A DNA stretch of 64,000 nucleotides from contig NZ_AAMT01000016.1 in assembly GCF_000152805.1 (NCBI RefSeq), positions 1-64,000 of the forward strand, written 5' to 3'. The notes beneath the pieces were generated by a model that had not been told where the DNA came from, did not search any database, and saw only the letters and a program-made list of their open reading frames with translations. Of this stretch, positions 1 through 64,000 are shown piece after piece. Numbering within the stretch: position 1 is the first letter of the stretch; every line of letters begins with the position of its first letter. Made by a program: the position numbers and the translations under genes. Source of the stretch: Maritimibacter alkaliphilus HTCC2654. Its GTDB lineage: Bacteria; Pseudomonadota; Alphaproteobacteria; Rhodobacterales; Rhodobacteraceae.

Positions 1-1728
1 CGCCTCTCCGGCCTCGGCGCGGTGAAGCGCGGCACCATGCGCAAGCCCAACTTCCGCGACGTGTTCTCGCGCTTCGCGGACGACATGCACGCCGAGGGCA
101 CCGCCGTCACCGCCCAGATCATCATGCAGGGGGCGCAGCCGCACTCGGCCTCGGGCGTGCTCGCCAACTACACCAACAACCAGCCCACCCACGTCCTGAC
201 CTATGACGAGATCCAGCGCACCATCGACGAATACGCCTTTACCGCGGCCGAGGCCGAGGCGGCGGGCTTCGACGGCGTGGAAATGCACGCGAACCACGAA
301 GACGTCATGCAGCTGTTCATCTCGCCCTACACCAACCGGCGCACCGATGCCTATGGCGGCGACTTCGACGCGCGGCTGCGCTTCCCGATGGAGGCCTTCG
401 CCGCCATGCGCGCCGTCACCGGCCCCGGCTTCGTCATCGGGATGCGCTTCAACATGGACGAGTTTTTCGAAGGCGGCTACGACCTCGCCGAAGGCATCCG
501 CATCGCACAAGCGTTCGAGGCGTCGGGTCATATCGACTACCTCCATTGCGTGATCGGCAACAACTGGGGCGCCCCCAGCTATGTCCAGCCGCATGTCTTC
601 GGACGTGCCCAGTGGGCCGAAATGGCGGGCAAGTTCCGCGCGGCGCTGTCGATCCCCGTCATCTACGGTGGCCGCGTCAGCGACCCCGAGGCGGGCGAAG
701 CCGTGCTTGCCGAGGGTCACGCCGATGTCGTCTCCATCGCCCGCGCGTTCTTCGCCGACGAGGATTTCGTCGCCAAGGCCCGCGCGGGGTCATCGGACAC
801 CATCCGCCCCTGCATCGGCTGCAACGATTGCCTGCACGCCGCCGCCATCGACGGCCTGCCCTTCGGCTGCTCCGTGAACCCCCGCGCGGGGCGCGAGGCC
901 GAGCCGGCCCCCGCCCCGGTCCCGTCACCGCGCCGCGTCACCGTTGTCGGCGGCGGTCCGGCGGGGATGGAGGCCGCCGCCGTCGCCGCCGAGCGCGGGC
1001 ATCACGTCACGCTGTGGGACCGCGCGCCCCAGCTTGGCGGCCTGATGCGCGTCGCGGGCGCGGTGCCGGAAAACGCGGCCTACCTCGCCTTCATCGACCA
1101 CCAGACCGCGCGCCTCACCGAAGCGGGCGTGAACCTGAAACTGGGGGAGGAGGCGACGGCGGACACGATCCTCGCGGACGCACCCGATGTGGTCCTGCTC
1201 GCCACGGGCACCCGGCCCCGCACCCTCGACGCCTCGGGCGTCGATGCACCCTTCGTGGTCGAGGGGCGCGACGTGCTGATGGGCACCGCCGACGTGGGCC
1301 GGAACGTCGTCGTCATCGCGCGCGAAGATCACATGCAGCCCCTGACCGTGACCAGCGCGCTTCTCGAACGCGGCTGCTCGGTCCGGGTCATCTATCAGAC
1401 ACCGGGCGTCGCGCCCGGCGTCGGCAAGTATTCCATCGGTGGCATTCTGGGCAAACTCACCGGACAGGGCGCGACATTCACCGTCATGACCCGCGTGGCC
1501 GCGATCGCTCCCGACAAACTCACGCTGAAATGTGTCTATTCCGGCGTGGAAAGCGAGATGACGGATTTCGACACCGTGGTTCTGGCCTGCGGCGGCACCC
1601 CCGATGCCGGGCTCTATGACGCCCTGAACGGCAAAGGCCCCGAGGTTCGGATCTTCGGCGATGCCTATGTGCCGAACCGCATCCTGCACGCCACGCGTCA
1701 GGCCTATGAAAACGCCTGCCTGATCTGA
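1..1728 (+). CDS. NADH:flavin oxidoreductase (old yellow enzyme / 2,4-dienoyl-CoA reductase type), 5' partial
   Basis: The frame is open from the first base, so the start lies upstream. The visible part is about 575 residues. It has the three parts of the OYE-like/dienoyl-CoA reductase family in order: an FMN-binding TIM barrel (codons 1-265, with the HANHED and YGG motifs), a 4Fe-4S cysteine cluster (Cys271, 274, 277 and 290 counted from base 1), and a C-terminal FAD/NAD(P) domain opening with a GGGPAG dinucleotide fold near codon 317. Family members reduce enoyl substrates or demethylate N-methylated amines such as trimethylamine or methylprolines; the sequence alone does not separate these. 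It converges on the replication initiator with two bases between stop codons. Confidence 0.85.
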   Translation, partial: RLSGLGAVKRGTMRKPNFRDVFSRFADDMHAEGTAVTAQIIMQGAQPHSASGVLANYTNNQPTHVLTYDEIQRTIDEYAFTAAEAEAAGFDGVEMHANHEDVMQLFISPYTNRRTDAYGGDFDARLRFPMEAFAAMRAVTGPGFVIGMRFNMDEFFEGGYDLAEGIRIAQAFEASGHIDYLHCVIGNNWGAPSYVQPHVFGRAQWAEMAGKFRAALSIPVIYGGRVSDPEAGEAVLAEGHADVVSIARAFFADEDFVAKARAGSSDTIRPCIGCNDCLHAAAIDGLPFGCSVNPRAGREAEPAPAPVPSPRRVTVVGGGPAGMEAAAVAAERGHHVTLWDRAPQLGGLMRVAGAVPENAAYLAFIDHQTARLTEAGVNLKLGEEATADTILADAPDVVLLATGTRPRTLDASGVDAPFVVEGRDVLMGTADVGRNVVVIAREDHMQPLTVTSALLERGCSVRVIYQTPGVAPGVGKYSIGGILGKLTGQGATFTVMTRVAAIAPDKLTLKCVYSGVESEMTDFDTVVLACGGTPDAGLYDALNGKGPEVRIFGDAYVPNRILHATRQAYENACLI

Positions 1729-1730
1729 GG

Positions 1731-2912
1731 CTACACCGCGTCCTCTTCGAAGGCCCCCGGCACGAGTTCCTCCCAGAACGCCGCGATCCGGTCGGCGTTC
1801 AGCGCGCTCATCCAGCCGTGCCGCTCGAAATCGTCGCGCGCCGCACCGTCGAGCCGCGACAGGAACATGCGCTTGTCCGCATCCCGCTGCGTCGGCGTGC
1901 GCCCCTCGACCAAGGCCTTGATCCGGGCCAGCCGCCGTGCCCGCTCGCTCGACGGGGCCGGGGTCGCGGCCCCCTGCCCTTCTCCGCCGTAATCCGCCTT
2001 GAGCGCCGCCGACAGATACCGCACCGGGTCACGCACCCCGTCCTGCCCGGCGACGTAATCGACTTTGCGCGTCACATAGGCCTCGCCATGTTCCGCGATC
2101 CACTGGCGCGCCAGCCTGTCGCTCACCCCAAGGTCGCGCAACCGCCGATAGACCGGGCCGTTGCGGATGCCCTCGCCGTCGTCCAGATCGAGGATCGCGA
2201 GCTGCGGGTTCTCTTCGATCAGGAACCGGATGTCGGTGACCTGCCGCCCCATCTTCTTTACCTCCGGCGTGACGATGATGTTCGACGTCTTGTTCACCTC
2301 GGCCACCGCGGGCTTGATGATCTTCGCGTTCAGGTGCTTGTAGCTTTCGTAATACGCGCTGTCGGCCACCCCCATGAGCCGCCGGAACAGATCGAGCGAC
2401 CACCACCCGGTGCTCCCCGTCCGCACGAAGCGGTAACAGTTCTCATAAAGCGCCAGCGCGTGACCCGATGTGAAACGCCGCTGGATGTTCAGGTTGATAA
2501 GCGCAAAAACTTTCGGATCGTGCAGCTTCTCGGCCAGCGCGTCGGAATAGGCGTATTCGCAGATCCCGCCCTTGAGCTTGGCATAGGACAAAAGCGAGGA
2601 CACGCCCCACTCCTGCCGCCCCTGCTCATCCAGCATGTCCCATTCCGCCACCGTCTCGGCCAGCCCGCGCAGGCTGTCCTTGAGCGTGTCGAAATCGTTG
2701 GAATTGTAGCCGATCATCATGCACAGCGTGCGCGCGTCGATCTGGTGGCGGCGGCTGGTGGTCAGCGTGTCATAGGCGTTGAGCAGCAGCACATTGCTCA
2801 ATTTCCGCTGTAATAGAGTCAGTTTTCCCGACACGTGAATGGCCGCCACGTGTTTCTTCACGGCCCCGCGTCTAAGGGAACCGGTCAGCCGATCCCGCGC
2901 AATCTCGTCCAT
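1731..2912 (-). CDS. repB: Plasmid replication initiator, Rep_3 (RepB-type) family
   Basis: A 393-residue protein with the tandem winged-helix layout of Rep_3 initiators. WH1 spans about residues 25-165 (LTLLQRKLSNVLLLNAY opening, then the GYNSND segment). WH2 spans about 170-260 (WWSLDLFRRLMG, followed by an LNAKIIKPAVAEVN helix). The C-terminal third is basic and helical. These proteins bind iterons and open the origin. The gene is transcribed away from parA-parB, with an iteron-bearing gap between them, which is the layout of RepB-type plasmids of Rhodobacterales. It starts with ATG at 2912 behind a weak AGGTGA-like site. An inverted repeat that contains an iteron core lies 79-144 bases upstream and is a likely autoregulatory operator. 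Confidence 0.85.
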   Translation of the reverse strand: MDEIARDRLTGSLRRGAVKKHVAAIHVSGKLTLLQRKLSNVLLLNAYDTLTTSRRHQIDARTLCMMIGYNSNDFDTLKDSLRGLAETVAEWDMLDEQGRQEWGVSSLLSYAKLKGGICEYAYSDALAEKLHDPKVFALINLNIQRRFTSGHALALYENCYRFVRTGSTGWWSLDLFRRLMGVADSAYYESYKHLNAKIIKPAVAEVNKTSNIIVTPEVKKMGRQVTDIRFLIEENPQLAILDLDDGEGIRNGPVYRRLRDLGVSDRLARQWIAEHGEAYVTRKVDYVAGQDGVRDPVRYLSAALKADYGGEGQGAATPAPSSERARRLARIKALVEGRTPTQRDADKRMFLSRLDGAARDDFERHGWMSALNADRIAAFWEELVPGAFEEDAV

Positions 2913-2990
2913 ACTGTCACCTGCTCGTTCTTTTTCTTCAGTCTCCGCGATAAGGCACCCGCGATCAAGTCTGCTCTTGGCACCTATAGG

Positions 2991-3056
2991 CCCGTCCCGT
3001 ATCCGGGTTCCTGACGTGTCGAGCCACGGGCGAAAGGAACCCGCCTACGGGACGGG
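2991..3056. repeat. Long inverted repeat containing iteron core (initiator operator candidate)
   Basis: Left arm 2991-3012 and right arm 3035-3056 are each 22 bases and match at 20 of 22 positions when one is reverse complemented. The spacer (3013-3034) is also 22 bases. The left arm contains CCCGTATCCGGGTTCCT, nearly identical to the direct repeat at 3164-3180. Rep_3 initiators often bind such inverted iterons as dimers to repress their own gene. The position upstream of the initiator start fits this; the role is inferred. Confidence 0.6.
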
Positions 3057-3058
3057 GC

Positions 3059-3067
3059 TGTGGACAA
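3059..3067 (-). promoter_or_regulatory. DnaA-box-like 9-mer
   Basis: The minus strand reads TTGTCCACA, one base away from the canonical TTATCCACA. It lies between the inverted repeat and the iterons, where host DnaA commonly assists iteron plasmids. A single 9-mer with one mismatch is only modest evidence. Confidence 0.4.
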
Positions 3068-3123
3068 GTCCGGGCGCCGGAGTCGGAAAAGGCCCTAATA
3101 CGGCAGAAAACCCTTGTTTCCGA

Positions 3124-3229
3124 ACGAATCGCCGCCCCTGCCCTGCGAATCGGAGTCCCTCCTCCCGTATCCGGGTGCCTTTCATCCCGATCTCAGGCGC
3201 CCTTCGACCCGTATTCAGGTCCGCTTTTG
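3124..3229. repeat. Iteron array, period 20-22 bp
   Basis: Three clear units start at 3164 (CCCGTATCCGGGTGCCT), 3186 (CCCGATCTCAGGCGCCC) and 3208 (CCCGTATTCAGGTCCGC), exactly 22 bases apart. Two weaker related units lie upstream (3124-3139 and 3145-3160), and a trace of another begins at 3230. Spacing of about two helical turns is what initiator arrays show, because successive sites then face the same side of the helix. Confidence 0.6.
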
Positions 3230-3234
3230 GCCGT

Positions 3235-3274
3235 AAGACTTTGGAAAATCGACATTTCCCTCGGCCAAAGTCTT
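3235..3274. repeat. Inverted repeat upstream of parA
   Basis: AAGACTTTGG (3235-3244) and CCAAAGTCTT (3265-3274) are perfect 10-base arms with a 20-base spacer. They overlap the AT-richer end of the origin gap, about 150 bases before parA. This could be a parAB operator bound by ParA through its N-terminal DNA-binding region, or an origin element. Confidence 0.4.
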
Positions 3275-3427
3275 TAAAGTCCTGAAAGAAAACCTAAACG
3301 GGGCGGTCTGTGCTTTCTGAATTCTTCAGGATTCTTCGATGCACAATCCAAACCGATTCACTTGTGCCCCGGCATGTGCGATAGTTTCCACGATATCGCA
3401 GGAAATAGCGAACATTGAGAGGCACTC

Positions 3428-4825
3428 ATGGCACCAAAATCTCCGGGCAAACAGGATCTCCCCCCCTACTTCAACATCGATCCGGGTTTCGCCGCGAAAC
3501 GTCTGGCCGATCCTATCGAGACGTCCCGATTCGCAAAAGCCGCCGCCTTCGCTATGCGCGGCCGCGACGACCTCGCCAAACGCGGCTATGCGCCCGACGG
3601 CAACAAACGGCTCCGCAAGTTCTCGATCTGGGAAATCACTCGCTACCTGATCCCCGTCGCCGCCGCCCATCTGCGGCGTGTGCTGAAGGCCAACCCCGAT
3701 CTCCCGCAGGGCGAGGGCGAAGCGGGGGCGAAGTGGTTCACGCTGGAAGAGGTGATGGAGATTCGCGACCACTTCGCCACCGAGGGCGCCTCCGGCAAAG
3801 CCTACAAATCGTGGCGGCCCGAGGGGCTTCCGGCCAAGGTCGTGGCAGTCGCGAATTTCAAAGGCGGCGTCGGCAAGACCTCGACCGCCGCCCATCTCGC
3901 GATGAGCGCGGCGCTCGACGGCTATAAGGTGCTCGTGATCGACCTCGACAGCCAGGGGTCGATGACCTCGATCCTCGGCGGCAAGGTCGAGGACGAATGG
4001 ATGACCGCCTTCCCCCTGATCGCGCGCGATTTCGCCAAGACCCTGACCGCCGAGAACGAGGTGCGCGAACGCTCCGGGCAGGCCCCCTACCCGTTCGACG
4101 AAAGCCTGACCGAGGCGATGCAGGTTTCGCCGCGAAACCTCGTCCAGAAGACGCACTGGCCCAACATCGACCTGATCGGCGCGCAGCTGAACCTTTACTG
4201 GGCCGAATTTCAGGTGCCCGTCTGGCGGATGCAGGTCCGGTCCTGGGCGCTGTGGGATGCGCTCCAGAACGCGCTGGAGGATGGGGGGCTGCTGGATGAA
4301 TACGACATCATCCTCCTCGATACGCCCCCTGCCCTCGGATACCTCACGATCAACGCGCTGGCCGCCGCCGACATTCTGCTCGTGCCTCTGGGGGCGTCGT
4401 TCCTCGAATTCGATTCGACGGGCCGGTTCTTCGACATGATCTATTCCACCTTCGCCTCGATCGAGGAGGGTGAGAACCGGGTCAGGCGGCGCGACAACCT
4501 GCCGGAAATGCAGTTCGAATGGGATGCCGTCCGGGCCATCATCACCCGGTTCGACGCCGGACAGCAGGCAGATCTGGCGAACGTGATCCAGGCCTATTTC
4601 GGCGACTTCATGACCGCCTACCGGCAGGAGCTGACCGCTATGGTCGGACAGGCGGGCGAGCAGGTATCGGGGATATACGAGACCGATTACCGCGACTTCA
4701 ACCGCGAGACCTATGTCCGTGGGCGCGAGACGTTCGACGGCACATGGGCCGAGGTCAAATCGCTGATCCTCGGGTCGTGGTGGCGCGATCAACAGATGGA
4801 AAACGCGGAAAGCGAGGAGGCGTGA
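3428..4825 (+). CDS. parA: ParA partition ATPase (type Ia, large form)
   Basis: A 465-residue Walker-type partition ATPase that moves plasmid copies by patterning on the nucleoid. The deviant Walker A motif KGGVGKT is at residues 145-151, the DSQGS switch near 174-178, and the LLDTPP Walker B region near 296-301. The roughly 135-residue N-terminal extension before the ATPase core marks the large type Ia ParA class, in which that part binds the operator and represses parAB. parB follows after three bases. Two parS-like palindromes lie inside the gene (3486-3500 and 4123-4139) and are read in different frames. Confidence 0.93.
   Translation: MAPKSPGKQDLPPYFNIDPGFAAKRLADPIETSRFAKAAAFAMRGRDDLAKRGYAPDGNKRLRKFSIWEITRYLIPVAAAHLRRVLKANPDLPQGEGEAGAKWFTLEEVMEIRDHFATEGASGKAYKSWRPEGLPAKVVAVANFKGGVGKTSTAAHLAMSAALDGYKVLVIDLDSQGSMTSILGGKVEDEWMTAFPLIARDFAKTLTAENEVRERSGQAPYPFDESLTEAMQVSPRNLVQKTHWPNIDLIGAQLNLYWAEFQVPVWRMQVRSWALWDALQNALEDGGLLDEYDIILLDTPPALGYLTINALAAADILLVPLGASFLEFDSTGRFFDMIYSTFASIEEGENRVRRRDNLPEMQFEWDAVRAIITRFDAGQQADLANVIQAYFGDFMTAYRQELTAMVGQAGEQVSGIYETDYRDFNRETYVRGRETFDGTWAEVKSLILGSWWRDQQMENAESEEA
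3485..3501. promoter_or_regulatory. parS-like palindrome 1 (inside parA 5' end)
   Basis: GTTTCGC-C-GCGAAAC at 3486-3500 is a perfect palindrome with a single central base. It matches the outer arms of the classical chromosomal parS (GTTTCACGTGAAAC). It encodes G-F-A-A-K of ParA in the reading frame ggt-ttc-gcc-gcg-aaa. The same sequence recurs at 4123 and 5911. The role as a ParB site is inferred from repetition and location. Confidence 0.55.
4123..4139. promoter_or_regulatory. parS-like palindrome 2 (middle of parA)
   Basis: GGTTTCGCCGCGAAACC is a perfect palindrome with 8-base arms around one central C. Here it is read as Q-V-S-P-R-N (cag-gtt-tcg-ccg-cga-aac), a different frame from the first copy. 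Protein constraint therefore cannot explain why the two DNA sequences agree. Confidence 0.55.
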
Positions 4826-4828
4826 TAG

Positions 4829-5908
4829 ATGGCCAAGCGACGTAAACTCGAAGCGCCGAGCGCCGATGATCTGACCCGGCTCGAAGCGGAGTTCCAGCGC
4901 GACACACCGCTCAAGGGGCCGATGTCGGCCCCCATCGCGCAAGTGGCCGCCGACACCGCACAGGCCGCCGATCTGCGCTCGACCGAGGAGCGGGCGGAGG
5001 CCGCGCGCAACCGGACCGATGCGGAGCGGCTGCGCGAGGCCGAGGAGGCGGGGCGGCTGATCGTGGAAATCCCGCTCGACGAGATCGACGAGATGGCCGT
5101 GATCCGCGACCGCATGTCGATGGATGCCGAGGAGTTGGAGGAACTCAAAAGGTCCATCGCATCGCATGGTCTGCGCCTGCCGATCGAAGTGTTCGAGCGG
5201 TCCGAGCCGGGCGGCGAAAAGCGGTATGGCCTGTTGTCGGGATACCGTCGGTTCATGGCCATGCGCAGCCTGCGGGAATTGTGGAGCGGGGACCGCTACG
5301 GCGCGATCCGGGCCGTCGTGCGCGACCCCGGCGCGATGGGCGGCACCTTCGTGGCGATGGTCGAAGAGAACGAGGTGCGCGCCGATCTGAGCCATTTCGA
5401 ACGCGGGCGCATTTCGGTGCTGGCCGCGCAGGAGGGCGCGTTCGTCAACACCGAGGCGGCGGTCGATGCGCTGTTCGCGACGGGGTCCAAGGCCAAGCGG
5501 TCCAAGATCCGGTCCTTCGCGCTGATCTTCGAGGAGTTGGGCGACATGCTCGTCTTTCCCGAAAGCCTGCGCGAAAAGGACGGTCTGAAACTCGCCTCGG
5601 CGCTTCGGTCCGGGGGTGAGGCGGCGCTGCGCGATGCGCTGGCGCAGGCGGCACCCGACACGCCGGAGGATGAGCTACAGGTGATCCTGTCGACCATCGA
5701 GGCGATGACCCCCGCAGCCGTCGATCCGTCGCGCGGCGGGCGGCCCAAGCGGAGCACGACGCGCAGCCGCACGACCGATGCCGGGGTGCGGGTCGAGGTC
5801 GAGCAGGACGGCTCCGACTGGGTGCTGCGGCTGTCGGGCGAGCGGGTCAACGGCGAGTTGATGCGCACCATCGCACAGGAGGTCGAGGGGCTACTGTCAC
5901 GCGCCTGA
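4829..5908 (+). CDS. parB: ParB partition protein
   Basis: A 359-residue centromere-binding protein. The ParB/Sulfiredoxin-like nuclease-fold region lies at about residues 70-185, beginning with the IPLDEID strand and including a LLSGYRRFMAM segment at the position of the usual GERRxRA nucleotide-binding motif. A helix-turn-helix region follows at about 190-260. A basic linker rich in Arg, Ser and Thr comes next, then a short C-terminal dimerisation part. The altered G-E-R-R box (SGYRR) may affect CTP use. It is translated just after parA (three-base gap). A parS-like palindrome begins two bases after its stop codon. Confidence 0.9.
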   Translation: MAKRRKLEAPSADDLTRLEAEFQRDTPLKGPMSAPIAQVAADTAQAADLRSTEERAEAARNRTDAERLREAEEAGRLIVEIPLDEIDEMAVIRDRMSMDAEELEELKRSIASHGLRLPIEVFERSEPGGEKRYGLLSGYRRFMAMRSLRELWSGDRYGAIRAVVRDPGAMGGTFVAMVEENEVRADLSHFERGRISVLAAQEGAFVNTEAAVDALFATGSKAKRSKIRSFALIFEELGDMLVFPESLREKDGLKLASALRSGGEAALRDALAQAAPDTPEDELQVILSTIEAMTPAAVDPSRGGRPKRSTTRSRTTDAGVRVEVEQDGSDWVLRLSGERVNGELMRTIAQEVEGLLSRA

Positions 5909-5910
5909 CA

Positions 5911-5927
5911 GGTTTCGCGGCGAAACC
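5911..5927. promoter_or_regulatory. parS-like palindrome 3 (just after parB)
   Basis: GGTTTCGCGGCGAAACC is a perfect palindrome with 8-base arms around one central G. It is the only one of the three copies outside a coding region, and lies where many plasmids keep their centromere, directly downstream of parB. It differs from copy 2 only in the central base. Confidence 0.6.
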
Positions 5928-5943
5928 AAAGGTTAACGAAGAG

Positions 5944-5967
5944 GGCCCGCATCGCGCGGGCCTTTTT
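5944..5967 (+). terminator. Rho-independent terminator of parAB
   Basis: GGCCCGC (5944-5950) pairs with GCGGGCC (5956-5962) around a five-base loop and is followed by TTTTT. It stands 36 bases after the parB stop and would end the parAB transcript. Confidence 0.8.
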
Positions 5968-6084
5968 GGTTTCTCAAACCTGCTGTCTGGGTGAGGGTCA
6001 CGAGGAAGCGGGCAATCCGGCAGGGTGGGGCGGTTTGGTCCCTATTTTGTGGAGAAAAGCGCCGCGCCGCTGTAGGCTCGACGC

Positions 6085-6969
6085 ATGAAAGCCAACCGGC
6101 CCGATCCCGACAAGGACACAGCCACCCTACCGCCCGTGGCGCGCTGTGTCACCCCCGCGCGTGCGGAAACCCCTGAGGATGTTGCGTTTCTGTCGGGCGC
6201 GGCGCTGGCGCAGCTTCATGTCGCGCTGGGTCATGCGGACCTGCCGCATGCCCTGCTGCGCGAGCGGCTGGCCCTTGGCGCGGCCGAGGCGTGCGTCGCC
6301 TTCGCCGGGCGGTCGGAGCGGGGGCCCGACCTGCGGGACGCGGTGCATCTGATGCGCCCCGGCGACCTGCCGGGACCGGCGGGCGAGACCTATGTGGCGT
6401 GGCGGCGAGCGGTCGAGCGGCCCGTGTCGGTCGCCGCGCTGCACCGTGCCCTGCCGGAGCAGTCCGGCGCGGCGATTGCGGCGTGGTTGGACGCGGGGCA
6501 GGGGGCGCCAATCCGGCGGGCCGCGCAAACGCTGGAGACGGTGCTGGAGTCCGTGCCGCGGGGCGAGGCCACCGCCCTGATCCTTGCCGATGCGGCGCTT
6601 GCGCGGGCGCTTGGCTGGGGTCATGCGGTGCCGCTTCTGGCGGCCGGGTTGAAGCGGGCCGATCTGCGAAAGACCGGGGCGGAAATACGGACGGCCTGTC
6701 ACCGCGCGGTGACCGTCACGGCCATCGACGCGGTGCGGAAGGCTGCCGATCTGACGCGGCGGGCCGCGCATCTGCGGGCGGTCGCGCCGAAGCTGCGGGC
6801 CAAGGGGGCAGGGGCGGCGGTCAACCTGTTCCTGACCCGCGATGCGGTGGCGGCTGCGGCTCTGCCGCTGCCGGATCGGGCGGCGCGGCGGTTGTGTGAC
6901 CGGCTGGTCGATCTGGGTGCGATCCGCGAGTTGACCGGGCGCGAGACGTTCCGGCTTTACGGGGTCTGA
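6085..6969 (+). CDS. DUF1403 family protein
   Basis: A 294-residue, mostly helical protein that fits the DUF1403 family by eye: an FLSGAALAQL start, then LRERLAL and LRDAVHLMRPGD blocks. The last 45 residues (LPLPDRAARRLCDRLVDLGAI, then TGRETFRLYG) look like a winged helix. It is followed after three bases by a ScpB-like gene and stands next to parAB. ScpB normally works with the kleisin ScpA and SMC. Kleisins also end in a winged helix, so this protein could be a plasmid-borne kleisin-like partner; that is inference only. No biochemical function is known to me. It starts with ATG behind no strong ribosome site. Confidence 0.75.
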   Translation: MKANRPDPDKDTATLPPVARCVTPARAETPEDVAFLSGAALAQLHVALGHADLPHALLRERLALGAAEACVAFAGRSERGPDLRDAVHLMRPGDLPGPAGETYVAWRRAVERPVSVAALHRALPEQSGAAIAAWLDAGQGAPIRRAAQTLETVLESVPRGEATALILADAALARALGWGHAVPLLAAGLKRADLRKTGAEIRTACHRAVTVTAIDAVRKAADLTRRAAHLRAVAPKLRAKGAGAAVNLFLTRDAVAAAALPLPDRAARRLCDRLVDLGAIRELTGRETFRLYGV

Positions 6970-6972
6970 GCG

Positions 6973-7566
6973 ATGGGCGGGGACGATCTGGATCGGGAGT
7001 TGTCGGACCTGTCGCCGGAGCTGCGCTGGCGGGACTGGATGGGCCGGGTGGAGGCGGTGCTGTTCGCCTCGGCCGCGCCCGTGGGGCGGGAGGATCTGGC
7101 GCGGGTGGTGGGGCAGGGGGTGTCGGTCGATCTGCTGATCGACGACCTTGCCGCAGACCTCGAGGGCCGGGCGTTCGAGGTGGTGCGGGTCGGCGAGGGA
7201 TGGATGCTGCGCACGCGCGTCGCCTATGCGCCTGCGATCCGGGCGGCGGCGGATGTGGGCGGTCAGTCGCTGGACCTCAGGGCCTTCGACGTGGCTGTGC
7301 TGGCCGCCATCGCCTATCACCAGCCGATCACGCGGGACGGGCTGGCGGAGATCTTCGGTCGCACCATCAGCCGCGAGTTGATCGGGCGGCTGCATGACCG
7401 TGGATTGATCGGGACAGGGCCGCGCAGCCCCCGGCGCGGCGCGCCCTATACCTTCGTCACCACGCAGGGCTTTCTTGCGGCGTTCGGGCTGGAAAGCCTT
7501 GCCGATCTGCCGGACCGGGAGATGTGGGAGGATGCGGGGCTGGGGTCCGGCGGGCGAGGCGCCTGA
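6973..7566 (+). CDS. ScpB-like segregation and condensation protein
   Basis: A 197-residue ScpB homologue with two predicted winged-helix repeats: about residues 20-95 (VEAVLFASAAPV, then LIDDLAADLEGRAFEVVRVGEGW) and about 105-180 (DVAVLAAIAYHQPITR, then ISRELIGRLHDRGLI). Chromosomal ScpB binds ScpA to complete the SMC condensin. Here the upstream partner is DUF1403 and no scpA or smc is visible. The tight coupling suggests the two proteins act together, probably in plasmid organisation or segregation. Confidence 0.8.
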   Translation: MGGDDLDRELSDLSPELRWRDWMGRVEAVLFASAAPVGREDLARVVGQGVSVDLLIDDLAADLEGRAFEVVRVGEGWMLRTRVAYAPAIRAAADVGGQSLDLRAFDVAVLAAIAYHQPITRDGLAEIFGRTISRELIGRLHDRGLIGTGPRSPRRGAPYTFVTTQGFLAAFGLESLADLPDREMWEDAGLGSGGRGA

Positions 7567-7660
7567 TATATTGATACGTTCGATGCAAGTGATCCAACCT
7601 GTCAATTTCACAAATACTCGGGTGGTGCCTACGGTTCGCGGCGAACAGGGAGGGGACAGC

Positions 7661-8326
7661 ATGACCTATACGCTTTATGCCGCGCCGGGGGCGTGCAGCC
7701 GGGTGCCGATGATGGCGCTGGAGGAGGCGGGGGCGGATTTCGACGTAGAGCTCGTGCGGTTCATGCGCGGCGCGCACCGTGCGCCCGATTTCCTCGCGCT
7801 CAATCCGGCGGGCAAGGTGCCGGTGCTGGTCACGCCGGATGGTCCGCTGACCGAAAACGTGGCGATCGCCACCTATCTGGCGGGTCGTCACCCCGGGCTT
7901 CTGCCCGATCTGTCGGACCCTTACGAGGCCGCGCGAATCACCGCGAACCTCGCCTATGTCTCGTCCACGCTGCATCCGATCGTGACCCGTATCCGGATGC
8001 CGATGTTCATGGCCGACGGGGACGCGGCGCAGGGGTCGGTGCGCGAAAAGGCGATGGAGATGATGCGGATGCATGCCACCACCGTCGATGCCGCCCTCGG
8101 CGCGGGGCCGTGGTGGTATGGCGACGACTGGTCGGTTCAGGACGCTTACGTCTATTGGGTCTGGTTCCGCATCACCGGGGCCGGATTTCCCGGTGAGGAT
8201 TATCCCGCCTGGGCCGCCCATGCCGCCCGGATGGAGGCCCGTGCCAGCGTGCAGCGCGCGCTCGCCCGCGATGCGCGGCTTCAGGCGATGCTGGAGAACG
8301 AGGGGCTGGCGGTGCCGATGCGCTAG
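7661..8326 (+). CDS. Glutathione S-transferase family protein
   Basis: A 221-residue protein with a thioredoxin-like N-terminal domain (YTLYAAPGACSRVP, with the P-G-A-C-S stretch typical of beta-class bacterial GSTs at residues 9-13). It has the NPAGKVPVL cis-proline segment, a TENVAIATYL glutathione-contact segment, and an all-helical C-terminal domain. ATG 7661 was chosen because GGGAGGGGAC sits just upstream and the GST fold begins there; an upstream in-frame extension overlaps scpB and has no GST similarity. The substrate is unknown. It converges on the next gene with a four-base overlap. Confidence 0.85.
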   Translation: MTYTLYAAPGACSRVPMMALEEAGADFDVELVRFMRGAHRAPDFLALNPAGKVPVLVTPDGPLTENVAIATYLAGRHPGLLPDLSDPYEAARITANLAYVSSTLHPIVTRIRMPMFMADGDAAQGSVREKAMEMMRMHATTVDAALGAGPWWYGDDWSVQDAYVYWVWFRITGAGFPGEDYPAWAAHAARMEARASVQRALARDARLQAMLENEGLAVPMR

Positions 8327-8823
8327 GGCAAGGCCTTGGATGCGACCGCGCCCGCCCCCTCCGGCAGCGCCATCGCGGCCGGTTGTGCGAGCGACTGGAT
8401 CTCGATCCCGCCGGTCAGGCTCGCGAGCCGCGCGATGTGCTGGACCGCCGCACAGGCGGTGCCGCCACAGGCGGAATGGTCGGGAATGACGATGCGGCGC
8501 AGGTGCAGCGCGCGGATGCGATGGGCGACCACGCGGGCGATGGCCGTCTTTTGCTGCGGATCGTCGAGGTCCGAGACTCCGAAGGCCAGAACCGTCAGGT
8601 TCAGATGCGGCATCCCGGTCCGCGCGAGGAGTTCGCGCAGCGTGTCCTCGGACGAGCCGTCGTTCGACAGGCACAGGATCTGCGTGCTCCGGTGGGACAG
8701 CGCGGTGTGGATCGGCGCGACGCCTTCGATCAGGGCGCAGTCCGGGCGCAGCATCAGGATCAGCGCGGGGTCGGTGTCGGAGACGCCGGGATTGAAGGGG
8801 GTGAGGGGGTCTGACAGCGGCAT
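8323..8823 (-). CDS. Hypothetical protein downstream of otsA
   Basis: A 166-residue soluble protein I do not recognise. It starts 13 bases after the otsA stop with a good GGGAGG site, so it is probably the last gene of an otsB-otsA transcript. The segment IVIPDHSACGG at about residues 114-124 resembles the zinc-ligand H-x2-C-G-G segment of beta-carbonic anhydrases, but the expected N-terminal C-x-D/S-x-R motif is not present, so I do not assign that function. Its codon use looks like its neighbours. Confidence 0.6.
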   Translation of the reverse strand: MPLSDPLTPFNPGVSDTDPALILMLRPDCALIEGVAPIHTALSHRSTQILCLSNDGSSEDTLRELLARTGMPHLNLTVLAFGVSDLDDPQQKTAIARVVAHRIRALHLRRIVIPDHSACGGTACAAVQHIARLASLTGGIEIQSLAQPAAMALPEGAGAVASKALP

Positions 8824-8836
8824 GGTATCCTCCCGG

Positions 8837-10282
8837 TCAAGTGGGTTTGGTGGACAGGCGCAGGGCGCGTGGCGGGCTGGGGCGGTCGAACCGGGCGAGC
8901 GCCTCGCGCAAGGGGCGGCCCCTGAGCAGGAGCCCGGGTTCGAGGCGTGACAGGCGGTCGATGAAGCTGCGTGACCATGCCCGCACGTCGGTGCGTTCGA
9001 CCACCTCGGTCAGGGCCGCGTGGCGGCGCAGGCGTTCGTCGCGCGACATGTGAGCGGCGCGGTCGATGGCTTGGGCGACCGCATCGTGATCGTAGGGGTT
9101 CACCAGCAGCGCGTCGGTCATGTCCTCGGCCGCGCCCGCGAAGCGCGACAGGATCAGAACGCCGGGGTCGTCCGGGTCTTGCGCGGCGACGAATTCCTTG
9201 GCGACGAGGTTCATGCCATCCGCGAGCGAGGTGACGAGGCAGGCCTTGGCCCCACGCAGAAGGCGCGCGATCTCGTCCCGCGGCACGGGGCGGTGAATGA
9301 ACCGGATCGGGGACCAGTCGAAGGCCCCGTAAAGCCCGTTCACCTGCCCGGCGATGTATTCGAGGTCCGCCGTGATCCTGCGGTAGGCATCGACCGCTTC
9401 GCGCGTGGGCGGGGCAATCTGGACGAGCGACAGGCGGTCGCCGGTGCCGTGGTCCTGAAGATAGCGTTCGAAGGCGCGGAACCGATTGGGCAGGCCCTTG
9501 GAATAGTCGAGCCGGTCGACACCGATGACGTAGTTCGCGCGCGCCTCCATCCCGTCGCCTTTGGACCCCGCCGACAGCGCATCGGCCCGGAACGCCGCCA
9601 CGTCGATCCCGATGGGAAAGCTTTGCACCCGCGTCACGCGGTCCTCGAATTTGACCGCGCAGCTGGGCAGGAATTCGGCCCGGGGGTCGGCGCGGTAGAT
9701 TTCGAGACACCGGGCGACATCGGTGCGGGTCTGAAGCCCGACGAGGTCGTATTGGGCGAGCCACGCGGCGTAGTCGGGCGGGTGGGGCAGAACCTCGAGA
9801 TCGGTGATGTTGGGCACCGGGATGTGCAGGAAAAACCCGATCCGGTTGCCGACGCCGAGCGCGCGCAGTTCGGCGGCGAGGGGCAGGAAGTGATAATCGT
9901 GTATCCAGACGAGATCGTCGGGTTGCAGGATCGCGGCCATCCGGCGCGCGAGCCGTCGGTTCACGGCAAGATAGGCGGCGGTATAGGCCGCGTTGATTTC
10001 GACCAGATCGACGCGGTGGTGCGACAGCGGCCAGAGGACGGAGTTCGCAAAGCCGAGGTAATAGTTTTCGTAATCCGCCTCGCTCAGGCGAAAGGCGAGG
10101 CGGCGGTAGGGGGCGCCGCCGATTTCCTCGAAGGGCGCGTCGGGGTCGCCGGTTTCGGGATGGGCCCCGATCCAGAGGCCGCCCTGTTCGCTCAGGGCGT
10201 CATGCAGCGCGACGACCAGACCGCCCGAGGGCACCGCTTCGGTCGGGATGCGGTTCGAGACGACGACGAGACGCCCGGTCAT
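8837..10282 (-). CDS. otsA: Trehalose-6-phosphate synthase
   Basis: A 481-residue GT20 glycosyltransferase that joins glucose from a nucleotide sugar to glucose-6-phosphate. It shows the family motifs: VVSNRIP at the N terminus, VWIHDYHFLPLA near residue 130, GVDRLDYSKGLPNR near 265, and the C-terminal DGMNLVAKEFVA and SRFAGAAEDM sugar-nucleotide segments. Length matches E. coli OtsA. Its ATG overlaps the otsB stop by four bases, so the two are translationally coupled. Trehalose serves as osmoprotectant and stress protectant. Confidence 0.95.
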   Translation of the reverse strand: MTGRLVVVSNRIPTEAVPSGGLVVALHDALSEQGGLWIGAHPETGDPDAPFEEIGGAPYRRLAFRLSEADYENYYLGFANSVLWPLSHHRVDLVEINAAYTAAYLAVNRRLARRMAAILQPDDLVWIHDYHFLPLAAELRALGVGNRIGFFLHIPVPNITDLEVLPHPPDYAAWLAQYDLVGLQTRTDVARCLEIYRADPRAEFLPSCAVKFEDRVTRVQSFPIGIDVAAFRADALSAGSKGDGMEARANYVIGVDRLDYSKGLPNRFRAFERYLQDHGTGDRLSLVQIAPPTREAVDAYRRITADLEYIAGQVNGLYGAFDWSPIRFIHRPVPRDEIARLLRGAKACLVTSLADGMNLVAKEFVAAQDPDDPGVLILSRFAGAAEDMTDALLVNPYDHDAVAQAIDRAAHMSRDERLRRHAALTEVVERTDVRAWSRSFIDRLSRLEPGLLLRGRPLREALARFDRPSPPRALRLSTKPT

Positions 10283-11031
10283 GGCGCGGCCCCTTCAGTG
10301 CGGGCGGGCGTGCCCGTCAGCGTGCGGGCGAGCCAGTCGTGGGCGGCGTGGATGGAGGGCAGACGCCAGAGTGCCACGGTGGGGCCGGCGCCGATGTGCA
10401 GCCCGGCCCCGCCCATGGCTTGCGCCCTGCGGAATCCGTCCTCGTCGGTCACGTCATCCCCGACCATGACGGGAAGCCGCCCGGCGAAGGGCGGGCGTGC
10501 CATGAGGGCCGCCAGCGCGGTGCCCTTGTCGATGCCGGCGCGCGCGATCTCGGACACCATGTTGCCGTGAAGCGCGCGCAGGCCGGGGATCACGGCCTCG
10601 TCCACCGTGCGGCGCACCAGCGGGCCGAGATCGGGGCGCGACCGATAGTGGAGCGCGACGACACCCGGTTTCGTCTCGATCAGCAGGTCGTGGGCGGCGG
10701 CGAGCGCGGCGAGGGGTCTGGCCGGGCCGGACAGATCGCCCGGCTGCGTGTCGATGCCCGTCATTTCGGCCCCGTGCGACCCGGCGCGCACCGTGATGCG
10801 GGGCGGCAAATGGGGGTCGAGGTCGGCCAGCGCCCGCCCGGACAGAACCGCGACGGCGCCCCCTGTCGCGGCGAGCGCGGCGTGCAGCACCGGGACGATC
10901 CGCGCAGGCAGGCGCACGTCGTCGGGATGGTCGGCCAGCGGGGCGAGCGTGCCGTCGAAGTCGAGAAACAGCGCGTGTTTCGACCAGTCGAGGCCACCGG
11001 GCGGGGTATGGCGGACAGCGGTCATCCCCAT
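10279..11031 (-). CDS. otsB: Trehalose-6-phosphate phosphatase
   Basis: A HAD-superfamily phosphatase of about 250 residues that converts trehalose-6-phosphate to trehalose. The nucleophile motif DFDGT is near residue 20, and VGDDVTDEDGF near residue 200 provides the metal-binding acidic residues. I chose ATG 11031 (M-G-M-T) because the family begins just before the DxDGT strand. ATG 11025 is equally possible, and an upstream extension to 11163 lacks similarity. A possible extracytoplasmic-sigma promoter lies upstream (11227-11251). Confidence 0.93.
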   Translation of the reverse strand: MGMTAVRHTPPGGLDWSKHALFLDFDGTLAPLADHPDDVRLPARIVPVLHAALAATGGAVAVLSGRALADLDPHLPPRITVRAGSHGAEMTGIDTQPGDLSGPARPLAALAAAHDLLIETKPGVVALHYRSRPDLGPLVRRTVDEAVIPGLRALHGNMVSEIARAGIDKGTALAALMARPPFAGRLPVMVGDDVTDEDGFRRAQAMGGAGLHIGAGPTVALWRLPSIHAAHDWLARTLTGTPARTEGAAP

Positions 11032-11226
11032 GCGCCCGTTTGCGCCATCACCCCCGCGCCACGGTGATCGGCGGTGCGCGGCCGGTCCTGCCGCCCGGCG
11101 CGGGACGGCGCTGCGAAAACGGTCTGGAACGGGGCAGGGCGCATGGCGTCGGATCTCCGGCACGAGGGATCAAAGGGTGTTCTGAGGGCGGCGGTCGTTC
11201 TGGAACGGCCGATCACGCCGGGGAGG

Positions 11227-11251
11227 AACACGCCGTTGCCGGACTTGTTCC
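11227..11251 (-). promoter_or_regulatory. EcfG-like general stress promoter upstream of otsB
   Basis: On the minus strand GGAAC (11251-11247) is followed by 16 bases and TGTT (11230-11227). This is one base from the alphaproteobacterial EcfG consensus GGAAC-N16-17-CGTT. otsBA is a usual member of that regulon and an HWE kinase lies next door. The fit is suggestive but short motifs of this type occur by chance. Confidence 0.4.
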
Positions 11252-11314
11252 ATCGTCAGGAAAACTAATGCGGGATTAGTGTATCACTTATGGCGGGGGT
11301 CGGCCTGATCCCGC

Positions 11315-12274
11315 CTATTCGGCGTCGTCCAGCGGCAGGCGCAGGTCGATGGTCAGCCAGCCGTCCTCGAAATTCCGGGTCTTTTCGGCCCCGAGTTGCA
11401 GGACCGAGGCCTGAAGCAGCCGCGAGCCGAAACCGGGGAGCGCCTTGGCATCGTAATCCGGGGCCTGTTCGCGCCAGAGAATGCGCAGCCCGTCGCCGTC
11501 GCGCCGCGCGTCGATCGTCAATGTCCGGTCCGGTGCGGCGAGTGCGCCGTGCTTGGCCGAGTTCGTGACCCATTCGTGCAGGATGAGCACGAGAGGCGTG
11601 AGGATGCTGATCGGGATCAGCACCGGCTCGACGTTCATGGTGACGGTCTTGGGGCCGAGGGCCGGGGCGAGAATCCGTTCGATCAGGTCGTCGAGGGGCA
11701 GGGGTTCAAGCGCCTCGCCGCCCGAGATCATCGAATGCGCCCGGTCCAGCGCGGCGACGCGCCCGCGCAGGTTTTCGACCAGATCTTCGCGCGACTGCGC
11801 TTCGCGATCCGCGCTGCCGATCATGGCGCTGACGAGGGCGAAGAGGTTCTTGATCCGGTGGTTCATCTCGGCGAGATGCAACCTGCGCTGCGCTTCCAGT
11901 TCGCGTTCGGCGGTGGTGTCGAGGATGACGCCGCTCAGGGCCGTGGACCCGCCCGCGTCGTCGTGCCAGCCGATCGCCTGCACCCATCCGTCACGCTCGC
12001 CGTCGCGCGGAATGCGGAACGTGCCGTGCAGGTCGCCCTTGTTCTGGATCGCTTCGACGAGAGAGGTGCTGACGCCTTCGCGGTCGTCGGGGTGAATGGC
12101 GGCGAGAATCCGGTCCATCGGCAGATCGCCGGCGCCGTCGAGGGCGAACAGGGCGCGGCAGCGTTCATCGACCGACAGAACGCGTCGGGCGGAATCATAC
12201 ACCCACAACCCGACCAGTGGGGTCGTGGCCCCGTCTTTTCCCTGTCTGTCGTCCGCCAAGATGGCCGTCCCCAT
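11315..12274 (-). CDS. PAS-domain HWE-family sensor histidine kinase
   Basis: A 319-residue soluble kinase with no membrane segment. A PAS-like sensor domain spans about residues 20-125 and ends in ILDTTAERELEAQ. The phosphorylated histidine is His139 in EMNHRIKN. The ATPase domain carries HEWVTNSAKHGAL, and W-R-E (ILWREQ) gives the HWE class its name. In alphaproteobacteria such kinases often signal to PhyR in the general stress response; no response regulator is visible here, so the partner is encoded elsewhere. It is transcribed in the same direction as otsBA, about 280 bases upstream of it. Confidence 0.88.
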   Translation of the reverse strand: MGTAILADDRQGKDGATTPLVGLWVYDSARRVLSVDERCRALFALDGAGDLPMDRILAAIHPDDREGVSTSLVEAIQNKGDLHGTFRIPRDGERDGWVQAIGWHDDAGGSTALSGVILDTTAERELEAQRRLHLAEMNHRIKNLFALVSAMIGSADREAQSREDLVENLRGRVAALDRAHSMISGGEALEPLPLDDLIERILAPALGPKTVTMNVEPVLIPISILTPLVLILHEWVTNSAKHGALAAPDRTLTIDARRDGDGLRILWREQAPDYDAKALPGFGSRLLQASVLQLGAEKTRNFEDGWLTIDLRLPLDDAE

Positions 12275-12353
12275 TCCGAACTGAACACCCCTCCGAGCGC
12301 GTTTGCGCGGTAAGCTGGTCTAGGGTTAGGATTATTAATCCGAGGTCAGTGCG

Positions 12354-13094
12354 TCATGTCAACTTCAACGGGCCGTCGCCATACAGATAACTGGCGTCGA
12401 ACCGTCCGACACGTTCCAGCGCCGCACGGTCGAGGATCGTGACCTGCCCGCGCGAGATATCGACGATGCCGCTTTCGCGGAGTTTGCGCACGACGCGGTT
12501 CATGTGAATCGACGTGGTGCCGCAGGCGTCGGACAGTTCCTTTTGGGTCAGCGGTAGGGCGAACCCGTTCTCGCCGGCCATCCCGACGAAATCGAGCCGG
12601 TGCCACAGTTCGGCGCAGAGATGCGCGAGGCGGCCGTCGGCGTCGAGCAGTTCCAGCTTCAGAATCCATTCGCGGTGCATGGCGGCGTCGAGCAGCGTGG
12701 AATACCACAGGATGCGCGACAGGTTCGGCTCGGTCTCGAGCACCCGGTTCAGGCTTTGATGGGTCACGTATCCCACCTGCACGGTGCCGATGGACACGAC
12801 GTCGTGGTCGAGCCGTTTCAGCGCGAAGGCGTGGAGGTCGACGAAATCGCCGGGCACGTGAAGCGCCACGATATGCCGCTTGCCGTCCTGCGCGATGATG
12901 CGGGCGATCATGCCCTCGATCAGGATGGTGCTGCGGTTCACCACGTCGCCGCGTTCGAGGATCACATGCGGCGCGGTGAAGCGTTCGACGTCTTCGACCA
13001 GATCTTCGAGAATGCCCTTTTCGCGCTCGGACAGGGCCTCGCGGGACCGGCCCTGAAGAAACCGGCGGGTCAGGGGATAATCGCGTTCGGTCAT
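12354..13094 (-). CDS. Crp/Fnr family transcriptional regulator
   Basis: A 246-residue regulator with an N-terminal cyclic-nucleotide-binding-like beta roll (residues about 25-140, including GDVVNRSTILIEGMIAR and HVPGDFVDLHAF) and a C-terminal helix-turn-helix (LTQKELSDACGTTSIHMNRVVRKL, about 178-202). It lacks the N-terminal cysteines of oxygen-sensing Fnr and is likely of the widespread alphaproteobacterial stress-associated group. It is transcribed in the same direction as the HWE kinase, with a gap of about 80 bases. Confidence 0.88.
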   Translation of the reverse strand: MTERDYPLTRRFLQGRSREALSEREKGILEDLVEDVERFTAPHVILERGDVVNRSTILIEGMIARIIAQDGKRHIVALHVPGDFVDLHAFALKRLDHDVVSIGTVQVGYVTHQSLNRVLETEPNLSRILWYSTLLDAAMHREWILKLELLDADGRLAHLCAELWHRLDFVGMAGENGFALPLTQKELSDACGTTSIHMNRVVRKLRESGIVDISRGQVTILDRAALERVGRFDASYLYGDGPLKLT

Positions 13095-13207
13095 TCGCTG
13101 CTCGTCGTTTCCGGGTGCGGTCTGGCCATGTCCCAGTCAGGCCGTCTTAACATAGGTTAACCTGTTCCACACTTTAGAATTTCGGACATCGTGACGCGCC
13201 GGAGCGG

Positions 13208-14455
13208 CTAACCCTGCCTGAGCGATGTTGCGAGGCGGGACAGCCCCGGCGCAAGCGGGAAAAGCGCGGCCTGAACGGCGTGGTAAATGTCGGGCTTGCC
13301 CGCGAACTGCCGCGCGTCCGGGGTGCCATCGTCGGCCAGTTCCGGGAACCAGCCCCCGGCGCTGTGGTCGATGAGGTGATCGTTGGCGAAGTCCCAGAGC
13401 ATCCGATACCAACGCTCGTCCCCGGCTTCGCGTTCCAGCTTGAGAAACGCGGCGAGCGCGCCGAGCGCCTCGGTCACCGGCCACCAGTAGCGGTCGCGGA
13501 TCGCGGGGGTACCGTCTGCGCCGAGCGTGTAGACGAAGCCGCCCCGCGCCTCGTCCCAGGCGTCGGCAAGGGCGCGCTCCATCACCCGGCGGGCGATCTG
13601 CGGCAGGTCGCTGTCGGGCCGCCCGGCCAGATCCCAGTAATGCAGCGACAGCCGCGCCATTTCGAAGGAATGGCCGGGCGTGGTGCCTGCGGGCCTGAAC
13701 ATCGGGTTGCCGGAATAGTGCGGGTCGACGCGCCAATCCGCGTCGTAATGCTCGGGCAGACGCCAGCCGTGCGCGGGGGCCACGCGCCCCATGAAGAACG
13801 ACAGGATGCGCCCGGCCCGGTCGAGATAGACCGCGCGCCCGGTCGCCTCGTAGGCCGTCACCAGCGCCTCGACCGCGTGCATGTTGGCGTTCATGCCGCG
13901 ATAGGTGGAAAACGGGGTCCAGTCGCGGTTGAATTCGTCGGCGAAAAGGCCCGGCCCGTCCTCCCAGAAATGGCGGTCCAGCACCTCGGTCGCGTCGTCG
14001 ATCAGCCGGTCGGCCTGCGGGTGGCCGACCATGCGCGCGCTGGCCCCGGCGAGGAGGACGAAGACGTGACCGTAGGCGAGTTTGCGGTCGTCCACCGGGC
14101 CCGAGCCGTCCACCGACCAGAGGTATCCGCCGTGGGCCGTGTCGCGGTGGCGATCCCACAGAAAGCGCATTCCGTGGTCGATTATGTCGTCGCCGTCGTC
14201 GATCCCGGCCAGTTTGCCGAGCGCGTAGGAATGGATGAGCCGGGTGGTCGTGTGAAGCTCCTGCACCGGCGAGGGCAGGGGGCGGCCCGCAAGGTCGAGG
14301 GTGCGAAAGCCGCCCGCCGGGTTCGGGCTGGCGCGGAAGAAGGCGAACAGGTCGGCGGCCTGTGCCAAAAGCCAGTCGCGATGCGCGGGGGTGTCGATCC
14401 AGAGGCCGTCGCCCGTTGCGGGGCCGGGGGCGGGGGTGCGGTGCGGGTCGGACAT
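13208..14455 (-). CDS. AGE-family sugar epimerase/isomerase
   Basis: A 415-residue (alpha/alpha)6-barrel protein of the N-acylglucosamine 2-epimerase family, which includes mannose isomerase and sulfoquinovose isomerase. Typical segments are RLIHSYALGKL, DHGMRFLWDRHRDTAHGGYLWSVD, GMNANMHAVEAL, GHSFEMARL and RYWWPVTEAL, which hold the conserved active-site histidines of the barrel. The start at 14455 (MSDPHRT) was chosen over an upstream ATG at 14500; neither has a strong ribosome site. The preferred sugar cannot be read from sequence. Confidence 0.85.
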   Translation of the reverse strand: MSDPHRTPAPGPATGDGLWIDTPAHRDWLLAQAADLFAFFRASPNPAGGFRTLDLAGRPLPSPVQELHTTTRLIHSYALGKLAGIDDGDDIIDHGMRFLWDRHRDTAHGGYLWSVDGSGPVDDRKLAYGHVFVLLAGASARMVGHPQADRLIDDATEVLDRHFWEDGPGLFADEFNRDWTPFSTYRGMNANMHAVEALVTAYEATGRAVYLDRAGRILSFFMGRVAPAHGWRLPEHYDADWRVDPHYSGNPMFRPAGTTPGHSFEMARLSLHYWDLAGRPDSDLPQIARRVMERALADAWDEARGGFVYTLGADGTPAIRDRYWWPVTEALGALAAFLKLEREAGDERWYRMLWDFANDHLIDHSAGGWFPELADDGTPDARQFAGKPDIYHAVQAALFPLAPGLSRLATSLRQG

Positions 14456-14548
14456 GGCAGGCTCGCAAATATTTGGCGCGGCAGGAGCCGCTTTCCCCAT
14501 TCCGAACCAGCGAACGGCCCCCGCGTCAATCGTGCATTGGCCGCGGGG

Positions 14549-15328
14549 TCAGGGCAGGGACGAGGCGATCCGGCGTTTCTGCGCGAAATCCTCGCGCCGC
14601 TCGCGCGCCGTGCCTTCGCGGAACGAGGTTTCCACGAAGGTCAGATGCTCGCGCGCGGCGGCTTCGGCCCGGTCCGGGTCGCCCGCCAGAACGGCCTCGG
14701 CGATCCGGTGGTGCTGGTCGAGCAGCATGTCGCCCGTGCCATCGACGGCGCGCAGATACTTGCGGTTGTAGAACAGGCCGCGCCGGGTGAGGTCGTAGAT
14801 CGACGTCATCATGTGGATCAGCATGGCGTTGTGGCTCGCGTTCACGACCGCGCCGTGAAACTTCAGGTCGGCCCGCGCCGAGGCGTCATCGTCGTGGTCG
14901 CGGTGGGCCTGATCCAGCTCGCCGATCAGCGCCTCGATCGCGTCCTTGTCCGAGCGGGTGGCGCGTAGGGCCGCGGCCCGCGCCGCGAAAGCCTCCTGCT
15001 CGCGCCGGTATTCGAGGTAGTCGTAGAACGCCTGACCGTGGCGGGCGTAGAGGTCGATGAGCGCGGGCGACATCGCCTCGCCCGTCAGTTTTGCGACGAA
15101 GGTGCCGTCGCCGTGCCGGACATTCACGAGCCCCTGACCTTCGAGCCGCTTGAGCGCGTCGCGCACCTTGGGGCGCGACACGTCGAACCGCTCGGACAGT
15201 TCGCGTTCGGAGGGCAAGCGCATCCCTTCGCGCAAGACCCCTTGGATAATCATCGATTCGATCTGTCCGGTGACGAGATCGACCACCGACTCGGAGGCGA
15301 TCGGTTCGAAAAGGTCGGTGGTCGGCAT
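14549..15328 (-). CDS. GntR-family (FadR/FCD subfamily) regulator, probable D-lactate regulator
   Basis: A 259-residue regulator with an N-terminal winged helix (LPSERELSERFDVSRPKV at about residues 35-52) and an all-helical FCD ligand domain. The FCD metal-binding residues are visible in DLKFHGAVV and in the later LDQHHRIAEAV block. It is divergent from the D-lactate dehydrogenase gene, the arrangement of LldR-type lactate-responsive repressors. The start is ATG 15328, preceded by GGAG at good spacing; an upstream TTG is possible. A palindromic candidate operator lies in the shared promoter gap. Confidence 0.88.
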   Translation of the reverse strand: MPTTDLFEPIASESVVDLVTGQIESMIIQGVLREGMRLPSERELSERFDVSRPKVRDALKRLEGQGLVNVRHGDGTFVAKLTGEAMSPALIDLYARHGQAFYDYLEYRREQEAFAARAAALRATRSDKDAIEALIGELDQAHRDHDDDASARADLKFHGAVVNASHNAMLIHMMTSIYDLTRRGLFYNRKYLRAVDGTGDMLLDQHHRIAEAVLAGDPDRAEAAAREHLTFVETSFREGTARERREDFAQKRRIASSLP

Positions 15329-15466
15329 GGCGAAACTCCGCAAGAGGTCATTTTAGTTTGCCACAAGGGCACTTGGTGCGCCACCGAATATGATGAAAAC
15401 CGCGAATGAGGGCAGGCGGTTGGCGGTGGACGGCGCAAGGCCCTGCATAGAGGTAAACAAAATTGT

Positions 15467-15499
15467 TGACCGAACAAGTGGTCAATAATATTTACCACC
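15467..15499. promoter_or_regulatory. Candidate GntR operator between regulator and dld
   Basis: TTGACC (15467-15472) and GGTCAA (15481-15486) are inverted around eight bases. A second overlapping pair, GTGGT (15479-15483) and ACCAC (15495-15499), fits the TGGT/ACCA half-sites of FadR-type GntR proteins. The AT-rich block between them suggests the overlapping divergent promoters. Confidence 0.45.
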
Positions 15500-15589
15500 T
15501 ATCACATGCCCGCCCGTCCGCCAGCCGTGGCACATGGGCCGCGCGGGCAGGGCGGATGCAGCGCCCGTCGCCAACCGAAAGGCCGCGCC

Positions 15590-17320
15590 ATGACCCAAGA
15601 TGCCCTCGTCGCCCGCCTGACCCGGATCGTCGGTCGGCGGCATTGCCTGACCGACCCGGCCCGCACCGCGCGGTATCGCAAGGGCTTTCGCTCGGGCGAG
15701 GGCGCGGCGAAGGCGGTGGTCGTTCCCGGGTCGCTGGTCGAGATGTGGCGGGTGCTGGAGGCGGTGGTGGCCGCCGATTGCATCGTCATCATGCAGGCCG
15801 CGAACACGGGGCTGACCGAAGGCTCGACGCCCAAGGGGGTCTATGACCGCGACGTGGTGATCGTGTCGACCCTGCGGCTTGACCGGGTGCAGTTGATCGA
15901 CGGCGGGCGGCAGGTCGTCTCGCACCCCGGCGGCACGTTGTTCACGCTGGAAAAGATGCTCCGCCCGCTGGGGCGCCAGCCGCATTCGGTGATCGGCTCG
16001 TCCTGCATCGGGGCGTCGATCGTCGGCGGTGTCTGCAACAACTCCGGCGGATCGCTGGTGCGGCGCGGGCCGGTCTATACCGAGTTGTCGCTGTTCGCGC
16101 GGATCGACGCGGAGGGGCGGCTGACCCTTGTGAACCATCTTGGCATTGACCTTGGCGACACGCCGGAGGAGATGCTGGGACGGCTCGACCGGGGCGAGAT
16201 CGCGGCGGAGGCGATCCGCCATGACGCGGGCCGCGCCTCGGACGACGGCTACGCCGCGCGGGTGCGCGAGATCGACGCCGACACCCCGGCCCGGTTCAAC
16301 GCCGACCCGCGCGGGCTGTACGAAGCCTCAGGTTCCGCCGGCAAGGTCGCCGTCTTCGCCGTTCGGCTGGATACCTTTCCGTCCGAGACGGGTGACCGGG
16401 TGTTCTATGTCGGGACCAACGACACCGCCGCTTTCGCCACCCTGCGCCGCAGGTTGCTGTCCGAACTTCCCGATCTGCCGGTCAGCGGCGAATATCTGCA
16501 CCGGGACTGTTTCGACATTTCGCACCGCTACGGCAAGGACACGGTTCTGATGATCCACTGGCTCGGCACCGACCGGCTGCCGCTGTTCTTCGCGCTGAAG
16601 GGCCGGATCGACGGGATCTTGCGCAAATACCGCTGGCTTCCGGGCAACCTGACGGACCGGGTGATGCAGGGGCTATCGCGGCTCGCCCCCGAGGCGTTGC
16701 CGAAACGGATGCTCGACTTTCGTGACTGGTACGAGCACCACCTGATCCTGAAGGTGTCGGGCGCGTCTGCCGCCCAGACCGAGGGCATTCTGGCCGAGAC
16801 GGTGGGGCAGGCGGGCTTTTTCGGCTGCACCGAGGCCGAGGCGGGCAAGGCGATGCTTCACCGCTTCGCCGCCGCCGGGGCCGCCGTGCGCTATGGCGCC
16901 GTGCGGGGCCGGGCGCCCGAGGATGTGCTCGCGCTCGACATCGCGCTGCGCCGCAACGATGCGGACTGGTTCGAAACGCTGCCCGCCCATATCGCAGATC
17001 AGATCGAGGCGCGGCTGTATTACGGGCATTTCCTGTGCCACGTGCTGCATCAGGATTACGTGGTGAAGCCGGGGGTGGACCCCAAGGCGCTGAAGGCCGA
17101 GCTTCTGGCGCTGATCGACGCGCGGGGGGCGGAATATCCGGCCGAGCACAACGTCGGCCACCTCTACGCCGCCAAGCCCGCGCTGGCCGAGCATTATCGC
17201 AGCCTCGACCCGACCAATGCGTTCAATCCGGGCATCGGCAAGACTTCACGCGAGAAGGGGTATGGCGCGGCCTGCGGCTGTGGCGCGGACCATGCCGAGG
17301 GGCACCGCGCGGCGGAGTAG
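15590..17320 (+). CDS. dld: Respiratory D-lactate dehydrogenase (quinone)
   Basis: A 576-residue FAD enzyme oxidising D-lactate to pyruvate and feeding electrons to quinone at the inner face of the membrane. It has the PCMH-type FAD-binding fold (TGLTEGSTPKG, then SSCIGASIVGGVCNNSGG near residues 140-157) and the long cap/membrane-binding region of the E. coli Dld type, close to its 571 residues. ATG 15590 has GAAAGG eight bases upstream. It is divergent from the GntR regulator, which probably represses it. Confidence 0.92.
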   Translation: MTQDALVARLTRIVGRRHCLTDPARTARYRKGFRSGEGAAKAVVVPGSLVEMWRVLEAVVAADCIVIMQAANTGLTEGSTPKGVYDRDVVIVSTLRLDRVQLIDGGRQVVSHPGGTLFTLEKMLRPLGRQPHSVIGSSCIGASIVGGVCNNSGGSLVRRGPVYTELSLFARIDAEGRLTLVNHLGIDLGDTPEEMLGRLDRGEIAAEAIRHDAGRASDDGYAARVREIDADTPARFNADPRGLYEASGSAGKVAVFAVRLDTFPSETGDRVFYVGTNDTAAFATLRRRLLSELPDLPVSGEYLHRDCFDISHRYGKDTVLMIHWLGTDRLPLFFALKGRIDGILRKYRWLPGNLTDRVMQGLSRLAPEALPKRMLDFRDWYEHHLILKVSGASAAQTEGILAETVGQAGFFGCTEAEAGKAMLHRFAAAGAAVRYGAVRGRAPEDVLALDIALRRNDADWFETLPAHIADQIEARLYYGHFLCHVLHQDYVVKPGVDPKALKAELLALIDARGAEYPAEHNVGHLYAAKPALAEHYRSLDPTNAFNPGIGKTSREKGYGAACGCGADHAEGHRAAE

Positions 17321-17386
17321 CCCGGGCTTTGGCTCAGGTCGCATAAGCAAGATTATGTAATATCCGGGGCCGGGGCGGGTCCGCCC

Positions 17387-18613
17387 CTAGGCGTCGCGTT
17401 CGACGACCGCACGGAACCGCGCGTCGAACTCGCGCAGCGCGGGGTCGTCTTCGGCCATGGCGAGACGGGTCAGGCCGATGGGCGCCGGGCGGTCGGGAAA
17501 CCCGGTGTCCACCCTTGCGAGGTCGGGTCTGAGCCCGGCGAGTTTGCGGTCGGAATAGGTGAGCATCGCGGCGGCATTGCTGTCCACCAGCATCTGCTCG
17601 GCCGATCCGAAGGACAAAAGCTCGCAGGTCTGGGTCGGAGGGGTCAGCCCGAGGTCCGAGAACACCCGTTCGAAATGACCGCGCACCGGGGTGCCGTGCG
17701 GGGCCACGATCCAGTTCGTCCGCGCAAGCGCATCGGGGTCGCGCCCGCTGCGGTGGAGCGGATGATCGCTGCGCGCGATGACCGTGAACCGCTCGTCATA
17801 CAGATGCGTCTCGACCAGCCCCTCGGGGCAATCGGGGCCGCGCATGATCCCGACGATCCGGTCGATTTCACGCCGCCTGAGTGCTTCGACCAAGCCGTTG
17901 TAGCTGCCGGGCACGCAGACCAGCCGCAGGTGCGGATGATCGTTGGTCAGCGCGCCGAAGGTTCTGAGGATCAGGTCCTGCCCCGAAAACGGGAGCATCC
18001 CGACGCTGACCCGCCCGACGATCTCGCCCTCCAACTGCCGCAACTGGGCGCGCATCCGGGTCAGGTGATAGGCGATCGTGCCGGACAGATCGACGAGCGT
18101 GCGCGCCGGGGCGAGCGGCACCATGCCCCCCGCCTCGCGCCGGAAGAACGCAAGGCCGAAGCGCCCGGACAGGTCCGCCACCACCCGGCTGACGACCGGC
18201 TGGGTGCGCCCGAGCCGCCGGGCGGCATGGGTCATGCTCCCCTCGCTGCAAATCGCGCGGATCGTGTCGAGCTGATCGGTTCGCAGATTGGTGCGCAGGG
18301 CCGGCGCGCCGGGGCGGTCGAGGCCGATTTCGCCCTGCGCCTTGTCGAGCGCCGTGACCACGTGACCGCAATAGCGCACCACCACATCGCCGCGTGGCGT
18401 CGTCTCGGCCCCGGACCAGCCGCGGCTGAAGATCTGGACGCCCAGCTTTTCCTCGGCGGACGAGATCAGCCGCGACAGCGTGGGCTGCGATACGTTGAGC
18501 ATCCCGGCGGCCAGCTTGAAACTGCGCGACCCGGCGACGCTGCTGATCGCCACCGCTTCGCGAATGTCGAGGGGCCGAGGGATCGCCCCGGCCCGAGGTT
18601 CGGTTGCAGGCAT
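17387..18613 (-). CDS. LysR-type regulator with two apparent N-terminal HTH domains
   Basis: About 408 residues, some 100 longer than an ordinary LysR protein. A first LysR-like winged helix spans about residues 15-75 (LAAGMLNVSQPTLSRLISSAEEKLG). A second LysR-like winged helix follows at about 105-170 (THAARRLGRTQPVVSRVV). A normal substrate-binding domain occupies the rest. It lies downstream of the LigM-like gene on the same strand, so it probably controls this aromatic cluster. Start 18613 is preceded by GGGGGCC. It converges on dld, with a GC-rich hairpin at 17372-17387 between them. Confidence 0.85.
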   Translation of the reverse strand: MPATEPRAGAIPRPLDIREAVAISSVAGSRSFKLAAGMLNVSQPTLSRLISSAEEKLGVQIFSRGWSGAETTPRGDVVVRYCGHVVTALDKAQGEIGLDRPGAPALRTNLRTDQLDTIRAICSEGSMTHAARRLGRTQPVVSRVVADLSGRFGLAFFRREAGGMVPLAPARTLVDLSGTIAYHLTRMRAQLRQLEGEIVGRVSVGMLPFSGQDLILRTFGALTNDHPHLRLVCVPGSYNGLVEALRRREIDRIVGIMRGPDCPEGLVETHLYDERFTVIARSDHPLHRSGRDPDALARTNWIVAPHGTPVRGHFERVFSDLGLTPPTQTCELLSFGSAEQMLVDSNAAAMLTYSDRKLAGLRPDLARVDTGFPDRPAPIGLTRLAMAEDDPALREFDARFRAVVERDA

Positions 18614-18721
18614 CGCTTGGCCCCCGGTTCGGTCTTGTCGGCGACTATGCCGGGGTTTGGCCGACAAGCCAAAGTCGAACCGCAATCGCTGCGCCGCGAC
18701 GCGCTGGCCACGGCGCCGCCG

Positions 18722-20089
18722 TCATTTCTGGGCGCGGTAGCTTTCGCGCGAAGCTGCGTGGATCGGCCACGGGTGCACTTCGGCCGAGACCTCCATCTGC
18801 ACGTGCTCTTCGACATGCGGCTTGTCGGTGCCGCCGTCCTTTTCACCCCAGAGGATGTTCAGCTTCGTGCCCTGTTCGGCCAGATCGCCGCGCACCATCG
18901 CGAGCGAAATCCACGCGCGTTCGTTGGCGGAATAGACCGGGTAGGTCGAAACGCCGACCTGTTCGCCGTTCAGAAGCACCTGATCGTAGGGGTGCGCGGC
19001 ATAGTGACCGGCGGGCAGTTCCATCAGCTTCGGGCCGGGGAACGGACCCATGAGGCCCGCGAAAATCTCGAGCACCGAAGCCTGATCCCAGACCAGCGTG
19101 ACCTTGGTGCGATGTTCTTCTTCGGCCATCTTTTCCAGCGCGGCGCGCCCGATGAAATCGTGGTCGAACTTGACCACCCGGCCATAGTCGAGATCCCAGG
19201 GCGTCAGGTAGAACTCTTCCACGTTCTCCGGCTGGAACGACCCGCCGACCGAGGTCACGGCGAGGAAGTTGTCGGCAGGCAGCCATTCGCGGAAGCCCTT
19301 CATCGCCTCGCCCGTGTAGATCGCGGGCAGCGGCGAGGGAATCCAGCCCGATTCCATCGCGGCGCAGGAATAGGCGCGGGCACCCGCGCGCAGCATTCCA
19401 TGCTTTTCGCCCACCTCCATCAAACGGTCGTAGACCTTCTGGCCGTCTTCATACGGCCCCCAAAGCTCCAATCCCTGTGCGCCGCCCATGCCGTGACTGA
19501 GCGTGCGCGCGGTGCAGCCCGCGACCGTGATCTCGCCCATGTTGAAGAACTTGGTGGTGAGCGGCCCGCCCTCGTTCACCTCGTTCAGGATGTCGAGCGC
19601 CTTGGGCCCCTGCACTTCGTAGCGGTAAAGCTTGCGCGGCTTGTCGCCTTCGAGCGAGCGGATGTCGAACTCGGTCGTGACGTCGAAGTCGCCGATCTCG
19701 GCCTGATAGGCGAGCCAGTAGGCCAGCGGCGGGCGACCAACATAGAGGATTTCGTCGTCCTCCAGCCCAAAGATGATGCCGTCCCCGATGACGTAGCCGT
19801 CCGGGTTCACGCAGATCAGTTGCTTGGACTTGTTGCGCCCGAAATTGGCGAAGCTGTTCACGCCGACGTAGGACATGAACTTGATCGCATCCGGCCCGCG
19901 CACGTAAAGGTCGGTCATGTGGTAGGACTGGTTGAGCAGCACGGCCCCGTTGCGCCACGCCCGCACCTCTTCCATCCAGTTCGTGTATTGCGGCGCGATC
20001 GGGAACACATACGGCCCCTGCTGCGAATTTTGCAGCATGTCGGATGCGCTTTCATAAAGCGCGATGCGGTCTTCGAGTGTCTTGGTCAT
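18722..20089 (-). CDS. Aminomethyltransferase-fold O-demethylase (LigM/DesA-like)
   Basis: A 455-residue GcvT-fold protein of the size and type of tetrahydrofolate-dependent aromatic O-demethylases. LigM acts on vanillate and 3-O-methylgallate, DesA on syringate. It begins at ATG 20089 with a strong AGGAGG site. It lies behind a TRAP transporter and a fused LigB-LigA dioxygenase, so it probably supplies the catechol or gallate ring that the dioxygenase opens. The methyl group would leave as 5-methyl-tetrahydrofolate; no metF or ligH homologue is in the window. Dimethylsulfoniopropionate demethylase belongs to the same fold and is a weaker alternative. Confidence 0.72.
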   Translation of the reverse strand: MTKTLEDRIALYESASDMLQNSQQGPYVFPIAPQYTNWMEEVRAWRNGAVLLNQSYHMTDLYVRGPDAIKFMSYVGVNSFANFGRNKSKQLICVNPDGYVIGDGIIFGLEDDEILYVGRPPLAYWLAYQAEIGDFDVTTEFDIRSLEGDKPRKLYRYEVQGPKALDILNEVNEGGPLTTKFFNMGEITVAGCTARTLSHGMGGAQGLELWGPYEDGQKVYDRLMEVGEKHGMLRAGARAYSCAAMESGWIPSPLPAIYTGEAMKGFREWLPADNFLAVTSVGGSFQPENVEEFYLTPWDLDYGRVVKFDHDFIGRAALEKMAEEEHRTKVTLVWDQASVLEIFAGLMGPFPGPKLMELPAGHYAAHPYDQVLLNGEQVGVSTYPVYSANERAWISLAMVRGDLAEQGTKLNILWGEKDGGTDKPHVEEHVQMEVSAEVHPWPIHAASRESYRAQK

Positions 20090-20168
20090 CGGTGTCCTCC
20101 TGACTGCGGATCGGTTGGCGACCCGCCAATACGTGCTGGAGGAGGATTTAGCGGGTCGGGGTCGGCTA

Positions 20169-20193
20169 CGCTTATGCGACTTCTCGATAAGCG
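20169..20193. promoter_or_regulatory. LysR-type box upstream of the LigM-like gene
   Basis: CGCTTAT (20169-20175) and ATAAGCG (20187-20193) are perfect 7-base inverted arms separated by 11 bases, matching the T-N11-A geometry of LysR recognition sites. Two further CATAAT copies follow at about 20199-20212. The gap between dctM and ligM is 187 bases, so the O-demethylase may have its own regulated promoter. Confidence 0.5.
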
Positions 20194-20276
20194 GTTTCAT
20201 AATCGGCATAATGGAGGGCGGCGGTGCGACACCGAGGCGTCGGGCACGCGCCGCCCTGCCGTTTCGCGCCTGATCC

Positions 20277-21581
20277 CTAGTTGAACATCGAGTTCGGGAT
20301 CAGCAGCGCGATCTGCGGGAACAGGATGATGAGGAACAGGCAGACGATCATCGCGATCAGGAACGGAAAGACGCCCCGGAACACGGTGCCGAGCGCCACG
20401 TCGCCCGCCACGTTGCGCACCACGAAGACGTTGAGGCCCACGGGCGGCGTGATCATCCCCATTTCGATCACGATCACCGCGATCACCCCGAACCAGATCG
20501 GGTCGAAGCCGAGCGCCTGAATGACCGGAAAATAGATCGGGATGGTGATGACCAGCATGGCGAGGCCGTCGAGGAACATGCCGAGCACCACGTAACTGAG
20601 CAGGATCACGGCAAGCGTGCCGTAGGTGCCCAGACCCAGCGCGTTCAGCCCCGCCTCGAGCCCGCCGGGCACGCCGGTGAGCGACAGGAAAGGGTTGAGG
20701 ACGTTGGCGCCGATCACGATCATGTAGAGCATGGTCGAGGTCGTCACCGTCTCCATCACCGATGTCGCGAAGGATTTCAGGTCGATGGAGCGGGTCGCGA
20801 AGGCCAGCAGGATGGTCAGCGCCGCGCCGACGCCCGAGGCTTCGACCGGGGTGAAAACGCCCAGATAGATGCCGCCGATGGACACGACGATGACCACGAT
20901 CAGCGGCAGCGCCTTGAGCAGAAGGGCGAAGCGTTCGCGGAACGCCACCCGTTCGCCGCGCGGGCCTGCGGCGGGGTCGCGCAGGGTGACGATCCAGATC
21001 GCCAACATGAAAAGCGCCATCATCAGAAGCCCCGGCAGGATGCCCGCCATGAACAGGCGTCCGATGCTTTCCTCGGTCAGGATCGCGTAGATCACGAAGC
21101 CGGTGGAGGGCGGGATCAGGAAGCCCAGCGTGCCGCCCGCCGCGATGGCCCCGGTGGACAGGCCGGGGCCGTAGCCCAGCCGCTTCATCTCGGGCAGCGC
21201 GACCTTGCCGATGGTCACGGCGGTCGCGATGGACGAGCCGGAGACCGCCGAGAACGCCGCGCAGCCGATCACGCTGGCCGAGGCGAGACCGCCGCGCAGA
21301 CGGCCGACCCAGGCATAGGCGGCATCGTAGAGCCCGCGCGAAAACCCGGCGGCGGAGGCGACGTTGCCCAGAAGGATGAACATCGGGACGACGATGAGCG
21401 AATAGTTCGCCACCGCCGAATAGGTTTCGGTCATCAAGACCGCCCCGGCGCGGCGCAGACCGTCCAGCCACCAGATGCCGAAAAAGCCGGTCAGGAGCAT
21501 CGCGAAGGCGACGGGCGTGCGCAGGATCATCAGCGCGAAGAGCGCGACGAAGCCAAGGATACCGATTGTCAGGTCAGCCAT
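20277..21581 (-). CDS. dctM: TRAP transporter large membrane subunit
   Basis: A 434-residue, highly hydrophobic protein with about 12 membrane segments, the DctM family length. It contains the TGSSIA-like signature region (AFSAVSGSSIATAVTIGKVALPEM) and the PPVGLNVFVV block. It forms the ion-coupled channel of a tripartite carboxylate importer. The start overlaps the small subunit by eight bases. The cluster suggests an aromatic acid such as a methoxybenzoate as cargo (inference). Confidence 0.93.
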   Translation of the reverse strand: MADLTIGILGFVALFALMILRTPVAFAMLLTGFFGIWWLDGLRRAGAVLMTETYSAVANYSLIVVPMFILLGNVASAAGFSRGLYDAAYAWVGRLRGGLASASVIGCAAFSAVSGSSIATAVTIGKVALPEMKRLGYGPGLSTGAIAAGGTLGFLIPPSTGFVIYAILTEESIGRLFMAGILPGLLMMALFMLAIWIVTLRDPAAGPRGERVAFRERFALLLKALPLIVVIVVSIGGIYLGVFTPVEASGVGAALTILLAFATRSIDLKSFATSVMETVTTSTMLYMIVIGANVLNPFLSLTGVPGGLEAGLNALGLGTYGTLAVILLSYVVLGMFLDGLAMLVITIPIYFPVIQALGFDPIWFGVIAVIVIEMGMITPPVGLNVFVVRNVAGDVALGTVFRGVFPFLIAMIVCLFLIILFPQIALLIPNSMFN

Positions 21582-22095
21582 TCTCCGGCTCTCCGAATGC
21601 GCGCCGCGTCAGGATCAGAAGCACGATCTGAACGGCGAAAATCACGATGGCGAGGCCGATGCCCAGAACGACAAGCGCGTAGAGCGGCCAGATCGGCAGG
21701 TTGAGCATGTTGGTCGCGTCCCCGAACTCGGCGGCCTCGGCGGCCTTGTCCCAGGCGCGACCGACGAGAATCCAGAGCGCCCAGATCGACAGGGCGCGGG
21801 TCAGGATGTCGGCCAGCCAGCGCCCGACCCGGCCCAGAGCGGGGTCGAAGATGTCGGCGCGGACGTGGGCGTGCAGATGGGTGGCATAGGGCAGCGCGAG
21901 CATGGTAATCGCGACCGCGGCAAGCTGCACGATCTCGTTCACGCCCAAAAGCGGGTTGCCCATGACGTAGCGCATGAACACCGCGCTTGCGATCAGCCCC
22001 ATCATCAGGATGAGCAACACGCCCGCCAAGGCGGCGAGCGCGAAGGTCGCCCGGCCGAACAGGTCCGGCCAGGCGGGGATGTTGGAGGTGGTCAT
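21574..22095 (-). CDS. dctQ: TRAP transporter small membrane subunit
   Basis: A 173-residue DctQ-family protein with four membrane segments (the first two at about residues 15-35 and 52-72). ATG 22095 was chosen because it follows the dctP stop by five bases, which suggests coupled translation; upstream in-frame starts lie inside dctP. It pairs with DctM. Confidence 0.9.
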   Translation of the reverse strand: MTTSNIPAWPDLFGRATFALAALAGVLLILMMGLIASAVFMRYVMGNPLLGVNEIVQLAAVAITMLALPYATHLHAHVRADIFDPALGRVGRWLADILTRALSIWALWILVGRAWDKAAEAAEFGDATNMLNLPIWPLYALVVLGIGLAIVIFAVQIVLLILTRRAFGEPENG

Positions 22096-22100
22096 CGCGG

Positions 22101-23087
22101 TCAGTCGGCGGCGAGCGCGTCGATCCACGCTTTCGCGGGGATGCCCTCGGCCTCGGCATCGGCCACGATCTGCTCGACGGCGGCGGCGGAGGCTTCGTTG
22201 AACTTGGCCACTTCATCCTCGGACAGCGTGGTGACCTCTTTGCCCTCGGCGGCGGCGAAATCCGCCATCGCGCCGTCCGCGATCTTGAGCCACGTGGACC
22301 CGGCGGTCAGCGCGGCTTCGCGCCCGGCGTCCAGAACGGCCTGCTGCGCGGTGTCGTCCAAGTCCGCGAACACGTCACGGTTCATGATGAGGAAGAACTC
22401 GGAAATCGTCGTGTCCATGCCCTGCGTGACGAAATTCGTAACCTCGGCCAGCTTGAACGATTTCAGCGTCGTCGGGTCGATCATCGCCCCGTCGATCACG
22501 CCCGTCTGCATGGCGTTGTAAATCTCGGGCGCGGGCATCGACACCGGGTTCGCGCCCCAAGCCTGCACCACGATGCCCGCGTTGCGCGACGGCACGCGGA
22601 TGTTCATGCCCGCAAGATCGTCCATCGAACGCACGGGTTTTTCAGCGGTCAGGATCAGGTTCGGCGCGTTGTTCCACAAGCCGACAAGCTGCACGCGGCG
22701 GTATTCATCCGACAGCATGTCCACGTTGTCCATCATCGCCTGCGTGCCGCCCTCGGCGGTGATGACGCCGGGAAGCTCGGAGATCAGCGTGAGCGGGAAG
22801 TTCGACGCGGTGTAACCCGGCAGGCCAAAGGCGATGTCGGCCACGCCGTCGACGACGCGGTTGTATTGCTCGGCCGGACCTGCGCCCAGCTCGCCGCCCA
22901 TGAACACCTTCACGGTCGTCTCACCCCCGGTGGCGGCGGAAATCGCCTCGCCAAATGGGGTATAGGTCGTATCCACGATGAAGTGGGTGGGCGGCTGGAA
23001 ATCGGCCAGTTTCAGTTCCTGTGCCACGGCGCCCGTGGCGATGGTGGCCGTGATTGCGGCCAGACCGATGGTCTTGATGATACCCAT
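22101..23087 (-). CDS. dctP: TRAP transporter periplasmic solute-binding protein
   Basis: A 328-residue DctP-family protein with a Sec signal peptide (cleavage probably after the A-V-A-Q stretch near residue 22). It has the family solute-binding segments (GLPGYTASNFPL, MNIRVPSRNAGIVVQAWGANPVSMPAPEIYNAMQ, including the arginine that clamps the carboxylate). ATG 23087 has a strong AGGGAGG site. It is the second gene of a leftward operon after the dioxygenase, which implies uptake of the aromatic acid that the dioxygenase pathway consumes. Confidence 0.92.
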   Translation of the reverse strand: MGIIKTIGLAAITATIATGAVAQELKLADFQPPTHFIVDTTYTPFGEAISAATGGETTVKVFMGGELGAGPAEQYNRVVDGVADIAFGLPGYTASNFPLTLISELPGVITAEGGTQAMMDNVDMLSDEYRRVQLVGLWNNAPNLILTAEKPVRSMDDLAGMNIRVPSRNAGIVVQAWGANPVSMPAPEIYNAMQTGVIDGAMIDPTTLKSFKLAEVTNFVTQGMDTTISEFFLIMNRDVFADLDDTAQQAVLDAGREAALTAGSTWLKIADGAMADFAAAEGKEVTTLSEDEVAKFNEASAAAVEQIVADAEAEGIPAKAWIDALAAD

Positions 23088-23113
23088 GATGATCCTCCCT
23101 CTTGGGTGCAAAA

Positions 23114-23135
23114 GGCCCGGCGGCTGGACCGGGCC
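23114..23135. terminator. Hairpin between dioxygenase gene and dctP
   Basis: GGCCCGG (23114-23120) and CCGGGCC (23129-23135) form a perfect 7-bp stem with an eight-base loop in the 66-base intercistronic gap. There is no T-run, so it is more likely an RNA-stabilising or partial-attenuation element than a full terminator. Confidence 0.4.
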
Positions 23136-23153
23136 CAATTCGGGGAACGGGCC

Positions 23154-24434
23154 TTACGCCTCGTTCAATGCCTTGGCCTTGTCGCCGCCGCCCACGCCGT
23201 AGGTGATGGCGACCTTTCGGCTTTTCTGGAACTCCTCCAGCGTCTCGCCCCGGAAGGCCGCGTAGACCTCGGGGTTGGGCACGCCAAGCACGGCTGCCAT
23301 CTTCTCGAGCATGAAGAACGACACGCCGTAATGGATCATCTCGATCCACTTGCGGCCTTTGATGAGCGCGATTTCCTCGTCCGTCAGGCCCCGCTCGGCG
23401 GCCAGCGCATCGAAATCGGTGCGGAAGCGGTCGCGGTGCTCGGGCTTGATGAGATCGTGCAGGAAGCTGTTGATGCGGAACGCGGCCTGAGAGCGGGCGT
23501 GGGTCAGCGGGTGCGTGCCTTCGACCTGATCGGCCCCGGCGAGGTGATAGCCGATGTGTTCGCGGTAGGCCTCGTTCGCGGCCTCGGTCGCGGGGGCGCC
23601 GTTGTCCTCAAGGATCATGGTCGCGATGTTCGTGACCGACGGTGCATAGGTCATCTTATGCTTCAGCGTCACGTCGTCCGACAGCGCGCCGCGCATGATG
23701 AGCCACATGATGACCTCAGCCCCTTCCATGCCGCCGTTGACCACGTATTCGGCCAGCCGCATGTTGGCGAGTTTCTCGGGGTCGGTTTCGATGAGGCGCA
23801 GAAACTCGTCGTCCCAGTCTTCGTTGATGAACCCGGCGCGTTCGCCGTGGACCTGATGGGACAGGCCCCCGGTCGCCATGATCGCGACGTTCAGATCCTC
23901 GGGGTAGCTTTCGATCGCCTTGCGCAGCGACTTGCCCAGCTTCCACATCCGAAGCGGCGACGGGATCGGCAGTTGCAGAAGGCCGCAGTGGAGCGGCACC
24001 ACCTTGCCCGGCCACGGCCCGTCGGCGTCGCCCAGCATCGACAGGGGCGAGAGCATCCCGTGATCGACCGGCTTGCCCTGAAAGAAACTCATGTCGAATT
24101 CGTCGGCGGTCAGCGCCATCGCGATATGCTGGCTGAGGCCCAGATGCCCCTTGGCCGGCGGCACGTCGCGCGGCCCCCCGCCCTCGTCCGCCGGGAAATA
24201 GGTGTCGTCGATCCCCATCGAGAAGAACGGGTAGTGGTCGAAATAGAACGAGGTGACGTGATCGTTGTAGATCAGGAAGATCACGTCGATTTCCTTGTCC
24301 TGCACCCACTGGCGCACCACGTCGAACCCGTCGAAGATCGGCTTCCACGCCGGATCGTTGTGCTTGTTGGTGTCCTTGGCGAACCCGATGGTGGGCGAAT
24401 GCGAGGCGCCGATGCCCCCGATGATACGTGCCAT
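23154..24434 (-). CDS. Gallate/protocatechuate-type extradiol dioxygenase (fused LigB-LigA)
   Basis: A 426-residue fusion of the class III extradiol catalytic domain (LigB, about residues 1-285) with the small LigA-like domain at the C terminus (about 300-410, with GLTDEEIALIKGRKW). This size and order are those of gallate dioxygenases DesB/GalA rather than two-subunit LigAB. His12 (ASHSP) and His59 (YNDH) are at iron-ligand positions, the acidic ligand is Glu237 or Glu240, and His125 and His193 fit the active-site acid-base residues. It would open gallate to 4-oxalomesaconate. The start ATG 24434 is preceded by GGAGGAC. Confidence 0.82.
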   Translation of the reverse strand: MARIIGGIGASHSPTIGFAKDTNKHNDPAWKPIFDGFDVVRQWVQDKEIDVIFLIYNDHVTSFYFDHYPFFSMGIDDTYFPADEGGGPRDVPPAKGHLGLSQHIAMALTADEFDMSFFQGKPVDHGMLSPLSMLGDADGPWPGKVVPLHCGLLQLPIPSPLRMWKLGKSLRKAIESYPEDLNVAIMATGGLSHQVHGERAGFINEDWDDEFLRLIETDPEKLANMRLAEYVVNGGMEGAEVIMWLIMRGALSDDVTLKHKMTYAPSVTNIATMILEDNGAPATEAANEAYREHIGYHLAGADQVEGTHPLTHARSQAAFRINSFLHDLIKPEHRDRFRTDFDALAAERGLTDEEIALIKGRKWIEMIHYGVSFFMLEKMAAVLGVPNPEVYAAFRGETLEEFQKSRKVAITYGVGGGDKAKALNEA

Positions 24435-24506
24435 ATGCTGTCCTCCGTCTGGCCGCCGGGCGCGAGCCCCGGCCGAGTCGCAGGCGATCATATGGAGGTG
24501 GACTTA

Positions 24507-24551
24507 TTGAACAATACATACGAAACGAAAGGAGCGTTCAGTTTTTTGAAC
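24507..24551. promoter_or_regulatory. TTGAAC repeats between dioxygenase and LysR gene
   Basis: TTGAAC at 24507-24512, and GTTCA (24536-24540) with TGAAC (24547-24551) in inverted order around six bases, lie in the 130-base divergent promoter gap. They are candidate half-sites for the adjacent LysR regulator. Confidence 0.35.
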
Positions 24552-24564
24552 AAAGGAAGCGGAC

Positions 24565-25470
24565 ATGAAATGGAAGATCGACGACATCCCGGTCTTCGTC
24601 GCGGTGGTCGAGCAGGGTGGCATCTCGGCCGCCGCCGACGTGCTGGGTCAGCCGAAATCCACCGTGTCCACGACGCTCGCCCGGTTGGAGCACGCGCTTG
24701 GCCTGCGGCTGGTCGATCGCAATTCGCGCAACCTGCGGGTGACCGAGGAAGGCGAGGTGTTCTATCGCCAGTCCCTTCTCATTCTCGATCAGGTGCGCGA
24801 GGCGGACGCGGCCGCCGCCGGGCTGTCCGCCGCGCCCTCGGGCCGGGTCGTCGCCGCCATGCCGCCCGCCTTCACGCAGGAGGTCGTCGCGCCGCAAATC
24901 GCGACGTTTCAGGCGCGTTGGCCCAGGCTCGAACTGGATCTCGTGCTGACCACGCAGGGGGTCGAGCTTCTGCGCGATCAGGTGGATTTGGCCGTTGTGG
25001 TCGGCCCGATGGTGGACAGTGAACTGGTCAGCCGGGTTCTGGTTGCCGGTCCGCTCGCATGGGTGACGAGCCCGGCCTACGCCGCGTCGCATGACCTGAC
25101 GGGCGGCACCGACAGCATCCGGCCCCATGTCCGCATCTGCGAGAAACGCTACGGTCGTCCACGGATGCCGGTCCGGGTGGATGGCGCGCCCACGCATATC
25201 GACCTATCGACCGGCATTTCCCACGTCAACAGCCCGTTGGTGGCCCGGGAGGCGGTGGCGAACGGTGCGGGCGTCTCGGCCCTGCCCCGGCTTTACATGC
25301 GCGAAAGCCTCGCCTCGGGCCGACTGGTCGAGGTGTTTCGGAACGTGACCTTCGACCTCGACGCCTCGGTTCTGTCCGTGGTGTATCCGCACCGGCGCCT
25401 GCTGTCGCCGCGCTTGCGGGTGTTCGTGGATTTTCTCGAAGAGGTCTGTCGCAGCCATGCGGACCGCTGA
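24565..25470 (+). CDS. LysR-family transcriptional regulator
   Basis: A 301-residue standard LysR protein: winged helix at about residues 1-62 (ISAAADVLGQPKSTVSTTLARLE) and a substrate-binding domain from about 90 on. It is divergent from the dioxygenase operon, the usual position for its activator. The inducer is probably an intermediate of the aromatic pathway (inference). Together with the two-HTH LysR at the far end, the cluster is flanked by two LysR regulators. Confidence 0.9.
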   Translation: MKWKIDDIPVFVAVVEQGGISAAADVLGQPKSTVSTTLARLEHALGLRLVDRNSRNLRVTEEGEVFYRQSLLILDQVREADAAAAGLSAAPSGRVVAAMPPAFTQEVVAPQIATFQARWPRLELDLVLTTQGVELLRDQVDLAVVVGPMVDSELVSRVLVAGPLAWVTSPAYAASHDLTGGTDSIRPHVRICEKRYGRPRMPVRVDGAPTHIDLSTGISHVNSPLVAREAVANGAGVSALPRLYMRESLASGRLVEVFRNVTFDLDASVLSVVYPHRRLLSPRLRVFVDFLEEVCRSHADR

Positions 25471-25552
25471 CGCCTTCGCGCCGGTTTCATTGCGCTTCAC
25501 GGGCCGACGTGAAAAAACCCGACGCATCGGCAGGAGGAAAGGCCGTGCAGCC

Positions 25553-26740
25553 ATGACGACAGCGCATCGCCCGACCGCGACGGGCCCGGCCCCCTCGCAG
25601 GTCTTCGACTGGCACGCCGAAACCCGGCTTTTGGGGCGGCGGGACGGGGCCGATCTTGAGGCGCTGCGCGCGGCGATCCGCGAGGGCTGCGAGGTTTCGG
25701 TCACGCCGGAGGGGATTTCGCCGGTTCCGGGCGGTGCTGCCGGGTTCCTGCGCCTGCGCTCCGGCGGCACGACCGGGCCGGCCAAGGTGATCCGGCGCAC
25801 CCATGCGTCATGGATCGCGAGTTTCGAGGTCAACCGCGGCCACCTTGGGCTGGGGCCGGACGACACCTACGGCATCCTCGGCCTGCCGATCCATTCGCTT
25901 GCGCTTTATGCCATCGTCGAGGCCGCGCATATCGGCGCGGACATCGTGGACCTTGCCGCGTTCCGGCCCCGGCAGCAGGTCGCGGGTCTTGCCGATCAGG
26001 GCGTGACGGTGCTCTACGCCACGCCCACGCAATTGCGGTTGCTCACCGCCACCGGGCACCCCCTGCCCGCCCTGCGCCACGTGTTGTGCGGCGGCGGGCA
26101 CATGGGCCGGGCGCTGCGCGATGCCGTGGTCCGGTGCGCCCCGAACGCCACGGTGACCGAGTTCTACGGGGCCGCCGAGACCAGCTTCATCGCCTGGGGG
26201 GACGGGTCCGGGGGCGCGGGCGGCGTGGGCCGCGCCTATCCGGGGGTCGAGATCCGGATCGACCCGCCCGGCGCGGCGGCGGGCGAGATCTGGGTGAAAA
26301 GCCCCTACCTCTTTTCCGGCTATGCCGAAGGCGACAGCCCCGACACCCGCTGGCGCGACGGGTTCGTGACGGTCGGAGAGATCGGCACGCTCGGCCCCGA
26401 CGGGTCCTTGTCGGTCGCCGGGCGCCGGAATCGGATGGTCACGATCGCCGATCAGAACGTCTTTCCCGAGGACGTGGAGCTGTTCCTGCTGTCGCATCCC
26501 GGCCTGACCCATTGCGCGGTGGTCCCGCGCCCCGACCCGCAGCGGGGCACGGTGCTTGTCGCTGTGGTCGATGCCCTTCCCGCAGGCGCGACGCCCGAGG
26601 CGGTCTTGCGGGCCTGCCGCGACAGGTTCGGCCCGCTCGCGGCCCCGCGCGACCTGTTCGTGATGCCCGACATGGCGTTGACCGCATCCGGCAAGCCCGA
26701 CCTTGCGCGCATCGCGGCGATGGTGGAGCGGCGGGCATGA
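25553..26740 (+). CDS. Short AMP-forming acyl-CoA synthetase
   Basis: A 395-residue ANL-superfamily adenylating enzyme, about 100-150 residues shorter than usual because most of the N-terminal subdomain is missing. Catalytic elements are present: the P-loop SGGTTGPAK near residue 63, FYGAAETSF (A5 motif), the VAGRRNRMV hinge region, and the C-terminal catalytic lysine in TASGKPDL. The start at ATG 25553 has AGGAGG about 15 bases upstream. Its stop overlaps the thiolase start (ATGA). It may make an acyl-CoA that the thiolase extends or cleaves; the facing biotin-uptake operon raises the possibility of a pimeloyl-type precursor (speculative). Confidence 0.8.
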   Translation: MTTAHRPTATGPAPSQVFDWHAETRLLGRRDGADLEALRAAIREGCEVSVTPEGISPVPGGAAGFLRLRSGGTTGPAKVIRRTHASWIASFEVNRGHLGLGPDDTYGILGLPIHSLALYAIVEAAHIGADIVDLAAFRPRQQVAGLADQGVTVLYATPTQLRLLTATGHPLPALRHVLCGGGHMGRALRDAVVRCAPNATVTEFYGAAETSFIAWGDGSGGAGGVGRAYPGVEIRIDPPGAAAGEIWVKSPYLFSGYAEGDSPDTRWRDGFVTVGEIGTLGPDGSLSVAGRRNRMVTIADQNVFPEDVELFLLSHPGLTHCAVVPRPDPQRGTVLVAVVDALPAGATPEAVLRACRDRFGPLAAPRDLFVMPDMALTASGKPDLARIAAMVERRA

Positions 26741-27840
26741 GCGGGGTGCGCGTCGTGTCGGCCCTGCGCACGCCGGTTGCGCCCCGTGGCGGCGGGTTGG
26801 CCCGTCTGGACCTCGATGCCCTCTGCGCCCCGGTGCTCGCCAAGGCGATCCGGGAGGCGGGGCTTGGGGTGGAGGACGTGGACGAGGTGGTGCTCGGCAA
26901 TGCCCTTGGCGCCGGCGGCAACCCCGCCCGGCGCGTGGCGCTGGCGGCGGGTCTGCCGGAGCGGGTGGCGGGCCTGACGCTGGATCGCCAGTGTTGTGGC
27001 GGGCTGGATGCGCTGGTCATGGGCGCCGCGCTCATCGCGTCGGGACAGGCCGAGGTCGTCGCGGCCGGTGGGGTCGAAAGCTATTCGCGCCGCCCCCTGC
27101 GCCTTAGGACCGACCCGGACGGGGGGCCGCCTGTGGCCTATGACCGGCCGCCCTTCACGCCGTGGCCCGACCGCGACCCCGAGATGGACGAGGCCGCCGA
27201 GGCGTTGGCGCGGTCCTGGAACATCGCGCGCGCGGCTCAGGACGCATGGGCCGTGGACAGCCACCGAAAGGCGCGGATGGCCGAGATGCGCGGCGAAGTC
27301 GTGCCGCTTGCCGGGGTGGAGCGCGATACGTTCACCCGCGACCTGACCCCAAGGCTCGCGGCCCGCGCGCCGGGTCTGGTGGGCAGCATCACGGCGGCCA
27401 ATGCCGCCGTCGCCGCGGATGGTGCGGCCGTCTGCCTGCTCGTCTCGGATCGTGTGGCGGCCCGCCTGCCCGACCCCGGTCTTGCCTATCGCGGCGGGAT
27501 CACCCTTGGCGCTCGCCCCGACCTGCCCGGCGTTGCGCCGGTCGAGGCGATCCGGGCGCTGTTCGACCGCACCGGGACGACGCCCGCCGATCTGTCGGTG
27601 GCCGAGGTGATGGAGGCCTATGCGGTGCAGGCCATCGCCTGCGTCGAGGGCGCGGGGCTGGACCCGGCCATCGTCAATCCGGGCGGCGGCGGGCTTGCGC
27701 GCGGGCATCCGGTCGGGGCCTCGGGCGCGATCAACGCGGTCAGGTTGTGGCACGAGGTGAAGCGGCGCGGGGGCACCGGGCTTGCCGCCATCGCCGCCGC
27801 GGGCGGTCTGGGCACCGCCGTCATGCTGTCGGTCAGGTGA
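26737..27840 (+). CDS. Thiolase family protein (acetyl-CoA acyltransferase)
   Basis: A 367-residue thiolase with the nucleophilic cysteine in LDRQCCGGLDAL (about residue 87), the NPGGGGLARGHPVGASG histidine motif and a final glycine-rich loop (AAAGGLGTAVML). The usual second catalytic cysteine (C-x-G in the last loop) reads A-A-G-G here, so the acid/base residue appears replaced and activity may be altered. It is translationally coupled to the acyl-CoA synthetase by a four-base overlap and converges on the nitroreductase gene with an eight-base overlap. Confidence 0.85.
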   Translation: MSGVRVVSALRTPVAPRGGGLARLDLDALCAPVLAKAIREAGLGVEDVDEVVLGNALGAGGNPARRVALAAGLPERVAGLTLDRQCCGGLDALVMGAALIASGQAEVVAAGGVESYSRRPLRLRTDPDGGPPVAYDRPPFTPWPDRDPEMDEAAEALARSWNIARAAQDAWAVDSHRKARMAEMRGEVVPLAGVERDTFTRDLTPRLAARAPGLVGSITAANAAVAADGAAVCLLVSDRVAARLPDPGLAYRGGITLGARPDLPGVAPVEAIRALFDRTGTTPADLSVAEVMEAYAVQAIACVEGAGLDPAIVNPGGGGLARGHPVGASGAINAVRLWHEVKRRGGTGLAAIAAAGGLGTAVMLSVR

Positions 27841-28513
27841 AGCCGCGCAACGTCGCGAAGTCTTCCGGCGCGTCGCGCAGCGTGCGCACCGCGTTGACCG
27901 GCGCGTCTGGTTCGGCGCGGCCAAGCGCCAGGCCGCAGACGATCAGCTCGTCTTCGGGCAGGTCCAGATGCGCCTGCGCCACATCGGCGTGATTGGCGAG
28001 CGCCCCGATCCCGCAGCTTGCATATCCCATGCCCTCGGCGGCCAGCATGAAGGCCATGATCGACATGCCGAGATCCATGAAGCACCCCTTCCCCATGTCG
28101 CGCCGGATCGACACGACGACGCCGACCGGGGCGTCGAAGAAGCGGTAATTCGCGTTGAACTGGTTGCGCCGCGCGTCCACATCGCGCCGCCCGATGCCGA
28201 GGCTGGCATAAAGGGCATAGCCCGCCGCCCGCTGTTTCGCTTTCAGGTCCGCCGGCATCGGCTGCGGGAAATAGGAATATTCCGAGACCATCGGGCGGCC
28301 GCTTTCCGAAGCCGCCACCAGTTCGGCGGAAAGCGCGGCGAGCGGCGCGCCGGTCAGCACGTGGAACCGGCCGGGCTGAAGGTTCGCGCCACTGGGCGCG
28401 GACCGGGCCGCCCGCAACAGGCGCTCGATGTCCGCGCGCGGCACGGGGTCGGGCGCGAAGGCCCGGACCGAACGGCGCGCGAACAGGGTGCTTTCCACCG
28501 GGGTCAGGCTCAT
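27833..28513 (-). CDS. Nitroreductase family flavoprotein
   Basis: A 226-residue FMN-binding nitroreductase-fold protein with the RRSVRAFAPDPV N-terminal FMN-phosphate segment, APSGANLQPGRFHVLTG, and a MGYASCGIGAL C-terminal segment. Such enzymes use NAD(P)H to reduce nitro, quinone or enone groups. The start overlaps the bioY stop by four bases, so it is the last gene of the biotin-transporter operon; no reason for that linkage is obvious. Confidence 0.85.
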   Translation of the reverse strand: MSLTPVESTLFARRSVRAFAPDPVPRADIERLLRAARSAPSGANLQPGRFHVLTGAPLAALSAELVAASESGRPMVSEYSYFPQPMPADLKAKQRAAGYALYASLGIGRRDVDARRNQFNANYRFFDAPVGVVVSIRRDMGKGCFMDLGMSIMAFMLAAEGMGYASCGIGALANHADVAQAHLDLPEDELIVCGLALGRAEPDAPVNAVRTLRDAPEDFATLRGFT

Positions 28514-29052
28514 CCCCGCGACAGGATGCTCGCCGGACGGGTGCGTGCCAGCGCCGCGGTGATGAGGCCGGTCGCGATGGCCTTGACCAGATCACCGGGG
28601 ATGAACGAGAGCGACAGCATGGTCGCCGCCGGGATCGTCTTGTCGAGCATGTAGGCCATCCCGAGAATCCCGAAGACATACATGGTGAACACCCCGCCGA
28701 TGATCGCGGCGGAGGTGGCGACGGGCAGGATCGGCGCGTTCCAGCGTTCCACGATCCAGCCGGTGACGAAGGCGGCGATGGGCCAGCCGATCAGGAACCC
28801 GACCGACGGTGTCGCGAAGGCGCCCAGACCGCCGCGGCCGCCCGCGAGCAGCGGCAGGCCGAGCGCGACGAGGGCGAGGAACAGCAGGACCGCCACCGCA
28901 CCGCGTTTCGCGCCCAGAATGGTGCCGCACAGCATGACGCCCATGCTCTGCGCGGTGATCGGCACGCCGAAGGCCAGCGTGAATTTCGGGATCAGTCCGA
29001 GGGCCGCGATCAGGGCTGCGAACAGGGCGATATGTGCAAGGTTACGTTCCAT
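28510..29052 (-). CDS. bioY: Biotin ECF transporter S component BioY
   Basis: A 180-residue protein with six membrane segments and the BioY signatures: an early ALIAALGLIPKF, VPITAQSMGVML, and GGRGGLGAFATPSVGFLIGWP, which form the biotin pocket. It captures biotin and works with BioM and BioN. The start at 29052 was chosen because the first transmembrane segment begins there; the longer upstream frame overlaps bioN. Confidence 0.93.
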   Translation of the reverse strand: MERNLAHIALFAALIAALGLIPKFTLAFGVPITAQSMGVMLCGTILGAKRGAVAVLLFLALVALGLPLLAGGRGGLGAFATPSVGFLIGWPIAAFVTGWIVERWNAPILPVATSAAIIGGVFTMYVFGILGMAYMLDKTIPAATMLSLSFIPGDLVKAIATGLITAALARTRPASILSRG

Positions 29053-29069
29053 GAGGTCTCCGTGGTGTT

Positions 29070-29678
29070 TCAGGGTGTCTGATCCAATCCGCCGCGTGCG
29101 CGCAAGGCGTCCGCGACGTGATCGGCATCGTCCAGCGCAATCGCGGCGAGCGGCATGACGATCTGCCAGCCGACGCGCCGGGCGGCACGTGCCCGCCAGG
29201 CCTCGGCCAGAAGCCCGCCTTTCTGGGCGATGGCGGGTGTGAACCGCACGACCAGCGCGATGGACAGTTCGAAAGCGCGGGTCGAAAGGCCGAACCGGCG
29301 CAGGGGTGAGAGAAGAAAGGCGGCGACGGCGACCATGTCGGTCAGCCGGGTCGTCATCGTCACGAAATTCGCGAGCGTCAGCGCGGTCAGCAGGCGCAGC
29401 GCGACGACCAGCCCCGCCTCGATCTGTCCGGTCACGCCGTGCCACACGGCGATCAGCGCGAGGAACGGGATGAGGATGCGCAGGCTGCGGGCCGCCGCGC
29501 GGGCGAAGCGCAGGCCACCGCTGAGGACGATCGCCCCGGCACAGACAAGCGCCACGCCCAGCCAGATCGGGTTTTGTAGCGCGAACAGCCCCACCGTCGC
29601 CGCCGACAGGGCGGCAAGCTTGACCCCGGCGGGCACGTCATGCGCCCAGGTCTCAACCGGCGAGGTCAGAGAGATCAT
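29070..29678 (-). CDS. bioN: Biotin ECF transporter T component BioN
   Basis: A 202-residue EcfT-family membrane protein, about five membrane segments, with the coupling-helix A-x-R motifs typical of T components (AWRARAARRVG and DALRARGGL). It links BioY to the ATPase. It overlaps bioM by 26 bases. Confidence 0.9.
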   Translation of the reverse strand: MISLTSPVETWAHDVPAGVKLAALSAATVGLFALQNPIWLGVALVCAGAIVLSGGLRFARAAARSLRILIPFLALIAVWHGVTGQIEAGLVVALRLLTALTLANFVTMTTRLTDMVAVAAFLLSPLRRFGLSTRAFELSIALVVRFTPAIAQKGGLLAEAWRARAARRVGWQIVMPLAAIALDDADHVADALRARGGLDQTP

Positions 29679-30411
29679 CGTCTTGCCCCCATGCCGTCAT
29701 CTGCGCCTCGAAGGCCGCCAGAACCTCGTCCGTCGGGCCATCCATCCGCACCGACCCCTCGTCCAGCCAGATCACGCGGTCGAAGGCGCGCACGTGGTCG
29801 GGGTCGTGGGTGATCTGGACGACCGAGGCTTCGACCGCGTCGACATAGCGGACAAGCTGCATCCGCGTCGGAATGTCGAGACCCGAATAGGGTTCGTCCA
29901 GCACGATCAGCCGGGGCCGCATGGCAAGGACGGCCATCAGGCACACGAGTTGCTTTTGCCCCTGTGACAGCGAATGCGTCGCCGCCCCGTGCCAGCCGGA
30001 TTTGCCGAACCGCGACAGGATCGCCGAGGTTTCGCGCGCCGCCGCGTCCCGGTCATGGCCAAGCTGCATGAGGCCGAAGGCGATCTCTTCGTCCACGGTG
30101 GGGAAGATGATCTGGTGGTCGGGGTTCTGAAACAGGATGCCGACCGCGCGAAGGGCGGACTTGCGGTCGCGCGCCATGTCGTCGCCGTCGATCCGGGCCG
30201 AACCGCGCGTCGGGGCCTGCAACCCGGCGATGATGCGGGCGAGCGTGGTCTTGCCCGACCCGTTGCGCCCGACGATCCCGACCCGCCGTTCCTGCATCCG
30301 CAGCGAGATGGCGGACAGCACATCGACGTCGCCCAGACGGACGGAAACGTCCTCAAGCATGAGCTCGGGCCTCAGCACCGCTCCGTGGGAACCCTTGACG
30401 ATCGAGGTCAT
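29653..30411 (-). CDS. bioM: Biotin ECF transporter ATPase BioM
   Basis: A 252-residue ABC ATPase with Walker A GRNGSGKTT, Q-loop LFQNPDHQI, signature LSQGQKQLV and Walker B LIVLDEP. It is the first gene of the bioM-bioN-bioY-nitroreductase operon. No BioR-type TTATCTATAA site is visible upstream. Confidence 0.93.
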   Translation of the reverse strand: MTSIVKGSHGAVLRPELMLEDVSVRLGDVDVLSAISLRMQERRVGIVGRNGSGKTTLARIIAGLQAPTRGSARIDGDDMARDRKSALRAVGILFQNPDHQIIFPTVDEEIAFGLMQLGHDRDAAARETSAILSRFGKSGWHGAATHSLSQGQKQLVCLMAVLAMRPRLIVLDEPYSGLDIPTRMQLVRYVDAVEASVVQITHDPDHVRAFDRVIWLDEGSVRMDGPTDEVLAAFEAQMTAWGQDDDLSDLAG

Positions 30412-30517
30412 ATGAATGGGAAAGTTTTCCGTTTCTGGCGCGCACCGGGGTCATACATGGTTTTTTGCCGTGGTCCAACCGAGTCTCGGCTGATTGGTGC
30501 GCGGGCCCGGGCGACTG

Positions 30518-31168
30518 TCAGGCCGGGGCCAGACCCGCCGCGCAGAACCGGATCAGGTGGTCGATCTGGGCGTCCGCCGCCCGCATCTCGCCGCCAAGCG
30601 CCGCGATCCGCCCCTGCGACGTGAGCAGCGCGAGCATGGCGGAGACGGAAAAGACGAAGGCCTCGGCCACCTCGGCCCGGTGCGCCGTGGGCCGCAGCGC
30701 AAGAAGCTCGGTCAGGAACAGCTCGGCGGTGGGGTCGAAACAGGCCGCCGAGATCGACCGCCACCGTTCATCGGCAGAGACGAAGGAGACCAGCCGCGCA
30801 TAGTCGCGCCAGCGCGGATCGTCGCGCGACAGGTCGAAGATCGGGCGGAAGAACGCGGCGAGCAGGGTTTCGGCGGTCACCGTTCCGTCGCGTTTCAGCG
30901 TTTCGAGCGCCGCGCGCCGCGCCTGCGACAGCGGTTCGGCGCGGCGGGCAACGGTGCGGTGAAACAGCACTTCCTTGCCGCCGCCGTGGTGATGGATCGT
31001 TCCCACCGGCTCGCCCGCCTCGGCCGCGATGTCGCGGATGGTGGCGCCGTCGAATCCCCGGTCCGCGAACACCCGTTCGGCGGCGTCGAACACGCGTTTG
31101 CGGGTCGCGAGCGCCCGTTGGGACGGTGCTCTTTGTCGTTTGGCGTCAATATCTTGCAGCGCAGGCAT
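30518..31168 (-). CDS. TetR-family regulator of the monooxygenase operon
   Basis: A 216-residue TetR protein with its helix-turn-helix at about residues 25-70 (IRDIAAEAGEPVGTIHHHGGGKEVLF). The usual Y-x-H-F in the recognition region reads H-H-H-G, an unusual variant. It is divergent from the flavin monooxygenase gene with a GAAC-N4-GTTC palindrome between them, and probably represses both directions. Confidence 0.87.
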   Translation of the reverse strand: MPALQDIDAKRQRAPSQRALATRKRVFDAAERVFADRGFDGATIRDIAAEAGEPVGTIHHHGGGKEVLFHRTVARRAEPLSQARRAALETLKRDGTVTAETLLAAFFRPIFDLSRDDPRWRDYARLVSFVSADERWRSISAACFDPTAELFLTELLALRPTAHRAEVAEAFVFSVSAMLALLTSQGRIAALGGEMRAADAQIDHLIRFCAAGLAPA

Positions 31169-31186
31169 GGATTTATCTTGCCTTAT

Positions 31187-31204
31187 TTCGAACAGGTGTT
31201 CAAG
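31187..31204. promoter_or_regulatory. TetR operator candidate (GAAC-N4-GTTC)
   Basis: GAAC-AGGT-GTTC (31190-31201), flanked by TTTC and AAGT, lies 22 bases upstream of the TetR start and within the monooxygenase promoter. The same GAAC-N4-GTTC geometry occurs in front of the second TetR gene at 39184-39199. Confidence 0.5.
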
Positions 31205-31227
31205 TTAAGACCAAAGGGAGGAACGCG

Positions 31228-32544
31228 ATGAGTGAGACGCGCGAGCGGCTCGCCTTGATCGGGGCGGGGCCGATGGGATTGGCGGCGGCCAAGCTGCTCT
31301 CTCAGCACGGGATCGGGTTTCAGGGGTTCGAGCTGAACGGCGACGTCGGCGGGCTGTGGGACATCGACGGGCCGCGTTCGACCATGTACGAAACCGCGCA
31401 CCTCATTTCGTCCAAGCGGATGACCGAGTTCACCGATTTCCCGATGCGCGACGAGGTGGCGGAGTATCCGTCGCATCGCGAGATGAAGCGGTATTTTCAG
31501 GACTTCGCCCGGCATTTCGACCTTTACCGCCACTTCCGGTTCGGGGCCGAGGTTCTGCGCTGCGATCCCTTGGGCGGCCCGAACGACGGCTGGCGCATCA
31601 CGTGGCGCGACGACACCGGCGAGCATGTGGAGGATTACGCGGGCCTGCTGATCGCCAACGGCACGCTGTCGACCCCGAACATGCCTCATTTCAAGGGCAG
31701 CTTCGCGGGCGAGATGATCCATTCATCGGCCTATCGGCACCCGTCGCAGTTCGACGGCAAGCGGGTGCTGGTGATCGGGGCGGGCAATTCCGGCTGCGAT
31801 ATCGCGGTGGACGCGATCCATCATGGGCAGTCCTGCGACCTGTCGATGCGGCGCGGCTATTACTTCGTCCCGAAATACGTGTTCGGCAAACCCGCCGATA
31901 CGCTTGGCGGTGCGATCAAGCTGCCGATGGCGCTGAAGCGGATCGTGGACGGCACGATCCTGAAATGGTTCGTGGGCGACCCGCAGAAATACGGCTTTCC
32001 CGAGCCCGACTACAAACTCTACGAAAGCCATCCGATCGTGAATTCGCTGGTGCTTTACCACGCGGGCCACGGCGACATCCGGGTGATGCCCGACGTGGAC
32101 TGGTTCGATGGCAAGACGGTGCGGTTCAAGGACGGGCGCTGCGAAGACTACGACATGATCCTTGTCGCGACGGGCTACAAGCTCGACTACCCGTTCATCG
32201 ACGCGGCGCATCTGAACTGGCAGGGCGACGCGCCGCATCTTTACCTCAACTGTATGCACCCGGAGCGCGACGATCTGTTCGTGCTCGGCATGATCGAGGC
32301 GTCCGGGCTGGGCTGGCAGGGCCGCCACGAACAGGCGGAAATGGTCGTGCGCTATATCGAAGGGCTGCGATCCGGCGCGCCCGAGGCCAAGGCGCTGCAA
32401 AAGACCAAGGCCGAGGGCTTCCGCCGCGCGACCGGGGGCATGAACTATATCGACCTACCGCGCATGGCCTATTACGTGGACAAGGCGACCTACCGCAAAG
32501 CGGTGACCGGGTGGATCGGCAGATTGCGGGGGCGTGCGGCATGA
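31228..32544 (+). CDS. Flavin-containing monooxygenase (class B)
   Basis: A 438-residue FAD/NADPH monooxygenase. It has two Rossmann motifs, GAGPMG (residues 12-17, FAD) and GAGNSG (184-189, NADPH), and the FMO fingerprint F-x-G-x3-H-x3-Y at 159-169 (FAGEMIHSSAY); Baeyer-Villiger enzymes usually have W or D at the end. ATPase-free, cytosolic, it oxygenates N/S nucleophiles or ketones. ATG 31228 has GGGAGG upstream. It heads a four-gene operon with a bile-acid-type symporter, an epimerase and an SDR, all joined by four-base overlaps, so the substrate is probably an imported organic acid or ketone. Confidence 0.88.
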   Translation: MSETRERLALIGAGPMGLAAAKLLSQHGIGFQGFELNGDVGGLWDIDGPRSTMYETAHLISSKRMTEFTDFPMRDEVAEYPSHREMKRYFQDFARHFDLYRHFRFGAEVLRCDPLGGPNDGWRITWRDDTGEHVEDYAGLLIANGTLSTPNMPHFKGSFAGEMIHSSAYRHPSQFDGKRVLVIGAGNSGCDIAVDAIHHGQSCDLSMRRGYYFVPKYVFGKPADTLGGAIKLPMALKRIVDGTILKWFVGDPQKYGFPEPDYKLYESHPIVNSLVLYHAGHGDIRVMPDVDWFDGKTVRFKDGRCEDYDMILVATGYKLDYPFIDAAHLNWQGDAPHLYLNCMHPERDDLFVLGMIEASGLGWQGRHEQAEMVVRYIEGLRSGAPEAKALQKTKAEGFRRATGGMNYIDLPRMAYYVDKATYRKAVTGWIGRLRGRAA

Positions 32545-33437
32545 TCGACGAGGCGGTTCTGAATTTCTCGGCAGGCTCGCTGACCCTGCTCAACGCGATC
32601 CTCGCGGTGGTCATGTTCTCGATCGCCATCGACCTTGCCCCCCGCGACTTCCGGCTGTTGGCGAAGGCGCCGAAACCGCTGGTCGTCGGCCTCGTCTCGC
32701 AGTTCGTCGTGTTGCCCGTGCTGACGTTCCTCATGGTCGTCGTGCTGCAACCGCAGGCGTCGGTGGCGCTTGGCCTGATCCTCGTCGCCGCCTGTCCGGG
32801 GGGCAATATCTCGAACTTCATCACCCATCGCGCGGGCGGCAACGCGGCGCTGTCGGTGTCGCTGACGGGCATCGCGACGGTGGGCGCGATCGCGCTGACC
32901 CCGCTCAACATCGCGTTCTGGGGGTCGCTTTACGGCCCCTCGGCCGAGATCCTGCGCGCCACGGAAATCGACCCGGTTCAGATCGCGATCACCGTGTCGC
33001 TGATGCTGGTCCTGCCGCTGGTTCTGGGGATCACCCTGAACGCCAAGCGCCCGGCGATCACGCGGCGCATCCGCCGCCCGCTGCAATGGCTGTCGATGGG
33101 GATTTTCGTCGCGTTCATCGTCATGGCGCTGGCCTCGAACTGGGCGCAGTTTCTGGCCTATGCCGGGGGCATCGCCGGGCTTGTGATCCTGCACAACGCG
33201 CTGGCGCTCGGCGGCGGGTTCGTGACCGCCACGCTTGCCCGTCTCACGCCCTTCGACCGCCGCTCGATCACCATCGAGACGGGCATCCAGAACTCGGGCC
33301 TCGGCCTCGTCCTGATCTTCGCCTTCTTCGGCGGGCTTGGGGGCATGGCCGTGGTGGCGGCGTTCTGGGGCATCTGGCACGCCATTTCCGGCCTCGCCCT
33401 CGCCAGCGTCTGGGGGCGGACCGAGGCGGCGCGATGA
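32541..33437 (+). CDS. Bile acid:sodium symporter family (BASS) transporter
   Basis: A 298-residue protein with nine to ten membrane segments and BASS-family features, including the GGNISNFIT segment that contributes to sodium binding near residue 88 and the ETGIQNSGLGL crossover segment near residue 255. Members import bile acids, pyruvate, pantothenate or glucosinolates with sodium. It begins inside the monooxygenase stop (ATGA) and likely supplies that enzyme's substrate or a product. Confidence 0.88.
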   Translation: MIDEAVLNFSAGSLTLLNAILAVVMFSIAIDLAPRDFRLLAKAPKPLVVGLVSQFVVLPVLTFLMVVVLQPQASVALGLILVAACPGGNISNFITHRAGGNAALSVSLTGIATVGAIALTPLNIAFWGSLYGPSAEILRATEIDPVQIAITVSLMLVLPLVLGITLNAKRPAITRRIRRPLQWLSMGIFVAFIVMALASNWAQFLAYAGGIAGLVILHNALALGGGFVTATLARLTPFDRRSITIETGIQNSGLGLVLIFAFFGGLGGMAVVAAFWGIWHAISGLALASVWGRTEAAR

Positions 33438-34357
33438 CCCGTATTCTCGTCACCGGCGGCGCGGGCATGGTGGGCCGGGCGCTGGCCCAAGCCTTGCCGG
33501 AGGTGATCGCCACCGACCTAGCGCGTGGCGATCTGCCCGAAACGCACCGCTTTCGCCGGATGGACGTGACGGGCACCGACCCCGACACGGTGATCGGCGA
33601 CGAGAAGCCCGAGGTGGTCGTTCACCTCGCCTCGATCGTGACGCCGCCGCCGGGGATGACCCGGCAGCAGGCCTTCGCGGTGGACGTGACCGGCACGCGC
33701 AATGTGATCGACGCCTGTCTTCGCCACGGTGTGCGCCGGATCGTGGTGACCAGTTCCGGGGCCGCCTATGGCTATCACCCCGACAATCCGGTGCCGCTGA
33801 CCGAGGACGCGCCCTGCCGGGGCAACCCGGCATTCGCCTATGCCGACCACAAGCGGCAGGTGGAGGAGATGCTGGCGGAGGTGCGCGCGAGGCACCCGGC
33901 GCTCGAACAGGTCGTGCTGCGCGTGGGCACCGTTCTGGGTGCGGGCACGCAGAACCAGATCACGGCGCTCTTCCACCGCCCCCGCCTGCTTGCGATCCGG
34001 GGGACGGACAGCCCGTTCGTGTTCATCTGGACCCGCGATCTTGCCCGGATCGTGCAGCGCGCCGCGACCGATGGGCCGCCGGGCATCTACAACGTCGCGG
34101 GTGACGGCTGGCTGACGGTCGACGACCTTGCCGCGCGTCTTGGCAAACCTGTTCTGCGCCTGCCCGCGTGGGGGCTGAAGGCGGCGCTTGCCGTGGCCCA
34201 CCCCCTTGGCCTCAGCCCATACGGACCCGAACAGGTGCGGTTCCTGCAATACCGTCCGGTGCTTGCCAACGACCGCCTGAAATCGGTGTTCGGCTATACG
34301 CCCGAGCTGACCTCGGCGCAGGTGTTCGACCTCTGGCGCAGGGAGGCGGGGCTGTGA
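33434..34357 (+). CDS. NAD-dependent epimerase/dehydratase family protein
   Basis: A 307-residue extended SDR with TGGAGMVG at the N terminus (residues 7-14), Ser and Y-A-D-H-K catalytic residues (SSGAAYGY, then FAYADHKRQ near 132) and a substrate domain. Members act on nucleotide sugars or, in the 3-beta-hydroxysteroid dehydrogenase branch, on ring alcohols; the presence of a BASS transporter and FMO makes a non-sugar substrate plausible. Start and stop overlap both neighbours by four bases. Confidence 0.85.
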   Translation: MTRILVTGGAGMVGRALAQALPEVIATDLARGDLPETHRFRRMDVTGTDPDTVIGDEKPEVVVHLASIVTPPPGMTRQQAFAVDVTGTRNVIDACLRHGVRRIVVTSSGAAYGYHPDNPVPLTEDAPCRGNPAFAYADHKRQVEEMLAEVRARHPALEQVVLRVGTVLGAGTQNQITALFHRPRLLAIRGTDSPFVFIWTRDLARIVQRAATDGPPGIYNVAGDGWLTVDDLAARLGKPVLRLPAWGLKAALAVAHPLGLSPYGPEQVRFLQYRPVLANDRLKSVFGYTPELTSAQVFDLWRREAGL

Positions 34358-35115
34358 AGACGGCTGTGATTTCGGGCGGGAACGGCGGGCTGGGCCGCGC
34401 GATGGCCGACCGGCTGGAGGCCGAGGGGTGGCATTGCGTGCTCATTGACGTGAACGTGGCTGGGCTGGAGGCGACGGCGACGCGCACCCCGGTCGCGCTC
34501 GACCTTACCGAGACCGAGGCGCTGAACGCCGCCGCCGCGCGCATCACCCGTGACCGCCCCAGCATCGACATGGTGATCTACAACGCGGGGGTCAGCCAGA
34601 TCGGCCCCTTCGCCGAAACGACCGAGGCCAGCCACCGCCGGGTCTTCGAGATCAACTATTTCGCCGCCGTGGCCTTGGCGCGTGCCTTTCTGGCCCCGAT
34701 CCGGGCGGCGCGGGGCACGCATCTTGCCATATCCTCGGTCGCGGGTTTCGCGCCCCTGCACAACCGCACCGCCTATGCCGCGTCGAAACACGCGATGGAG
34801 GGGTTCTTCGCCTCGCTGAGATCGGAGGAGACCGACCACGGCGTGCGCACCCTGATCGCCGCGCCCAGCTTCGTGGCGACCAACATCGGCCGGCCCGAAC
34901 GGGGCGAGGACGGTATCGTGCGGCCGGGTTCGGCCTCGGACGGGGTCGACTACATGACGCCGGAGGAGGCCGCGAAGGTGATCCTATCCGGCGTCGCGCG
35001 GGGGCGCGACTTCATCCCCGTGGGACGGGTCGCGCGGCTGTCGTGGTGGATCATGCGCACCTCCCCCCGCCTCTATGCCCGCCTCATGCGGCGCAGCATC
35101 AGCGGCGAGGGGTAG
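34354..35115 (+). CDS. Short-chain dehydrogenase/reductase
   Basis: A 253-residue classical SDR: GGNGGLG cofactor motif (residues 8-14), NAG at about 74-76, and the S-x-Y-A-A-S-K catalytic set (YAASK near 144). It uses a GTG start that overlaps the upstream stop (GTGA), so translation is coupled. The C terminus (RLSWWIMRTSPRLYARLMRRS) is basic and hydrophobic and could touch the membrane. It is the last gene of the FMO operon. Confidence 0.88.
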   Translation: MKTAVISGGNGGLGRAMADRLEAEGWHCVLIDVNVAGLEATATRTPVALDLTETEALNAAAARITRDRPSIDMVIYNAGVSQIGPFAETTEASHRRVFEINYFAAVALARAFLAPIRAARGTHLAISSVAGFAPLHNRTAYAASKHAMEGFFASLRSEETDHGVRTLIAAPSFVATNIGRPERGEDGIVRPGSASDGVDYMTPEEAAKVILSGVARGRDFIPVGRVARLSWWIMRTSPRLYARLMRRSISGEG

Positions 35116-35127
35116 GCGGCCACGCAA

Positions 35128-36129
35128 TCAGTGATCGTGCGCCGTGCACCATTCGTCATGGACGCGCGGTTTGCCCATGTGGTCGCGCATGTTCTTCATC
35201 ATCTCGAAATAGGGGATCGGGATGTGGACGGGCCGCTCGTCCGCGGCTTCGAAATCGTCATACAGCGTCTGGATGGTGACGATCACCCGCTCGGCATCGG
35301 TCCAGTCCTTGTAGTCGCCCAGATCGATCTTGTAGGCGGCGTCTAGGAAATCGACCCCCTGCTCGTAAAGCGGCCGCGCCATTTCGGTCACGTCCATCAG
35401 GTAGTCGCGCATCTTGCGCACGTCGTCCTTGGTCGAGATCGGGCCGTGGCCCGCGACGATCACCTCGACATCCATGTCGAGCACCATGTTGCACACGTTG
35501 ATCCAGCGCACGACCGGGCCATACCACGCGATCGGCGTGCCCGCCGAGAACAGGATGTCGCCGGTGTAGAGCACCTTGTCCTCGGGCACGTAGATCAGCG
35601 CGTCGCCCAGCGAATGCGCCGGGCCGACCTCGATCAGTTCCACGCGCTTGTCGCCGACCATGATGGTCATCTTGTCCTTGAAGGTCTCGGTCGGCGGGGT
35701 CAGCGTGATGCCAGAGAAGTCGAAGGGCTTGAAGCATTCCGCCATGAACTCCCCCGCCTTGCCGAACTTGGCGGGGTTTCGGTTCACCTCGTCCAGCATC
35801 TTGGGGTCGAAGCGGTCGAAATCGGCGACGGTGCCTTCGGTCCCGATGATGCGCGCGCCCTTGACCAGCTGGTTGCCGAAGGTGTGGTCGCCATCGGCAT
35901 GGGTGTTCACGAGGATGCCGATATTGTCGGCCCCCGGCACGTTGGCCTTCATGTCGTCCAGCATGTCCTTGGTGCAGGCGAGGTCGAAGAGCGTATCGAC
36001 CAGCAAGTTCGCCTCGCCATCCGCGATGATGCCCGCGTTGGACCAGCCCCACGACCCGTCGGGCACCAGATAGCCCCAACAGCCATTGCCGAGGTCATGC
36101 AGACCCTTGGTGTATTTCCATTTGGACAT
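35128..36129 (-). CDS. Metallo-beta-lactamase-fold hydrolase
   Basis: A 333-residue MBL-fold protein. The metal-binding motif is H77-A-D79-G-D81-H82 in NTHADGDHTFGN: an Asp replaces the second His of the usual H-x-H-x-D-H. Later ligands are GPAHSLGD, YTGDIL and VAGHGP. It follows the TRAP large subunit by 12 bases and so is part of the transporter operon. It may hydrolyse a thioester or lactone of the imported compound; the reaction is unknown. Confidence 0.85.
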   Translation of the reverse strand: MSKWKYTKGLHDLGNGCWGYLVPDGSWGWSNAGIIADGEANLLVDTLFDLACTKDMLDDMKANVPGADNIGILVNTHADGDHTFGNQLVKGARIIGTEGTVADFDRFDPKMLDEVNRNPAKFGKAGEFMAECFKPFDFSGITLTPPTETFKDKMTIMVGDKRVELIEVGPAHSLGDALIYVPEDKVLYTGDILFSAGTPIAWYGPVVRWINVCNMVLDMDVEVIVAGHGPISTKDDVRKMRDYLMDVTEMARPLYEQGVDFLDAAYKIDLGDYKDWTDAERVIVTIQTLYDDFEAADERPVHIPIPYFEMMKNMRDHMGKPRVHDEWCTAHDH

Positions 36130-36141
36130 ATCGGTTCCTCC

Positions 36142-37455
36142 CTAAAGAAGTGCGGTTGCGAGCGCCGGAAAGATGAAGACGAGGGCGAGCACCAGCGCCA
36201 TCATCAGCGCGAAGGGCGCGGCGCCCTTGAAGATCTGGCCCAAGGTGATGTCGGTATCGGGGCCTAACGTCGACTTGATGACATAGACGGCGAGGCCGAA
36301 GGGCGGGGTCAGCAGCCCGATCTCGACGGCGAGGATGGCGATGACGCCCAGCCAGATCAGATCGACCTGAAGCCCGGTCAGGATCGGCACCGCGATGGGC
36401 AGCACCAGAAGCATGATCGACGCGCTGTCGAGGATCGTGCCGAGCAGCACCATCACAAGGATCATGGCGATCACGACGCCGTTCACGCCGAAGCCCGCGC
36501 CCAGCACCGTGTCGCCCAGCCAGTTGGGCATACCGGACAGGGCCAGCATTCGGGAATACAGGCTCGCCCCCATGATGAGGAAACAGATCGACGCGGTGGT
36601 GTGCCCGGTCTGAACCAGCACCTGCCAGAAGTCGCGCCAGCCGAGGCGGCGTTTCAGGACCGCGATGACGAGCGCACCGGCCGCACCGGCCGCGCCCGCC
36701 TCGGTCGGGGTGAAGATGCCGCCGTAGATGCCGCCCAGCACCAGCGCCACAAGGATCACGATGGGGGCGAGCTTGGCGGCCATCTCGCCGAAACTCATGG
36801 TCGGCATGTCGTCGGTGGACACGGTGGTCCCGCCGATGAACCCCGGCGCCCATTTGCCCATGGCGACGATGCCGAGCGCATAGGTCGCCGACAGGACGAG
36901 GCCGGGAATGACGCCCGCGATGAACAGATCGCCCACCGATTGCTCGGTCAGGACGCCGTAGAGGATGAAGAGAAGCGAGGGGGGGATGAGCATCCCCAGC
37001 ACCGCAGACCCCGCGACCACGCCGACCGAGAAGTGGGGCGTGTAGCCGTGGCGGCGCATCTCGGGCACCGCGACCTTGGTGAAGACGGCGGCCGACGCGA
37101 TGGAAATGCCGGTGATCGCCGCGAAGATCGCGTTGGCCGCGACCGTGGCGACGCCCAGACCGCCGAGGATCTTGCGAAACGCCTGCTGCGCCACGTCGAA
37201 GGTGTCGCGCCCGATCCCGGCGACGGACACCACCAGCCCCATGAGGACGAAAAGCGGCACGACGCCGAAGAGATAGTCGGAAATGGAATCCTTGAACGCC
37301 GCGACCATCAGTTTCGCCGCCATGTCCGGGTTGTCGCGGATCATCCAGACGCTCACGAAACTGACGAGCATCAGGGTGATCGCCACATGCATCCCCGAAT
37401 AGATCAGGACCAGCATGACCGCGATCGAGGCGAAGCCGATCTCGAGCCCCGTCAT
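36142..37455 (-). CDS. dctM: TRAP transporter large membrane subunit (second system)
   Basis: A 437-residue DctM-family protein with about 12 membrane segments, the ITGISIASAAVFTKVAVPEM signature region and PPFGLAVYVIK near the end. Start ATG 37455 overlaps the small-subunit stop. It belongs to a TRAP system that is distinct from the one at 20-23 kb. Confidence 0.92.
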   Translation of the reverse strand: MTGLEIGFASIAVMLVLIYSGMHVAITLMLVSFVSVWMIRDNPDMAAKLMVAAFKDSISDYLFGVVPLFVLMGLVVSVAGIGRDTFDVAQQAFRKILGGLGVATVAANAIFAAITGISIASAAVFTKVAVPEMRRHGYTPHFSVGVVAGSAVLGMLIPPSLLFILYGVLTEQSVGDLFIAGVIPGLVLSATYALGIVAMGKWAPGFIGGTTVSTDDMPTMSFGEMAAKLAPIVILVALVLGGIYGGIFTPTEAGAAGAAGALVIAVLKRRLGWRDFWQVLVQTGHTTASICFLIMGASLYSRMLALSGMPNWLGDTVLGAGFGVNGVVIAMILVMVLLGTILDSASIMLLVLPIAVPILTGLQVDLIWLGVIAILAVEIGLLTPPFGLAVYVIKSTLGPDTDITLGQIFKGAAPFALMMALVLALVFIFPALATALL

Positions 37456-38000
37456 GGCCGCCGCCCCTTCAGGTTGGCCCAGGCCGAGGCGAGGTATTGC
37501 AGCACCGTCGCCGCCATGCCGATGGCCATGAGGCCGTAAAGCGGCCATGTCGGGATGACGAAGAAGCCGGGATTGCCCATGAAGTTGCGTTCCGGGTGGG
37601 TCCACGCCTTTGCGAGCACCGGGAAGAAATACCAGAACGTCAGCGCAAGCAGCGCGGCCCCCGTCAGGTTGAACACGGCCCGCATGACCCGCGCCGCGCC
37701 TTCGGACCGTTTCGCCACCAGCGTCAGCAACAGGTCCGACCGGGTGAGCGCCCCGGACCGCAGCGTGTGGGCCAGTTGCAGAAAGACGATGCCGACGATG
37801 GAGAAGGCCACCATCTCGGCCACGCCAGCGATGGGCGCGTTGAACAGGGTTCGCATCGTGATGTCGGCGCAGATCAACAGCATGATCGCGATGATCCACA
37901 CCGATCCGAGGGCGTTCAGTCCGGCGACGACCGGCCCCAATGGCCCGTCACCGCCCCCGCCCTGCCCGTGCGCGGGGGTCGCGTCGTTCACATCCGTCAC
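37452..38000 (-). CDS. dctQ: TRAP transporter small membrane subunit (second system)
   Basis: A DctQ-family protein of about 182 residues with four membrane segments. No ATG lies before its first membrane segment. A GTG at 38000 with GGAG six bases upstream fits both the family's N terminus and the operon spacing, and is my chosen start. An acidic/Gly-rich N-terminal stretch precedes the first segment. Its stop overlaps dctM (ATGA). Confidence 0.85.
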   Translation of the reverse strand: MTDVNDATPAHGQGGGGDGPLGPVVAGLNALGSVWIIAIMLLICADITMRTLFNAPIAGVAEMVAFSIVGIVFLQLAHTLRSGALTRSDLLLTLVAKRSEGAARVMRAVFNLTGAALLALTFWYFFPVLAKAWTHPERNFMGNPGFFVIPTWPLYGLMAIGMAATVLQYLASAWANLKGRRP

Positions 38001-38016
38001 GTCAATCTCCGGGCGA

Positions 38017-38042
38017 GACCCCGGCGCGCCTGCGCCGGGGTC
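38017..38042. terminator. Intercistronic hairpin between dctP and dctQ
   Basis: Perfect 11-bp stem: GACCCCGGCGC (38017-38027) and GCGCCGGGGTC (38032-38042), with a 4-base loop. No T-run follows. A hairpin directly after the binding-protein gene usually protects its mRNA and lowers expression of the membrane subunits, giving excess periplasmic binding protein. Confidence 0.6.
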
Positions 38043-38049
38043 AGTGCCG

Positions 38050-39129
38050 TCACTCTTCGATGTAGTTGCGGGTGAAGGTGAAGCCCGCGTCGGCGAGATA
38101 GGCGACATAGGCCGCCATGATCTCGTCCACCGGCTCGCCACGCGCACGGGCGGCTTCCATCCACGCCGTCGAGGGGTTCGCCATGCTTTCGATCCAGGCC
38201 TGTTTCTCGGCCGCGTCGAATTCGACGATCTCGCCGCCGCCGTCGAGCATGGCTTGGGTCGAGCCTTCGATTCGCGCGTTCTGCTCTTCGAAGTAAGCGT
38301 CCTGATAGGCTTTCGCGGCGACCCGGAACGCCTCTTTCGTGGCGTCCGAGAAGCTGTCCCACCGATCCTGCGACACGGCCAGACCGCCGACATACATCGC
38401 GCCGAAATCGACCTTGTTGTAATAGGGCGCGACTTCCCACAGCTTCGCGGGGGCGTTGGCGGTGATCCAGCCGATCGCGCCGTCGGACACGCCGGTCTTG
38501 ATGTCGTTGTAGAAGCTCACGTAGCTGCCCTGAACGCCCACGGCGTCGGTGCCGTCGAGCCACGACAGGTTCGGCCCGGCGCCCGAAATCTTGACGCCCG
38601 CCATGTCGGCGCGGGTCGCCAGCGGCTTGGTCGTCGCGATGTTGTAGCCGTCGATGGCGATGCCGCCGCCGATATAGACCGCGCCGGTCGCGTCGGCGAG
38701 CTGGTCGAGGAACCCTTCGCTAGACATCAGCGCATGTTCGGCGGCTTCCGTCACCAGCTTGGCGTCGGTCGGGCCGAAGGGCATGGCATAGGTCATGTTC
38801 AGAATGCCCATCTTTGCCGGATCGAACACGCCCATCGCCTGACCGACGTCGATCAGCCCGTCCTGAAGCGACTGCGCCTCGGCCCCCAGCTTGACCAGCG
38901 TGCCGCCATAAGCCTCGGTCCATTCGATCTGCACTTCGCCGGTCTTGGCCAGCTCTTCATTGAGCGTCGGGATGAACGTCTCGCCGATATGCTTGACCCA
39001 CAGGAACACCGCGGGGTGTCCGGTGGCCACGGTCAGATTGAGCGTCTCCTGAGACAGCGCGGGCGTCGCCGCCGCACCCAGAACTGCGGTCGCCGCGAGC
39101 GCGGACATACCAAGCCGTATGGATTTCAT
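38050..39129 (-). CDS. dctP: TRAP transporter periplasmic solute-binding protein (second system)
   Basis: A 359-residue DctP-family protein with a Sec signal peptide (MKSIRLGMSALAATAV core, cleavage near the A-L-S-Q stretch at residue 26). The solute-binding region contains GQAMGVFDPAKMG and DMAGVKISGAGPN, with the substrate segment around DAVGVQGSYVSFYNDIKTG. It is the first gene of the TRAP-MBL operon and is divergent from a TetR gene. Confidence 0.9.
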   Translation of the reverse strand: MKSIRLGMSALAATAVLGAAATPALSQETLNLTVATGHPAVFLWVKHIGETFIPTLNEELAKTGEVQIEWTEAYGGTLVKLGAEAQSLQDGLIDVGQAMGVFDPAKMGILNMTYAMPFGPTDAKLVTEAAEHALMSSEGFLDQLADATGAVYIGGGIAIDGYNIATTKPLATRADMAGVKISGAGPNLSWLDGTDAVGVQGSYVSFYNDIKTGVSDGAIGWITANAPAKLWEVAPYYNKVDFGAMYVGGLAVSQDRWDSFSDATKEAFRVAAKAYQDAYFEEQNARIEGSTQAMLDGGGEIVEFDAAEKQAWIESMANPSTAWMEAARARGEPVDEIMAAYVAYLADAGFTFTRNYIEE

Positions 39130-39183
39130 GTTTTCCTCCCTGATGGCTTTCGCCGTTTCCTCCGAGTCAGACGCTAACGGGTA

Positions 39184-39220
39184 TTGAACAGCCGTTCAAG
39201 ATTATTATCATAGCGTTCAA
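39184..39220. promoter_or_regulatory. TetR operator candidate between dctP and tetR
   Basis: TTGAAC-AGCC-GTTCAA (39184-39199) is a perfect palindrome with 6-base arms around four bases. An extra GTTCAA follows at 39215-39220. It sits in the 100-base divergent gap and has the same geometry as the site at 31190-31201. Confidence 0.55.
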
Positions 39221-39231
39221 CAACAGGGCGG

Positions 39232-39909
39232 ATGATGACGACCAAACCCATGAAAAAAAGGGCCGAGCCCAGCGAATCCGCCAAGGCGCGCATTCTGGCC
39301 GCGGCCGAGCCGGTGTTCGCCGAATGGGGATTCGATGCCGCCACCGTGCGCAAGATTTCCGAGGCCGCCGGGGTGCCCGTCGCGCTCATCAACTACCATT
39401 TCGGGTCGAAAGAGGGGCTCTATCGGGCGATCTTCGAAACCCGTGCGCCGACCATCATGGATCAGCGGATCGCGGGGCTCAGGCTGGCACGCGCCGAGCC
39501 CGACCTCGACCGGCGCATCGACCTTGTGGTCAAGGCGCTGATCTACCCGATGTTCTCGCTGCGCGGTGAAAGCCCCTCGGCGGATTTCGGGCGGATCATC
39601 GTGCGCGAGATGTCGGACCCTCAGTCCGAGGCGCGCGGGATCTTTCGCGATATGTTCGACCCCGTGGCTGACATGCTGACCGCCGCCATCGCGGAATGCT
39701 TTCCCGACTGGACGGTGAAAGAGGTTCACTGGGCCTATCACACCATGCTGGGCGCCATGACCATTCTGATGACAGACAACGGGCGTATGGCGCGGCTGTC
39801 GAACGGCGAGGTGCAGTCGGACGACTGGGAAGAGGCCGCGCTGCATATGTGCGCGATCCTCGTCGCCGGGCTGAAGCACCGGGACCGGAGCCAAACGCGG
39901 GGCGTCTGA
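39232..39909 (+). CDS. TetR-family regulator (second)
   Basis: A 225-residue TetR protein with an N-terminal HTH at about residues 20-65 (KISEAAGVPVALINYHFGSKEGLYRAIF), here with the normal Y-H-F-G-S-K. The C-terminal domain is of the large ligand-binding type. It is divergent from the TRAP-MBL operon and is followed by the FAH-family gene, both likely targets. Confidence 0.88.
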   Translation: MMTTKPMKKRAEPSESAKARILAAAEPVFAEWGFDAATVRKISEAAGVPVALINYHFGSKEGLYRAIFETRAPTIMDQRIAGLRLARAEPDLDRRIDLVVKALIYPMFSLRGESPSADFGRIIVREMSDPQSEARGIFRDMFDPVADMLTAAIAECFPDWTVKEVHWAYHTMLGAMTILMTDNGRMARLSNGEVQSDDWEEAALHMCAILVAGLKHRDRSQTRGV

Positions 39910-39931
39910 AGATTTCAGGGAGGAGAAACAG

Positions 39932-40894
39932 ATGAAACTGGTCACATACGACACCGGCGACGGCGTGGGCCGCCCCGGTGCGCTGGTGAACGACGGCACG
40001 GCGATCGCGGACCTTGCGGCCAATTCGGGCGGCGCGGTCGCGTCGGTCCTGTGGATCGCGCAAGGCGGCGAAAGCGCGCTGGCGCAGGCCGAGGACGCGG
40101 CGAAGGGGGCGACGACCGTCGCGCTGGAGGACGTGCGCCTCATGGCCCCGATCGAACCGCCGCCGCAGATGCGCGATTGCCTGTGCTTCGAGACGCACCT
40201 CATTCAGGCGTTCCAACAGGCGCGCAAGCTCAGGGCCAGCCAGATGCCCGACCCCGCCGCCGCCGAGCGCGAGATGGAGGAAAAGGGCATCCTGTCGGTG
40301 CCGCAGACGTTTTACGATCAGCCGATCTACTACAAAGCCAACCGCTTTTCGGTCGTGGGTCACGAGCATGACGTGATCTGGCCCGGCTATTCCAACTTCA
40401 TGGATTTCGAGCTGGAGTTCGGCGTCTACATCGGCAAGCCCGCCAAGGACGTGAAGAAGGCCGACGCGATGGATCACATCTTCGGCTATACCATCTTCAA
40501 CGACTTCACCGCCCGCGACGCGCAGACGGCGGAAATGGGCGGCTCGCTCGGCCCCGCCAAGGGCAAGGATTTCGACACGGCGAACCCGATGGGGCCGTGC
40601 CTTGTGACCGCCGACGAGTTCGGCGACCCCTACGACAAAACCATGATCTGCCGGGTCAACGGCGAGGAATGGGGGCGCGGCTCGACCTCGACGATGCACT
40701 GGTCGTTCGGTGATCTGATCGAACATATCTCGGCCTCGGAAACGATCCGCTCGGGCGAGTTTCTTGGCTCCGGCACGGTCGGCAACGGCTGCGGGCTGGA
40801 ACACATGCGGTTCCTCAGCCCCGGCGATGTCGTCGAGCTAGAGGTCGAGGGGATCGGCGTGCTGCGCAACAAGCTGGTGAAACCGGGGGCCTAG
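39932..40894 (+). CDS. Fumarylacetoacetate hydrolase (FAH) family protein
   Basis: A 320-residue FAH-superfamily enzyme. The metal-binding acidic residues are in DFELEFGVYIG (near residue 158) and in FNDFTARDAQ. Family members hydrolyse C-C bonds of beta-diketo acids, decarboxylate or hydrate 2-oxo-dienoates in aromatic meta-cleavage routes. The start ATG 39932 has GGGAGGAG upstream. It follows the TetR gene by 22 bases and may be cotranscribed with it. Confidence 0.85.
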   Translation: MKLVTYDTGDGVGRPGALVNDGTAIADLAANSGGAVASVLWIAQGGESALAQAEDAAKGATTVALEDVRLMAPIEPPPQMRDCLCFETHLIQAFQQARKLRASQMPDPAAAEREMEEKGILSVPQTFYDQPIYYKANRFSVVGHEHDVIWPGYSNFMDFELEFGVYIGKPAKDVKKADAMDHIFGYTIFNDFTARDAQTAEMGGSLGPAKGKDFDTANPMGPCLVTADEFGDPYDKTMICRVNGEEWGRGSTSTMHWSFGDLIEHISASETIRSGEFLGSGTVGNGCGLEHMRFLSPGDVVELEVEGIGVLRNKLVKPGA

Positions 40895-40907
40895 GCGCGC
40901 GTCCGGC

Positions 40908-41300
40908 CTAGACCGTGTCGCGGATGCGAAAGCTTCGCGCCGTGAAGACCCACGATCCGCCCCGCCGCGCGAAAAGATCGTCGTATTCGCCGATCTGCGT
41001 GCGGCGTTCGCCGTCTGCCGTGCGCAGGAATTCCTGCGTGTAGACGCGGCCTGATGCCGTGTCCTCGGTCACGGAAAGCCGACCGAGATGCGAGAAGAAA
41101 TGGACATCGGCATAGCCGGCCATGGCCGTTTCCCATGTCTGAAGGATCGCGGCGGACCCTTCGATCCGGCGGTCGCGGATGCACCATACCGCGTCCTCGG
41201 CCCAGCAGCCGATCCACGCCGCCCCGTCGCGCCGGTTCACCGCATCGCCGTAAGCCGCGACCAGTTCGAGGATCGCGAGTTTGTCTGCCGTCGGGTCCAT
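40908..41300 (-). CDS. SnoaL/NTF2-fold small protein
   Basis: A 130-residue cone-shaped NTF2-like protein of the SnoaL/ring-hydroxylase-beta type (LAILELVAAYGDAVNRRDGAAW opening, GRVYTQEFLRTADGERRTQIG strand pair). Such proteins act as dehydratases or isomerases in steroid and aromatic pathways. ATG 41300 was chosen because GGAG lies upstream and the fold starts there; an upstream ATG at 41369 would overlap the GTATAC operator pair. Confidence 0.8.
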   Translation of the reverse strand: MDPTADKLAILELVAAYGDAVNRRDGAAWIGCWAEDAVWCIRDRRIEGSAAILQTWETAMAGYADVHFFSHLGRLSVTEDTASGRVYTQEFLRTADGERRTQIGEYDDLFARRGGSWVFTARSFRIRDTV

Positions 41301-41339
41301 TGCGCCGCTCCGTTCCGCTGGGTCGTCCGTCACATTGAC

Positions 41340-41368
41340 TGTATACGCAAAATCCAAGATCGTATACA
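41340..41368. promoter_or_regulatory. GTATAC operator pair 1
   Basis: TGTATACG (41340-41347) and CGTATACA (41361-41368) are exact reverse complements separated by 13 bases, centres 21 bases apart. They lie between divergent SnoaL-like and hotdog genes. Similar GTATAC elements recur upstream of five other transcription units in the island. Confidence 0.6.
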
Positions 41369-41400
41369 TTCATGGCGGGAGAGAGGAACAGCAGACTCGC

Positions 41401-41826
41401 ATGACGACGACACGACCCTATCCGACCCTTGCCGTCGGCCGCTTCGACCTGAGCGGCACGCGCGACGATCACGTGCGCCGCATGTCGGGGGCTCCGGCCC
41501 GCACCGACGCGCGCGCGCATCCGATCTTCGCCTTCGTCGGCGCGCTTGGCGGGCTGCCCCTGCCGATCAAGGACTTGAGCACCTCGCTCGGTCTCGACTT
41601 CGATGCCGGCCCGGTTCTGGCCCGCTGCCGGATCGCCGTCGCGCGGCCCCTGCTGGTCGACCGGGTCTACACCGTAACGCCGCAGATCGACCGGATCGAG
41701 CGCAAGCCGAGCCGACGTTACGGCCATGCCGATCACCTGCACCTCGAGATCGCGTTGGACGACGACACGCCGTTCACGACCATCGCCCTCCACATCATTT
41801 TCCCTGCCGAGGAGGCCGCCACATGA
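41401..41826 (+). CDS. Small hotdog-like protein (MaoC N-terminal type)
   Basis: A 141-residue protein whose strand pattern and neighbourhood fit the non-catalytic half of a two-part MaoC/FAS1-type acyl-CoA dehydratase. No catalytic His/Asp pair is seen in it. It overlaps the next gene, a catalytic-type hotdog protein, by four bases, so a heteromeric hydratase is likely (inference). The ribosome site is weak and far from the ATG. Confidence 0.65.
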   Translation: MTTTRPYPTLAVGRFDLSGTRDDHVRRMSGAPARTDARAHPIFAFVGALGGLPLPIKDLSTSLGLDFDAGPVLARCRIAVARPLLVDRVYTVTPQIDRIERKPSRRYGHADHLHLEIALDDDTPFTTIALHIIFPAEEAAT

Positions 41827-42170
41827 CCCGATCCGATACGCCTTTCGGCCCAGTGTCCGGCCCCGACATGGCCGACTGGTGCGCCCTTCTGAACGATGAC
41901 AACCAGATTCATCTGACCCGCGAGGCGGCCGAGGCGGCGGGGTTCGGCCCGCATCGGGTGAACCCCGGCCCCGCGAACCTCGCCTATCTGATGAGCGCGC
42001 TGATGGCGGACGACCCCGACAGGGAGATCACCGCCGTCGATGCGCGCTTCGTCGGAAACGTGCTCGAAGACGACCACCTCGTCGCCCGCACGGACGGGGA
42101 CGAGGCGACGCTTCTGCGCGACGGTGCCCCCGTCGTCACCGCAACCTTCACCTTCGGAGAGCCGGAATGA
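41823..42170 (+). CDS. MaoC-like hotdog dehydratase
   Basis: A 115-residue MaoC-family protein with the hydratase-2 motif DDNQIHLTREAAEAAGF near residues 24-40, where the D-x4-H pair provides catalysis, and the GPHRVNPG loop. It probably hydrates or dehydrates an acyl-CoA together with the upstream hotdog protein. Four-base overlaps join it to both neighbours. Confidence 0.78.
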   Translation: MTRSDTPFGPVSGPDMADWCALLNDDNQIHLTREAAEAAGFGPHRVNPGPANLAYLMSALMADDPDREITAVDARFVGNVLEDDHLVARTDGDEATLLRDGAPVVTATFTFGEPE

Positions 42171-43651
42171 CCGCCACGATCGCCCGCGCCGCCCAGACCA
42201 CGGTTTACCCCCTGCTTGCCATGAGGGCGCGCACGGTGCCTGACGCTTTGGCCCTGACCGACGGCACCACGGACCTGACCTTCCGCACCATGCTGGAGGC
42301 CGTCGACCGCTGCGCCGCCGCCCTTGCCGCGCGTGGCCTGACCCGTGGCGACCGGGTCGCGGTGATTTCCGAGAACCGGATCGAATACGCGCTTTTGCAA
42401 TACGCCGCCGCCAAGCTGGGCCTTATCACCGCCTGCACCAACGTCCGGCTGGCCGAGCCGGAGCTGGCCTATTGCACCGCGCTGGTGGAACCCGCGCTGA
42501 TCGTCGCCTCGCCGCGTTACATGGACACGGCGCGGGCGGTGGCGGCGGGCGTGCCCGTCGCCGGGTTCCACGATCTGTCGGACGAGGGCGAAACGACCTG
42601 TGTCGCGGACCCCGAGGACGGGCTGTTCATCATCTACACCTCCGGCACCACGGGCCGCCCCAAGGCCGCCGTCATCAGCCACCGCGCCCAGCTTGCGCGG
42701 ATGAGCTCCATGCGGCTCGATCTGGGTATCCTGCCCGGCGACGGGTATGTCGCCTGGGCGCCGATGTTCCATATCGGAGGGTCGGAGCACCTGTGCACCG
42801 CGCTCATGTCCGGTGCGCCGGGCTATGTTGTGGACGGGTTCGACGTGGACCGGATCATCGACGCGCTGGGGCGGTTCCCGGTCGGCTGGCTGATGCTCGT
42901 CCCCGCCACCATCGACCCGCTGATCGAGGCGCTGAAGGAACGTCAGCCGCAGATCAAGGGCGTGCGCGCGGTGGGCTGTATGGCCGACCTCGTCCCGTCG
43001 GACACCATCGCCGAAATCACATCGCTGGTGGGCGCGCCCTATCTCGACAGTTTCGGCGCGACCGAGACAGGCATGGCGCCGCTGTCGGCGAACCTCATCC
43101 CCGTGGGCAGCCGCCCGACCACTTTCCCCAAGCAGTTGACCCTGCTGACCGAATTGCGCCTGTGCGACCCGGAGGGGAACGAGGTGCCGGACGGCGAACC
43201 CGGCGAGGCCTGGGTGCGCGGGCCGACGGTGTTTTCGGGCTACTGGAACAACGACGCGGTGAACGAAAAGGATTTCGCGGACGGCTGGTTCCACATGGGG
43301 GATATGTTCCGCAAGCTGGACGACGGCTATGTCTTCGCGGGCCGCTCCAAATATCTCATCAAATCCGGGGGGGAGAATATCTATCCCGCCGAGATCGAGC
43401 GCGTGCTTCTGTCCGACAGCCGCATCGCGGACGCCATCGTGGTGAAGAAGCCCGACGAGAAATGGGGCGAGGTGCCGATCGCGGTGGTCGTTCCGGCGGC
43501 CGAGATCGACGCGGAGGCGGTGATCGAGCTGTGCCGGGCCGAACTTGCGGGCTACAAGCGCCCCAAGGGCGTTCTGTTCGTGGGGATGGACGACCTGCCC
43601 CGCTCGGTCAGCGGCAAGATCCTGCGGGAAGAGGTGGAAAAGCTGGTCTGA
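42167..43651 (+). CDS. AMP-forming acyl-CoA synthetase
   Basis: A 494-residue ANL enzyme with P-loop YTSGTTGRPK (about residues 154-163), SFGATETGM, the GDMFRKLDDGYVFAGR hinge region and the catalytic lysine in SVSGKILREE. It activates a carboxylic acid to its CoA thioester as the entry step of the island's beta-oxidation-like chemistry. It is translationally coupled to the two hotdog genes and converges on the TIM-barrel isomerase gene. Confidence 0.9.
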   Translation: MTATIARAAQTTVYPLLAMRARTVPDALALTDGTTDLTFRTMLEAVDRCAAALAARGLTRGDRVAVISENRIEYALLQYAAAKLGLITACTNVRLAEPELAYCTALVEPALIVASPRYMDTARAVAAGVPVAGFHDLSDEGETTCVADPEDGLFIIYTSGTTGRPKAAVISHRAQLARMSSMRLDLGILPGDGYVAWAPMFHIGGSEHLCTALMSGAPGYVVDGFDVDRIIDALGRFPVGWLMLVPATIDPLIEALKERQPQIKGVRAVGCMADLVPSDTIAEITSLVGAPYLDSFGATETGMAPLSANLIPVGSRPTTFPKQLTLLTELRLCDPEGNEVPDGEPGEAWVRGPTVFSGYWNNDAVNEKDFADGWFHMGDMFRKLDDGYVFAGRSKYLIKSGGENIYPAEIERVLLSDSRIADAIVVKKPDEKWGEVPIAVVVPAAEIDAEAVIELCRAELAGYKRPKGVLFVGMDDLPRSVSGKILREEVEKLV

Positions 43652-43660
43652 GGCGCGGCC

Positions 43661-44464
43661 TCAGACCTTGGCTTCGGCCAGCAAGGCGCGGGTGGCCTTG
43701 ACCAGACGCGCGCTGCGCTCGGCCGGCGACAGCCCCGCCTTGGCGAACCGCTTCATCGGCACTTCCATGTCGATGGGCGTTCCGGCGGGAAGCGCACGCA
43801 GGAAATCGGCCAGCGGAAACTCCCCCTCCCCCGGTATCCCGCGATTCTCGACCGCTTCGCCGAAGGGGCTTTCGGGGGCGGCCATCGGCCCGTCGCAGAT
43901 CTGGGCCGCGCCGATCAGGGCGGCATCCGTGGCACGCAGGTCGGCGACCGACCCGCCGGTGCGATACAGGTGCAGGGGATCGACCAGCAGGCTCAGGTTG
44001 TCGTGGCCAAGGCGCGACAGCAACTCCGCCCCGGCCCCGATGGAGCGGCATTCCGAGAACTTCATGAATTCGATGCTGACGTGGAGGCCCCGCGCCCCGG
44101 CGGCGTCGGCCAGCGCACACAGGTTGTCGCCCGCCCGCCCCTGATCCTTGTCCTGCACCAGCGCGGTCAGCCGCGTGGCCCCGATCCCGGCCCCAAGGTC
44201 GAGCGCGGCGGTGAAATCGTCCACCACTGTCTCGGGTCCGAGCGAAAAGACCTCGACGTTATGGACGGCGACGTCATGGTCGTCGCAGGCCGCCCGAAAG
44301 GCCGCGGCATCCTCGGCCAGCACGCGCGGGAATATGTCCAGATCGGGCGACGGCGGCGTGACGAAGACCGATACCGTATCGACCCCCGCACCCCGAGCGA
44401 TCCCCGGCAGGTCCACCGGGGCCACGTCGCGCAACGACAGTTGGTGCAAGGCAAGACGGTGCAT
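43661..44464 (-). CDS. Sugar phosphate isomerase/epimerase-like TIM barrel
   Basis: A 267-residue xylose-isomerase-like TIM-barrel protein (AP endonuclease 2 fold), with the metal-ligand glutamate in VSIEFMKF, LLVDPLHL and a C-terminal IDMEVPMKRF. It starts three bases after the livF stop as the last gene of the ABC-importer operon, so it probably acts on the imported compound or its product. No substrate can be named. Confidence 0.8.
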   Translation of the reverse strand: MHRLALHQLSLRDVAPVDLPGIARGAGVDTVSVFVTPPSPDLDIFPRVLAEDAAAFRAACDDHDVAVHNVEVFSLGPETVVDDFTAALDLGAGIGATRLTALVQDKDQGRAGDNLCALADAAGARGLHVSIEFMKFSECRSIGAGAELLSRLGHDNLSLLVDPLHLYRTGGSVADLRATDAALIGAAQICDGPMAAPESPFGEAVENRGIPGEGEFPLADFLRALPAGTPIDMEVPMKRFAKAGLSPAERSARLVKATRALLAEAKV

Positions 44465-44467
44465 GGT

Positions 44468-45175
44468 TCAGGCCCCCAGATAGCTGTCGATCACGGCCTG
44501 ATTGCCGGCAAGTTCCTCGCTCGCCCCCTCGAAGGCGATTTGGCCACGGTCGAGCACATAGGCCCGGCTTGTGGCTTCGAGCGCGCGGTGCGCGTTCTGT
44601 TCGACCAGCAGAACCGTCAGCCCCTCGGCGTTCAGCTTCTTGAGCGCATCGAACACCTGATCGGTAATCAACGGCGACAGGCCCAGCGACGGCTCGTCTA
44701 GCAGGAGCAGATGCGGCCCGCCCATCAGCGCGCGCCCGATGGCCAGCATCTGCTGCTGACCGCCCGACAGGGTGCCCGCGATCTGGTCGCGGCGTTCTTC
44801 GAGCACCGGAAACAGCTCATACACATGGTCAAGCGTGTAGATCGTGTTGCGCTTGCCGCGTGCGATCAGGCCGACCTGAAGGTTTTCGTAAACGCTCATG
44901 TCGCCCAGAACCTGCCGCCCTTCGGGCACGTGCAGAAGCCCGGCACGCGACACGGAATGGGGCGACATGCCCTTGGTCTCGCGCCCCTCGAACACGATCT
45001 CGCCGGACTTGCGCTTGACCACGTTGGACAGCGCGTTCAGCAGCGTCGACTTCCCGGCGCCGTTGGAGCCGATCAGCGCGACCATCTCGCCCTGTTCGAC
45101 ATGCATCGACACGCCGCGCAATGCCTTCACCCCGCCATAGGAGACGTGCAGATCGGAGATTGTGAGTGTCGTCAT
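44468..45175 (-). CDS. livF: Branched-chain-amino-acid-type ABC transporter ATPase LivF
   Basis: A 235-residue ABC ATPase with Walker A GSNGAGKST, signature LSGGQQQML and Walker B LLLLDEPSLGL. It is one of two ATPases of the importer and starts one base after the livG stop. The Liv-type family also carries aromatic acids, urea and other carboxylates, so the cargo here need not be an amino acid. Confidence 0.92.
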   Translation of the reverse strand: MTTLTISDLHVSYGGVKALRGVSMHVEQGEMVALIGSNGAGKSTLLNALSNVVKRKSGEIVFEGRETKGMSPHSVSRAGLLHVPEGRQVLGDMSVYENLQVGLIARGKRNTIYTLDHVYELFPVLEERRDQIAGTLSGGQQQMLAIGRALMGGPHLLLLDEPSLGLSPLITDQVFDALKKLNAEGLTVLLVEQNAHRALEATSRAYVLDRGQIAFEGASEELAGNQAVIDSYLGA

Positions 45176-45176
45176 G

Positions 45177-45941
45177 TCAGTGCCCCGATGTCCCGATATA
45201 GGCCGCGACCACCTGCGGGTCGCGCACCACCGCTTCCGGATCGCCCGAGGCGATCATGCGCCCCGAATCCAGAACGTAAACCTTCTTGCACAGCCGCGTG
45301 ACGAAACCGACGTTGTGTTCGATGAGCAAAAGCCCCATGCCGCTGTCGGCCAGTTCGCGAAAGATCGTGGCGAGCTCGTCGCTTTCCACATCGTTCATGC
45401 CCGCAACGGGTTCGTCCAGCAGCACGATGTCCGGCTCGGCGGCGATGGCGCGCATCATTTCGACCCGGCGCTGGTGGCCATAGGCAAGGTTGCCCGCCTC
45501 ATACTCCGCGAAGTCCTCCATCCGGAAACGGCGCAGAAGATCCCAGGCCTTTTCCTCGAACCGCTTGGTGTCGCGGCGCGCGGCGGGCAGGCCCAGCATC
45601 TGCGCCAGAACCCCCGCCTCTTCGCGGCGATGAAAGCCGATCATCACGTTGTCCAGAACGGTCGCTTCGGGCAGAAGCCGGATGTTCTGGAACGTCCGCG
45701 CCACGCCCTTGCGCGCCACGATGTCGGCGCGGTCGGTGGCGACGCTGACCCCATCGACGGTGATGTCGCCCTCGGTCAGGGCAAGCACGCCCGAGATCAT
45801 GTTGACCACGGTGGACTTGCCCGCCCCGTTCGGGCCGATCAGCCCGGTGATTTCACCCGGCGGCACCTCCATCGACACCTTGTCGACCGCTTTCAGGCCG
45901 CCGAAATGCTTGGCCACGTTTTCGAGTTTAAGAGACGGCAT
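45177..45941 (-). CDS. livG: Liv-type ABC transporter ATPase LivG
   Basis: A 254-residue ABC ATPase with Walker A GPNGAGKST, the long LivG-type insertion (EEAGVLAQMLGL), signature-region NLAYGHQRRVEMMRAI (a LAYGHQ variant of LSGGQ, common in LivG) and LLDEPVAGMN. It overlaps livM by 14 bases. Confidence 0.92.
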   Translation of the reverse strand: MPSLKLENVAKHFGGLKAVDKVSMEVPPGEITGLIGPNGAGKSTVVNMISGVLALTEGDITVDGVSVATDRADIVARKGVARTFQNIRLLPEATVLDNVMIGFHRREEAGVLAQMLGLPAARRDTKRFEEKAWDLLRRFRMEDFAEYEAGNLAYGHQRRVEMMRAIAAEPDIVLLDEPVAGMNDVESDELATIFRELADSGMGLLLIEHNVGFVTRLCKKVYVLDSGRMIASGDPEAVVRDPQVVAAYIGTSGH

Positions 45942-46824
45942 CGCGGGCCTCCTTTTCGCTCGCGCGATGCTGTTGCTGGCGCGCCTGCTTGCGGCGGCGG
46001 AACCAGAACACGATCTCGTCGCCGACGCCGTTGGGCAGGAAGGTGATGACGAGGATCAGGATCACCCCGTTCACGGCCTGCCGGTATTCGGCCAAGGGCC
46101 GCGCGATTTCCGGCAGGATCGCCATGATGAGCGCGCCCATGATCGGGCCGAGCAGCGTGGTGCGCCCGCCCAGGATCACCACCGTCAGCACGTTGACGAT
46201 GAAGGCGAAGCCGTAGTTATGCGGCTCGATCTGGAAGGTATAAAGGCTTTGCAGCCCACCGAAGAGGCCCCCGACCGCGCCCGAGATGATGAAAGCGATG
46301 ATGTGGTATTTGCCGATGTTCACGCCCAGCGACGAGGCGACGCTTTCCTCCTGCCTCAGCGCGTTGAACACCCGGCCCATGCCGGAGCGTCCGATGTTCC
46401 ACATCACGTACATGGTCAGGCCGACGACGATCAGCAGAATCCAGGTGTTCACCTCGCGCGGGATGCCGACGATGCCAAGCGCGCCGCCCGTGAACCCCTC
46501 GCCATAGAGCAGAAGCGACAGGATGATCTGCACGAAGGCCAGTGTCGCGATGGCCTGAAACGCGCCGCGCAGACGGGCCAGCGGCAGGGCCAACAGGCCC
46601 CCGACCGCAGCGGCCAGCGCGGTGCCGAGGATGACGGTCAGGAAGATCGGGACGCCGGTCTTCGTGGCAAGGATCGCCACACAGTACGACCCGAGCGCCG
46701 CGAACCCCGCCGTCGCGATGGAGAACACACCGGCCCGCAGCGCGATCTGCTGGCTGTAGCCGAAGCCGACCGACAACAGGAAAAAGTCGATGATCGGCTG
46801 ATAGGCGTAGTAGAACTGGATCAT
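45928..46824 (-). CDS. livM: Liv-type ABC transporter permease LivM
   Basis: A 298-residue permease with about eight membrane segments. The LivM signature SLGVNIGKYHIIAFIISG marks the coupling helix. It lacks the long N-terminal extension seen in some LivM proteins. Start overlaps the livH stop by four bases. Confidence 0.9.
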   Translation of the reverse strand: MIQFYYAYQPIIDFFLLSVGFGYSQQIALRAGVFSIATAGFAALGSYCVAILATKTGVPIFLTVILGTALAAAVGGLLALPLARLRGAFQAIATLAFVQIILSLLLYGEGFTGGALGIVGIPREVNTWILLIVVGLTMYVMWNIGRSGMGRVFNALRQEESVASSLGVNIGKYHIIAFIISGAVGGLFGGLQSLYTFQIEPHNYGFAFIVNVLTVVILGGRTTLLGPIMGALIMAILPEIARPLAEYRQAVNGVILILVITFLPNGVGDEIVFWFRRRKQARQQQHRASEKEARDAVS

Positions 46825-47711
46825 TGGCGCGTCCCCCCGGCGACGGCATTGATGTCACCGAACAACCCGTTGGGCCGCACGAGAAGCACAAGGAACAGAA
46901 GGCCGAAGATGATCGCATCGGTCAGCCCCGATGGCAGATAGGCCACCGCCAGCGATTGCGTGACCCCCAGAAGGAGCGACGCGACAATAGCCCCCTGAAC
47001 GCTGCCCAGCCCCCCGATCACGACGACCACGAAGGCGCGCAGCATGTAGGGCTCGCCCATCAGGAACTGGATCGAGTTGAACAGAAGGCCGATCAGAACC
47101 CCGGCCAGACCGGCGAGCGCGCCGGCGATGAAGAAGGTCTGCAAATAGACGCTTTGCGCGTTCACACCCAGAAGCGCCGCGGCGCGTTCGTTGGTCGCGA
47201 CCGCGCGGACCTGCCGCCCGAAGGTGGTCTTTCTGAGGTAAAAGATCAGCGCGGCGACCAGCACCGCCACCACGGCGAGGATCACGATCTGCAACAACGA
47301 GATGCGCAGACCGAACAGGTCGTAGAACTTGATCGGAAACGTGCCGAACGGAAAGTTGAGCACCTGCGTCTTCGACACCTGCTGCGCGATGGAGACGAGG
47401 ATCAGGTCCACCCCGATGGACGAGACGAGCGCGGGAAACTCGGCATTGCCCCGGTTGCGCAGCGTTCGGAACGCGATCAGGTCGATCAGGATCGCGATCA
47501 GGCCGGTCGCGAGCATCGAAAACCCGATGGCCAGCAGGAACGGCAGACCGCTGATCGTGCAGTAATAAGCGATGAAAGCGCCCGCCATGAACGTGGCGCC
47601 ATGCGCGAAATTGAGCAGCTTCTGAACGCCGAAAATCAACGTGAAGCCAAGGGAGAACAGCGCATAGACCGAGCCCGAGACAAGGCCGTTCAGGATTTGC
47701 TGTGAAAGCAT
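46821..47711 (-). CDS. livH: Liv-type ABC transporter permease LivH
   Basis: A 296-residue permease with eight membrane segments and the LivH features: NGLVSGSVYALFSLGFTLIFGV at the N terminus and ALLGVNAQSVYLQTFFIAGALAG as coupling region. ATG 47711 was chosen at the start of the conserved N terminus. It is preceded by the livK-livH gap with a strong hairpin. Confidence 0.92.
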   Translation of the reverse strand: MLSQQILNGLVSGSVYALFSLGFTLIFGVQKLLNFAHGATFMAGAFIAYYCTISGLPFLLAIGFSMLATGLIAILIDLIAFRTLRNRGNAEFPALVSSIGVDLILVSIAQQVSKTQVLNFPFGTFPIKFYDLFGLRISLLQIVILAVVAVLVAALIFYLRKTTFGRQVRAVATNERAAALLGVNAQSVYLQTFFIAGALAGLAGVLIGLLFNSIQFLMGEPYMLRAFVVVVIGGLGSVQGAIVASLLLGVTQSLAVAYLPSGLTDAIIFGLLFLVLLVRPNGLFGDINAVAGGTRQ

Positions 47712-47753
47712 GTGATCCACCCAGATTGCGGGGCCGGACCCCGATGAACGTGG

Positions 47754-47781
47754 TGCCGGGGGCGAACGGGCGCCCCCGGCA
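47754..47781. terminator. Intercistronic hairpin between livK and livH
   Basis: TGCCGGGGGCG (47754-47764) and CGCCCCCGGCA (47771-47781) form a perfect 11-bp stem with a six-base loop and no T-run. It stands just after the livK stop, the same place as the dctP-dctQ hairpin, and probably sets a high ratio of binding protein to permease. Confidence 0.6.
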
Positions 47782-47793
47782 TCGTGCAAGGTG

Positions 47794-48936
47794 TTATTCG
47801 GGCGCGACCGTGAAGGCGCCGTCTTTGACCTGAAGAACCTTCATGCCGAAATAAGGCACACGCTCTTCGTCGTAGCTGTAGGTATGCGTGCCGACGACCA
47901 CCGGGATGTCCTTCTGCTCGCCAAGCGCCTGACGCACGCCGTCACGGGTCAGGTTGCCCGCTTCGGCGGCATCGCGCACCGCATGGGCCACGACCTGCAT
48001 TCCCGAGTATCCCATCGCGTTCCATTCGTCCGCCGGGAAGCCCATCTTCGCCTCGAAGCTCTCGGCGAAGGCGGACGAGAAGTCGTCGTCGCCGCCCGGC
48101 ACCCAGGCCCCGATCAGGTAGACGTCCTCGACAGCCGCACCGCCCTTTTCGATGAAGGTCGGCGAGGCGAAGGCATTGTGGCCGAGGATCGGCGTGGACG
48201 GGTCCAGCCCGGCCTGCTTGAGTTGCAGGATGATGTTGGCCCCCTGCGCGGCGGGCGTGCCGATGAACACGCAATCCTGATCCGAGGTCGCGATCTTGGT
48301 GGCGAGCGCCGAGAAATCGCTGTCGGCCAGCGCCACGCCGTCCTGCGACACGATCTCGACCCCGGCTTCGGTGATCAGGCTTTCATACATGCGCTGAAGC
48401 GCAACGTAGGCCTCGTTGTCCTTCACGCCGATGATGGCGCAGCGTTCCAGACCCAGCGTTTCGGCGGTGTAATCCGCGATGAAGGGCATGGTGATGCTGG
48501 CGGGCTGGGTCATGATGAACGACCACGGCCCGTTCTCCACCACTTCCATCGAGTTGGTGGTGGTCATCACGGGAAATTCCCGCTCGTTCGCCACGTTGGC
48601 GCCCGCCATGGCGACGGAGCCCGAGGTCGGGCCCATGACCATCAGAACGTCCTCGTCGGCGGCGAGACGGGTGATGAGCGACAGGGTCTGCGTCCGGTCG
48701 GTCGCGTCATCCTCGACCGAGAACACCATCTGGTTGCCCTCGCCGAAAAAGCCCTTTTCGTTCAGCTCTTCCGCGGCCAGCACGGCGCCGTCCGCGACGT
48801 TCTTGCCGATAAAGGCCGCACCGCCTGTCAACGACTGTAGAATCACCACTTTGTAGTCTTCTGCATGCGCGGCGACCCCTGCGAGCGTAACCGCTGCCGC
48901 ACTGGTTGCCGAAAGCATAAGTGTCTTGAATTTCAT
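47794..48936 (-). CDS. livK: Liv-type ABC transporter substrate-binding protein
   Basis: A 380-residue periplasmic binding protein with a clear Sec signal peptide (AAAVTLAGVAAHAE, cleavage near residue 25) and a type I Leu/Ile/Val-binding-protein fold, as in VVILQSLTGGAAFIGKNVADGAVLAAEELN. It is the first gene of the operon and is divergent from an acyl-CoA synthetase gene, which suggests that the imported acid is activated by that enzyme. Confidence 0.9.
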   Translation of the reverse strand: MKFKTLMLSATSAAAVTLAGVAAHAEDYKVVILQSLTGGAAFIGKNVADGAVLAAEELNEKGFFGEGNQMVFSVEDDATDRTQTLSLITRLAADEDVLMVMGPTSGSVAMAGANVANEREFPVMTTTNSMEVVENGPWSFIMTQPASITMPFIADYTAETLGLERCAIIGVKDNEAYVALQRMYESLITEAGVEIVSQDGVALADSDFSALATKIATSDQDCVFIGTPAAQGANIILQLKQAGLDPSTPILGHNAFASPTFIEKGGAAVEDVYLIGAWVPGGDDDFSSAFAESFEAKMGFPADEWNAMGYSGMQVVAHAVRDAAEAGNLTRDGVRQALGEQKDIPVVVGTHTYSYDEERVPYFGMKVLQVKDGAFTVAPE

Positions 48937-49020
48937 AGATTCCTCCCATTTCGATGCCGTAACAGTTCAATGTCTTTTTTCTTCCGAACGGATCGACGGC
49001 GTGCATCTGTTCGGGTTTTG

Positions 49021-49039
49021 TATGACCGAACTGGTCATA
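49021..49039. promoter_or_regulatory. Perfect 19-bp palindrome upstream of livK
   Basis: TATGACCGAACTGGTCATA has 7-base arms around GAACT. It lies 85 bases upstream of the livK start in the 315-base divergent gap and is a candidate operator. Its TGACCGAAC...TGGTCA pattern resembles the dld-upstream palindrome but is three bases shorter. Confidence 0.45.
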
Positions 49040-49176
49040 AATATACACAACATTCAACATCAATGTGTTCACCAGCCAGTACACTTCGGCCCGAAAACCG
49101 GTCGGAATCCGCTTACGTGCCACGACCCGGATGCGCTGAAACTCTATTTCACAGGGGCTCCGTGCGGATTTCTCTT

Positions 49177-49202
49177 GTATACGGTAAGCGGTGCTTCCAT
49201 AC
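49177..49202. promoter_or_regulatory. GTATAC operator 2
   Basis: GTATAC (49177-49182) is followed 20 bases on by CCATAC (49197-49202). It lies 69 bases upstream of the acyl-CoA synthetase start at 49251, close to where its promoter should be. Confidence 0.5.
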
Positions 49203-49250
49203 TCAATGCGCACGAGGGAGGCCCATATGGACAGGACGGGAGGAGCGCAC

Positions 49251-50879
49251 ATGCTCGATTTCAAGGCATTCACGGCCGTAACCACCATTGGCGATCTGCT
49301 GCTCAGAACCGCAGCGGTCTATCCGGAAAAAGACGCGATCGTGTTCCCGGACCGCCGCCTGACCTTCACCGAATTGCAGGAAAACACCCTTCGCCGGGCG
49401 CGCGGGCTTTATGCGCTCGGCGTGCGTCCGGGCGATCACGTGGGCATCCTGCTCCCCTCCAGCCTCGAAACCGTCGAATGCTTCTTCGCCATCGCCCTGC
49501 TCGGGGCCGTCTCGGTCCCGATCAACGCGCGGTACCGGGGGGACGAACTCGGCTTCGTGGTGGAAAACGCCGACATCAAGGCCATCGTGACCCAAGGCCG
49601 CGTGACCGACGGGCTGGATTTCGTCGCCCGCCTGAACGAGGCGATCCCCGCCCTGAGCGCGCAGCCCGTGAACGCCGACCTCGACCTGCCGAACATGCCC
49701 GTGCTCAAGCGCCTGATCCTGATCGGGTCGGACGAAAACCCCGGCTTCACCACCGATGCCGCGTTTCGCGAGATCGCCGAAACCGTGCCCGCCGACACGA
49801 TCGACGCCCTACGCAACCGCGTGCGGGTGCGCGACACCGCGCTCATGCTCTATACCTCGGGCACCACGTCGCATCCCAAGGGCTGCATGATATCGCACGA
49901 AAGCCTGATCCGCACCGGGCAGGCGATGGCGAAACGCTATGACATGACCGAGGACGACGTGTTCTGGTCGCCGCTGCCGATGTACCACATCGGGGCGATG
50001 TTCCCGCTTTGCGCCGCCTATTCGGTCGGGGCCACCTATCTGTCGATGCAGTATTTCGACGGCGGTGTTGCGCTGGAAATGATCGAAGCGGAACGGGCCA
50101 CCGTCACCTATCCCAGCTTCGGAACCTTCATCGGCGACATGATTTATCACCCGGATTTCGACAAGCGCGACCTGTCGTCGATCCGTATCATGAACTCGAA
50201 CATGGCGATGCAGCCCGCGGCCTTTGCCAAGGCGATTCAGAACAAGATCCCGAACGCCATTCAGGTGGGCACGTTCGGCATGACCGAAACCTCGGGCACC
50301 GTAACCACCAGCTTTCCGACCGACAGCTACGAGGAACGGACTCGCCGTCTGGGCAAGCCCTTCGACGGGCTGGAGGTCAAGATCGTGCACCCGGAAACCG
50401 GCCCCTGCGGCACCGACGAGATCGGCGAGATCTGCGTGCGCGGCTATTCGGTTTTCACCGAGTATTACAAAGACCCCGAAAAGACCGCCGAGGCCAAGCG
50501 CGACGGCTGGTTCCACACCGGCGATCTGGGCGCTTTCGATGCGGGCGGCACGCTGATGTATCACGGGCGCCTGAAGGACATGCTCAAGGTCGGCGGCGAA
50601 AACGTCGCGGCGCAGGAGATCGAGGCGGTCGTCTCGGGCCACGATGCGGTCAAGTTCTGTCAGGTCGTCGGCAAGCCCGATGCGCGGCTGCAAGAGGTGC
50701 CCGTCGCCTTTGTGGAGCTCGTGCCGGGCGCGAACCCCGACCCGCAGGAGATCATCGACTTCTGCAAAGACAAGTTCTCAAGCTTCAAAGTCCCGCGCGA
50801 GGTGCACTACATCACCGAATGGCCGATGTCCTCGTCCAAGATCCAGAAGTTCAAACTGCGGGAGATGCTGGACCAATGA
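49251..50879 (+). CDS. AMP-forming acyl-CoA synthetase
   Basis: A 542-residue ANL enzyme with P-loop YTSGTTSHPKG (the usual Gly after the second Thr is Ser), FGMTETSGT, the LGAFDAGGTLMYHGR hinge and catalytic lysine region SSSKIQKFKLRE. Two starts have ribosome sites: ATG 49251 (GGGAGGAG, chosen) and ATG 49227 (GGGAGG). It activates a carboxylic acid, probably one brought in by the divergent Liv-type importer. It is coupled to a SnoaL-like gene. Confidence 0.9.
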   Translation: MLDFKAFTAVTTIGDLLLRTAAVYPEKDAIVFPDRRLTFTELQENTLRRARGLYALGVRPGDHVGILLPSSLETVECFFAIALLGAVSVPINARYRGDELGFVVENADIKAIVTQGRVTDGLDFVARLNEAIPALSAQPVNADLDLPNMPVLKRLILIGSDENPGFTTDAAFREIAETVPADTIDALRNRVRVRDTALMLYTSGTTSHPKGCMISHESLIRTGQAMAKRYDMTEDDVFWSPLPMYHIGAMFPLCAAYSVGATYLSMQYFDGGVALEMIEAERATVTYPSFGTFIGDMIYHPDFDKRDLSSIRIMNSNMAMQPAAFAKAIQNKIPNAIQVGTFGMTETSGTVTTSFPTDSYEERTRRLGKPFDGLEVKIVHPETGPCGTDEIGEICVRGYSVFTEYYKDPEKTAEAKRDGWFHTGDLGAFDAGGTLMYHGRLKDMLKVGGENVAAQEIEAVVSGHDAVKFCQVVGKPDARLQEVPVAFVELVPGANPDPQEIIDFCKDKFSSFKVPREVHYITEWPMSSSKIQKFKLREMLDQ

Positions 50880-51262
50880 CGGCCACACGCGACGAGGCGA
50901 TCAACCTCATTCAGACGACCTATTACGACGGCATCGACTCGGGCGACATGGTGCGCGCGGCTTCGGCACTGGCCGAGGATGTGGACTGGTCCCATGCTCA
51001 GGTCTGGGCGCATCACGGTTTCGCCCGTGCGGAGCCGTCGGGGTTTTCGTCCCGTGCCGAAGTGCAGGATTTCCTGTCGGCCCGCGTCGAACAACTGGCC
51101 GAAGCCAAAATCCGGCACCGGATCGACACGATGGTCTATGAGGACGGCAAAGGCGCGTTTCTCGGGCTGGTCGAAGGGCCGGGCGGCGAAACCAAGCCCT
51201 TCTTCGTCTGGTTCGAAATCGTGAACGGCAAGATCAGCCGCTATACGCTTCGGCCGCTCTGA
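50876..51262 (+). CDS. SnoaL/NTF2-fold small protein (second)
   Basis: A 128-residue NTF2-like protein (EAINLIQTTYYDGIDSGD opening, FFVWFEIVNGKISRYTLRPL end) with internal D-W-S-H. It overlaps the acyl-CoA synthetase stop by four bases. SnoaL-fold proteins coupled to CoA ligases may dehydrate or isomerise the CoA thioester; it is distinct from the SnoaL-like gene at 40.9 kb. Convergent with the ferredoxin gene. Confidence 0.78.
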   Translation: MTATRDEAINLIQTTYYDGIDSGDMVRAASALAEDVDWSHAQVWAHHGFARAEPSGFSSRAEVQDFLSARVEQLAEAKIRHRIDTMVYEDGKGAFLGLVEGPGGETKPFFVWFEIVNGKISRYTLRPL

Positions 51263-51271
51263 CCGCCCGGC

Positions 51272-51589
51272 TCAGTCCTCGGGCGCCAGCGTCACCTTGA
51301 TCCCGTCCAGATCGTCCGACATCTCGATCTGGCAGGACAGGCGCGAGTTCTCCTTGTAGTGCTCGGAAAACTCGACCAGTTCGTATTCGTCCGGTTCCTG
51401 TGCGCCGATCTTGTCCATCCAGTCGGGATCGACATAGACATGGCAGGTGGCGCAGGAACACATGCCGCCGCAGATCGACGCGATGTCCAGCCCGCCGTTG
51501 TCGCGCAGGTTCACCATCAGCGATAGGCCGTTCTCGGCCTCGATGACTTTTTCGGTCCCGTCGCGGTCGGTGGCGTTGATCTTGGGCAT
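51272..51589 (-). CDS. 2Fe-2S ferredoxin (adrenodoxin/putidaredoxin type)
   Basis: A 105-residue ferredoxin. Its cluster ligands are in ICGGMCSCATCHVYV (C-x4-C-x2-C pattern near residues 40-50) and a distal Cys in SRLSCQIEM near 86. Such ferredoxins pass electrons to Rieske oxygenases or P450s. The nearby Rieske oxygenase gene is the obvious partner, but no ferredoxin reductase is visible in the island. Confidence 0.9.
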   Translation of the reverse strand: MPKINATDRDGTEKVIEAENGLSLMVNLRDNGGLDIASICGGMCSCATCHVYVDPDWMDKIGAQEPDEYELVEFSEHYKENSRLSCQIEMSDDLDGIKVTLAPED

Positions 51590-51617
51590 GTGGTCCTCCG
51601 TGTTACCGGGTCAGAGT

Positions 51618-51651
51618 ATTGTATCCAGATAATGCGGTCAACGCATACAAT
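51618..51651. promoter_or_regulatory. GTATAC-type operator pair 3
   Basis: ATTGTATCC (51618-51626) and GCATACAAT (51643-51651) are inverted copies with one mismatch. Core centres are 22 bases apart. They stand 29 bases upstream of the ferredoxin start and directly after the VOC stop. Confidence 0.5.
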
Positions 51652-52176
51652 TCACAGGTCGATTCGTGCGGTTTGCCCGTCCCACCCTGCACAGGTCGTC
51701 TCGATCTTGTCGAAGAACCTAAGCAATCCGGGGCTGGGCTGAACCAGCTCCAGCACCCGCCCCCGGTTGCCCGGGTCCGTATCCATATAGGCGAACGGGA
51801 TCTTGGCCTTTGTCACGCCGCCTTGCAAGACATCCACGCCCCGCGCGGCCCAGGCCGCAATGTCGGCCTCAAGGTCGTCGGTCAGCGCGCAGACGTGATG
51901 CAGCCCGCCTCCGGTCGCCTCCAGAAACTCGGTGAAGGTCGACGCGCCACCCCCGGTTTGCTGAATGATTTCGATCTGTACCCCGTCATGGCTGGCGATC
52001 GCGACGCGGGTTTCGGCATCGCAGGGCGCCCCCCGGAAGGTCACCGTATCATAAGGCACCGTGCCGGTGACGAAGAACGGGCCGACACCCATCACGCGGG
52101 TCCAATGGTCCACCTCGGCGTCGAGATCGTGAACCACGTATCCAAGCTGCATGATCTTGCCGAACCGCTGCGACAT
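51652..52176 (-). CDS. VOC superfamily (glyoxalase-like) protein
   Basis: A 174-residue vicinal-oxygen-chelate protein with two beta-alpha-beta-beta-beta modules (about residues 8-70 and 95-150). Likely metal ligands are His in YVVHDLD, Glu in QIEIIQQ and His in GGLHHVC, then a C-terminal Glu in VLELVQP. Close relatives include methylmalonyl-CoA epimerase-like and ring-cleaving enzymes. ATG 52176 has GGGGGCGAAG upstream. It is divergent from the Rieske oxygenase gene. Confidence 0.8.
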   Translation of the reverse strand: MSQRFGKIMQLGYVVHDLDAEVDHWTRVMGVGPFFVTGTVPYDTVTFRGAPCDAETRVAIASHDGVQIEIIQQTGGGASTFTEFLEATGGGLHHVCALTDDLEADIAAWAARGVDVLQGGVTKAKIPFAYMDTDPGNRGRVLELVQPSPGLLRFFDKIETTCAGWDGQTARIDL

Positions 52177-52188
52177 CTTCGCCCCCAA

Positions 52189-52236
52189 AAATACAGAACT
52201 TATGGTTTGCATATACGAGAGCGGCTGATAAAATAC
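52189..52236. promoter_or_regulatory. Degenerate ATAC array 4 between VOC and Rieske genes
   Basis: Three ATAC cores (AAATAC 52189-52194, ATATAC 52211-52216, AAATAC 52231-52236) are spaced 22 and 20 bases apart. They match the spacing of the other GTATAC pairs but lack a full GTATAC, so this is the weakest site of the set. Confidence 0.35.
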
Positions 52237-52290
52237 AAGGAACCACGGAAACGCGCGTCACCATACCCGCGAGTCGGGGAGGAGGTTGAA

Positions 52291-53544
52291 ATGAATCCGA
52301 ACGAAGTGCAGGCCATCAAGGACCAGCAGGCTTACGAATCCAAGCGCGGCGGCCCGCCCGAGGGGTTCCCGCAGCTCCCTGACATTCCCGGCGACCGCTA
52401 CGTCGACCCCGAGTTCAACAAGCTCGAGATCGAGCGCATGTGGCACAAGTCCTGGGTCTACGCGATCCACTCCGACGAGGTGCCCGAGGTCGGCTCTTAC
52501 GTTCAGTGGACCCGCCTTGGCGAGCCGCTGTTCTTCATCCGTGGCGAAGACAACGAGGTTCGCTGCTTCTACAACACCTGCCGCCATCGCGGCGCGCCGG
52601 TCGTGACCGAGGAAAACGGCAAGTCGCGCGGCGTGACCTGCAAATACCACGGCTGGACCTACAACACGCGCGGCGAGCTGATCAATCTGCGCGACCGCCG
52701 CGATTTCGTCGATCTGGATATGTCGTGCCGGGGTCTCATTCAGGTCCGCTGCGAAAACATCGGCAACCTGTATTTCGTGAACCTCGACCCCGAGGCCGAG
52801 CCGCTGCGCGACTATCTTGGACCGGCGGCCCGCGATCTGGACGAGGTGAAACCCGACACGCTGATCCTTGTCGACAAGCAGGCGATCAAGGTGAACTGCA
52901 ACGTGAAGATCCTTCTGGATGCCTTCATGGAAACCTATCACCTGAAGTCGATCCACCAGAACACCGTCGACCGCTTCCTCGACCATCGTGGCACGGCGAT
53001 CACGCTGTGGGACAAGGGCCACAGCCGGATGGTCACGCCCTACAAGCGCGAAGGCTGGAAAGACCCCGGCGTCAAAGGCCTGCCCGAGGTGGAAGGCGTC
53101 GATCCGTTCTTCGAGAACACCAACTACTCGCTCTTCGCCTATCCGAACTTCGTCTCGCCCGTCGCGCCCGCCGGCATCCCGGTGCTGTGCTTCTGGCCGG
53201 ATTCGATCGACACCATGACCATCGAAGTGCACTGGTTCGCCCCCACCTGGGGTGACGGCGAGCGGCCCGAGCGGTGGGACATGCGGATCAAGAACTTCGT
53301 CGACATCTTGGACGAAGACCTGCAATTCGCGGACAAGATCCAGAAGTCGGTCGAAAGCGCGGGCCTGCGCGGCTTCCCCCTGAACTATCAGGAGCGGCGC
53401 ATTTACCACTGGCACGCCGAGTTGGACAAACGCATCGGCGAAGCGGACGTGCCGGAACACATGCGCGTGCCCGACAAGCTGGGCGATTGGATCACCGAGG
53501 TCGATCTGACCCCGGCCAAAGCCTCCGAGCCCGCCGAAAGCTGA
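52291..53544 (+). CDS. Rieske non-heme iron oxygenase, alpha subunit
   Basis: A 417-residue aromatic-ring-hydroxylating-type oxygenase. The Rieske 2Fe-2S motif is C-R-H (YNTCRHRG, about residues 95-102) and C-K-Y-H (about 117-120). The catalytic iron site is in FMETYHLKSIH (E-x-Y-H-x4-H near residues 213-220). It would add one or two oxygens to a ring or methyl group, with electrons from the ferredoxin at 51.3 kb. No beta subunit follows, so it is probably an alpha3-type enzyme such as a monooxygenase or demethylase. Strong GGAGG site before ATG 52291. It heads an operon with enoyl-CoA hydratase and an SDR. Confidence 0.9.
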   Translation: MNPNEVQAIKDQQAYESKRGGPPEGFPQLPDIPGDRYVDPEFNKLEIERMWHKSWVYAIHSDEVPEVGSYVQWTRLGEPLFFIRGEDNEVRCFYNTCRHRGAPVVTEENGKSRGVTCKYHGWTYNTRGELINLRDRRDFVDLDMSCRGLIQVRCENIGNLYFVNLDPEAEPLRDYLGPAARDLDEVKPDTLILVDKQAIKVNCNVKILLDAFMETYHLKSIHQNTVDRFLDHRGTAITLWDKGHSRMVTPYKREGWKDPGVKGLPEVEGVDPFFENTNYSLFAYPNFVSPVAPAGIPVLCFWPDSIDTMTIEVHWFAPTWGDGERPERWDMRIKNFVDILDEDLQFADKIQKSVESAGLRGFPLNYQERRIYHWHAELDKRIGEADVPEHMRVPDKLGDWITEVDLTPAKASEPAES

Positions 53545-53552
53545 CGCACCCC

Positions 53553-54344
53553 ATGTCCGTCCAGCCAGATCAGCCGCCGGTTCTTGCCGAGCGGAAGGGG
53601 GCGGTTTGCGTCATCACGCTGAACCGCCCGCACGTCTCGAACGCGATGCACGCGGAAGGGTCTTACCTCGTCGACCGTTACGTGCGCGAGGCCGAGGCCG
53701 ACCCCGAGGTGGGCGCGATCATCCTGACCGCCGCCGGGGACAAGGCGTTCTGCGCGGGCATGGATCTGAAGGAAGCCGCCGAGCGCGGCGCGGGGCACGG
53801 GCTGGTGCCGGGCGCGGGCTTCTGCGGCGTCACCGAACGGGTGATCGAAAAACCCGTGATCGGCGCGATCAACGGCGCGGCCGTCGCGGGCGGGCTGGAA
53901 ATCTCGCTCGCCTGCGACTGCCTCATCGCCGCCGAAGGCGTGCTCTTCGGCCTGCCCGAGGTCAAACGCGGCATGGTCGCCTTCACCGGCGGCGTGCAAC
54001 GGTTGGCCCAGCAACTCCCCCGGCAGATCGGGATGGAGATCATCACCTGCGGCACCCTCTTCCCCGCCGAACGGCTCTATGACCTTGGCGTCGTGAACCG
54101 GGTCGTCCCGCGCGAGCGGCTGATGGACGAGGCGCTGGCCTTCGCCGACACCATGCTTGCAAATTCGTGGAAGGCGATCCGCTTCGGCAAGGCGCTGTTC
54201 AACGACGCGCAGAACGAACCGCTCCCCGCTGCGATCAACCGGGGCCACGCCAATGCAGACAGGCTGATGCGTTCCGAGGACAGCCGCGAAGGCATCGCGG
54301 CCTATGCCGAGAAACGCGACGCAAATTTCCGGAGGACAGAATGA
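53553..54344 (+). CDS. Enoyl-CoA hydratase/isomerase family protein
   Basis: A 263-residue crotonase with the oxyanion-hole segments FCAGMDLKE (about residues 69-77) and GAAVAGGLEISLACD (about 111-125), FGLPEVKRGM and the catalytic-glutamate region. It hydrates a conjugated enoyl-CoA. It stands eight bases after the Rieske stop and overlaps the SDR start by four bases. Confidence 0.9.
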   Translation: MSVQPDQPPVLAERKGAVCVITLNRPHVSNAMHAEGSYLVDRYVREAEADPEVGAIILTAAGDKAFCAGMDLKEAAERGAGHGLVPGAGFCGVTERVIEKPVIGAINGAAVAGGLEISLACDCLIAAEGVLFGLPEVKRGMVAFTGGVQRLAQQLPRQIGMEIITCGTLFPAERLYDLGVVNRVVPRERLMDEALAFADTMLANSWKAIRFGKALFNDAQNEPLPAAINRGHANADRLMRSEDSREGIAAYAEKRDANFRRTE

Positions 54345-55213
54345 CCGATCAGGCACCGCAGAAACCGAACTGGGGCCTCACGCCCGAGGAACTGGCGACG
54401 CACAAGACGATTTTCGCCCCCGACCTGCTGGAAGGGCAGCGGTTCCTCATCACCGGCGGCTCGCAGGGCATGGGCAAGGCGATGGCGTTTCTGTGCGCCC
54501 GGCTCGGCGCCAAGGTGATGATCTGCGGGCGGCGCGAGGAATTGCTGCAAGAGACCCAGAAACAGGCGAAAGACCTGATCGGGGCCGACATCCATTACCG
54601 CCCGATGTCCATCCGCGACGAGGATCAGGTGGACGCGCTTCTGGATGAGACGTTCGAGGAATTCGGCGGTCTGGATACGCTCGTCAACAACGCGGGCGGA
54701 CAGTATCCGCAGAACGCCATCGACTTTTCCCGCAAGGGCTGGAAGTCGGTCATCGACCTGAACCTGAACGGCACGTGGTGGATGATGCAGGGCGCGGCGC
54801 AACGCTGGCGCGACCGGGGCGAGCCGGGGCATGTGGTGTCGAACGTCGCCCATGTCGAACGCGGGATGCCGCAGGCCGCGCATACCTGTGCCGCGCGCGC
54901 GGGCGTGATCTACCTGACCCGGACCGTGGCGACCGAATGGGGGCCGCTCGGCATCCGCGTGAACTGTGTCGCCCCCGGCGCCATCGCGACCGAGGGTCTG
55001 TCGAACTACCCGCCCGAGGCGACCCAGCGGTTCAACAACGTGAACCCGATGTTCCGCATGGGCGACAGCTGGGACGTGGCCGAAGGCGTCGTCTACCTTT
55101 CGGCCCCCTCGGGCGATTTCATCACCGGCGAGGTGCTGACCATCGACGGCGGGATGCGGATGTGGGGCGTGGTCTGGCCCGCGGGCGTGCCCGAGCAGTT
55201 CCAGAAATACTAA
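54341..55213 (+). CDS. SDR of 2,4-dienoyl-CoA reductase type, atypical active site
   Basis: A 290-residue SDR with TGGSQGMGK near residue 40, NNAGG and EWGPLGIRVNCV. The usual Y-x3-K is absent: the region reads Q-A-A-H-T-C-A-A-R-A-G-V, like the Tyr-lacking QAHAGSAKA region of 2,4-dienoyl-CoA reductases but with Arg in place of Lys. A CoA-thioester enone or dienoyl-CoA is the likely substrate. Preceded by enoyl-CoA hydratase in the Rieske operon. Confidence 0.78.
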   Translation: MTDQAPQKPNWGLTPEELATHKTIFAPDLLEGQRFLITGGSQGMGKAMAFLCARLGAKVMICGRREELLQETQKQAKDLIGADIHYRPMSIRDEDQVDALLDETFEEFGGLDTLVNNAGGQYPQNAIDFSRKGWKSVIDLNLNGTWWMMQGAAQRWRDRGEPGHVVSNVAHVERGMPQAAHTCAARAGVIYLTRTVATEWGPLGIRVNCVAPGAIATEGLSNYPPEATQRFNNVNPMFRMGDSWDVAEGVVYLSAPSGDFITGEVLTIDGGMRMWGVVWPAGVPEQFQKY

Positions 55214-55255
55214 GGGATCGCGGCGCCGGGGCCTCCCGCCTCGGCGCCGTGCCGT

Positions 55256-55975
55256 TCAGTCGCGCGGGATCAGCGACATGACCGCCTTGGTCACCCCGCC
55301 ATCGACGACCAGCTCGTGCCCGTTGATGTAACTCGCACCGTCGCTGTCCAGCCACATCACCGCCTGCGCGATGTCGTCCTCGCGGCCCAGACGGCGCGAC
55401 GGAACCGCGCTCGACCGCAGCTTGCGCGCAGCGTCGTTCTTGTAGATGCCCGTCGACATGCCCCCGTCGATCATCCCCGGCGCGACCGCATTGATGCGCA
55501 CGCCCGACGGCCCCCACTCCTGCGCCATAAGCTCGGTCAGTCCGGCCAGCCCGCGCTTGGCCGGGACATAGGCATTCACGCCCGGCGAGGTCGCGATGCC
55601 CGCCGTCGAGGTCACGTTGACGATATGGCCCGACCCGCGTTCCACCATGCCCTTGGCAACCAGCCGCGCCATGGTGAACGCGCCGGTCAGGTTGATCGCG
55701 ATGGTCCTGGCGAAGCTCTCGGTCGTCGTATCGAGCAGCGGGGCGAACTGAACGATCCCCGCGTTGTTGACCAGAAGGTCGGGCACCGCGCCCAACTCGT
55801 CCAGCGCGCGGATCAGGCTCGCCTCGTCCGTCACGTCGCCGATAAAGCTGCGCCACGGCACGTCTTTCGACGCGGTCAGGTCGATGACGGCGACCTCGTA
55901 TCCCCGGTCATGCGCCTCCCGCGCGATGGCGGCGCCCAATCCGGCGGCCCCTCCCGTAATCAGTGCCAAAGGCAT
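55256..55975 (-). CDS. Short-chain dehydrogenase/reductase
   Basis: A 239-residue classical SDR with TGGAAGLG (residues 7-14), NNAG (71-74), Ser in VTSTAG and the catalytic Y-V-P-A-K near residue 136, plus a G-M-I-D segment after the N-A-V-A-P-G motif. It oxidises an alcohol or reduces a ketone of the pathway. It is divergent from the degenerate synthetase gene; a GTATAC element lies just above its GGGAGG ribosome site. Confidence 0.88.
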   Translation of the reverse strand: MPLALITGGAAGLGAAIAREAHDRGYEVAVIDLTASKDVPWRSFIGDVTDEASLIRALDELGAVPDLLVNNAGIVQFAPLLDTTTESFARTIAINLTGAFTMARLVAKGMVERGSGHIVNVTSTAGIATSPGVNAYVPAKRGLAGLTELMAQEWGPSGVRINAVAPGMIDGGMSTGIYKNDAARKLRSSAVPSRRLGREDDIAQAVMWLDSDGASYINGHELVVDGGVTKAVMSLIPRD

Positions 55976-55989
55976 TGGACGTTTCCTCC

Positions 55990-55997
55990 CGTATACA
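55990..55997. promoter_or_regulatory. GTATAC operator 5
   Basis: CGTATACA at 55990-55997, 15 bases upstream of the leftward SDR start and within the divergent gap to the gene at 56043. A weaker TGAAAC core is found 20 bases further (56011-56016). Confidence 0.5.
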
Positions 55998-56042
55998 GTA
56001 GACTACTCATTGAAACACAAACTCCTGACGGGGGGAAGCGCG

Positions 56043-57002
56043 ATGGCAACCACGGCGCACGAAGCGCAGCGAACGGGGGAACACCGGACGCTTCTCACCC
56101 TGCTCGACCGCGCGGCGGATCGGTTCGCGGACCGCCCCGCCCTGATCGACGCGGACCATGCGCTGACATGGGCCGACGCCCGTGCCGTGCTTGCCGACGG
56201 CTCGGCCTCGGGCGATGGTCCGGTGGCCCAGACGCTCGCCGTCCTGTCCGATCTCGCCCGTGGCGAAGTGTTCCATTTCACCGACACCTCCGCCCCCCTG
56301 CCCCCGCGCACCGACATGGTGTTCGCCGCGACCCGCGCCGACGGCAGCGTCGATGCGGTCTGCCATGCCTCCGCCGACGCGGCCCATATCGGCGCGGCGA
56401 TCGCGCTGCGCGAACGGTTCGCGAAAGACGACCGGGTCGCGCTGGCCGCGCGCGTGTCCGACCCCGGATTCTGGGCGGTTTTCGCCGCCTGCATGGCCTC
56501 CGGCGCCGCGCTCGACCTGTCGGGCGACATGGATCGGGCGACGACCGCTTGGCTTATCGACCGCGAGGCCGTCGCCGCCTACACCCCCCGGCCCCACCTG
56601 AACCGCCTGCATCTCGACGCCGGCCGCGACCGGCTGGCCGAGGTCGCGGCGGCCCAACCCGACACCCGGATCGTGAACGGGTTGTCACTGCCCGAGACGA
56701 TGGGGCTGGCCCTGTCCAGCGACCCGCGCGACCCGACCGGCACCATCACCACGACCAAGGGCCGCCCGGTCGGCGGGGTCGAGGTGATGATCGTCGACCC
56801 GCGCACGGGCATGGACGTTCTGCTCTACCAGACCGGCGAAGTCTGGCTGCGCGGCACCGGGGTGTTTCTGGGTTACGCCGGGAAACCCGGCGTGGGCTTC
56901 ACCGACCGATTCTTCCGCACCGGCATTCTGGGCCATCTCGACTGCGAGGGGCGACTCGTCCTCCCGAAAGCCGAGGAAGAGGTGCTTCTGAGCGGCTGGT
57001 AA
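56043..57002 (+). CDS. Degenerate AMP-binding (acyl-CoA synthetase-like) protein
   Basis: A 319-residue relic of an ANL synthetase. The N-terminal part (LLDRAADRFADRPALIDADHALTWADA) and the later GEVWLRGTGVFLGYAG segment are recognisable. The ATP-binding P-loop (expected TSGTTG-PK) is replaced by an unrelated stretch, the hinge reads FRTGILGHLD with Ile where Asp is usual, and the protein stops before the catalytic C-terminal lysine domain. Adenylation seems impossible. A GGGGGAAG site and an open frame suggest it is still translated. It may be a pseudoenzyme, a CoA-ligand binding protein, or a decaying gene. Confidence 0.65.
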   Translation: MATTAHEAQRTGEHRTLLTLLDRAADRFADRPALIDADHALTWADARAVLADGSASGDGPVAQTLAVLSDLARGEVFHFTDTSAPLPPRTDMVFAATRADGSVDAVCHASADAAHIGAAIALRERFAKDDRVALAARVSDPGFWAVFAACMASGAALDLSGDMDRATTAWLIDREAVAAYTPRPHLNRLHLDAGRDRLAEVAAAQPDTRIVNGLSLPETMGLALSSDPRDPTGTITTTKGRPVGGVEVMIVDPRTGMDVLLYQTGEVWLRGTGVFLGYAGKPGVGFTDRFFRTGILGHLDCEGRLVLPKAEEEVLLSGW

Positions 57003-57043
57003 GGGGCGGAAAGCACCCCAATTCGCCCATTGCGCGATATTTT

Positions 57044-57075
57044 CGTATACAGAACGATCCCCCACTTGATACAAT
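57044..57075. promoter_or_regulatory. GTATAC operator 6
   Basis: CGTATACA (57044-57051) is followed by TTGATACAAT (57066-57075), core centres 22 bases apart. It lies 44 bases upstream of the ATG of the first flavoprotein gene of the tandem pair. Confidence 0.55.
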
Positions 57076-57094
57076 CCGCAAAAGGGAGGATCGC

Positions 57095-58852
57095 ATGGAC
57101 AAGAAAACCGATCGCACTGTCGACGTGCTCGTCATCGGCTCGGGCGGCGCGGGGCTGACCGCCGCCGCCACGGCCCGCAAAGCCGGGCTCGACGTTCTGG
57201 TGGCCGAGAAAGAGCCGGTGTTCGGCGGGACGACCGCCACATCCGGCGGCGTGATCTGGATTCCGATGAACCGCCACGCGGCCCCCTTCGGCAAGACCAT
57301 CGGCGTCACCGACTCGCTGGAGGATGCGCGCACCTATCTGCACATCGAAGCCGGGCAATACGTGGACGAGCCGCGCATCGACGCCTACCTCGAACATGGC
57401 CCAACCATGGTCGCGTTCATGGAGGACAATACCGAGGTCAAATTCCATTCGATGGAATTCCCCGACTATCACCCGGACGAAGACGGCGCCTCGTCGATCC
57501 GCTCGCTCGGGTCCGTCGAATACGACGCGCGCAAGATGGGGCCGCTGATGAAGACGCTGAAGGGCGAGCTTCCGCAGACCCTGTTTCTGGGTCTCGCGCT
57601 GGGGTCCTCGCTCGAAATGAAGACCTTCATGAAGGCCGGACGCTCACCCAAGGCGATGGCTTTCGTGGCGAAACGCATGATCCGCCATTTCCGCGACCTC
57701 GCCCTGCATGGCTCGACCCAAAGCATCGTGCGTGGCCGCGCCCTGATCGCCCGCCTTGCCCGCACGCTGACCGATGACGGCGTGCCGTTCTGGCTGGAAA
57801 GCCCCGCAACCTCGCTGATCGAAGAAAACGGCAAAGTCGTCGGCGCGCGGCTCAACACCCCCGACGGCGAGGTCGAGGTGCGCGCGCGTCACGGCGTCGT
57901 GCTGGCGGGCGGCGGCTATCCGCGCGACCGCGAGCGTCGGCGCGAACATCACCCCGGCGTCACCGCGACGATGGACCCGGTCCTGCCCGTCCCGATGGGC
58001 AACACCGGCGACGGCTCGCGCATGGCCGAAGCGGTCGGCGCGCGCTTTAATGGCAACCTGTCCTCGGCGGCGGCATGGATGCCCACCTCGCAGCTGCCCG
58101 GTGCCACCGATTATACGGGCGTCTGGCCGCATCTGGTGGACCGGACCAAGCCGGGGTTCATCATGGTCACGCCGGACGGGCGGCGCTTTGCCAACGAATC
58201 GCAGAACTACCGTGACCTCGTGATCGAGATGATCGACGCGTTTGAAGAACGCGGCACCGACACCGCATGGCTCATCGCGGACCACCGCGCGGTCAAGCGT
58301 TGGGGCATCGGCTTTGTCCGCCCCTTCCCCATCCCGCGTGGGCGCTACATCAAGAACGGGTATCTGAAGCGCGGCAAGACGCTGGACGAGCTTGCCAGCA
58401 TCTGCGGGATCGAGGCCGAAGAGCTGAAGGCCACCGTCGCCCGGTTCAACGGCTTCGCCAAGGCCGGACGCGACGACGAATACCAACGTGGTGCGACGCC
58501 CTATGACAAGCACCACGGCGATGACGAACACAAGCCGAACCCCGCGCTCGGCGCGTTGGAAACCGGCCCCTACTACGCCGTGCGCATCTATCCGGGCGAG
58601 ATCACGTCTTACAAAGGCCTCGCCACCGACAAATACGCCCGCGTTCTGGGACATGACGACCAACCCATCGGCGGGCTTTACGCGGTCGGCAACGATCAGG
58701 CCAACGTGTTCGGCGGTGCCTATCCCGGCGCGGGTGGAACCATCGGGCCGGGCATGGTCTTTGCATGGATCGCGGCCCGTCACATCGCGGAAAGCGCAGG
58801 CAAGACCCTGCCGGGGATCGCGCCGGAGGCCAGCGTCGAGGCGGCGGAGTGA
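57095..58852 (+). CDS. FAD-dependent 3-ketosteroid-dehydrogenase-like flavoprotein 1
   Basis: A 585-residue flavoprotein of the fumarate-reductase/3-ketosteroid Delta1-dehydrogenase superfamily. It has GSGGAGLTAA (residues 16-25), GGTTATSGGVIWIP (about 44-57), FPDYH, and the C-terminal FAD block GLYAVGNDQANVFGGAYPGAGGTIGPGM near residue 540. Its length matches KstD. Such enzymes introduce a double bond next to a ring ketone. The start ATG 57095 has GGGAGG upstream. Its stop overlaps the start of a paralogue. Confidence 0.85.
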   Translation: MDKKTDRTVDVLVIGSGGAGLTAAATARKAGLDVLVAEKEPVFGGTTATSGGVIWIPMNRHAAPFGKTIGVTDSLEDARTYLHIEAGQYVDEPRIDAYLEHGPTMVAFMEDNTEVKFHSMEFPDYHPDEDGASSIRSLGSVEYDARKMGPLMKTLKGELPQTLFLGLALGSSLEMKTFMKAGRSPKAMAFVAKRMIRHFRDLALHGSTQSIVRGRALIARLARTLTDDGVPFWLESPATSLIEENGKVVGARLNTPDGEVEVRARHGVVLAGGGYPRDRERRREHHPGVTATMDPVLPVPMGNTGDGSRMAEAVGARFNGNLSSAAAWMPTSQLPGATDYTGVWPHLVDRTKPGFIMVTPDGRRFANESQNYRDLVIEMIDAFEERGTDTAWLIADHRAVKRWGIGFVRPFPIPRGRYIKNGYLKRGKTLDELASICGIEAEELKATVARFNGFAKAGRDDEYQRGATPYDKHHGDDEHKPNPALGALETGPYYAVRIYPGEITSYKGLATDKYARVLGHDDQPIGGLYAVGNDQANVFGGAYPGAGGTIGPGMVFAWIAARHIAESAGKTLPGIAPEASVEAAE

Positions 58853-60558
58853 CCGACCCCTCCCGCACCTGCGATCTGCTCGTCATCGGCACCGGCGGCG
58901 CGGCCTTCACCGCCGCGCTTGCCGCCCGCGACCGGGGGCTGTCGGTCATCATGGCCGAAAAAGCCCCGGTATTCGGCGGCACCACCGCCACATCGGGCGG
59001 CGGGCTGTGGGTGCCTGGCACGCACCACTCCAAGTCCATCGAGGCGCAGGCGGGCGAAACCGACGACCGCGCCCGCGCGCAGCGGTATCTTGAGATCGAA
59101 AGCGGTCAGCACCTCGACCCCGCCAAGATCGAGGCGTTTCTGGACGACGGCCCGCGCATGATCGACTTTCTGGAAAGCAAGACGCATGTGCGGTTCATGG
59201 CCATGCCCTTTCCCGACTACCATTCCGAGCAGGAGGGGGCCTCGTCCGTCCGCTCGCTCTTCACCGTGCCTTACGACCTGCGCAACCTCGGCCCGCTGGC
59301 GGACAAGCTGAAACGCGAATTGCCGCAGACCTCGTTCATGGGGATGACCATGCGCTCGGGCGCCGAGGTGAAGCTGTTCTTCTCGGCCACCCGGTCGTGG
59401 ACCGCGTTCAAACACGTGGCGAAACGCATGTCCGGCCATGCGGTCCAGCTGCTGCGCTACGGCCAGTCGCAGCAGCTCACCACGGGCCGCGCCCTGATCG
59501 CGCGGCTGGCCCAAAGCGCGCACGAGGCCGGGGTTGAGATCCTGCTCGCCTCTCCCGCCACCGCGCTGATCCGCGAGGGCGAGGCGGTGACGGGCGCGAT
59601 GCTGGACACGCCCGAGGGGCCTTTGCGCATCAACGCGGGCGCCGTGGTGCTGGCCGCCGGGGGATACGCCCGTGACCCGAACCGCCGCGCCGCCGAACAT
59701 CCCGCGCCGGTGAACACGCAACCGCTCGTCGCGCCGCTGCCCACCGGGAACACCGGTGACGCGGCGAACATGGCCGAAGCCGTGGGCGCGCGGTTCCAGT
59801 CGAACGCCGCCAATGCCGCCGCGTGGATGCCGGTGTCGAAACTGCCGGGGGTCGAGGATTTCACCGGGGTCTGGCCCCACCTCGTCGACCGCTACAAGCC
59901 CGGCTTCGTCATGGTGCTGCCCGATGGTCGCCGCTTCGCCAACGAATCCGCCAGCTATCACGATCTGGGGCGCGAGATGATCGCGGCCATGTCGGACCGC
60001 GGGGCCGATCACGCCTGGCTGATCGGGGACGCGCGGGCCGTGCGGCAATGGGGGATCGGCCATGTGAAGCCGTGGCCGATGCCGATGGGCCGCCACGTGC
60101 AATCGGGTTATCTCCTCATGGCCAAGACGCTGGAGGCTTTGGCGGGCAAAGCGGGCATCGACGCCGTCGCGCTTGCGAACGAAATCGCCACGTTCAACGC
60201 CCATGCCGCCAAGGGCGACGACCCCGCGTTTCACCGGGGCCGCGCGCCCTATGATCGCTACCACGGCGACGCGACCCAGACGCCGAACCCCAGCCTGCGC
60301 CCGCTCGGCCAAGGCCCGTTCTACGCGGTCAGGGTCTATGCGGGCGAAATCGGCAATTTCAAAGGGATCGCGACCGACGAGAACGCGCAGGTGCTCGACA
60401 CCTCCGACCGGGCGATCCCCGGTCTTTACGCGGTGGGCAACGACATGGCCAATGCGTTCGGCGGCGCCTATCCCGGCGGCGGCGGAACGCTGGGGCCCGG
60501 CATGACCTTTGCCTACCGGGCCGCGAACCACGCGGCGGATCGGGCGCGCGCGGGTTAA
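58849..60558 (+). CDS. FAD-dependent 3-ketosteroid-dehydrogenase-like flavoprotein 2
   Basis: A 569-residue paralogue of the preceding gene, clearly alike throughout (GGTTATSGGGLWVP, FPDYH, GLYAVGNDMANAFGGAYPGGGGTLGPGM). The first Rossmann motif reads G-T-G-G-A-A-F-T-A, with Phe where Leu is normal. It uses a GTG start inside the upstream TGA (GTGA), so the two are translationally coupled. Tandem copies suggest different steps or stereochemistry on the same ring system. Confidence 0.83.
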   Translation: MTDPSRTCDLLVIGTGGAAFTAALAARDRGLSVIMAEKAPVFGGTTATSGGGLWVPGTHHSKSIEAQAGETDDRARAQRYLEIESGQHLDPAKIEAFLDDGPRMIDFLESKTHVRFMAMPFPDYHSEQEGASSVRSLFTVPYDLRNLGPLADKLKRELPQTSFMGMTMRSGAEVKLFFSATRSWTAFKHVAKRMSGHAVQLLRYGQSQQLTTGRALIARLAQSAHEAGVEILLASPATALIREGEAVTGAMLDTPEGPLRINAGAVVLAAGGYARDPNRRAAEHPAPVNTQPLVAPLPTGNTGDAANMAEAVGARFQSNAANAAAWMPVSKLPGVEDFTGVWPHLVDRYKPGFVMVLPDGRRFANESASYHDLGREMIAAMSDRGADHAWLIGDARAVRQWGIGHVKPWPMPMGRHVQSGYLLMAKTLEALAGKAGIDAVALANEIATFNAHAAKGDDPAFHRGRAPYDRYHGDATQTPNPSLRPLGQGPFYAVRVYAGEIGNFKGIATDENAQVLDTSDRAIPGLYAVGNDMANAFGGAYPGGGGTLGPGMTFAYRAANHAADRARAG

Positions 60559-61925
60559 CCCAGCGCCAGTTTCGCGGCGTTCGTCCCGGCGATGCGGCCA
60601 AAGATCACCGCGTTCCCGATGGATGCCCCGCCGCCCGCATAGCACGGCCCGGCAAAGCCCCCGGTCGTCTCGCCTGCAGCGAACAGCCCCGGCATCACGC
60701 GGTCTGCCTGATCCAGCACGCGCGCCTCGGCGTCGATCCTCAGCCCCGTTCCGGTCCAGCACACGATGGCGGGCCGGATGCGGACGCCGTAGAACGGCGG
60801 TGTTTCGATGGGCCGCAGATGCGCGGGGGTCTTGAAGAACGCGCTGTCCGCCCCGGCCCGCGCATCCGCCGAATACCGCTCGGCCGTCGTCACCAGCGTT
60901 TCGGGGCGCACCCCGATCCGCTCGGCCAACTCGGTCAGCGTGTCCGCCTTCACCACCGGGCCTTTTTCCGCGAATTCCGCCAGACGGTCGGCGGCCCAGT
61001 TGGGGGCGGGATGCGCCTTGGCCTCGGCCCGCGCGGCTTCGTCGAAGATCGCGAAACACTCGCCCGCCGTCTGGGTCGACAGAACCTCGGACAGCACGGA
61101 ATATTCCGTCGCCTCGTCGATGAACCGCCGCCCTTCGTGGTTCACATGCACGACCCAGGGCGGCAGGTAGCTTTCGACGTCATGGGCGAACCCCGGCGTC
61201 ATGAGAAGCAGCCCGATGTCGGGCCGCGTCAGGTCGGCCCCCGCGCGCCGCCCCATTTCAAGCCCATCGCCCCGGCACTCATCCGCGCCGATATACCACG
61301 CCAGCTCGCCCTGCTTGGCGGCGGACGGATACAACTCGGCCCAGAGCCGCCGGTTGTTCCCAAACCCGCCCGAGGCGATGACCACCGCCCCCGCGCGCAC
61401 CGGGTCACCATCGACGATCACCCCGGTCACGGCGCCGTCCTCGATCAACAGATCCTGCACCCGCGTATGGGTGGCAAGGTCCACCGAACGGCCCGCAAGC
61501 GCGCCCTCCAGCACCTCGGCAATCTCGGCCCCGTGCCCCTCGGCCCGGTGCCCGCGCCGAATCTTGTCGACGCCCGAGACATACAGGTTCTCAAGCGGAA
61601 AGTTCACCCCCAGCCCCACGAGCCATTCGAAGGTCGGGGCCGACAGATCGCAGTAGCGGCGGGCCAGAGCCGGGTCCACTTTGTATTGGTTGACCGTCAT
61701 GTAGTAATGAAACTGACTGTCCGCGTCGTCCTCGATTCCGGCCTCGCGTTGCAGCGACGTGCCGGCGGCCCAATAGACCCCGCCCGATAGCGCGGTCGAT
61801 CCGCCCGCCTTGGCCCCGGCCTCGATCAACAGCACCCGCGCCCCCGCCTCGGTCGCCTCGATCGCGGCGGACAGACCCGCCCCGCCCGCGCCGACGATGA
61901 TGACGTCATAATCGCGCTCAGACAT
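60555..61925 (-). CDS. FAD-dependent oxidoreductase (fumarate reductase flavoprotein-like)
   Basis: A 456-residue flavoprotein with GAGGAGLSAAIEA (residues 12-24), a GGSTALSGGVYWAAGTS second motif and GPCYAGGGASIGNAVIFG near the C terminus. It is smaller than the KstD-like pair and resembles tricarballylate/urocanate-type dehydrogenases. It is the last gene of the leftward AKR-GMC-flavoprotein operon (start inside the GMC stop, eight-base overlap) and converges on the second KstD-like gene with a four-base overlap. Confidence 0.83.
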   Translation of the reverse strand: MSERDYDVIIVGAGGAGLSAAIEATEAGARVLLIEAGAKAGGSTALSGGVYWAAGTSLQREAGIEDDADSQFHYYMTVNQYKVDPALARRYCDLSAPTFEWLVGLGVNFPLENLYVSGVDKIRRGHRAEGHGAEIAEVLEGALAGRSVDLATHTRVQDLLIEDGAVTGVIVDGDPVRAGAVVIASGGFGNNRRLWAELYPSAAKQGELAWYIGADECRGDGLEMGRRAGADLTRPDIGLLLMTPGFAHDVESYLPPWVVHVNHEGRRFIDEATEYSVLSEVLSTQTAGECFAIFDEAARAEAKAHPAPNWAADRLAEFAEKGPVVKADTLTELAERIGVRPETLVTTAERYSADARAGADSAFFKTPAHLRPIETPPFYGVRIRPAIVCWTGTGLRIDAEARVLDQADRVMPGLFAAGETTGGFAGPCYAGGGASIGNAVIFGRIAGTNAAKLALG

Positions 61926-63549
61926 GCGCTGGCTCCTTCCGGTCGGCCTTCATCATGTCGGCGGCTTTCTCGGCCACCATGATGATCGGCGCGTTCGTGT
62001 TGCCCGAGGGCAGACGCGGCATCATCGACCCGTCCACGACCCGCAGGCCCGTCATGCCGTGCACCCGCAACCGTTCGTCCACCACCGCGCCCGTCGCCGG
62101 GTCCGGCCCCATCTGGCAGGTGCCGACGGGGTGCAGGTTGGCGATGGCCGCGCCGCGCAGCCAAGCCTCGATCTCGGCATCGGTGGCGTGCTCGGACCCC
62201 GGCGCAATCTCGTGCTCGACATAACCCGACAGCGCGGGCTGGGATGCGATGTGGCGCACCAGCTTGACCGCGCGGACCATCGTGGCCCGGTCCACGGGGT
62301 CGCGGAAAAAGTTCATCTTGATCTCGGGCGGCGCGGTCGGATCGGTCGAATTCAAGCGGATCGTCCCGGTCGAGCGCGGGTCGAGATGCACCGGGCTCAT
62401 GGTGAAGCCGGGGAAGGGATGCGCTTTCATCCCCGATTTCGTCCGGCTGCCCACCGTCCACATGTTCGTGTTGATCTGAATGTCCGGGCGATGCTTGTCG
62501 GGCGAGGATTTGGCGAAAACGCCCGCGAAAATCCCGTTCGATGCCAGCGGCCCGCGCTTCATCAGCACGTACTGCGCCCCCGCGATCACCTGCCGGATCG
62601 GGCTGTTCGCCAGTTCGTTGATCGTCACGGGTTTCTTGCAGCGGAACATGAGCGAGCAATAGAAATGGTCGCGCAGGTTCTCGCCCACCCCCATCAGATC
62701 GTGGACCACGGGCACGCCCCGGTCCGCCAGATGTTCGCCCGGCCCGATGCCAGATTGCAGCAGGATCTGCGGCGAGCCGAACGAGCCGGCCGACAGCACA
62801 ACCTCGCCCCGGTCCGACAGCGTCACGGTTTCAATCTGCCCGCGCCGCTTGTATTCCACGCCCGTCGCGCGCCGCCCGTCGGTCAGCACCCGCGTCGTCT
62901 GCGCCTCGGTGATGACGGTCAGGTTCGCACGGCCCCGCACCGGGTTGAGGTAAGCGCGCGCGGTCGAGTGACGCCGCCGATCCTTGGTGGTGGTCTGGAA
63001 ATACCCGGCCCCCTCCTGCCACGGCCCGTTGAAATCGGGGTTGCGCGGCAGACCGGCCTCACAAGCCGCCTCGACGATGGCATCCGCCACCTCGTTCCCG
63101 CCCGCCTGATCCGACACGCGCAGCGGCCCGCCGGTGCCGTGCAGATCGTCGGCCCCGCGCGTGTTGTCCTCGGCCTTCTTGAAATAGGGCAGCACATCGT
63201 CCCAGCCCCAGCCGGTGTTTCCCATCTGCCGCCAGCCGTCGTAATCCTCGGGATGGCCGCGAATGTAGAGCATCCCGTTGATCGCAGAGGAGCCGCCCAG
63301 AACCTTGCCGCGCGGCTGATACATCCGGCGGTCGTTCAGTTCCGGCTCCGGCTCGGTCTCGAACATCCAGTTCACCTTGGGGTTGGTGAACAGCATCGGG
63401 TATCCCATCGGCGGCGTGATCCAGAACGCTTTATCCTCCGGCCCGGCTTCGAGCAGCAGAACACGGGCGTCCGCGATTTCCGACAGGCGCGTGGCCATGA
63501 CCGCCCCGCCCGAGCCGCCCCCGACGACGATGTAATCGAACGTGCTCAT
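61918..63549 (-). CDS. GMC-family FAD oxidoreductase (choline/alcohol dehydrogenase-like)
   Basis: A 543-residue glucose-methanol-choline family enzyme: GGGSGGAVMATRL FAD motif (residues 10-22), signature 1 around GKVLGGSSAING near 83-94, signature 2 SAGSFGSPQILLQSGIGP near 263-280, and the C-terminal catalytic His in HPVGTCQMG with a later Asn. It oxidises an alcohol to the aldehyde or acid. ATG 63549 overlaps the aldo/keto reductase stop. Confidence 0.9.
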   Translation of the reverse strand: MSTFDYIVVGGGSGGAVMATRLSEIADARVLLLEAGPEDKAFWITPPMGYPMLFTNPKVNWMFETEPEPELNDRRMYQPRGKVLGGSSAINGMLYIRGHPEDYDGWRQMGNTGWGWDDVLPYFKKAEDNTRGADDLHGTGGPLRVSDQAGGNEVADAIVEAACEAGLPRNPDFNGPWQEGAGYFQTTTKDRRRHSTARAYLNPVRGRANLTVITEAQTTRVLTDGRRATGVEYKRRGQIETVTLSDRGEVVLSAGSFGSPQILLQSGIGPGEHLADRGVPVVHDLMGVGENLRDHFYCSLMFRCKKPVTINELANSPIRQVIAGAQYVLMKRGPLASNGIFAGVFAKSSPDKHRPDIQINTNMWTVGSRTKSGMKAHPFPGFTMSPVHLDPRSTGTIRLNSTDPTAPPEIKMNFFRDPVDRATMVRAVKLVRHIASQPALSGYVEHEIAPGSEHATDAEIEAWLRGAAIANLHPVGTCQMGPDPATGAVVDERLRVHGMTGLRVVDGSMMPRLPSGNTNAPIIMVAEKAADMMKADRKEPAHV

Positions 63550-64000
63550 GCGGCCCCCGTGATCCTGTCGATTTCCTTGAGGTCTTCCTCGGTCAGCGCC
63601 CATCCGGTCGCCTTGACGTTGGCCTCGATCTGCGCGGGTTTCGTGGCCCCCGCCATGACGCTCGCCACAGTCGGGCGCGTCAGAAGCCACGAGAACGCCA
63701 GCTCCACCATCGTGCGCCCCCGTTCCTCGCAGAACGCGGCCAGCTTTTCGGTCTTGTCCCAGTTCTCATCCGTCAGATAGCGCCCCGCCATCGTGTCCAG
63801 CTTGGCAAAACGGCTATCCTCGGGGATCGCGTCGCGCTTGTATTTCCCGGTGAGCAGCCCGCTCGCCAGTGGGAAATACGGCAGGAACCCGATGCCATAG
63901 GCCGCGAGCGCCGGGATCAGCGCCGTCTCGTTCTCACGCCGAAGCAGGCTCAACTCGGCCTGCGTGCCGATGAAGCGATTGGTGCCCAACTCGCGCGCGA
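63546..64000 (-). CDS. Aldo/keto reductase, C-terminal part (5' partial)
   Basis: The frame stays open to the window edge, so the N-terminal part lies beyond base 64000. The visible 150 residues match the C-terminal half of an AKR TIM barrel: YFPLASGLLTGKYKRD, the TVASVMAGATKPAQIEANV NADP-binding segment and a final ITGAA. The last three bases overlap the GMC start, so it is probably the first visible gene of a leftward operon. Confidence 0.85.
   Translation of the reverse strand, partial: ARELGTNRFIGTQAELSLLRRENETALIPALAAYGIGFLPYFPLASGLLTGKYKRDAIPEDSRFAKLDTMAGRYLTDENWDKTEKLAAFCEERGRTMVELAFSWLLTRPTVASVMAGATKPAQIEANVKATGWALTEEDLKEIDRITGAA

What the first reader, a model, noticed from the sequence alone, without database searches (positions are those of the whole stretch)
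6085..7566. DUF1403-ScpB pair beside a partition locus: possible plasmid condensin adaptor
ScpB normally needs ScpA and SMC. Here its tight partner is a DUF1403 protein ending in a winged-helix-like segment, as kleisins do, and no scpA or smc is nearby. The pair may recruit the host SMC to the plasmid or form an SMC-free segregation complex. I know of no described function for DUF1403.
Basis: inference. Interest (0 to 1): 0.6.

Follow-up and report, generated by a model that had tools for sequence, protein, structure and literature searches.

The report
Orphaned half of plasmid recombination cassette
The two genes are real and nearly always travel together, but in relatives they sit beside a DNA-cutting-and-joining enzyme and its 29-letter target site, so they look like helper or control proteins of a plasmid recombination system that lost its enzyme here, not a plasmid condensin.

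Summary
The pair is real: DUF1403 at 6085-6969, ScpB-like at 6973-7566. It is near-obligate: ScpB follows DUF1403 in 80 of 80 genome loci and 20 of 20 sampled plasmids.

The condensin reading is not supported. Folded alone, DUF1403 resembles Fic proteins (Z 17.1, 265 residues; the first 25 rows are Fic). It lacks the Fic motif (0 of 73) and shows no ScpA similarity.

The missing partner is a divergent tyrosine recombinase. Between it and DUF1403 lies an 11-7-11 dyad whose inner arms match the experimentally proven IntA att site of Rhizobium etli (PMC4928290). A second dyad lies exactly 19 bp from it in 73 of 73 loci. Plasmids switch partners at this site: 27 one-sided against 7 two-sided near-identical pairs; controls 0-4 against 15-29.

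On this plasmid the recombinase and core site are gone. A recombinase remnant remains at 5975-6010; the second dyad and the pair are kept. Most likely the pair is the accessory/regulatory half of a plasmid site-specific recombination cassette, orphaned here. That it acts at the site is inferred, not shown.

The parts
6085..6969 (+). DUF1403 gene, 294 aa; Fic-like helical fold plus C-terminal winged helix (predicted); no Fic catalytic motif
6973..7566 (+). ScpB-like gene, 197 aa, plasmid ScpB lineage
   Evidence: modest support
6028..6063 (+). Conserved element GGGCGGTT-N20-AAAGCGCC, 21 bp before the DUF1403 ATG; in relatives 19 bp from the recombination core; candidate operator/accessory site
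   Evidence: 0 mismatches in window; 27 of 28 strongly conserved columns kept
6073..6078 (+). Conserved TAGGCT (TAGnnT in relatives) 6 bp before the ATG, possible -10 box of a leaderless promoter (read by eye; the sigma-70 scan found no promoter)
   Evidence: consensus; negative
5975..6010 (-). Remnant of the recombinase C-terminus (window RFLVTLTQTAGL against RFRVNLTKAAGL), best of 127,858 six-frame positions
5980..6008 (.). Place where the 29-bp core site should lie; it is absent here (7 of 25 strongly conserved columns match)
4829..5908 (+). ParB (context)
3428..4825 (+). ParA (context)
1731..2912 (-). Rep3-type replication initiator (context)

Best explanation
DUF1403 and the ScpB-like protein are the accessory/regulatory half of a widespread alphaproteobacterial plasmid recombination cassette. 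The cassette is: an IntA/Xer-like tyrosine recombinase; a 29-bp core (11-7-11 dyad, ATGTCCGATAA-N7-TTATTGGACAT) in its upstream region; a second dyad exactly 19 bp further on; then, divergently, DUF1403-ScpB. Both proteins carry winged helices. I infer that one or both bind the second dyad, repress their own promoter, and together with recombinase on the phased core form a complex that controls recombination, most usefully by favouring resolution of plasmid multimers and cointegrates. Shown by tool results: gene association, sites, invariant phasing, natural exchange at the core, predicted Fic-like fold. Inferred: binding of the element, direction of control, role in resolution. In this window the recombinase and core were lost, leaving an orphan pair with its element; it may act on the complete cassettes of plasmids C2 and C3 in the same cell, or be decaying.
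For: Recombinase divergent within 2.5 kb in 61 of 75 loci with more than 1.7 kb upstream (one of the 61, L127, is only an 85-residue match) and encoded nearby in 15 of 20 sampled plasmids (L044 only in part). Genome co-occurrence 34 of 40 DUF1403+ against 1 of 158 DUF1403-. Core with at most 3 arm mismatches in 74 of 79 loci and present in 18 of 20 plasmids from Rhodobacterales and Hyphomicrobiales. Inner arms identical to att of IntA, reported to recombine p42a with the symbiotic plasmid (PMC4928290, passages; sites located in p42a and p42d). Core-to-element spacing 19 bp in 73 of 73 loci, while the recombinase-to-core distance takes several values (20-21, 51-52, 335 bp in 29 of 31 matches that start at residue 1; the other two have 3.8-kb inserts). 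Exchange at the core: 27 one-sided against 7 two-sided pairs of 1,326; eleven control points 0-4 against 15-29. Distance matrices uncouple across the site (recombinase N-half/DUF1403 N-half r 0.29; DUF1403/ScpB 0.65; within-gene 0.73-0.74). Tni transposon genes sit just left of the core in 10 of 80 loci, as res-site-hunting transposons do at resolvase sites (PMC7765201, passages). Own genome: one core each on C2 and C3, none elsewhere with up to 2 mismatches. Recombinase remnant in the window.
Against: No experiment shows that DUF1403 or ScpB binds DNA or affects recombination. The element is kept in orphan pairs lacking the core (window, L091, L096, L097), which fits an operator as well as an accessory site. 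L103 and L117 have a decayed core although a recombinase match is nearby. The experimentally studied R. etli IntA works where I see no DUF1403-ScpB beside attA or attD, so the pair is not needed for recombination as such, and that integrase is only 27% identical to the Ti-plasmid recombinase. Orphan pairs stay intact with dN/dS well below 1 (window 0.24 and 0.19), so they may have a role of their own. Fic similarity is structural only. The exchange evidence is shuffling between plasmids, which a strict resolution-only system should suppress.
Confidence: 0.6

Rival explanations
1. The pair is only a transcriptional regulator: DUF1403 (with ScpB) binds the element, represses its own promoter and perhaps the divergent recombinase promoter, and takes no part in the synaptic complex.
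For: Both proteins have winged-helix folds in the models; the element sits 21 bp before the ATG, over the likely promoter; the element is retained in orphans without core or recombinase.
Against: A mere operator does not need bp-exact spacing to the recombination core (73 of 73 at 19 bp), while the distance from core to recombinase gene takes several values. The sigma-70 promoter scan found no promoter.
Confidence: 0.24
2. The pair is an independent stability cassette carried as cargo on the right side of a mobile att site, swapped between plasmids by the recombinase but functionally separate.
For: Left and right flanks of the core shuffle independently; orphan pairs persist.
Against: Co-occurrence with the recombinase is almost as tight as with ScpB; the spacing is invariant across two orders; ScpB of orphan pairs shows raised dN/dS (4 orphans 0.109-0.186 against 18 picked loci with intact core 0.066-0.112, U-test p 0.004; DUF1403 p 0.39, not significant).
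Confidence: 0.09
3. One reading: a kleisin-like DUF1403 with ScpB recruits host SMC to the plasmid or forms an SMC-free segregation complex.
For: ScpB-family membership; obligate pairing; the host has one chromosomal ScpA-ScpB locus, so SMC recruitment is possible in principle.
Against: Fic-like fold; no ScpA similarity; the usual neighbour is a recombinase and its site, and this window's ParB adjacency looks secondary.
Confidence: 0.07

Closest known systems
IntA/attA-attD of Rhizobium etli CFN42 (PMC4928290; passages read)
   Same: Tyrosine recombinase near repABC; 8-7-8 att TCCGATAA-N7-TTATCGGA about 107 bp upstream of the recombinase gene; recombination between co-resident plasmids.
   Different: The p42a integrase is 27% identical to the Ti-plasmid member; no DUF1403-ScpB beside attA or attD and, by eye, no second dyad after attA (sequence).
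Recombinase plus toxin-antitoxin module downstream of repABC in Sinorhizobium meliloti pSmeLPU88b (PMC10194956; passages read)
   Same: The paper notes a Cre-like recombinase and TA genes downstream of repABC shared by rhizobial plasmids, and relates such enzymes to plasmid dimers.
   Different: The passages name no DUF1403, ScpB or site (0 occurrences of DUF, Scp, segregation and condensation); whether that recombinase belongs to the present family was not tested.
Xer/cer-type plasmid multimer resolution (recalled from general knowledge)
   Same: 11-bp arms with ATAA/TTAT inner ends around a short centre; one core on each of C2 and C3; a flanking element at fixed spacing where accessory proteins could act.
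   Different: Plasmid-encoded recombinase scoring far under XerC/XerD cut-offs (50.5 against 335 and 47.8 against 330 bits); 7-bp centre; accessory candidates are a Fic-fold protein and a ScpB paralogue, not ArgR/PepA.
SMC-ScpA-ScpB condensin
   Same: ScpB Pfam domain and ScpB structures among the matches of the model.
   Different: Separate plasmid ScpB lineage (modest support), no ScpA beside it; DUF1403 shows no ScpA similarity.
SoFic-type Fic proteins (3eqx, 3zcn, 3zec)
   Same: Helical core and C-terminal winged helix over 265 residues, Z 17.1.
   Different: No Fic Pfam match, no catalytic motif in 73 members, no sequence similarity to the one Fic protein compared or to any solved chain.

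Membership tests
Kleisin/ScpA | ScpA sequence profile (PF02616) | tested here: not met
   hmmscan up to E 10 gave only DUF1403 and HTH_13; hhalign with the host ScpA probability 0.1%
Kleisin/ScpA | Kleisin fold | tested here: inconclusive
   The first 25 structural rows are Fic proteins, Z 9.8-17.1; no kleisin listed, which does not exclude one
Kleisin/ScpA | ScpA-like interface with ScpB | tested here: inconclusive
   Read-through model pTM 0.58, no interface scores, C-terminal ScpB poorly predicted
Kleisin/ScpA | Binds SMC | not testable with these tools
   needs pull-down
ScpB | SMC_ScpB Pfam domain | tested here: met
   114.7 bits, cut-off 27.4
ScpB | NCBIfam equivalog TIGR00281 cut-off (bona fide SMC-Scp subunit) | tested here: not met
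   81.2 bits against 89.2
ScpB | Encoded beside scpA | tested here: not met
   the only ScpA match of the genome is on C4
Fic enzyme | Fic fold | tested here: met
   Z 17.1, rmsd 4.3, 265 aligned, a second look at Foldseek's own list; Foldseek probability 1.00, query TM 0.55-0.60, best E 1.4e-3 and none under 1e-3; predicted model, not experiment
Fic enzyme | Catalytic HxFx(D/E)GN motif / PF02661 | tested here: not met
   0 of 73 members; no PF02661 match
IntA/att recombination cassette | att dyad TCCGATAA-N7-TTATYGGA | tested here: not met
   window 0 matches with 2 mismatches allowed; present in 74 of 79 relatives and on C2, C3 of this genome
IntA/att recombination cassette | Adjacent tyrosine recombinase | tested here: not met
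   none on C6, only a C-terminal remnant; met in 61 of 75 relatives
IntA/att recombination cassette | Recombination at the site | tested here: inconclusive
   natural breakpoints at the core in relatives are indirect; no assay
Plasmid multimer resolution system | Converts multimers to monomers in vivo | not testable with these tools
   needs plasmid assay
Plasmid multimer resolution system (Xer type) | XerC/XerD recombinase | tested here: not met
   sub-threshold scores

The most novel reading that the evidence does not exclude
A condensin-derived ScpB paralogue and a catalytically dead Fic-fold winged-helix protein serve as the topological filter of a plasmid tyrosine recombinase: they assemble on a dyad phased 19 bp from the core and, possibly by touching host SMC-ScpA, let recombination proceed only within one DNA molecule, tying multimer resolution to chromosome segregation. 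Orphan pairs like this window's would be trans-acting regulators of co-resident plasmids' recombination.
Probability: 0.2. Interest if true: 0.85.

Novelty: new variant of a known kind. Interest (0 to 1): 0.6.

Why it matters
633 of 72,556 plasmid records carry a DUF1403 match, among them a Ti plasmid and other rhizobial and roseobacter plasmids, and no paper of the searched library names DUF1403. Placing it beside an IntA-like recombinase and a bp-exact composite site turns an unnamed domain into a directly testable hypothesis about how low-copy alphaproteobacterial plasmids resolve multimers and why they shuffle at one spot. If the ScpB paralogue works there, a condensin subunit has been recruited to site-specific recombination.

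Tried and rejected
Kleisin/condensin adaptor: rejected as the leading view on fold, profile and neighbourhood. No kleisin appears in the fold listings, which by itself excludes nothing.

Natural DUF1403-ScpB fusion through the in-frame TGA: rejected. The frame between the genes varies (16 of 80 loci in frame).

Viral origin: two scans of viral contigs found no relative (12 and 43 pattern matches, none confirmed).

Fic by sequence: no match; the claim rests on the predicted structure alone.

First flank comparison: its left-identity values of 1.00 came from free end gaps with short overlaps and were discarded; replace it. In one search, 8 of the 35 one-sided pairs involve L102 or L120, whose left flank holds a transposon end. 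One search dropped 12 loci (Tni genes at the core, or L113 and L117) and kept only loci with the recombinase match starting under 140 bp from the core (52 loci); the figure is 27 of 1,326. These pairs share loci (25 loci involved), so they are not independent events. Flanks beside the core are largely non-coding and diverge faster than the coding controls; one search uses coding sequence only and agrees.

Recombinase-to-core distance: the list counts from the start of the local match and so overstates its spread; one search gives the values for 31 matches starting at residue 1.

dN/dS: 22 loci of my choice, synonymous sites near saturation; the 18 'intact core' loci include L101, whose recombinase was not seen, and L122, whose ScpB segment shows one stop.

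ScpB tree: the plasmid group is one side of a branch with only 79/64 support, and three short chromosomal rows distort it.

Sigma-70 scan of 5800-7700 found no promoter; the TAGnnT box is by eye.

Transposon-end distances use a short end motif read by eye; target duplications were not tested. tniA lies on the recombinase side; I do not claim that the orientation matches Tn5053.

Literature searches for the module. Among the 12 papers listed of 13, none holds both ScpB and repABC. The library holds only open-licence papers, and the original IntA characterisation (J Bacteriol 2013) was seen only as a citation in PMC4928290. Passages of PMC9044938 and PMC13386836 (Sulfitobacter plasmids) name neither ScpB nor DUF.

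Full report
What is in the window. DUF1403 (6085-6969) and an ScpB-like gene (6973-7566) follow ParA-ParB on a Rep3-type plasmid contig of 93,578 bp (C6). The genome has two further pairs, on C2 and C3, and one chromosomal ScpB; the chromosomal ScpB lies beside the only ScpA match.

The pair is obligate. Of 198 genomes of the family, 40 hold DUF1403 at E 0.001 (37 above the cut-off); 35 of these 40 have an extra ScpB against 3 of the other 158. The five exceptions are below cut-off, broken or fragmentary matches. In 20 plasmid records that I picked from the 60 rows shown of 633, ScpB is encoded in 20 of 20; in L042 it is unannotated and shorter, beside an insertion sequence.

The missing neighbour. 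A tyrosine recombinase of about 370 aa lies divergently within 2.5 kb upstream in 61 of 75 loci with more than 1.7 kb upstream (in L127 only 85 residues match), and is encoded nearby in 15 of the 20 plasmids (in L044 only in part). Of the 14 loci without it, 7 have it 3.5-3.8 kb away behind an insert, four more have Tni genes at the core, and three (L091, L096, L097) lack it within the DNA held. In the 198 genomes a close recombinase (E 1e-60) occurs in 34 of 40 DUF1403 genomes and 1 of 158 others. On this genome it is beside the pairs of C2 and C3 and absent from C6. It matches Phage_integrase (PF00589) and scores far below the XerC/XerD cut-offs.

A composite site. Between recombinase and DUF1403 lies ATGTCCGATAA-N7-TTATTGGACAT, with at most 3 arm mismatches in 74 of 79 loci. 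Of the other five, L091, L096 and L097 also lack the recombinase, but L103 and L117 have a recombinase match nearby. In the 20 plasmids, from a Ti plasmid to Bradyrhizobium, Methylocystis and Paracoccus, 18 have the core; in 7 of them the arms are perfect dyads although the outer bases differ between plasmids, that is, both arms changed together. A second dyad, GGGCGGTT-N20-AAAGCGCC in Rhodobacterales (GTGCGGTT-N20-TAACCGCA-like in several rhizobia), starts 19 bp after the core in 73 of 73 genome loci and in 16 of 18 plasmids; in the other two the left half-site is, by eye, at the same distance. The recombinase side is less rigid: among 31 matches that start at residue 1 the distance is 20-21 bp in 18, 51-52 in 10, 335 in one and 3.8 kb in two. 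Invariant spacing on the DUF1403 side argues that whatever binds the second dyad touches the core complex.

The core is an att site. PMC4928290 (passages read) gives attA of R. etli as TCCGATAAGCATTACTTATCGGA, recombined by IntA, which fuses p42a with the symbiotic plasmid (integration 2.4e-5, excision 2.1e-6). I located such sites in p42a, about 107 bp from the integrase gene, and in p42d. That integrase is 27% identical to the Ti-plasmid recombinase, and no DUF1403 lies next to either R. etli site. So the pair is an addition to, not a requirement for, IntA-type recombination.

Recombination in nature. Among 52 loci with an intact left side, 1,326 pairs were compared for 100 bp on each side of the core: 27 pairs are at least 93% identical on one side and under 75% on the other, 7 are near-identical on both. 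At six control points in DUF1403 and five in the recombinase the figures are 0-4 one-sided and 15-29 two-sided (the first version with more loci gave 35 and 7 of 2,485). The printed alignments show identity ending inside or at the core. Protein distances agree: recombinase N-half with DUF1403 N-half r 0.29 (bootstrap 0.10-0.45), DUF1403 with ScpB 0.65 (0.46-0.75), halves of one gene 0.73-0.74 (63 loci).

Transposons mark the spot. Tni transposon genes (Mu-transpos_C, TniB and TniQ domains in the examples scanned) sit left of the core in 10 of 80 loci, tniQ being recognised in five of them; by a short end motif the element ends 27 bp from the core in six loci and 28-52 bp away in the others. 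Two of the 20 plasmids (L040, L177) show the same. Tn5053-family elements prefer res sites and use the target-site resolvase (PMC7765201, passages). The analogy supports an occupied recombination site here, though those targets belong to serine resolvases (recalled).

The proteins. DUF1403 folded alone (73 sequences) reached pLDDT 82.9 and pTM 0.81. Its first 25 structural rows are Fic proteins (Z 9.8-17.1; the next row has 7.4), the best covering 265 residues including the C-terminal winged helix. The catalytic motif is absent in 73 of 73, and no sequence similarity to one Fic protein or to any solved chain was found. The plasmid ScpBs of Rhodobacterales and rhizobia group together apart from chromosomal ones with modest support.

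What happened in this window. A C-terminal recombinase remnant lies at 5975-6010 on the minus strand, the best of 127,858 six-frame positions (score 24.2 against 18.2 for the next). It occupies the place of the missing core. The second dyad is perfect and 27 of 28 strongly conserved columns up to the ATG are kept, against 7 of 25 in the core. L091, L096 and L097 are similar orphans; L167 and L171 lack core and recombinase too. Orphan genes are intact; ScpB dN/dS is raised (0.109-0.186 in 4 orphans against 0.066-0.112 in 18 chosen loci with intact core, p 0.004) but DUF1403 dN/dS is not significantly so (p 0.39). Synonymous sites are near saturation, so these values are rough.

How it most likely works. 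The pair probably binds the second dyad, controls its own promoter, and cooperates with recombinase on the phased core so that recombination is regulated or directed; one core on each of C2 and C3 and none on the chromosome fit multimer or cointegrate resolution better than chromosomal integration. Association, sites, phasing, natural exchange and predicted fold are tool results; DNA binding, direction of control and any SMC contact are inference. The strongest counter-argument is that orphans keep the dyad without the core, so it is at least also an operator.

Novelty. Tyrosine recombinase/att plasmid systems are known, and a recombinase with toxin-antitoxin genes downstream of repABC has been noted in rhizobial plasmids and linked to plasmid dimers (PMC10194956, passages). 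The obligate Fic-fold plus ScpB pair and the 19-bp phased second dyad were not found in print in the searches. I rate it a new variant of a known kind.

Noticed in passing
L062, L068, L071, L081, L090, L101, L102, L106, L116, L120 (upstream of DUF1403); plasmid loci L040, L177: Tni transposon genes just left of the recombination core, six ends at 27 bp from it; possibly tyrosine-recombinase-site hunters analogous to Tn5053 res-site hunters.
   Followed up: partly
L053, L054, L055, L069, L086, L089, L092, L100, L105, L115, L045, about 2.3-5 kb after the DUF1403 start: A second, more distant group of TniA/TniB genes (29-46% identity) lies downstream of ScpB on the opposite strand, suggesting another insertion hot spot at the end of the cassette.
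   Followed up: no
L046:7706-8809, L048:3938-5149, L175:1304-2398, L177:6907-8001: Genuine Fic proteins are encoded near the DUF1403-ScpB pair on several plasmids (three checked by Pfam; L177 by annotation), notable given the Fic-like fold of DUF1403.
   Followed up: partly
L113:4409-7715: SIS/glutamine amidotransferase and phosphoglucomutase-type genes inserted between recombinase and core.
   Followed up: no
L126 and L128 (contig PCCY01000024.1): One 59-kb contig carries two cassette copies in the same orientation about 39.5 kb apart; an assembled plasmid multimer or an assembly overlap.
   Followed up: no
L009:1492-2460: A 323-aa protein with the same C-terminal winged helix (HTH_13 above cut-off, DUF1403 barely above) but little other similarity, perhaps a wider family of such regulators.
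   Followed up: partly
G399, G428, G567: Three genomes carry a second ScpB without DUF1403; context not examined.
   Followed up: no
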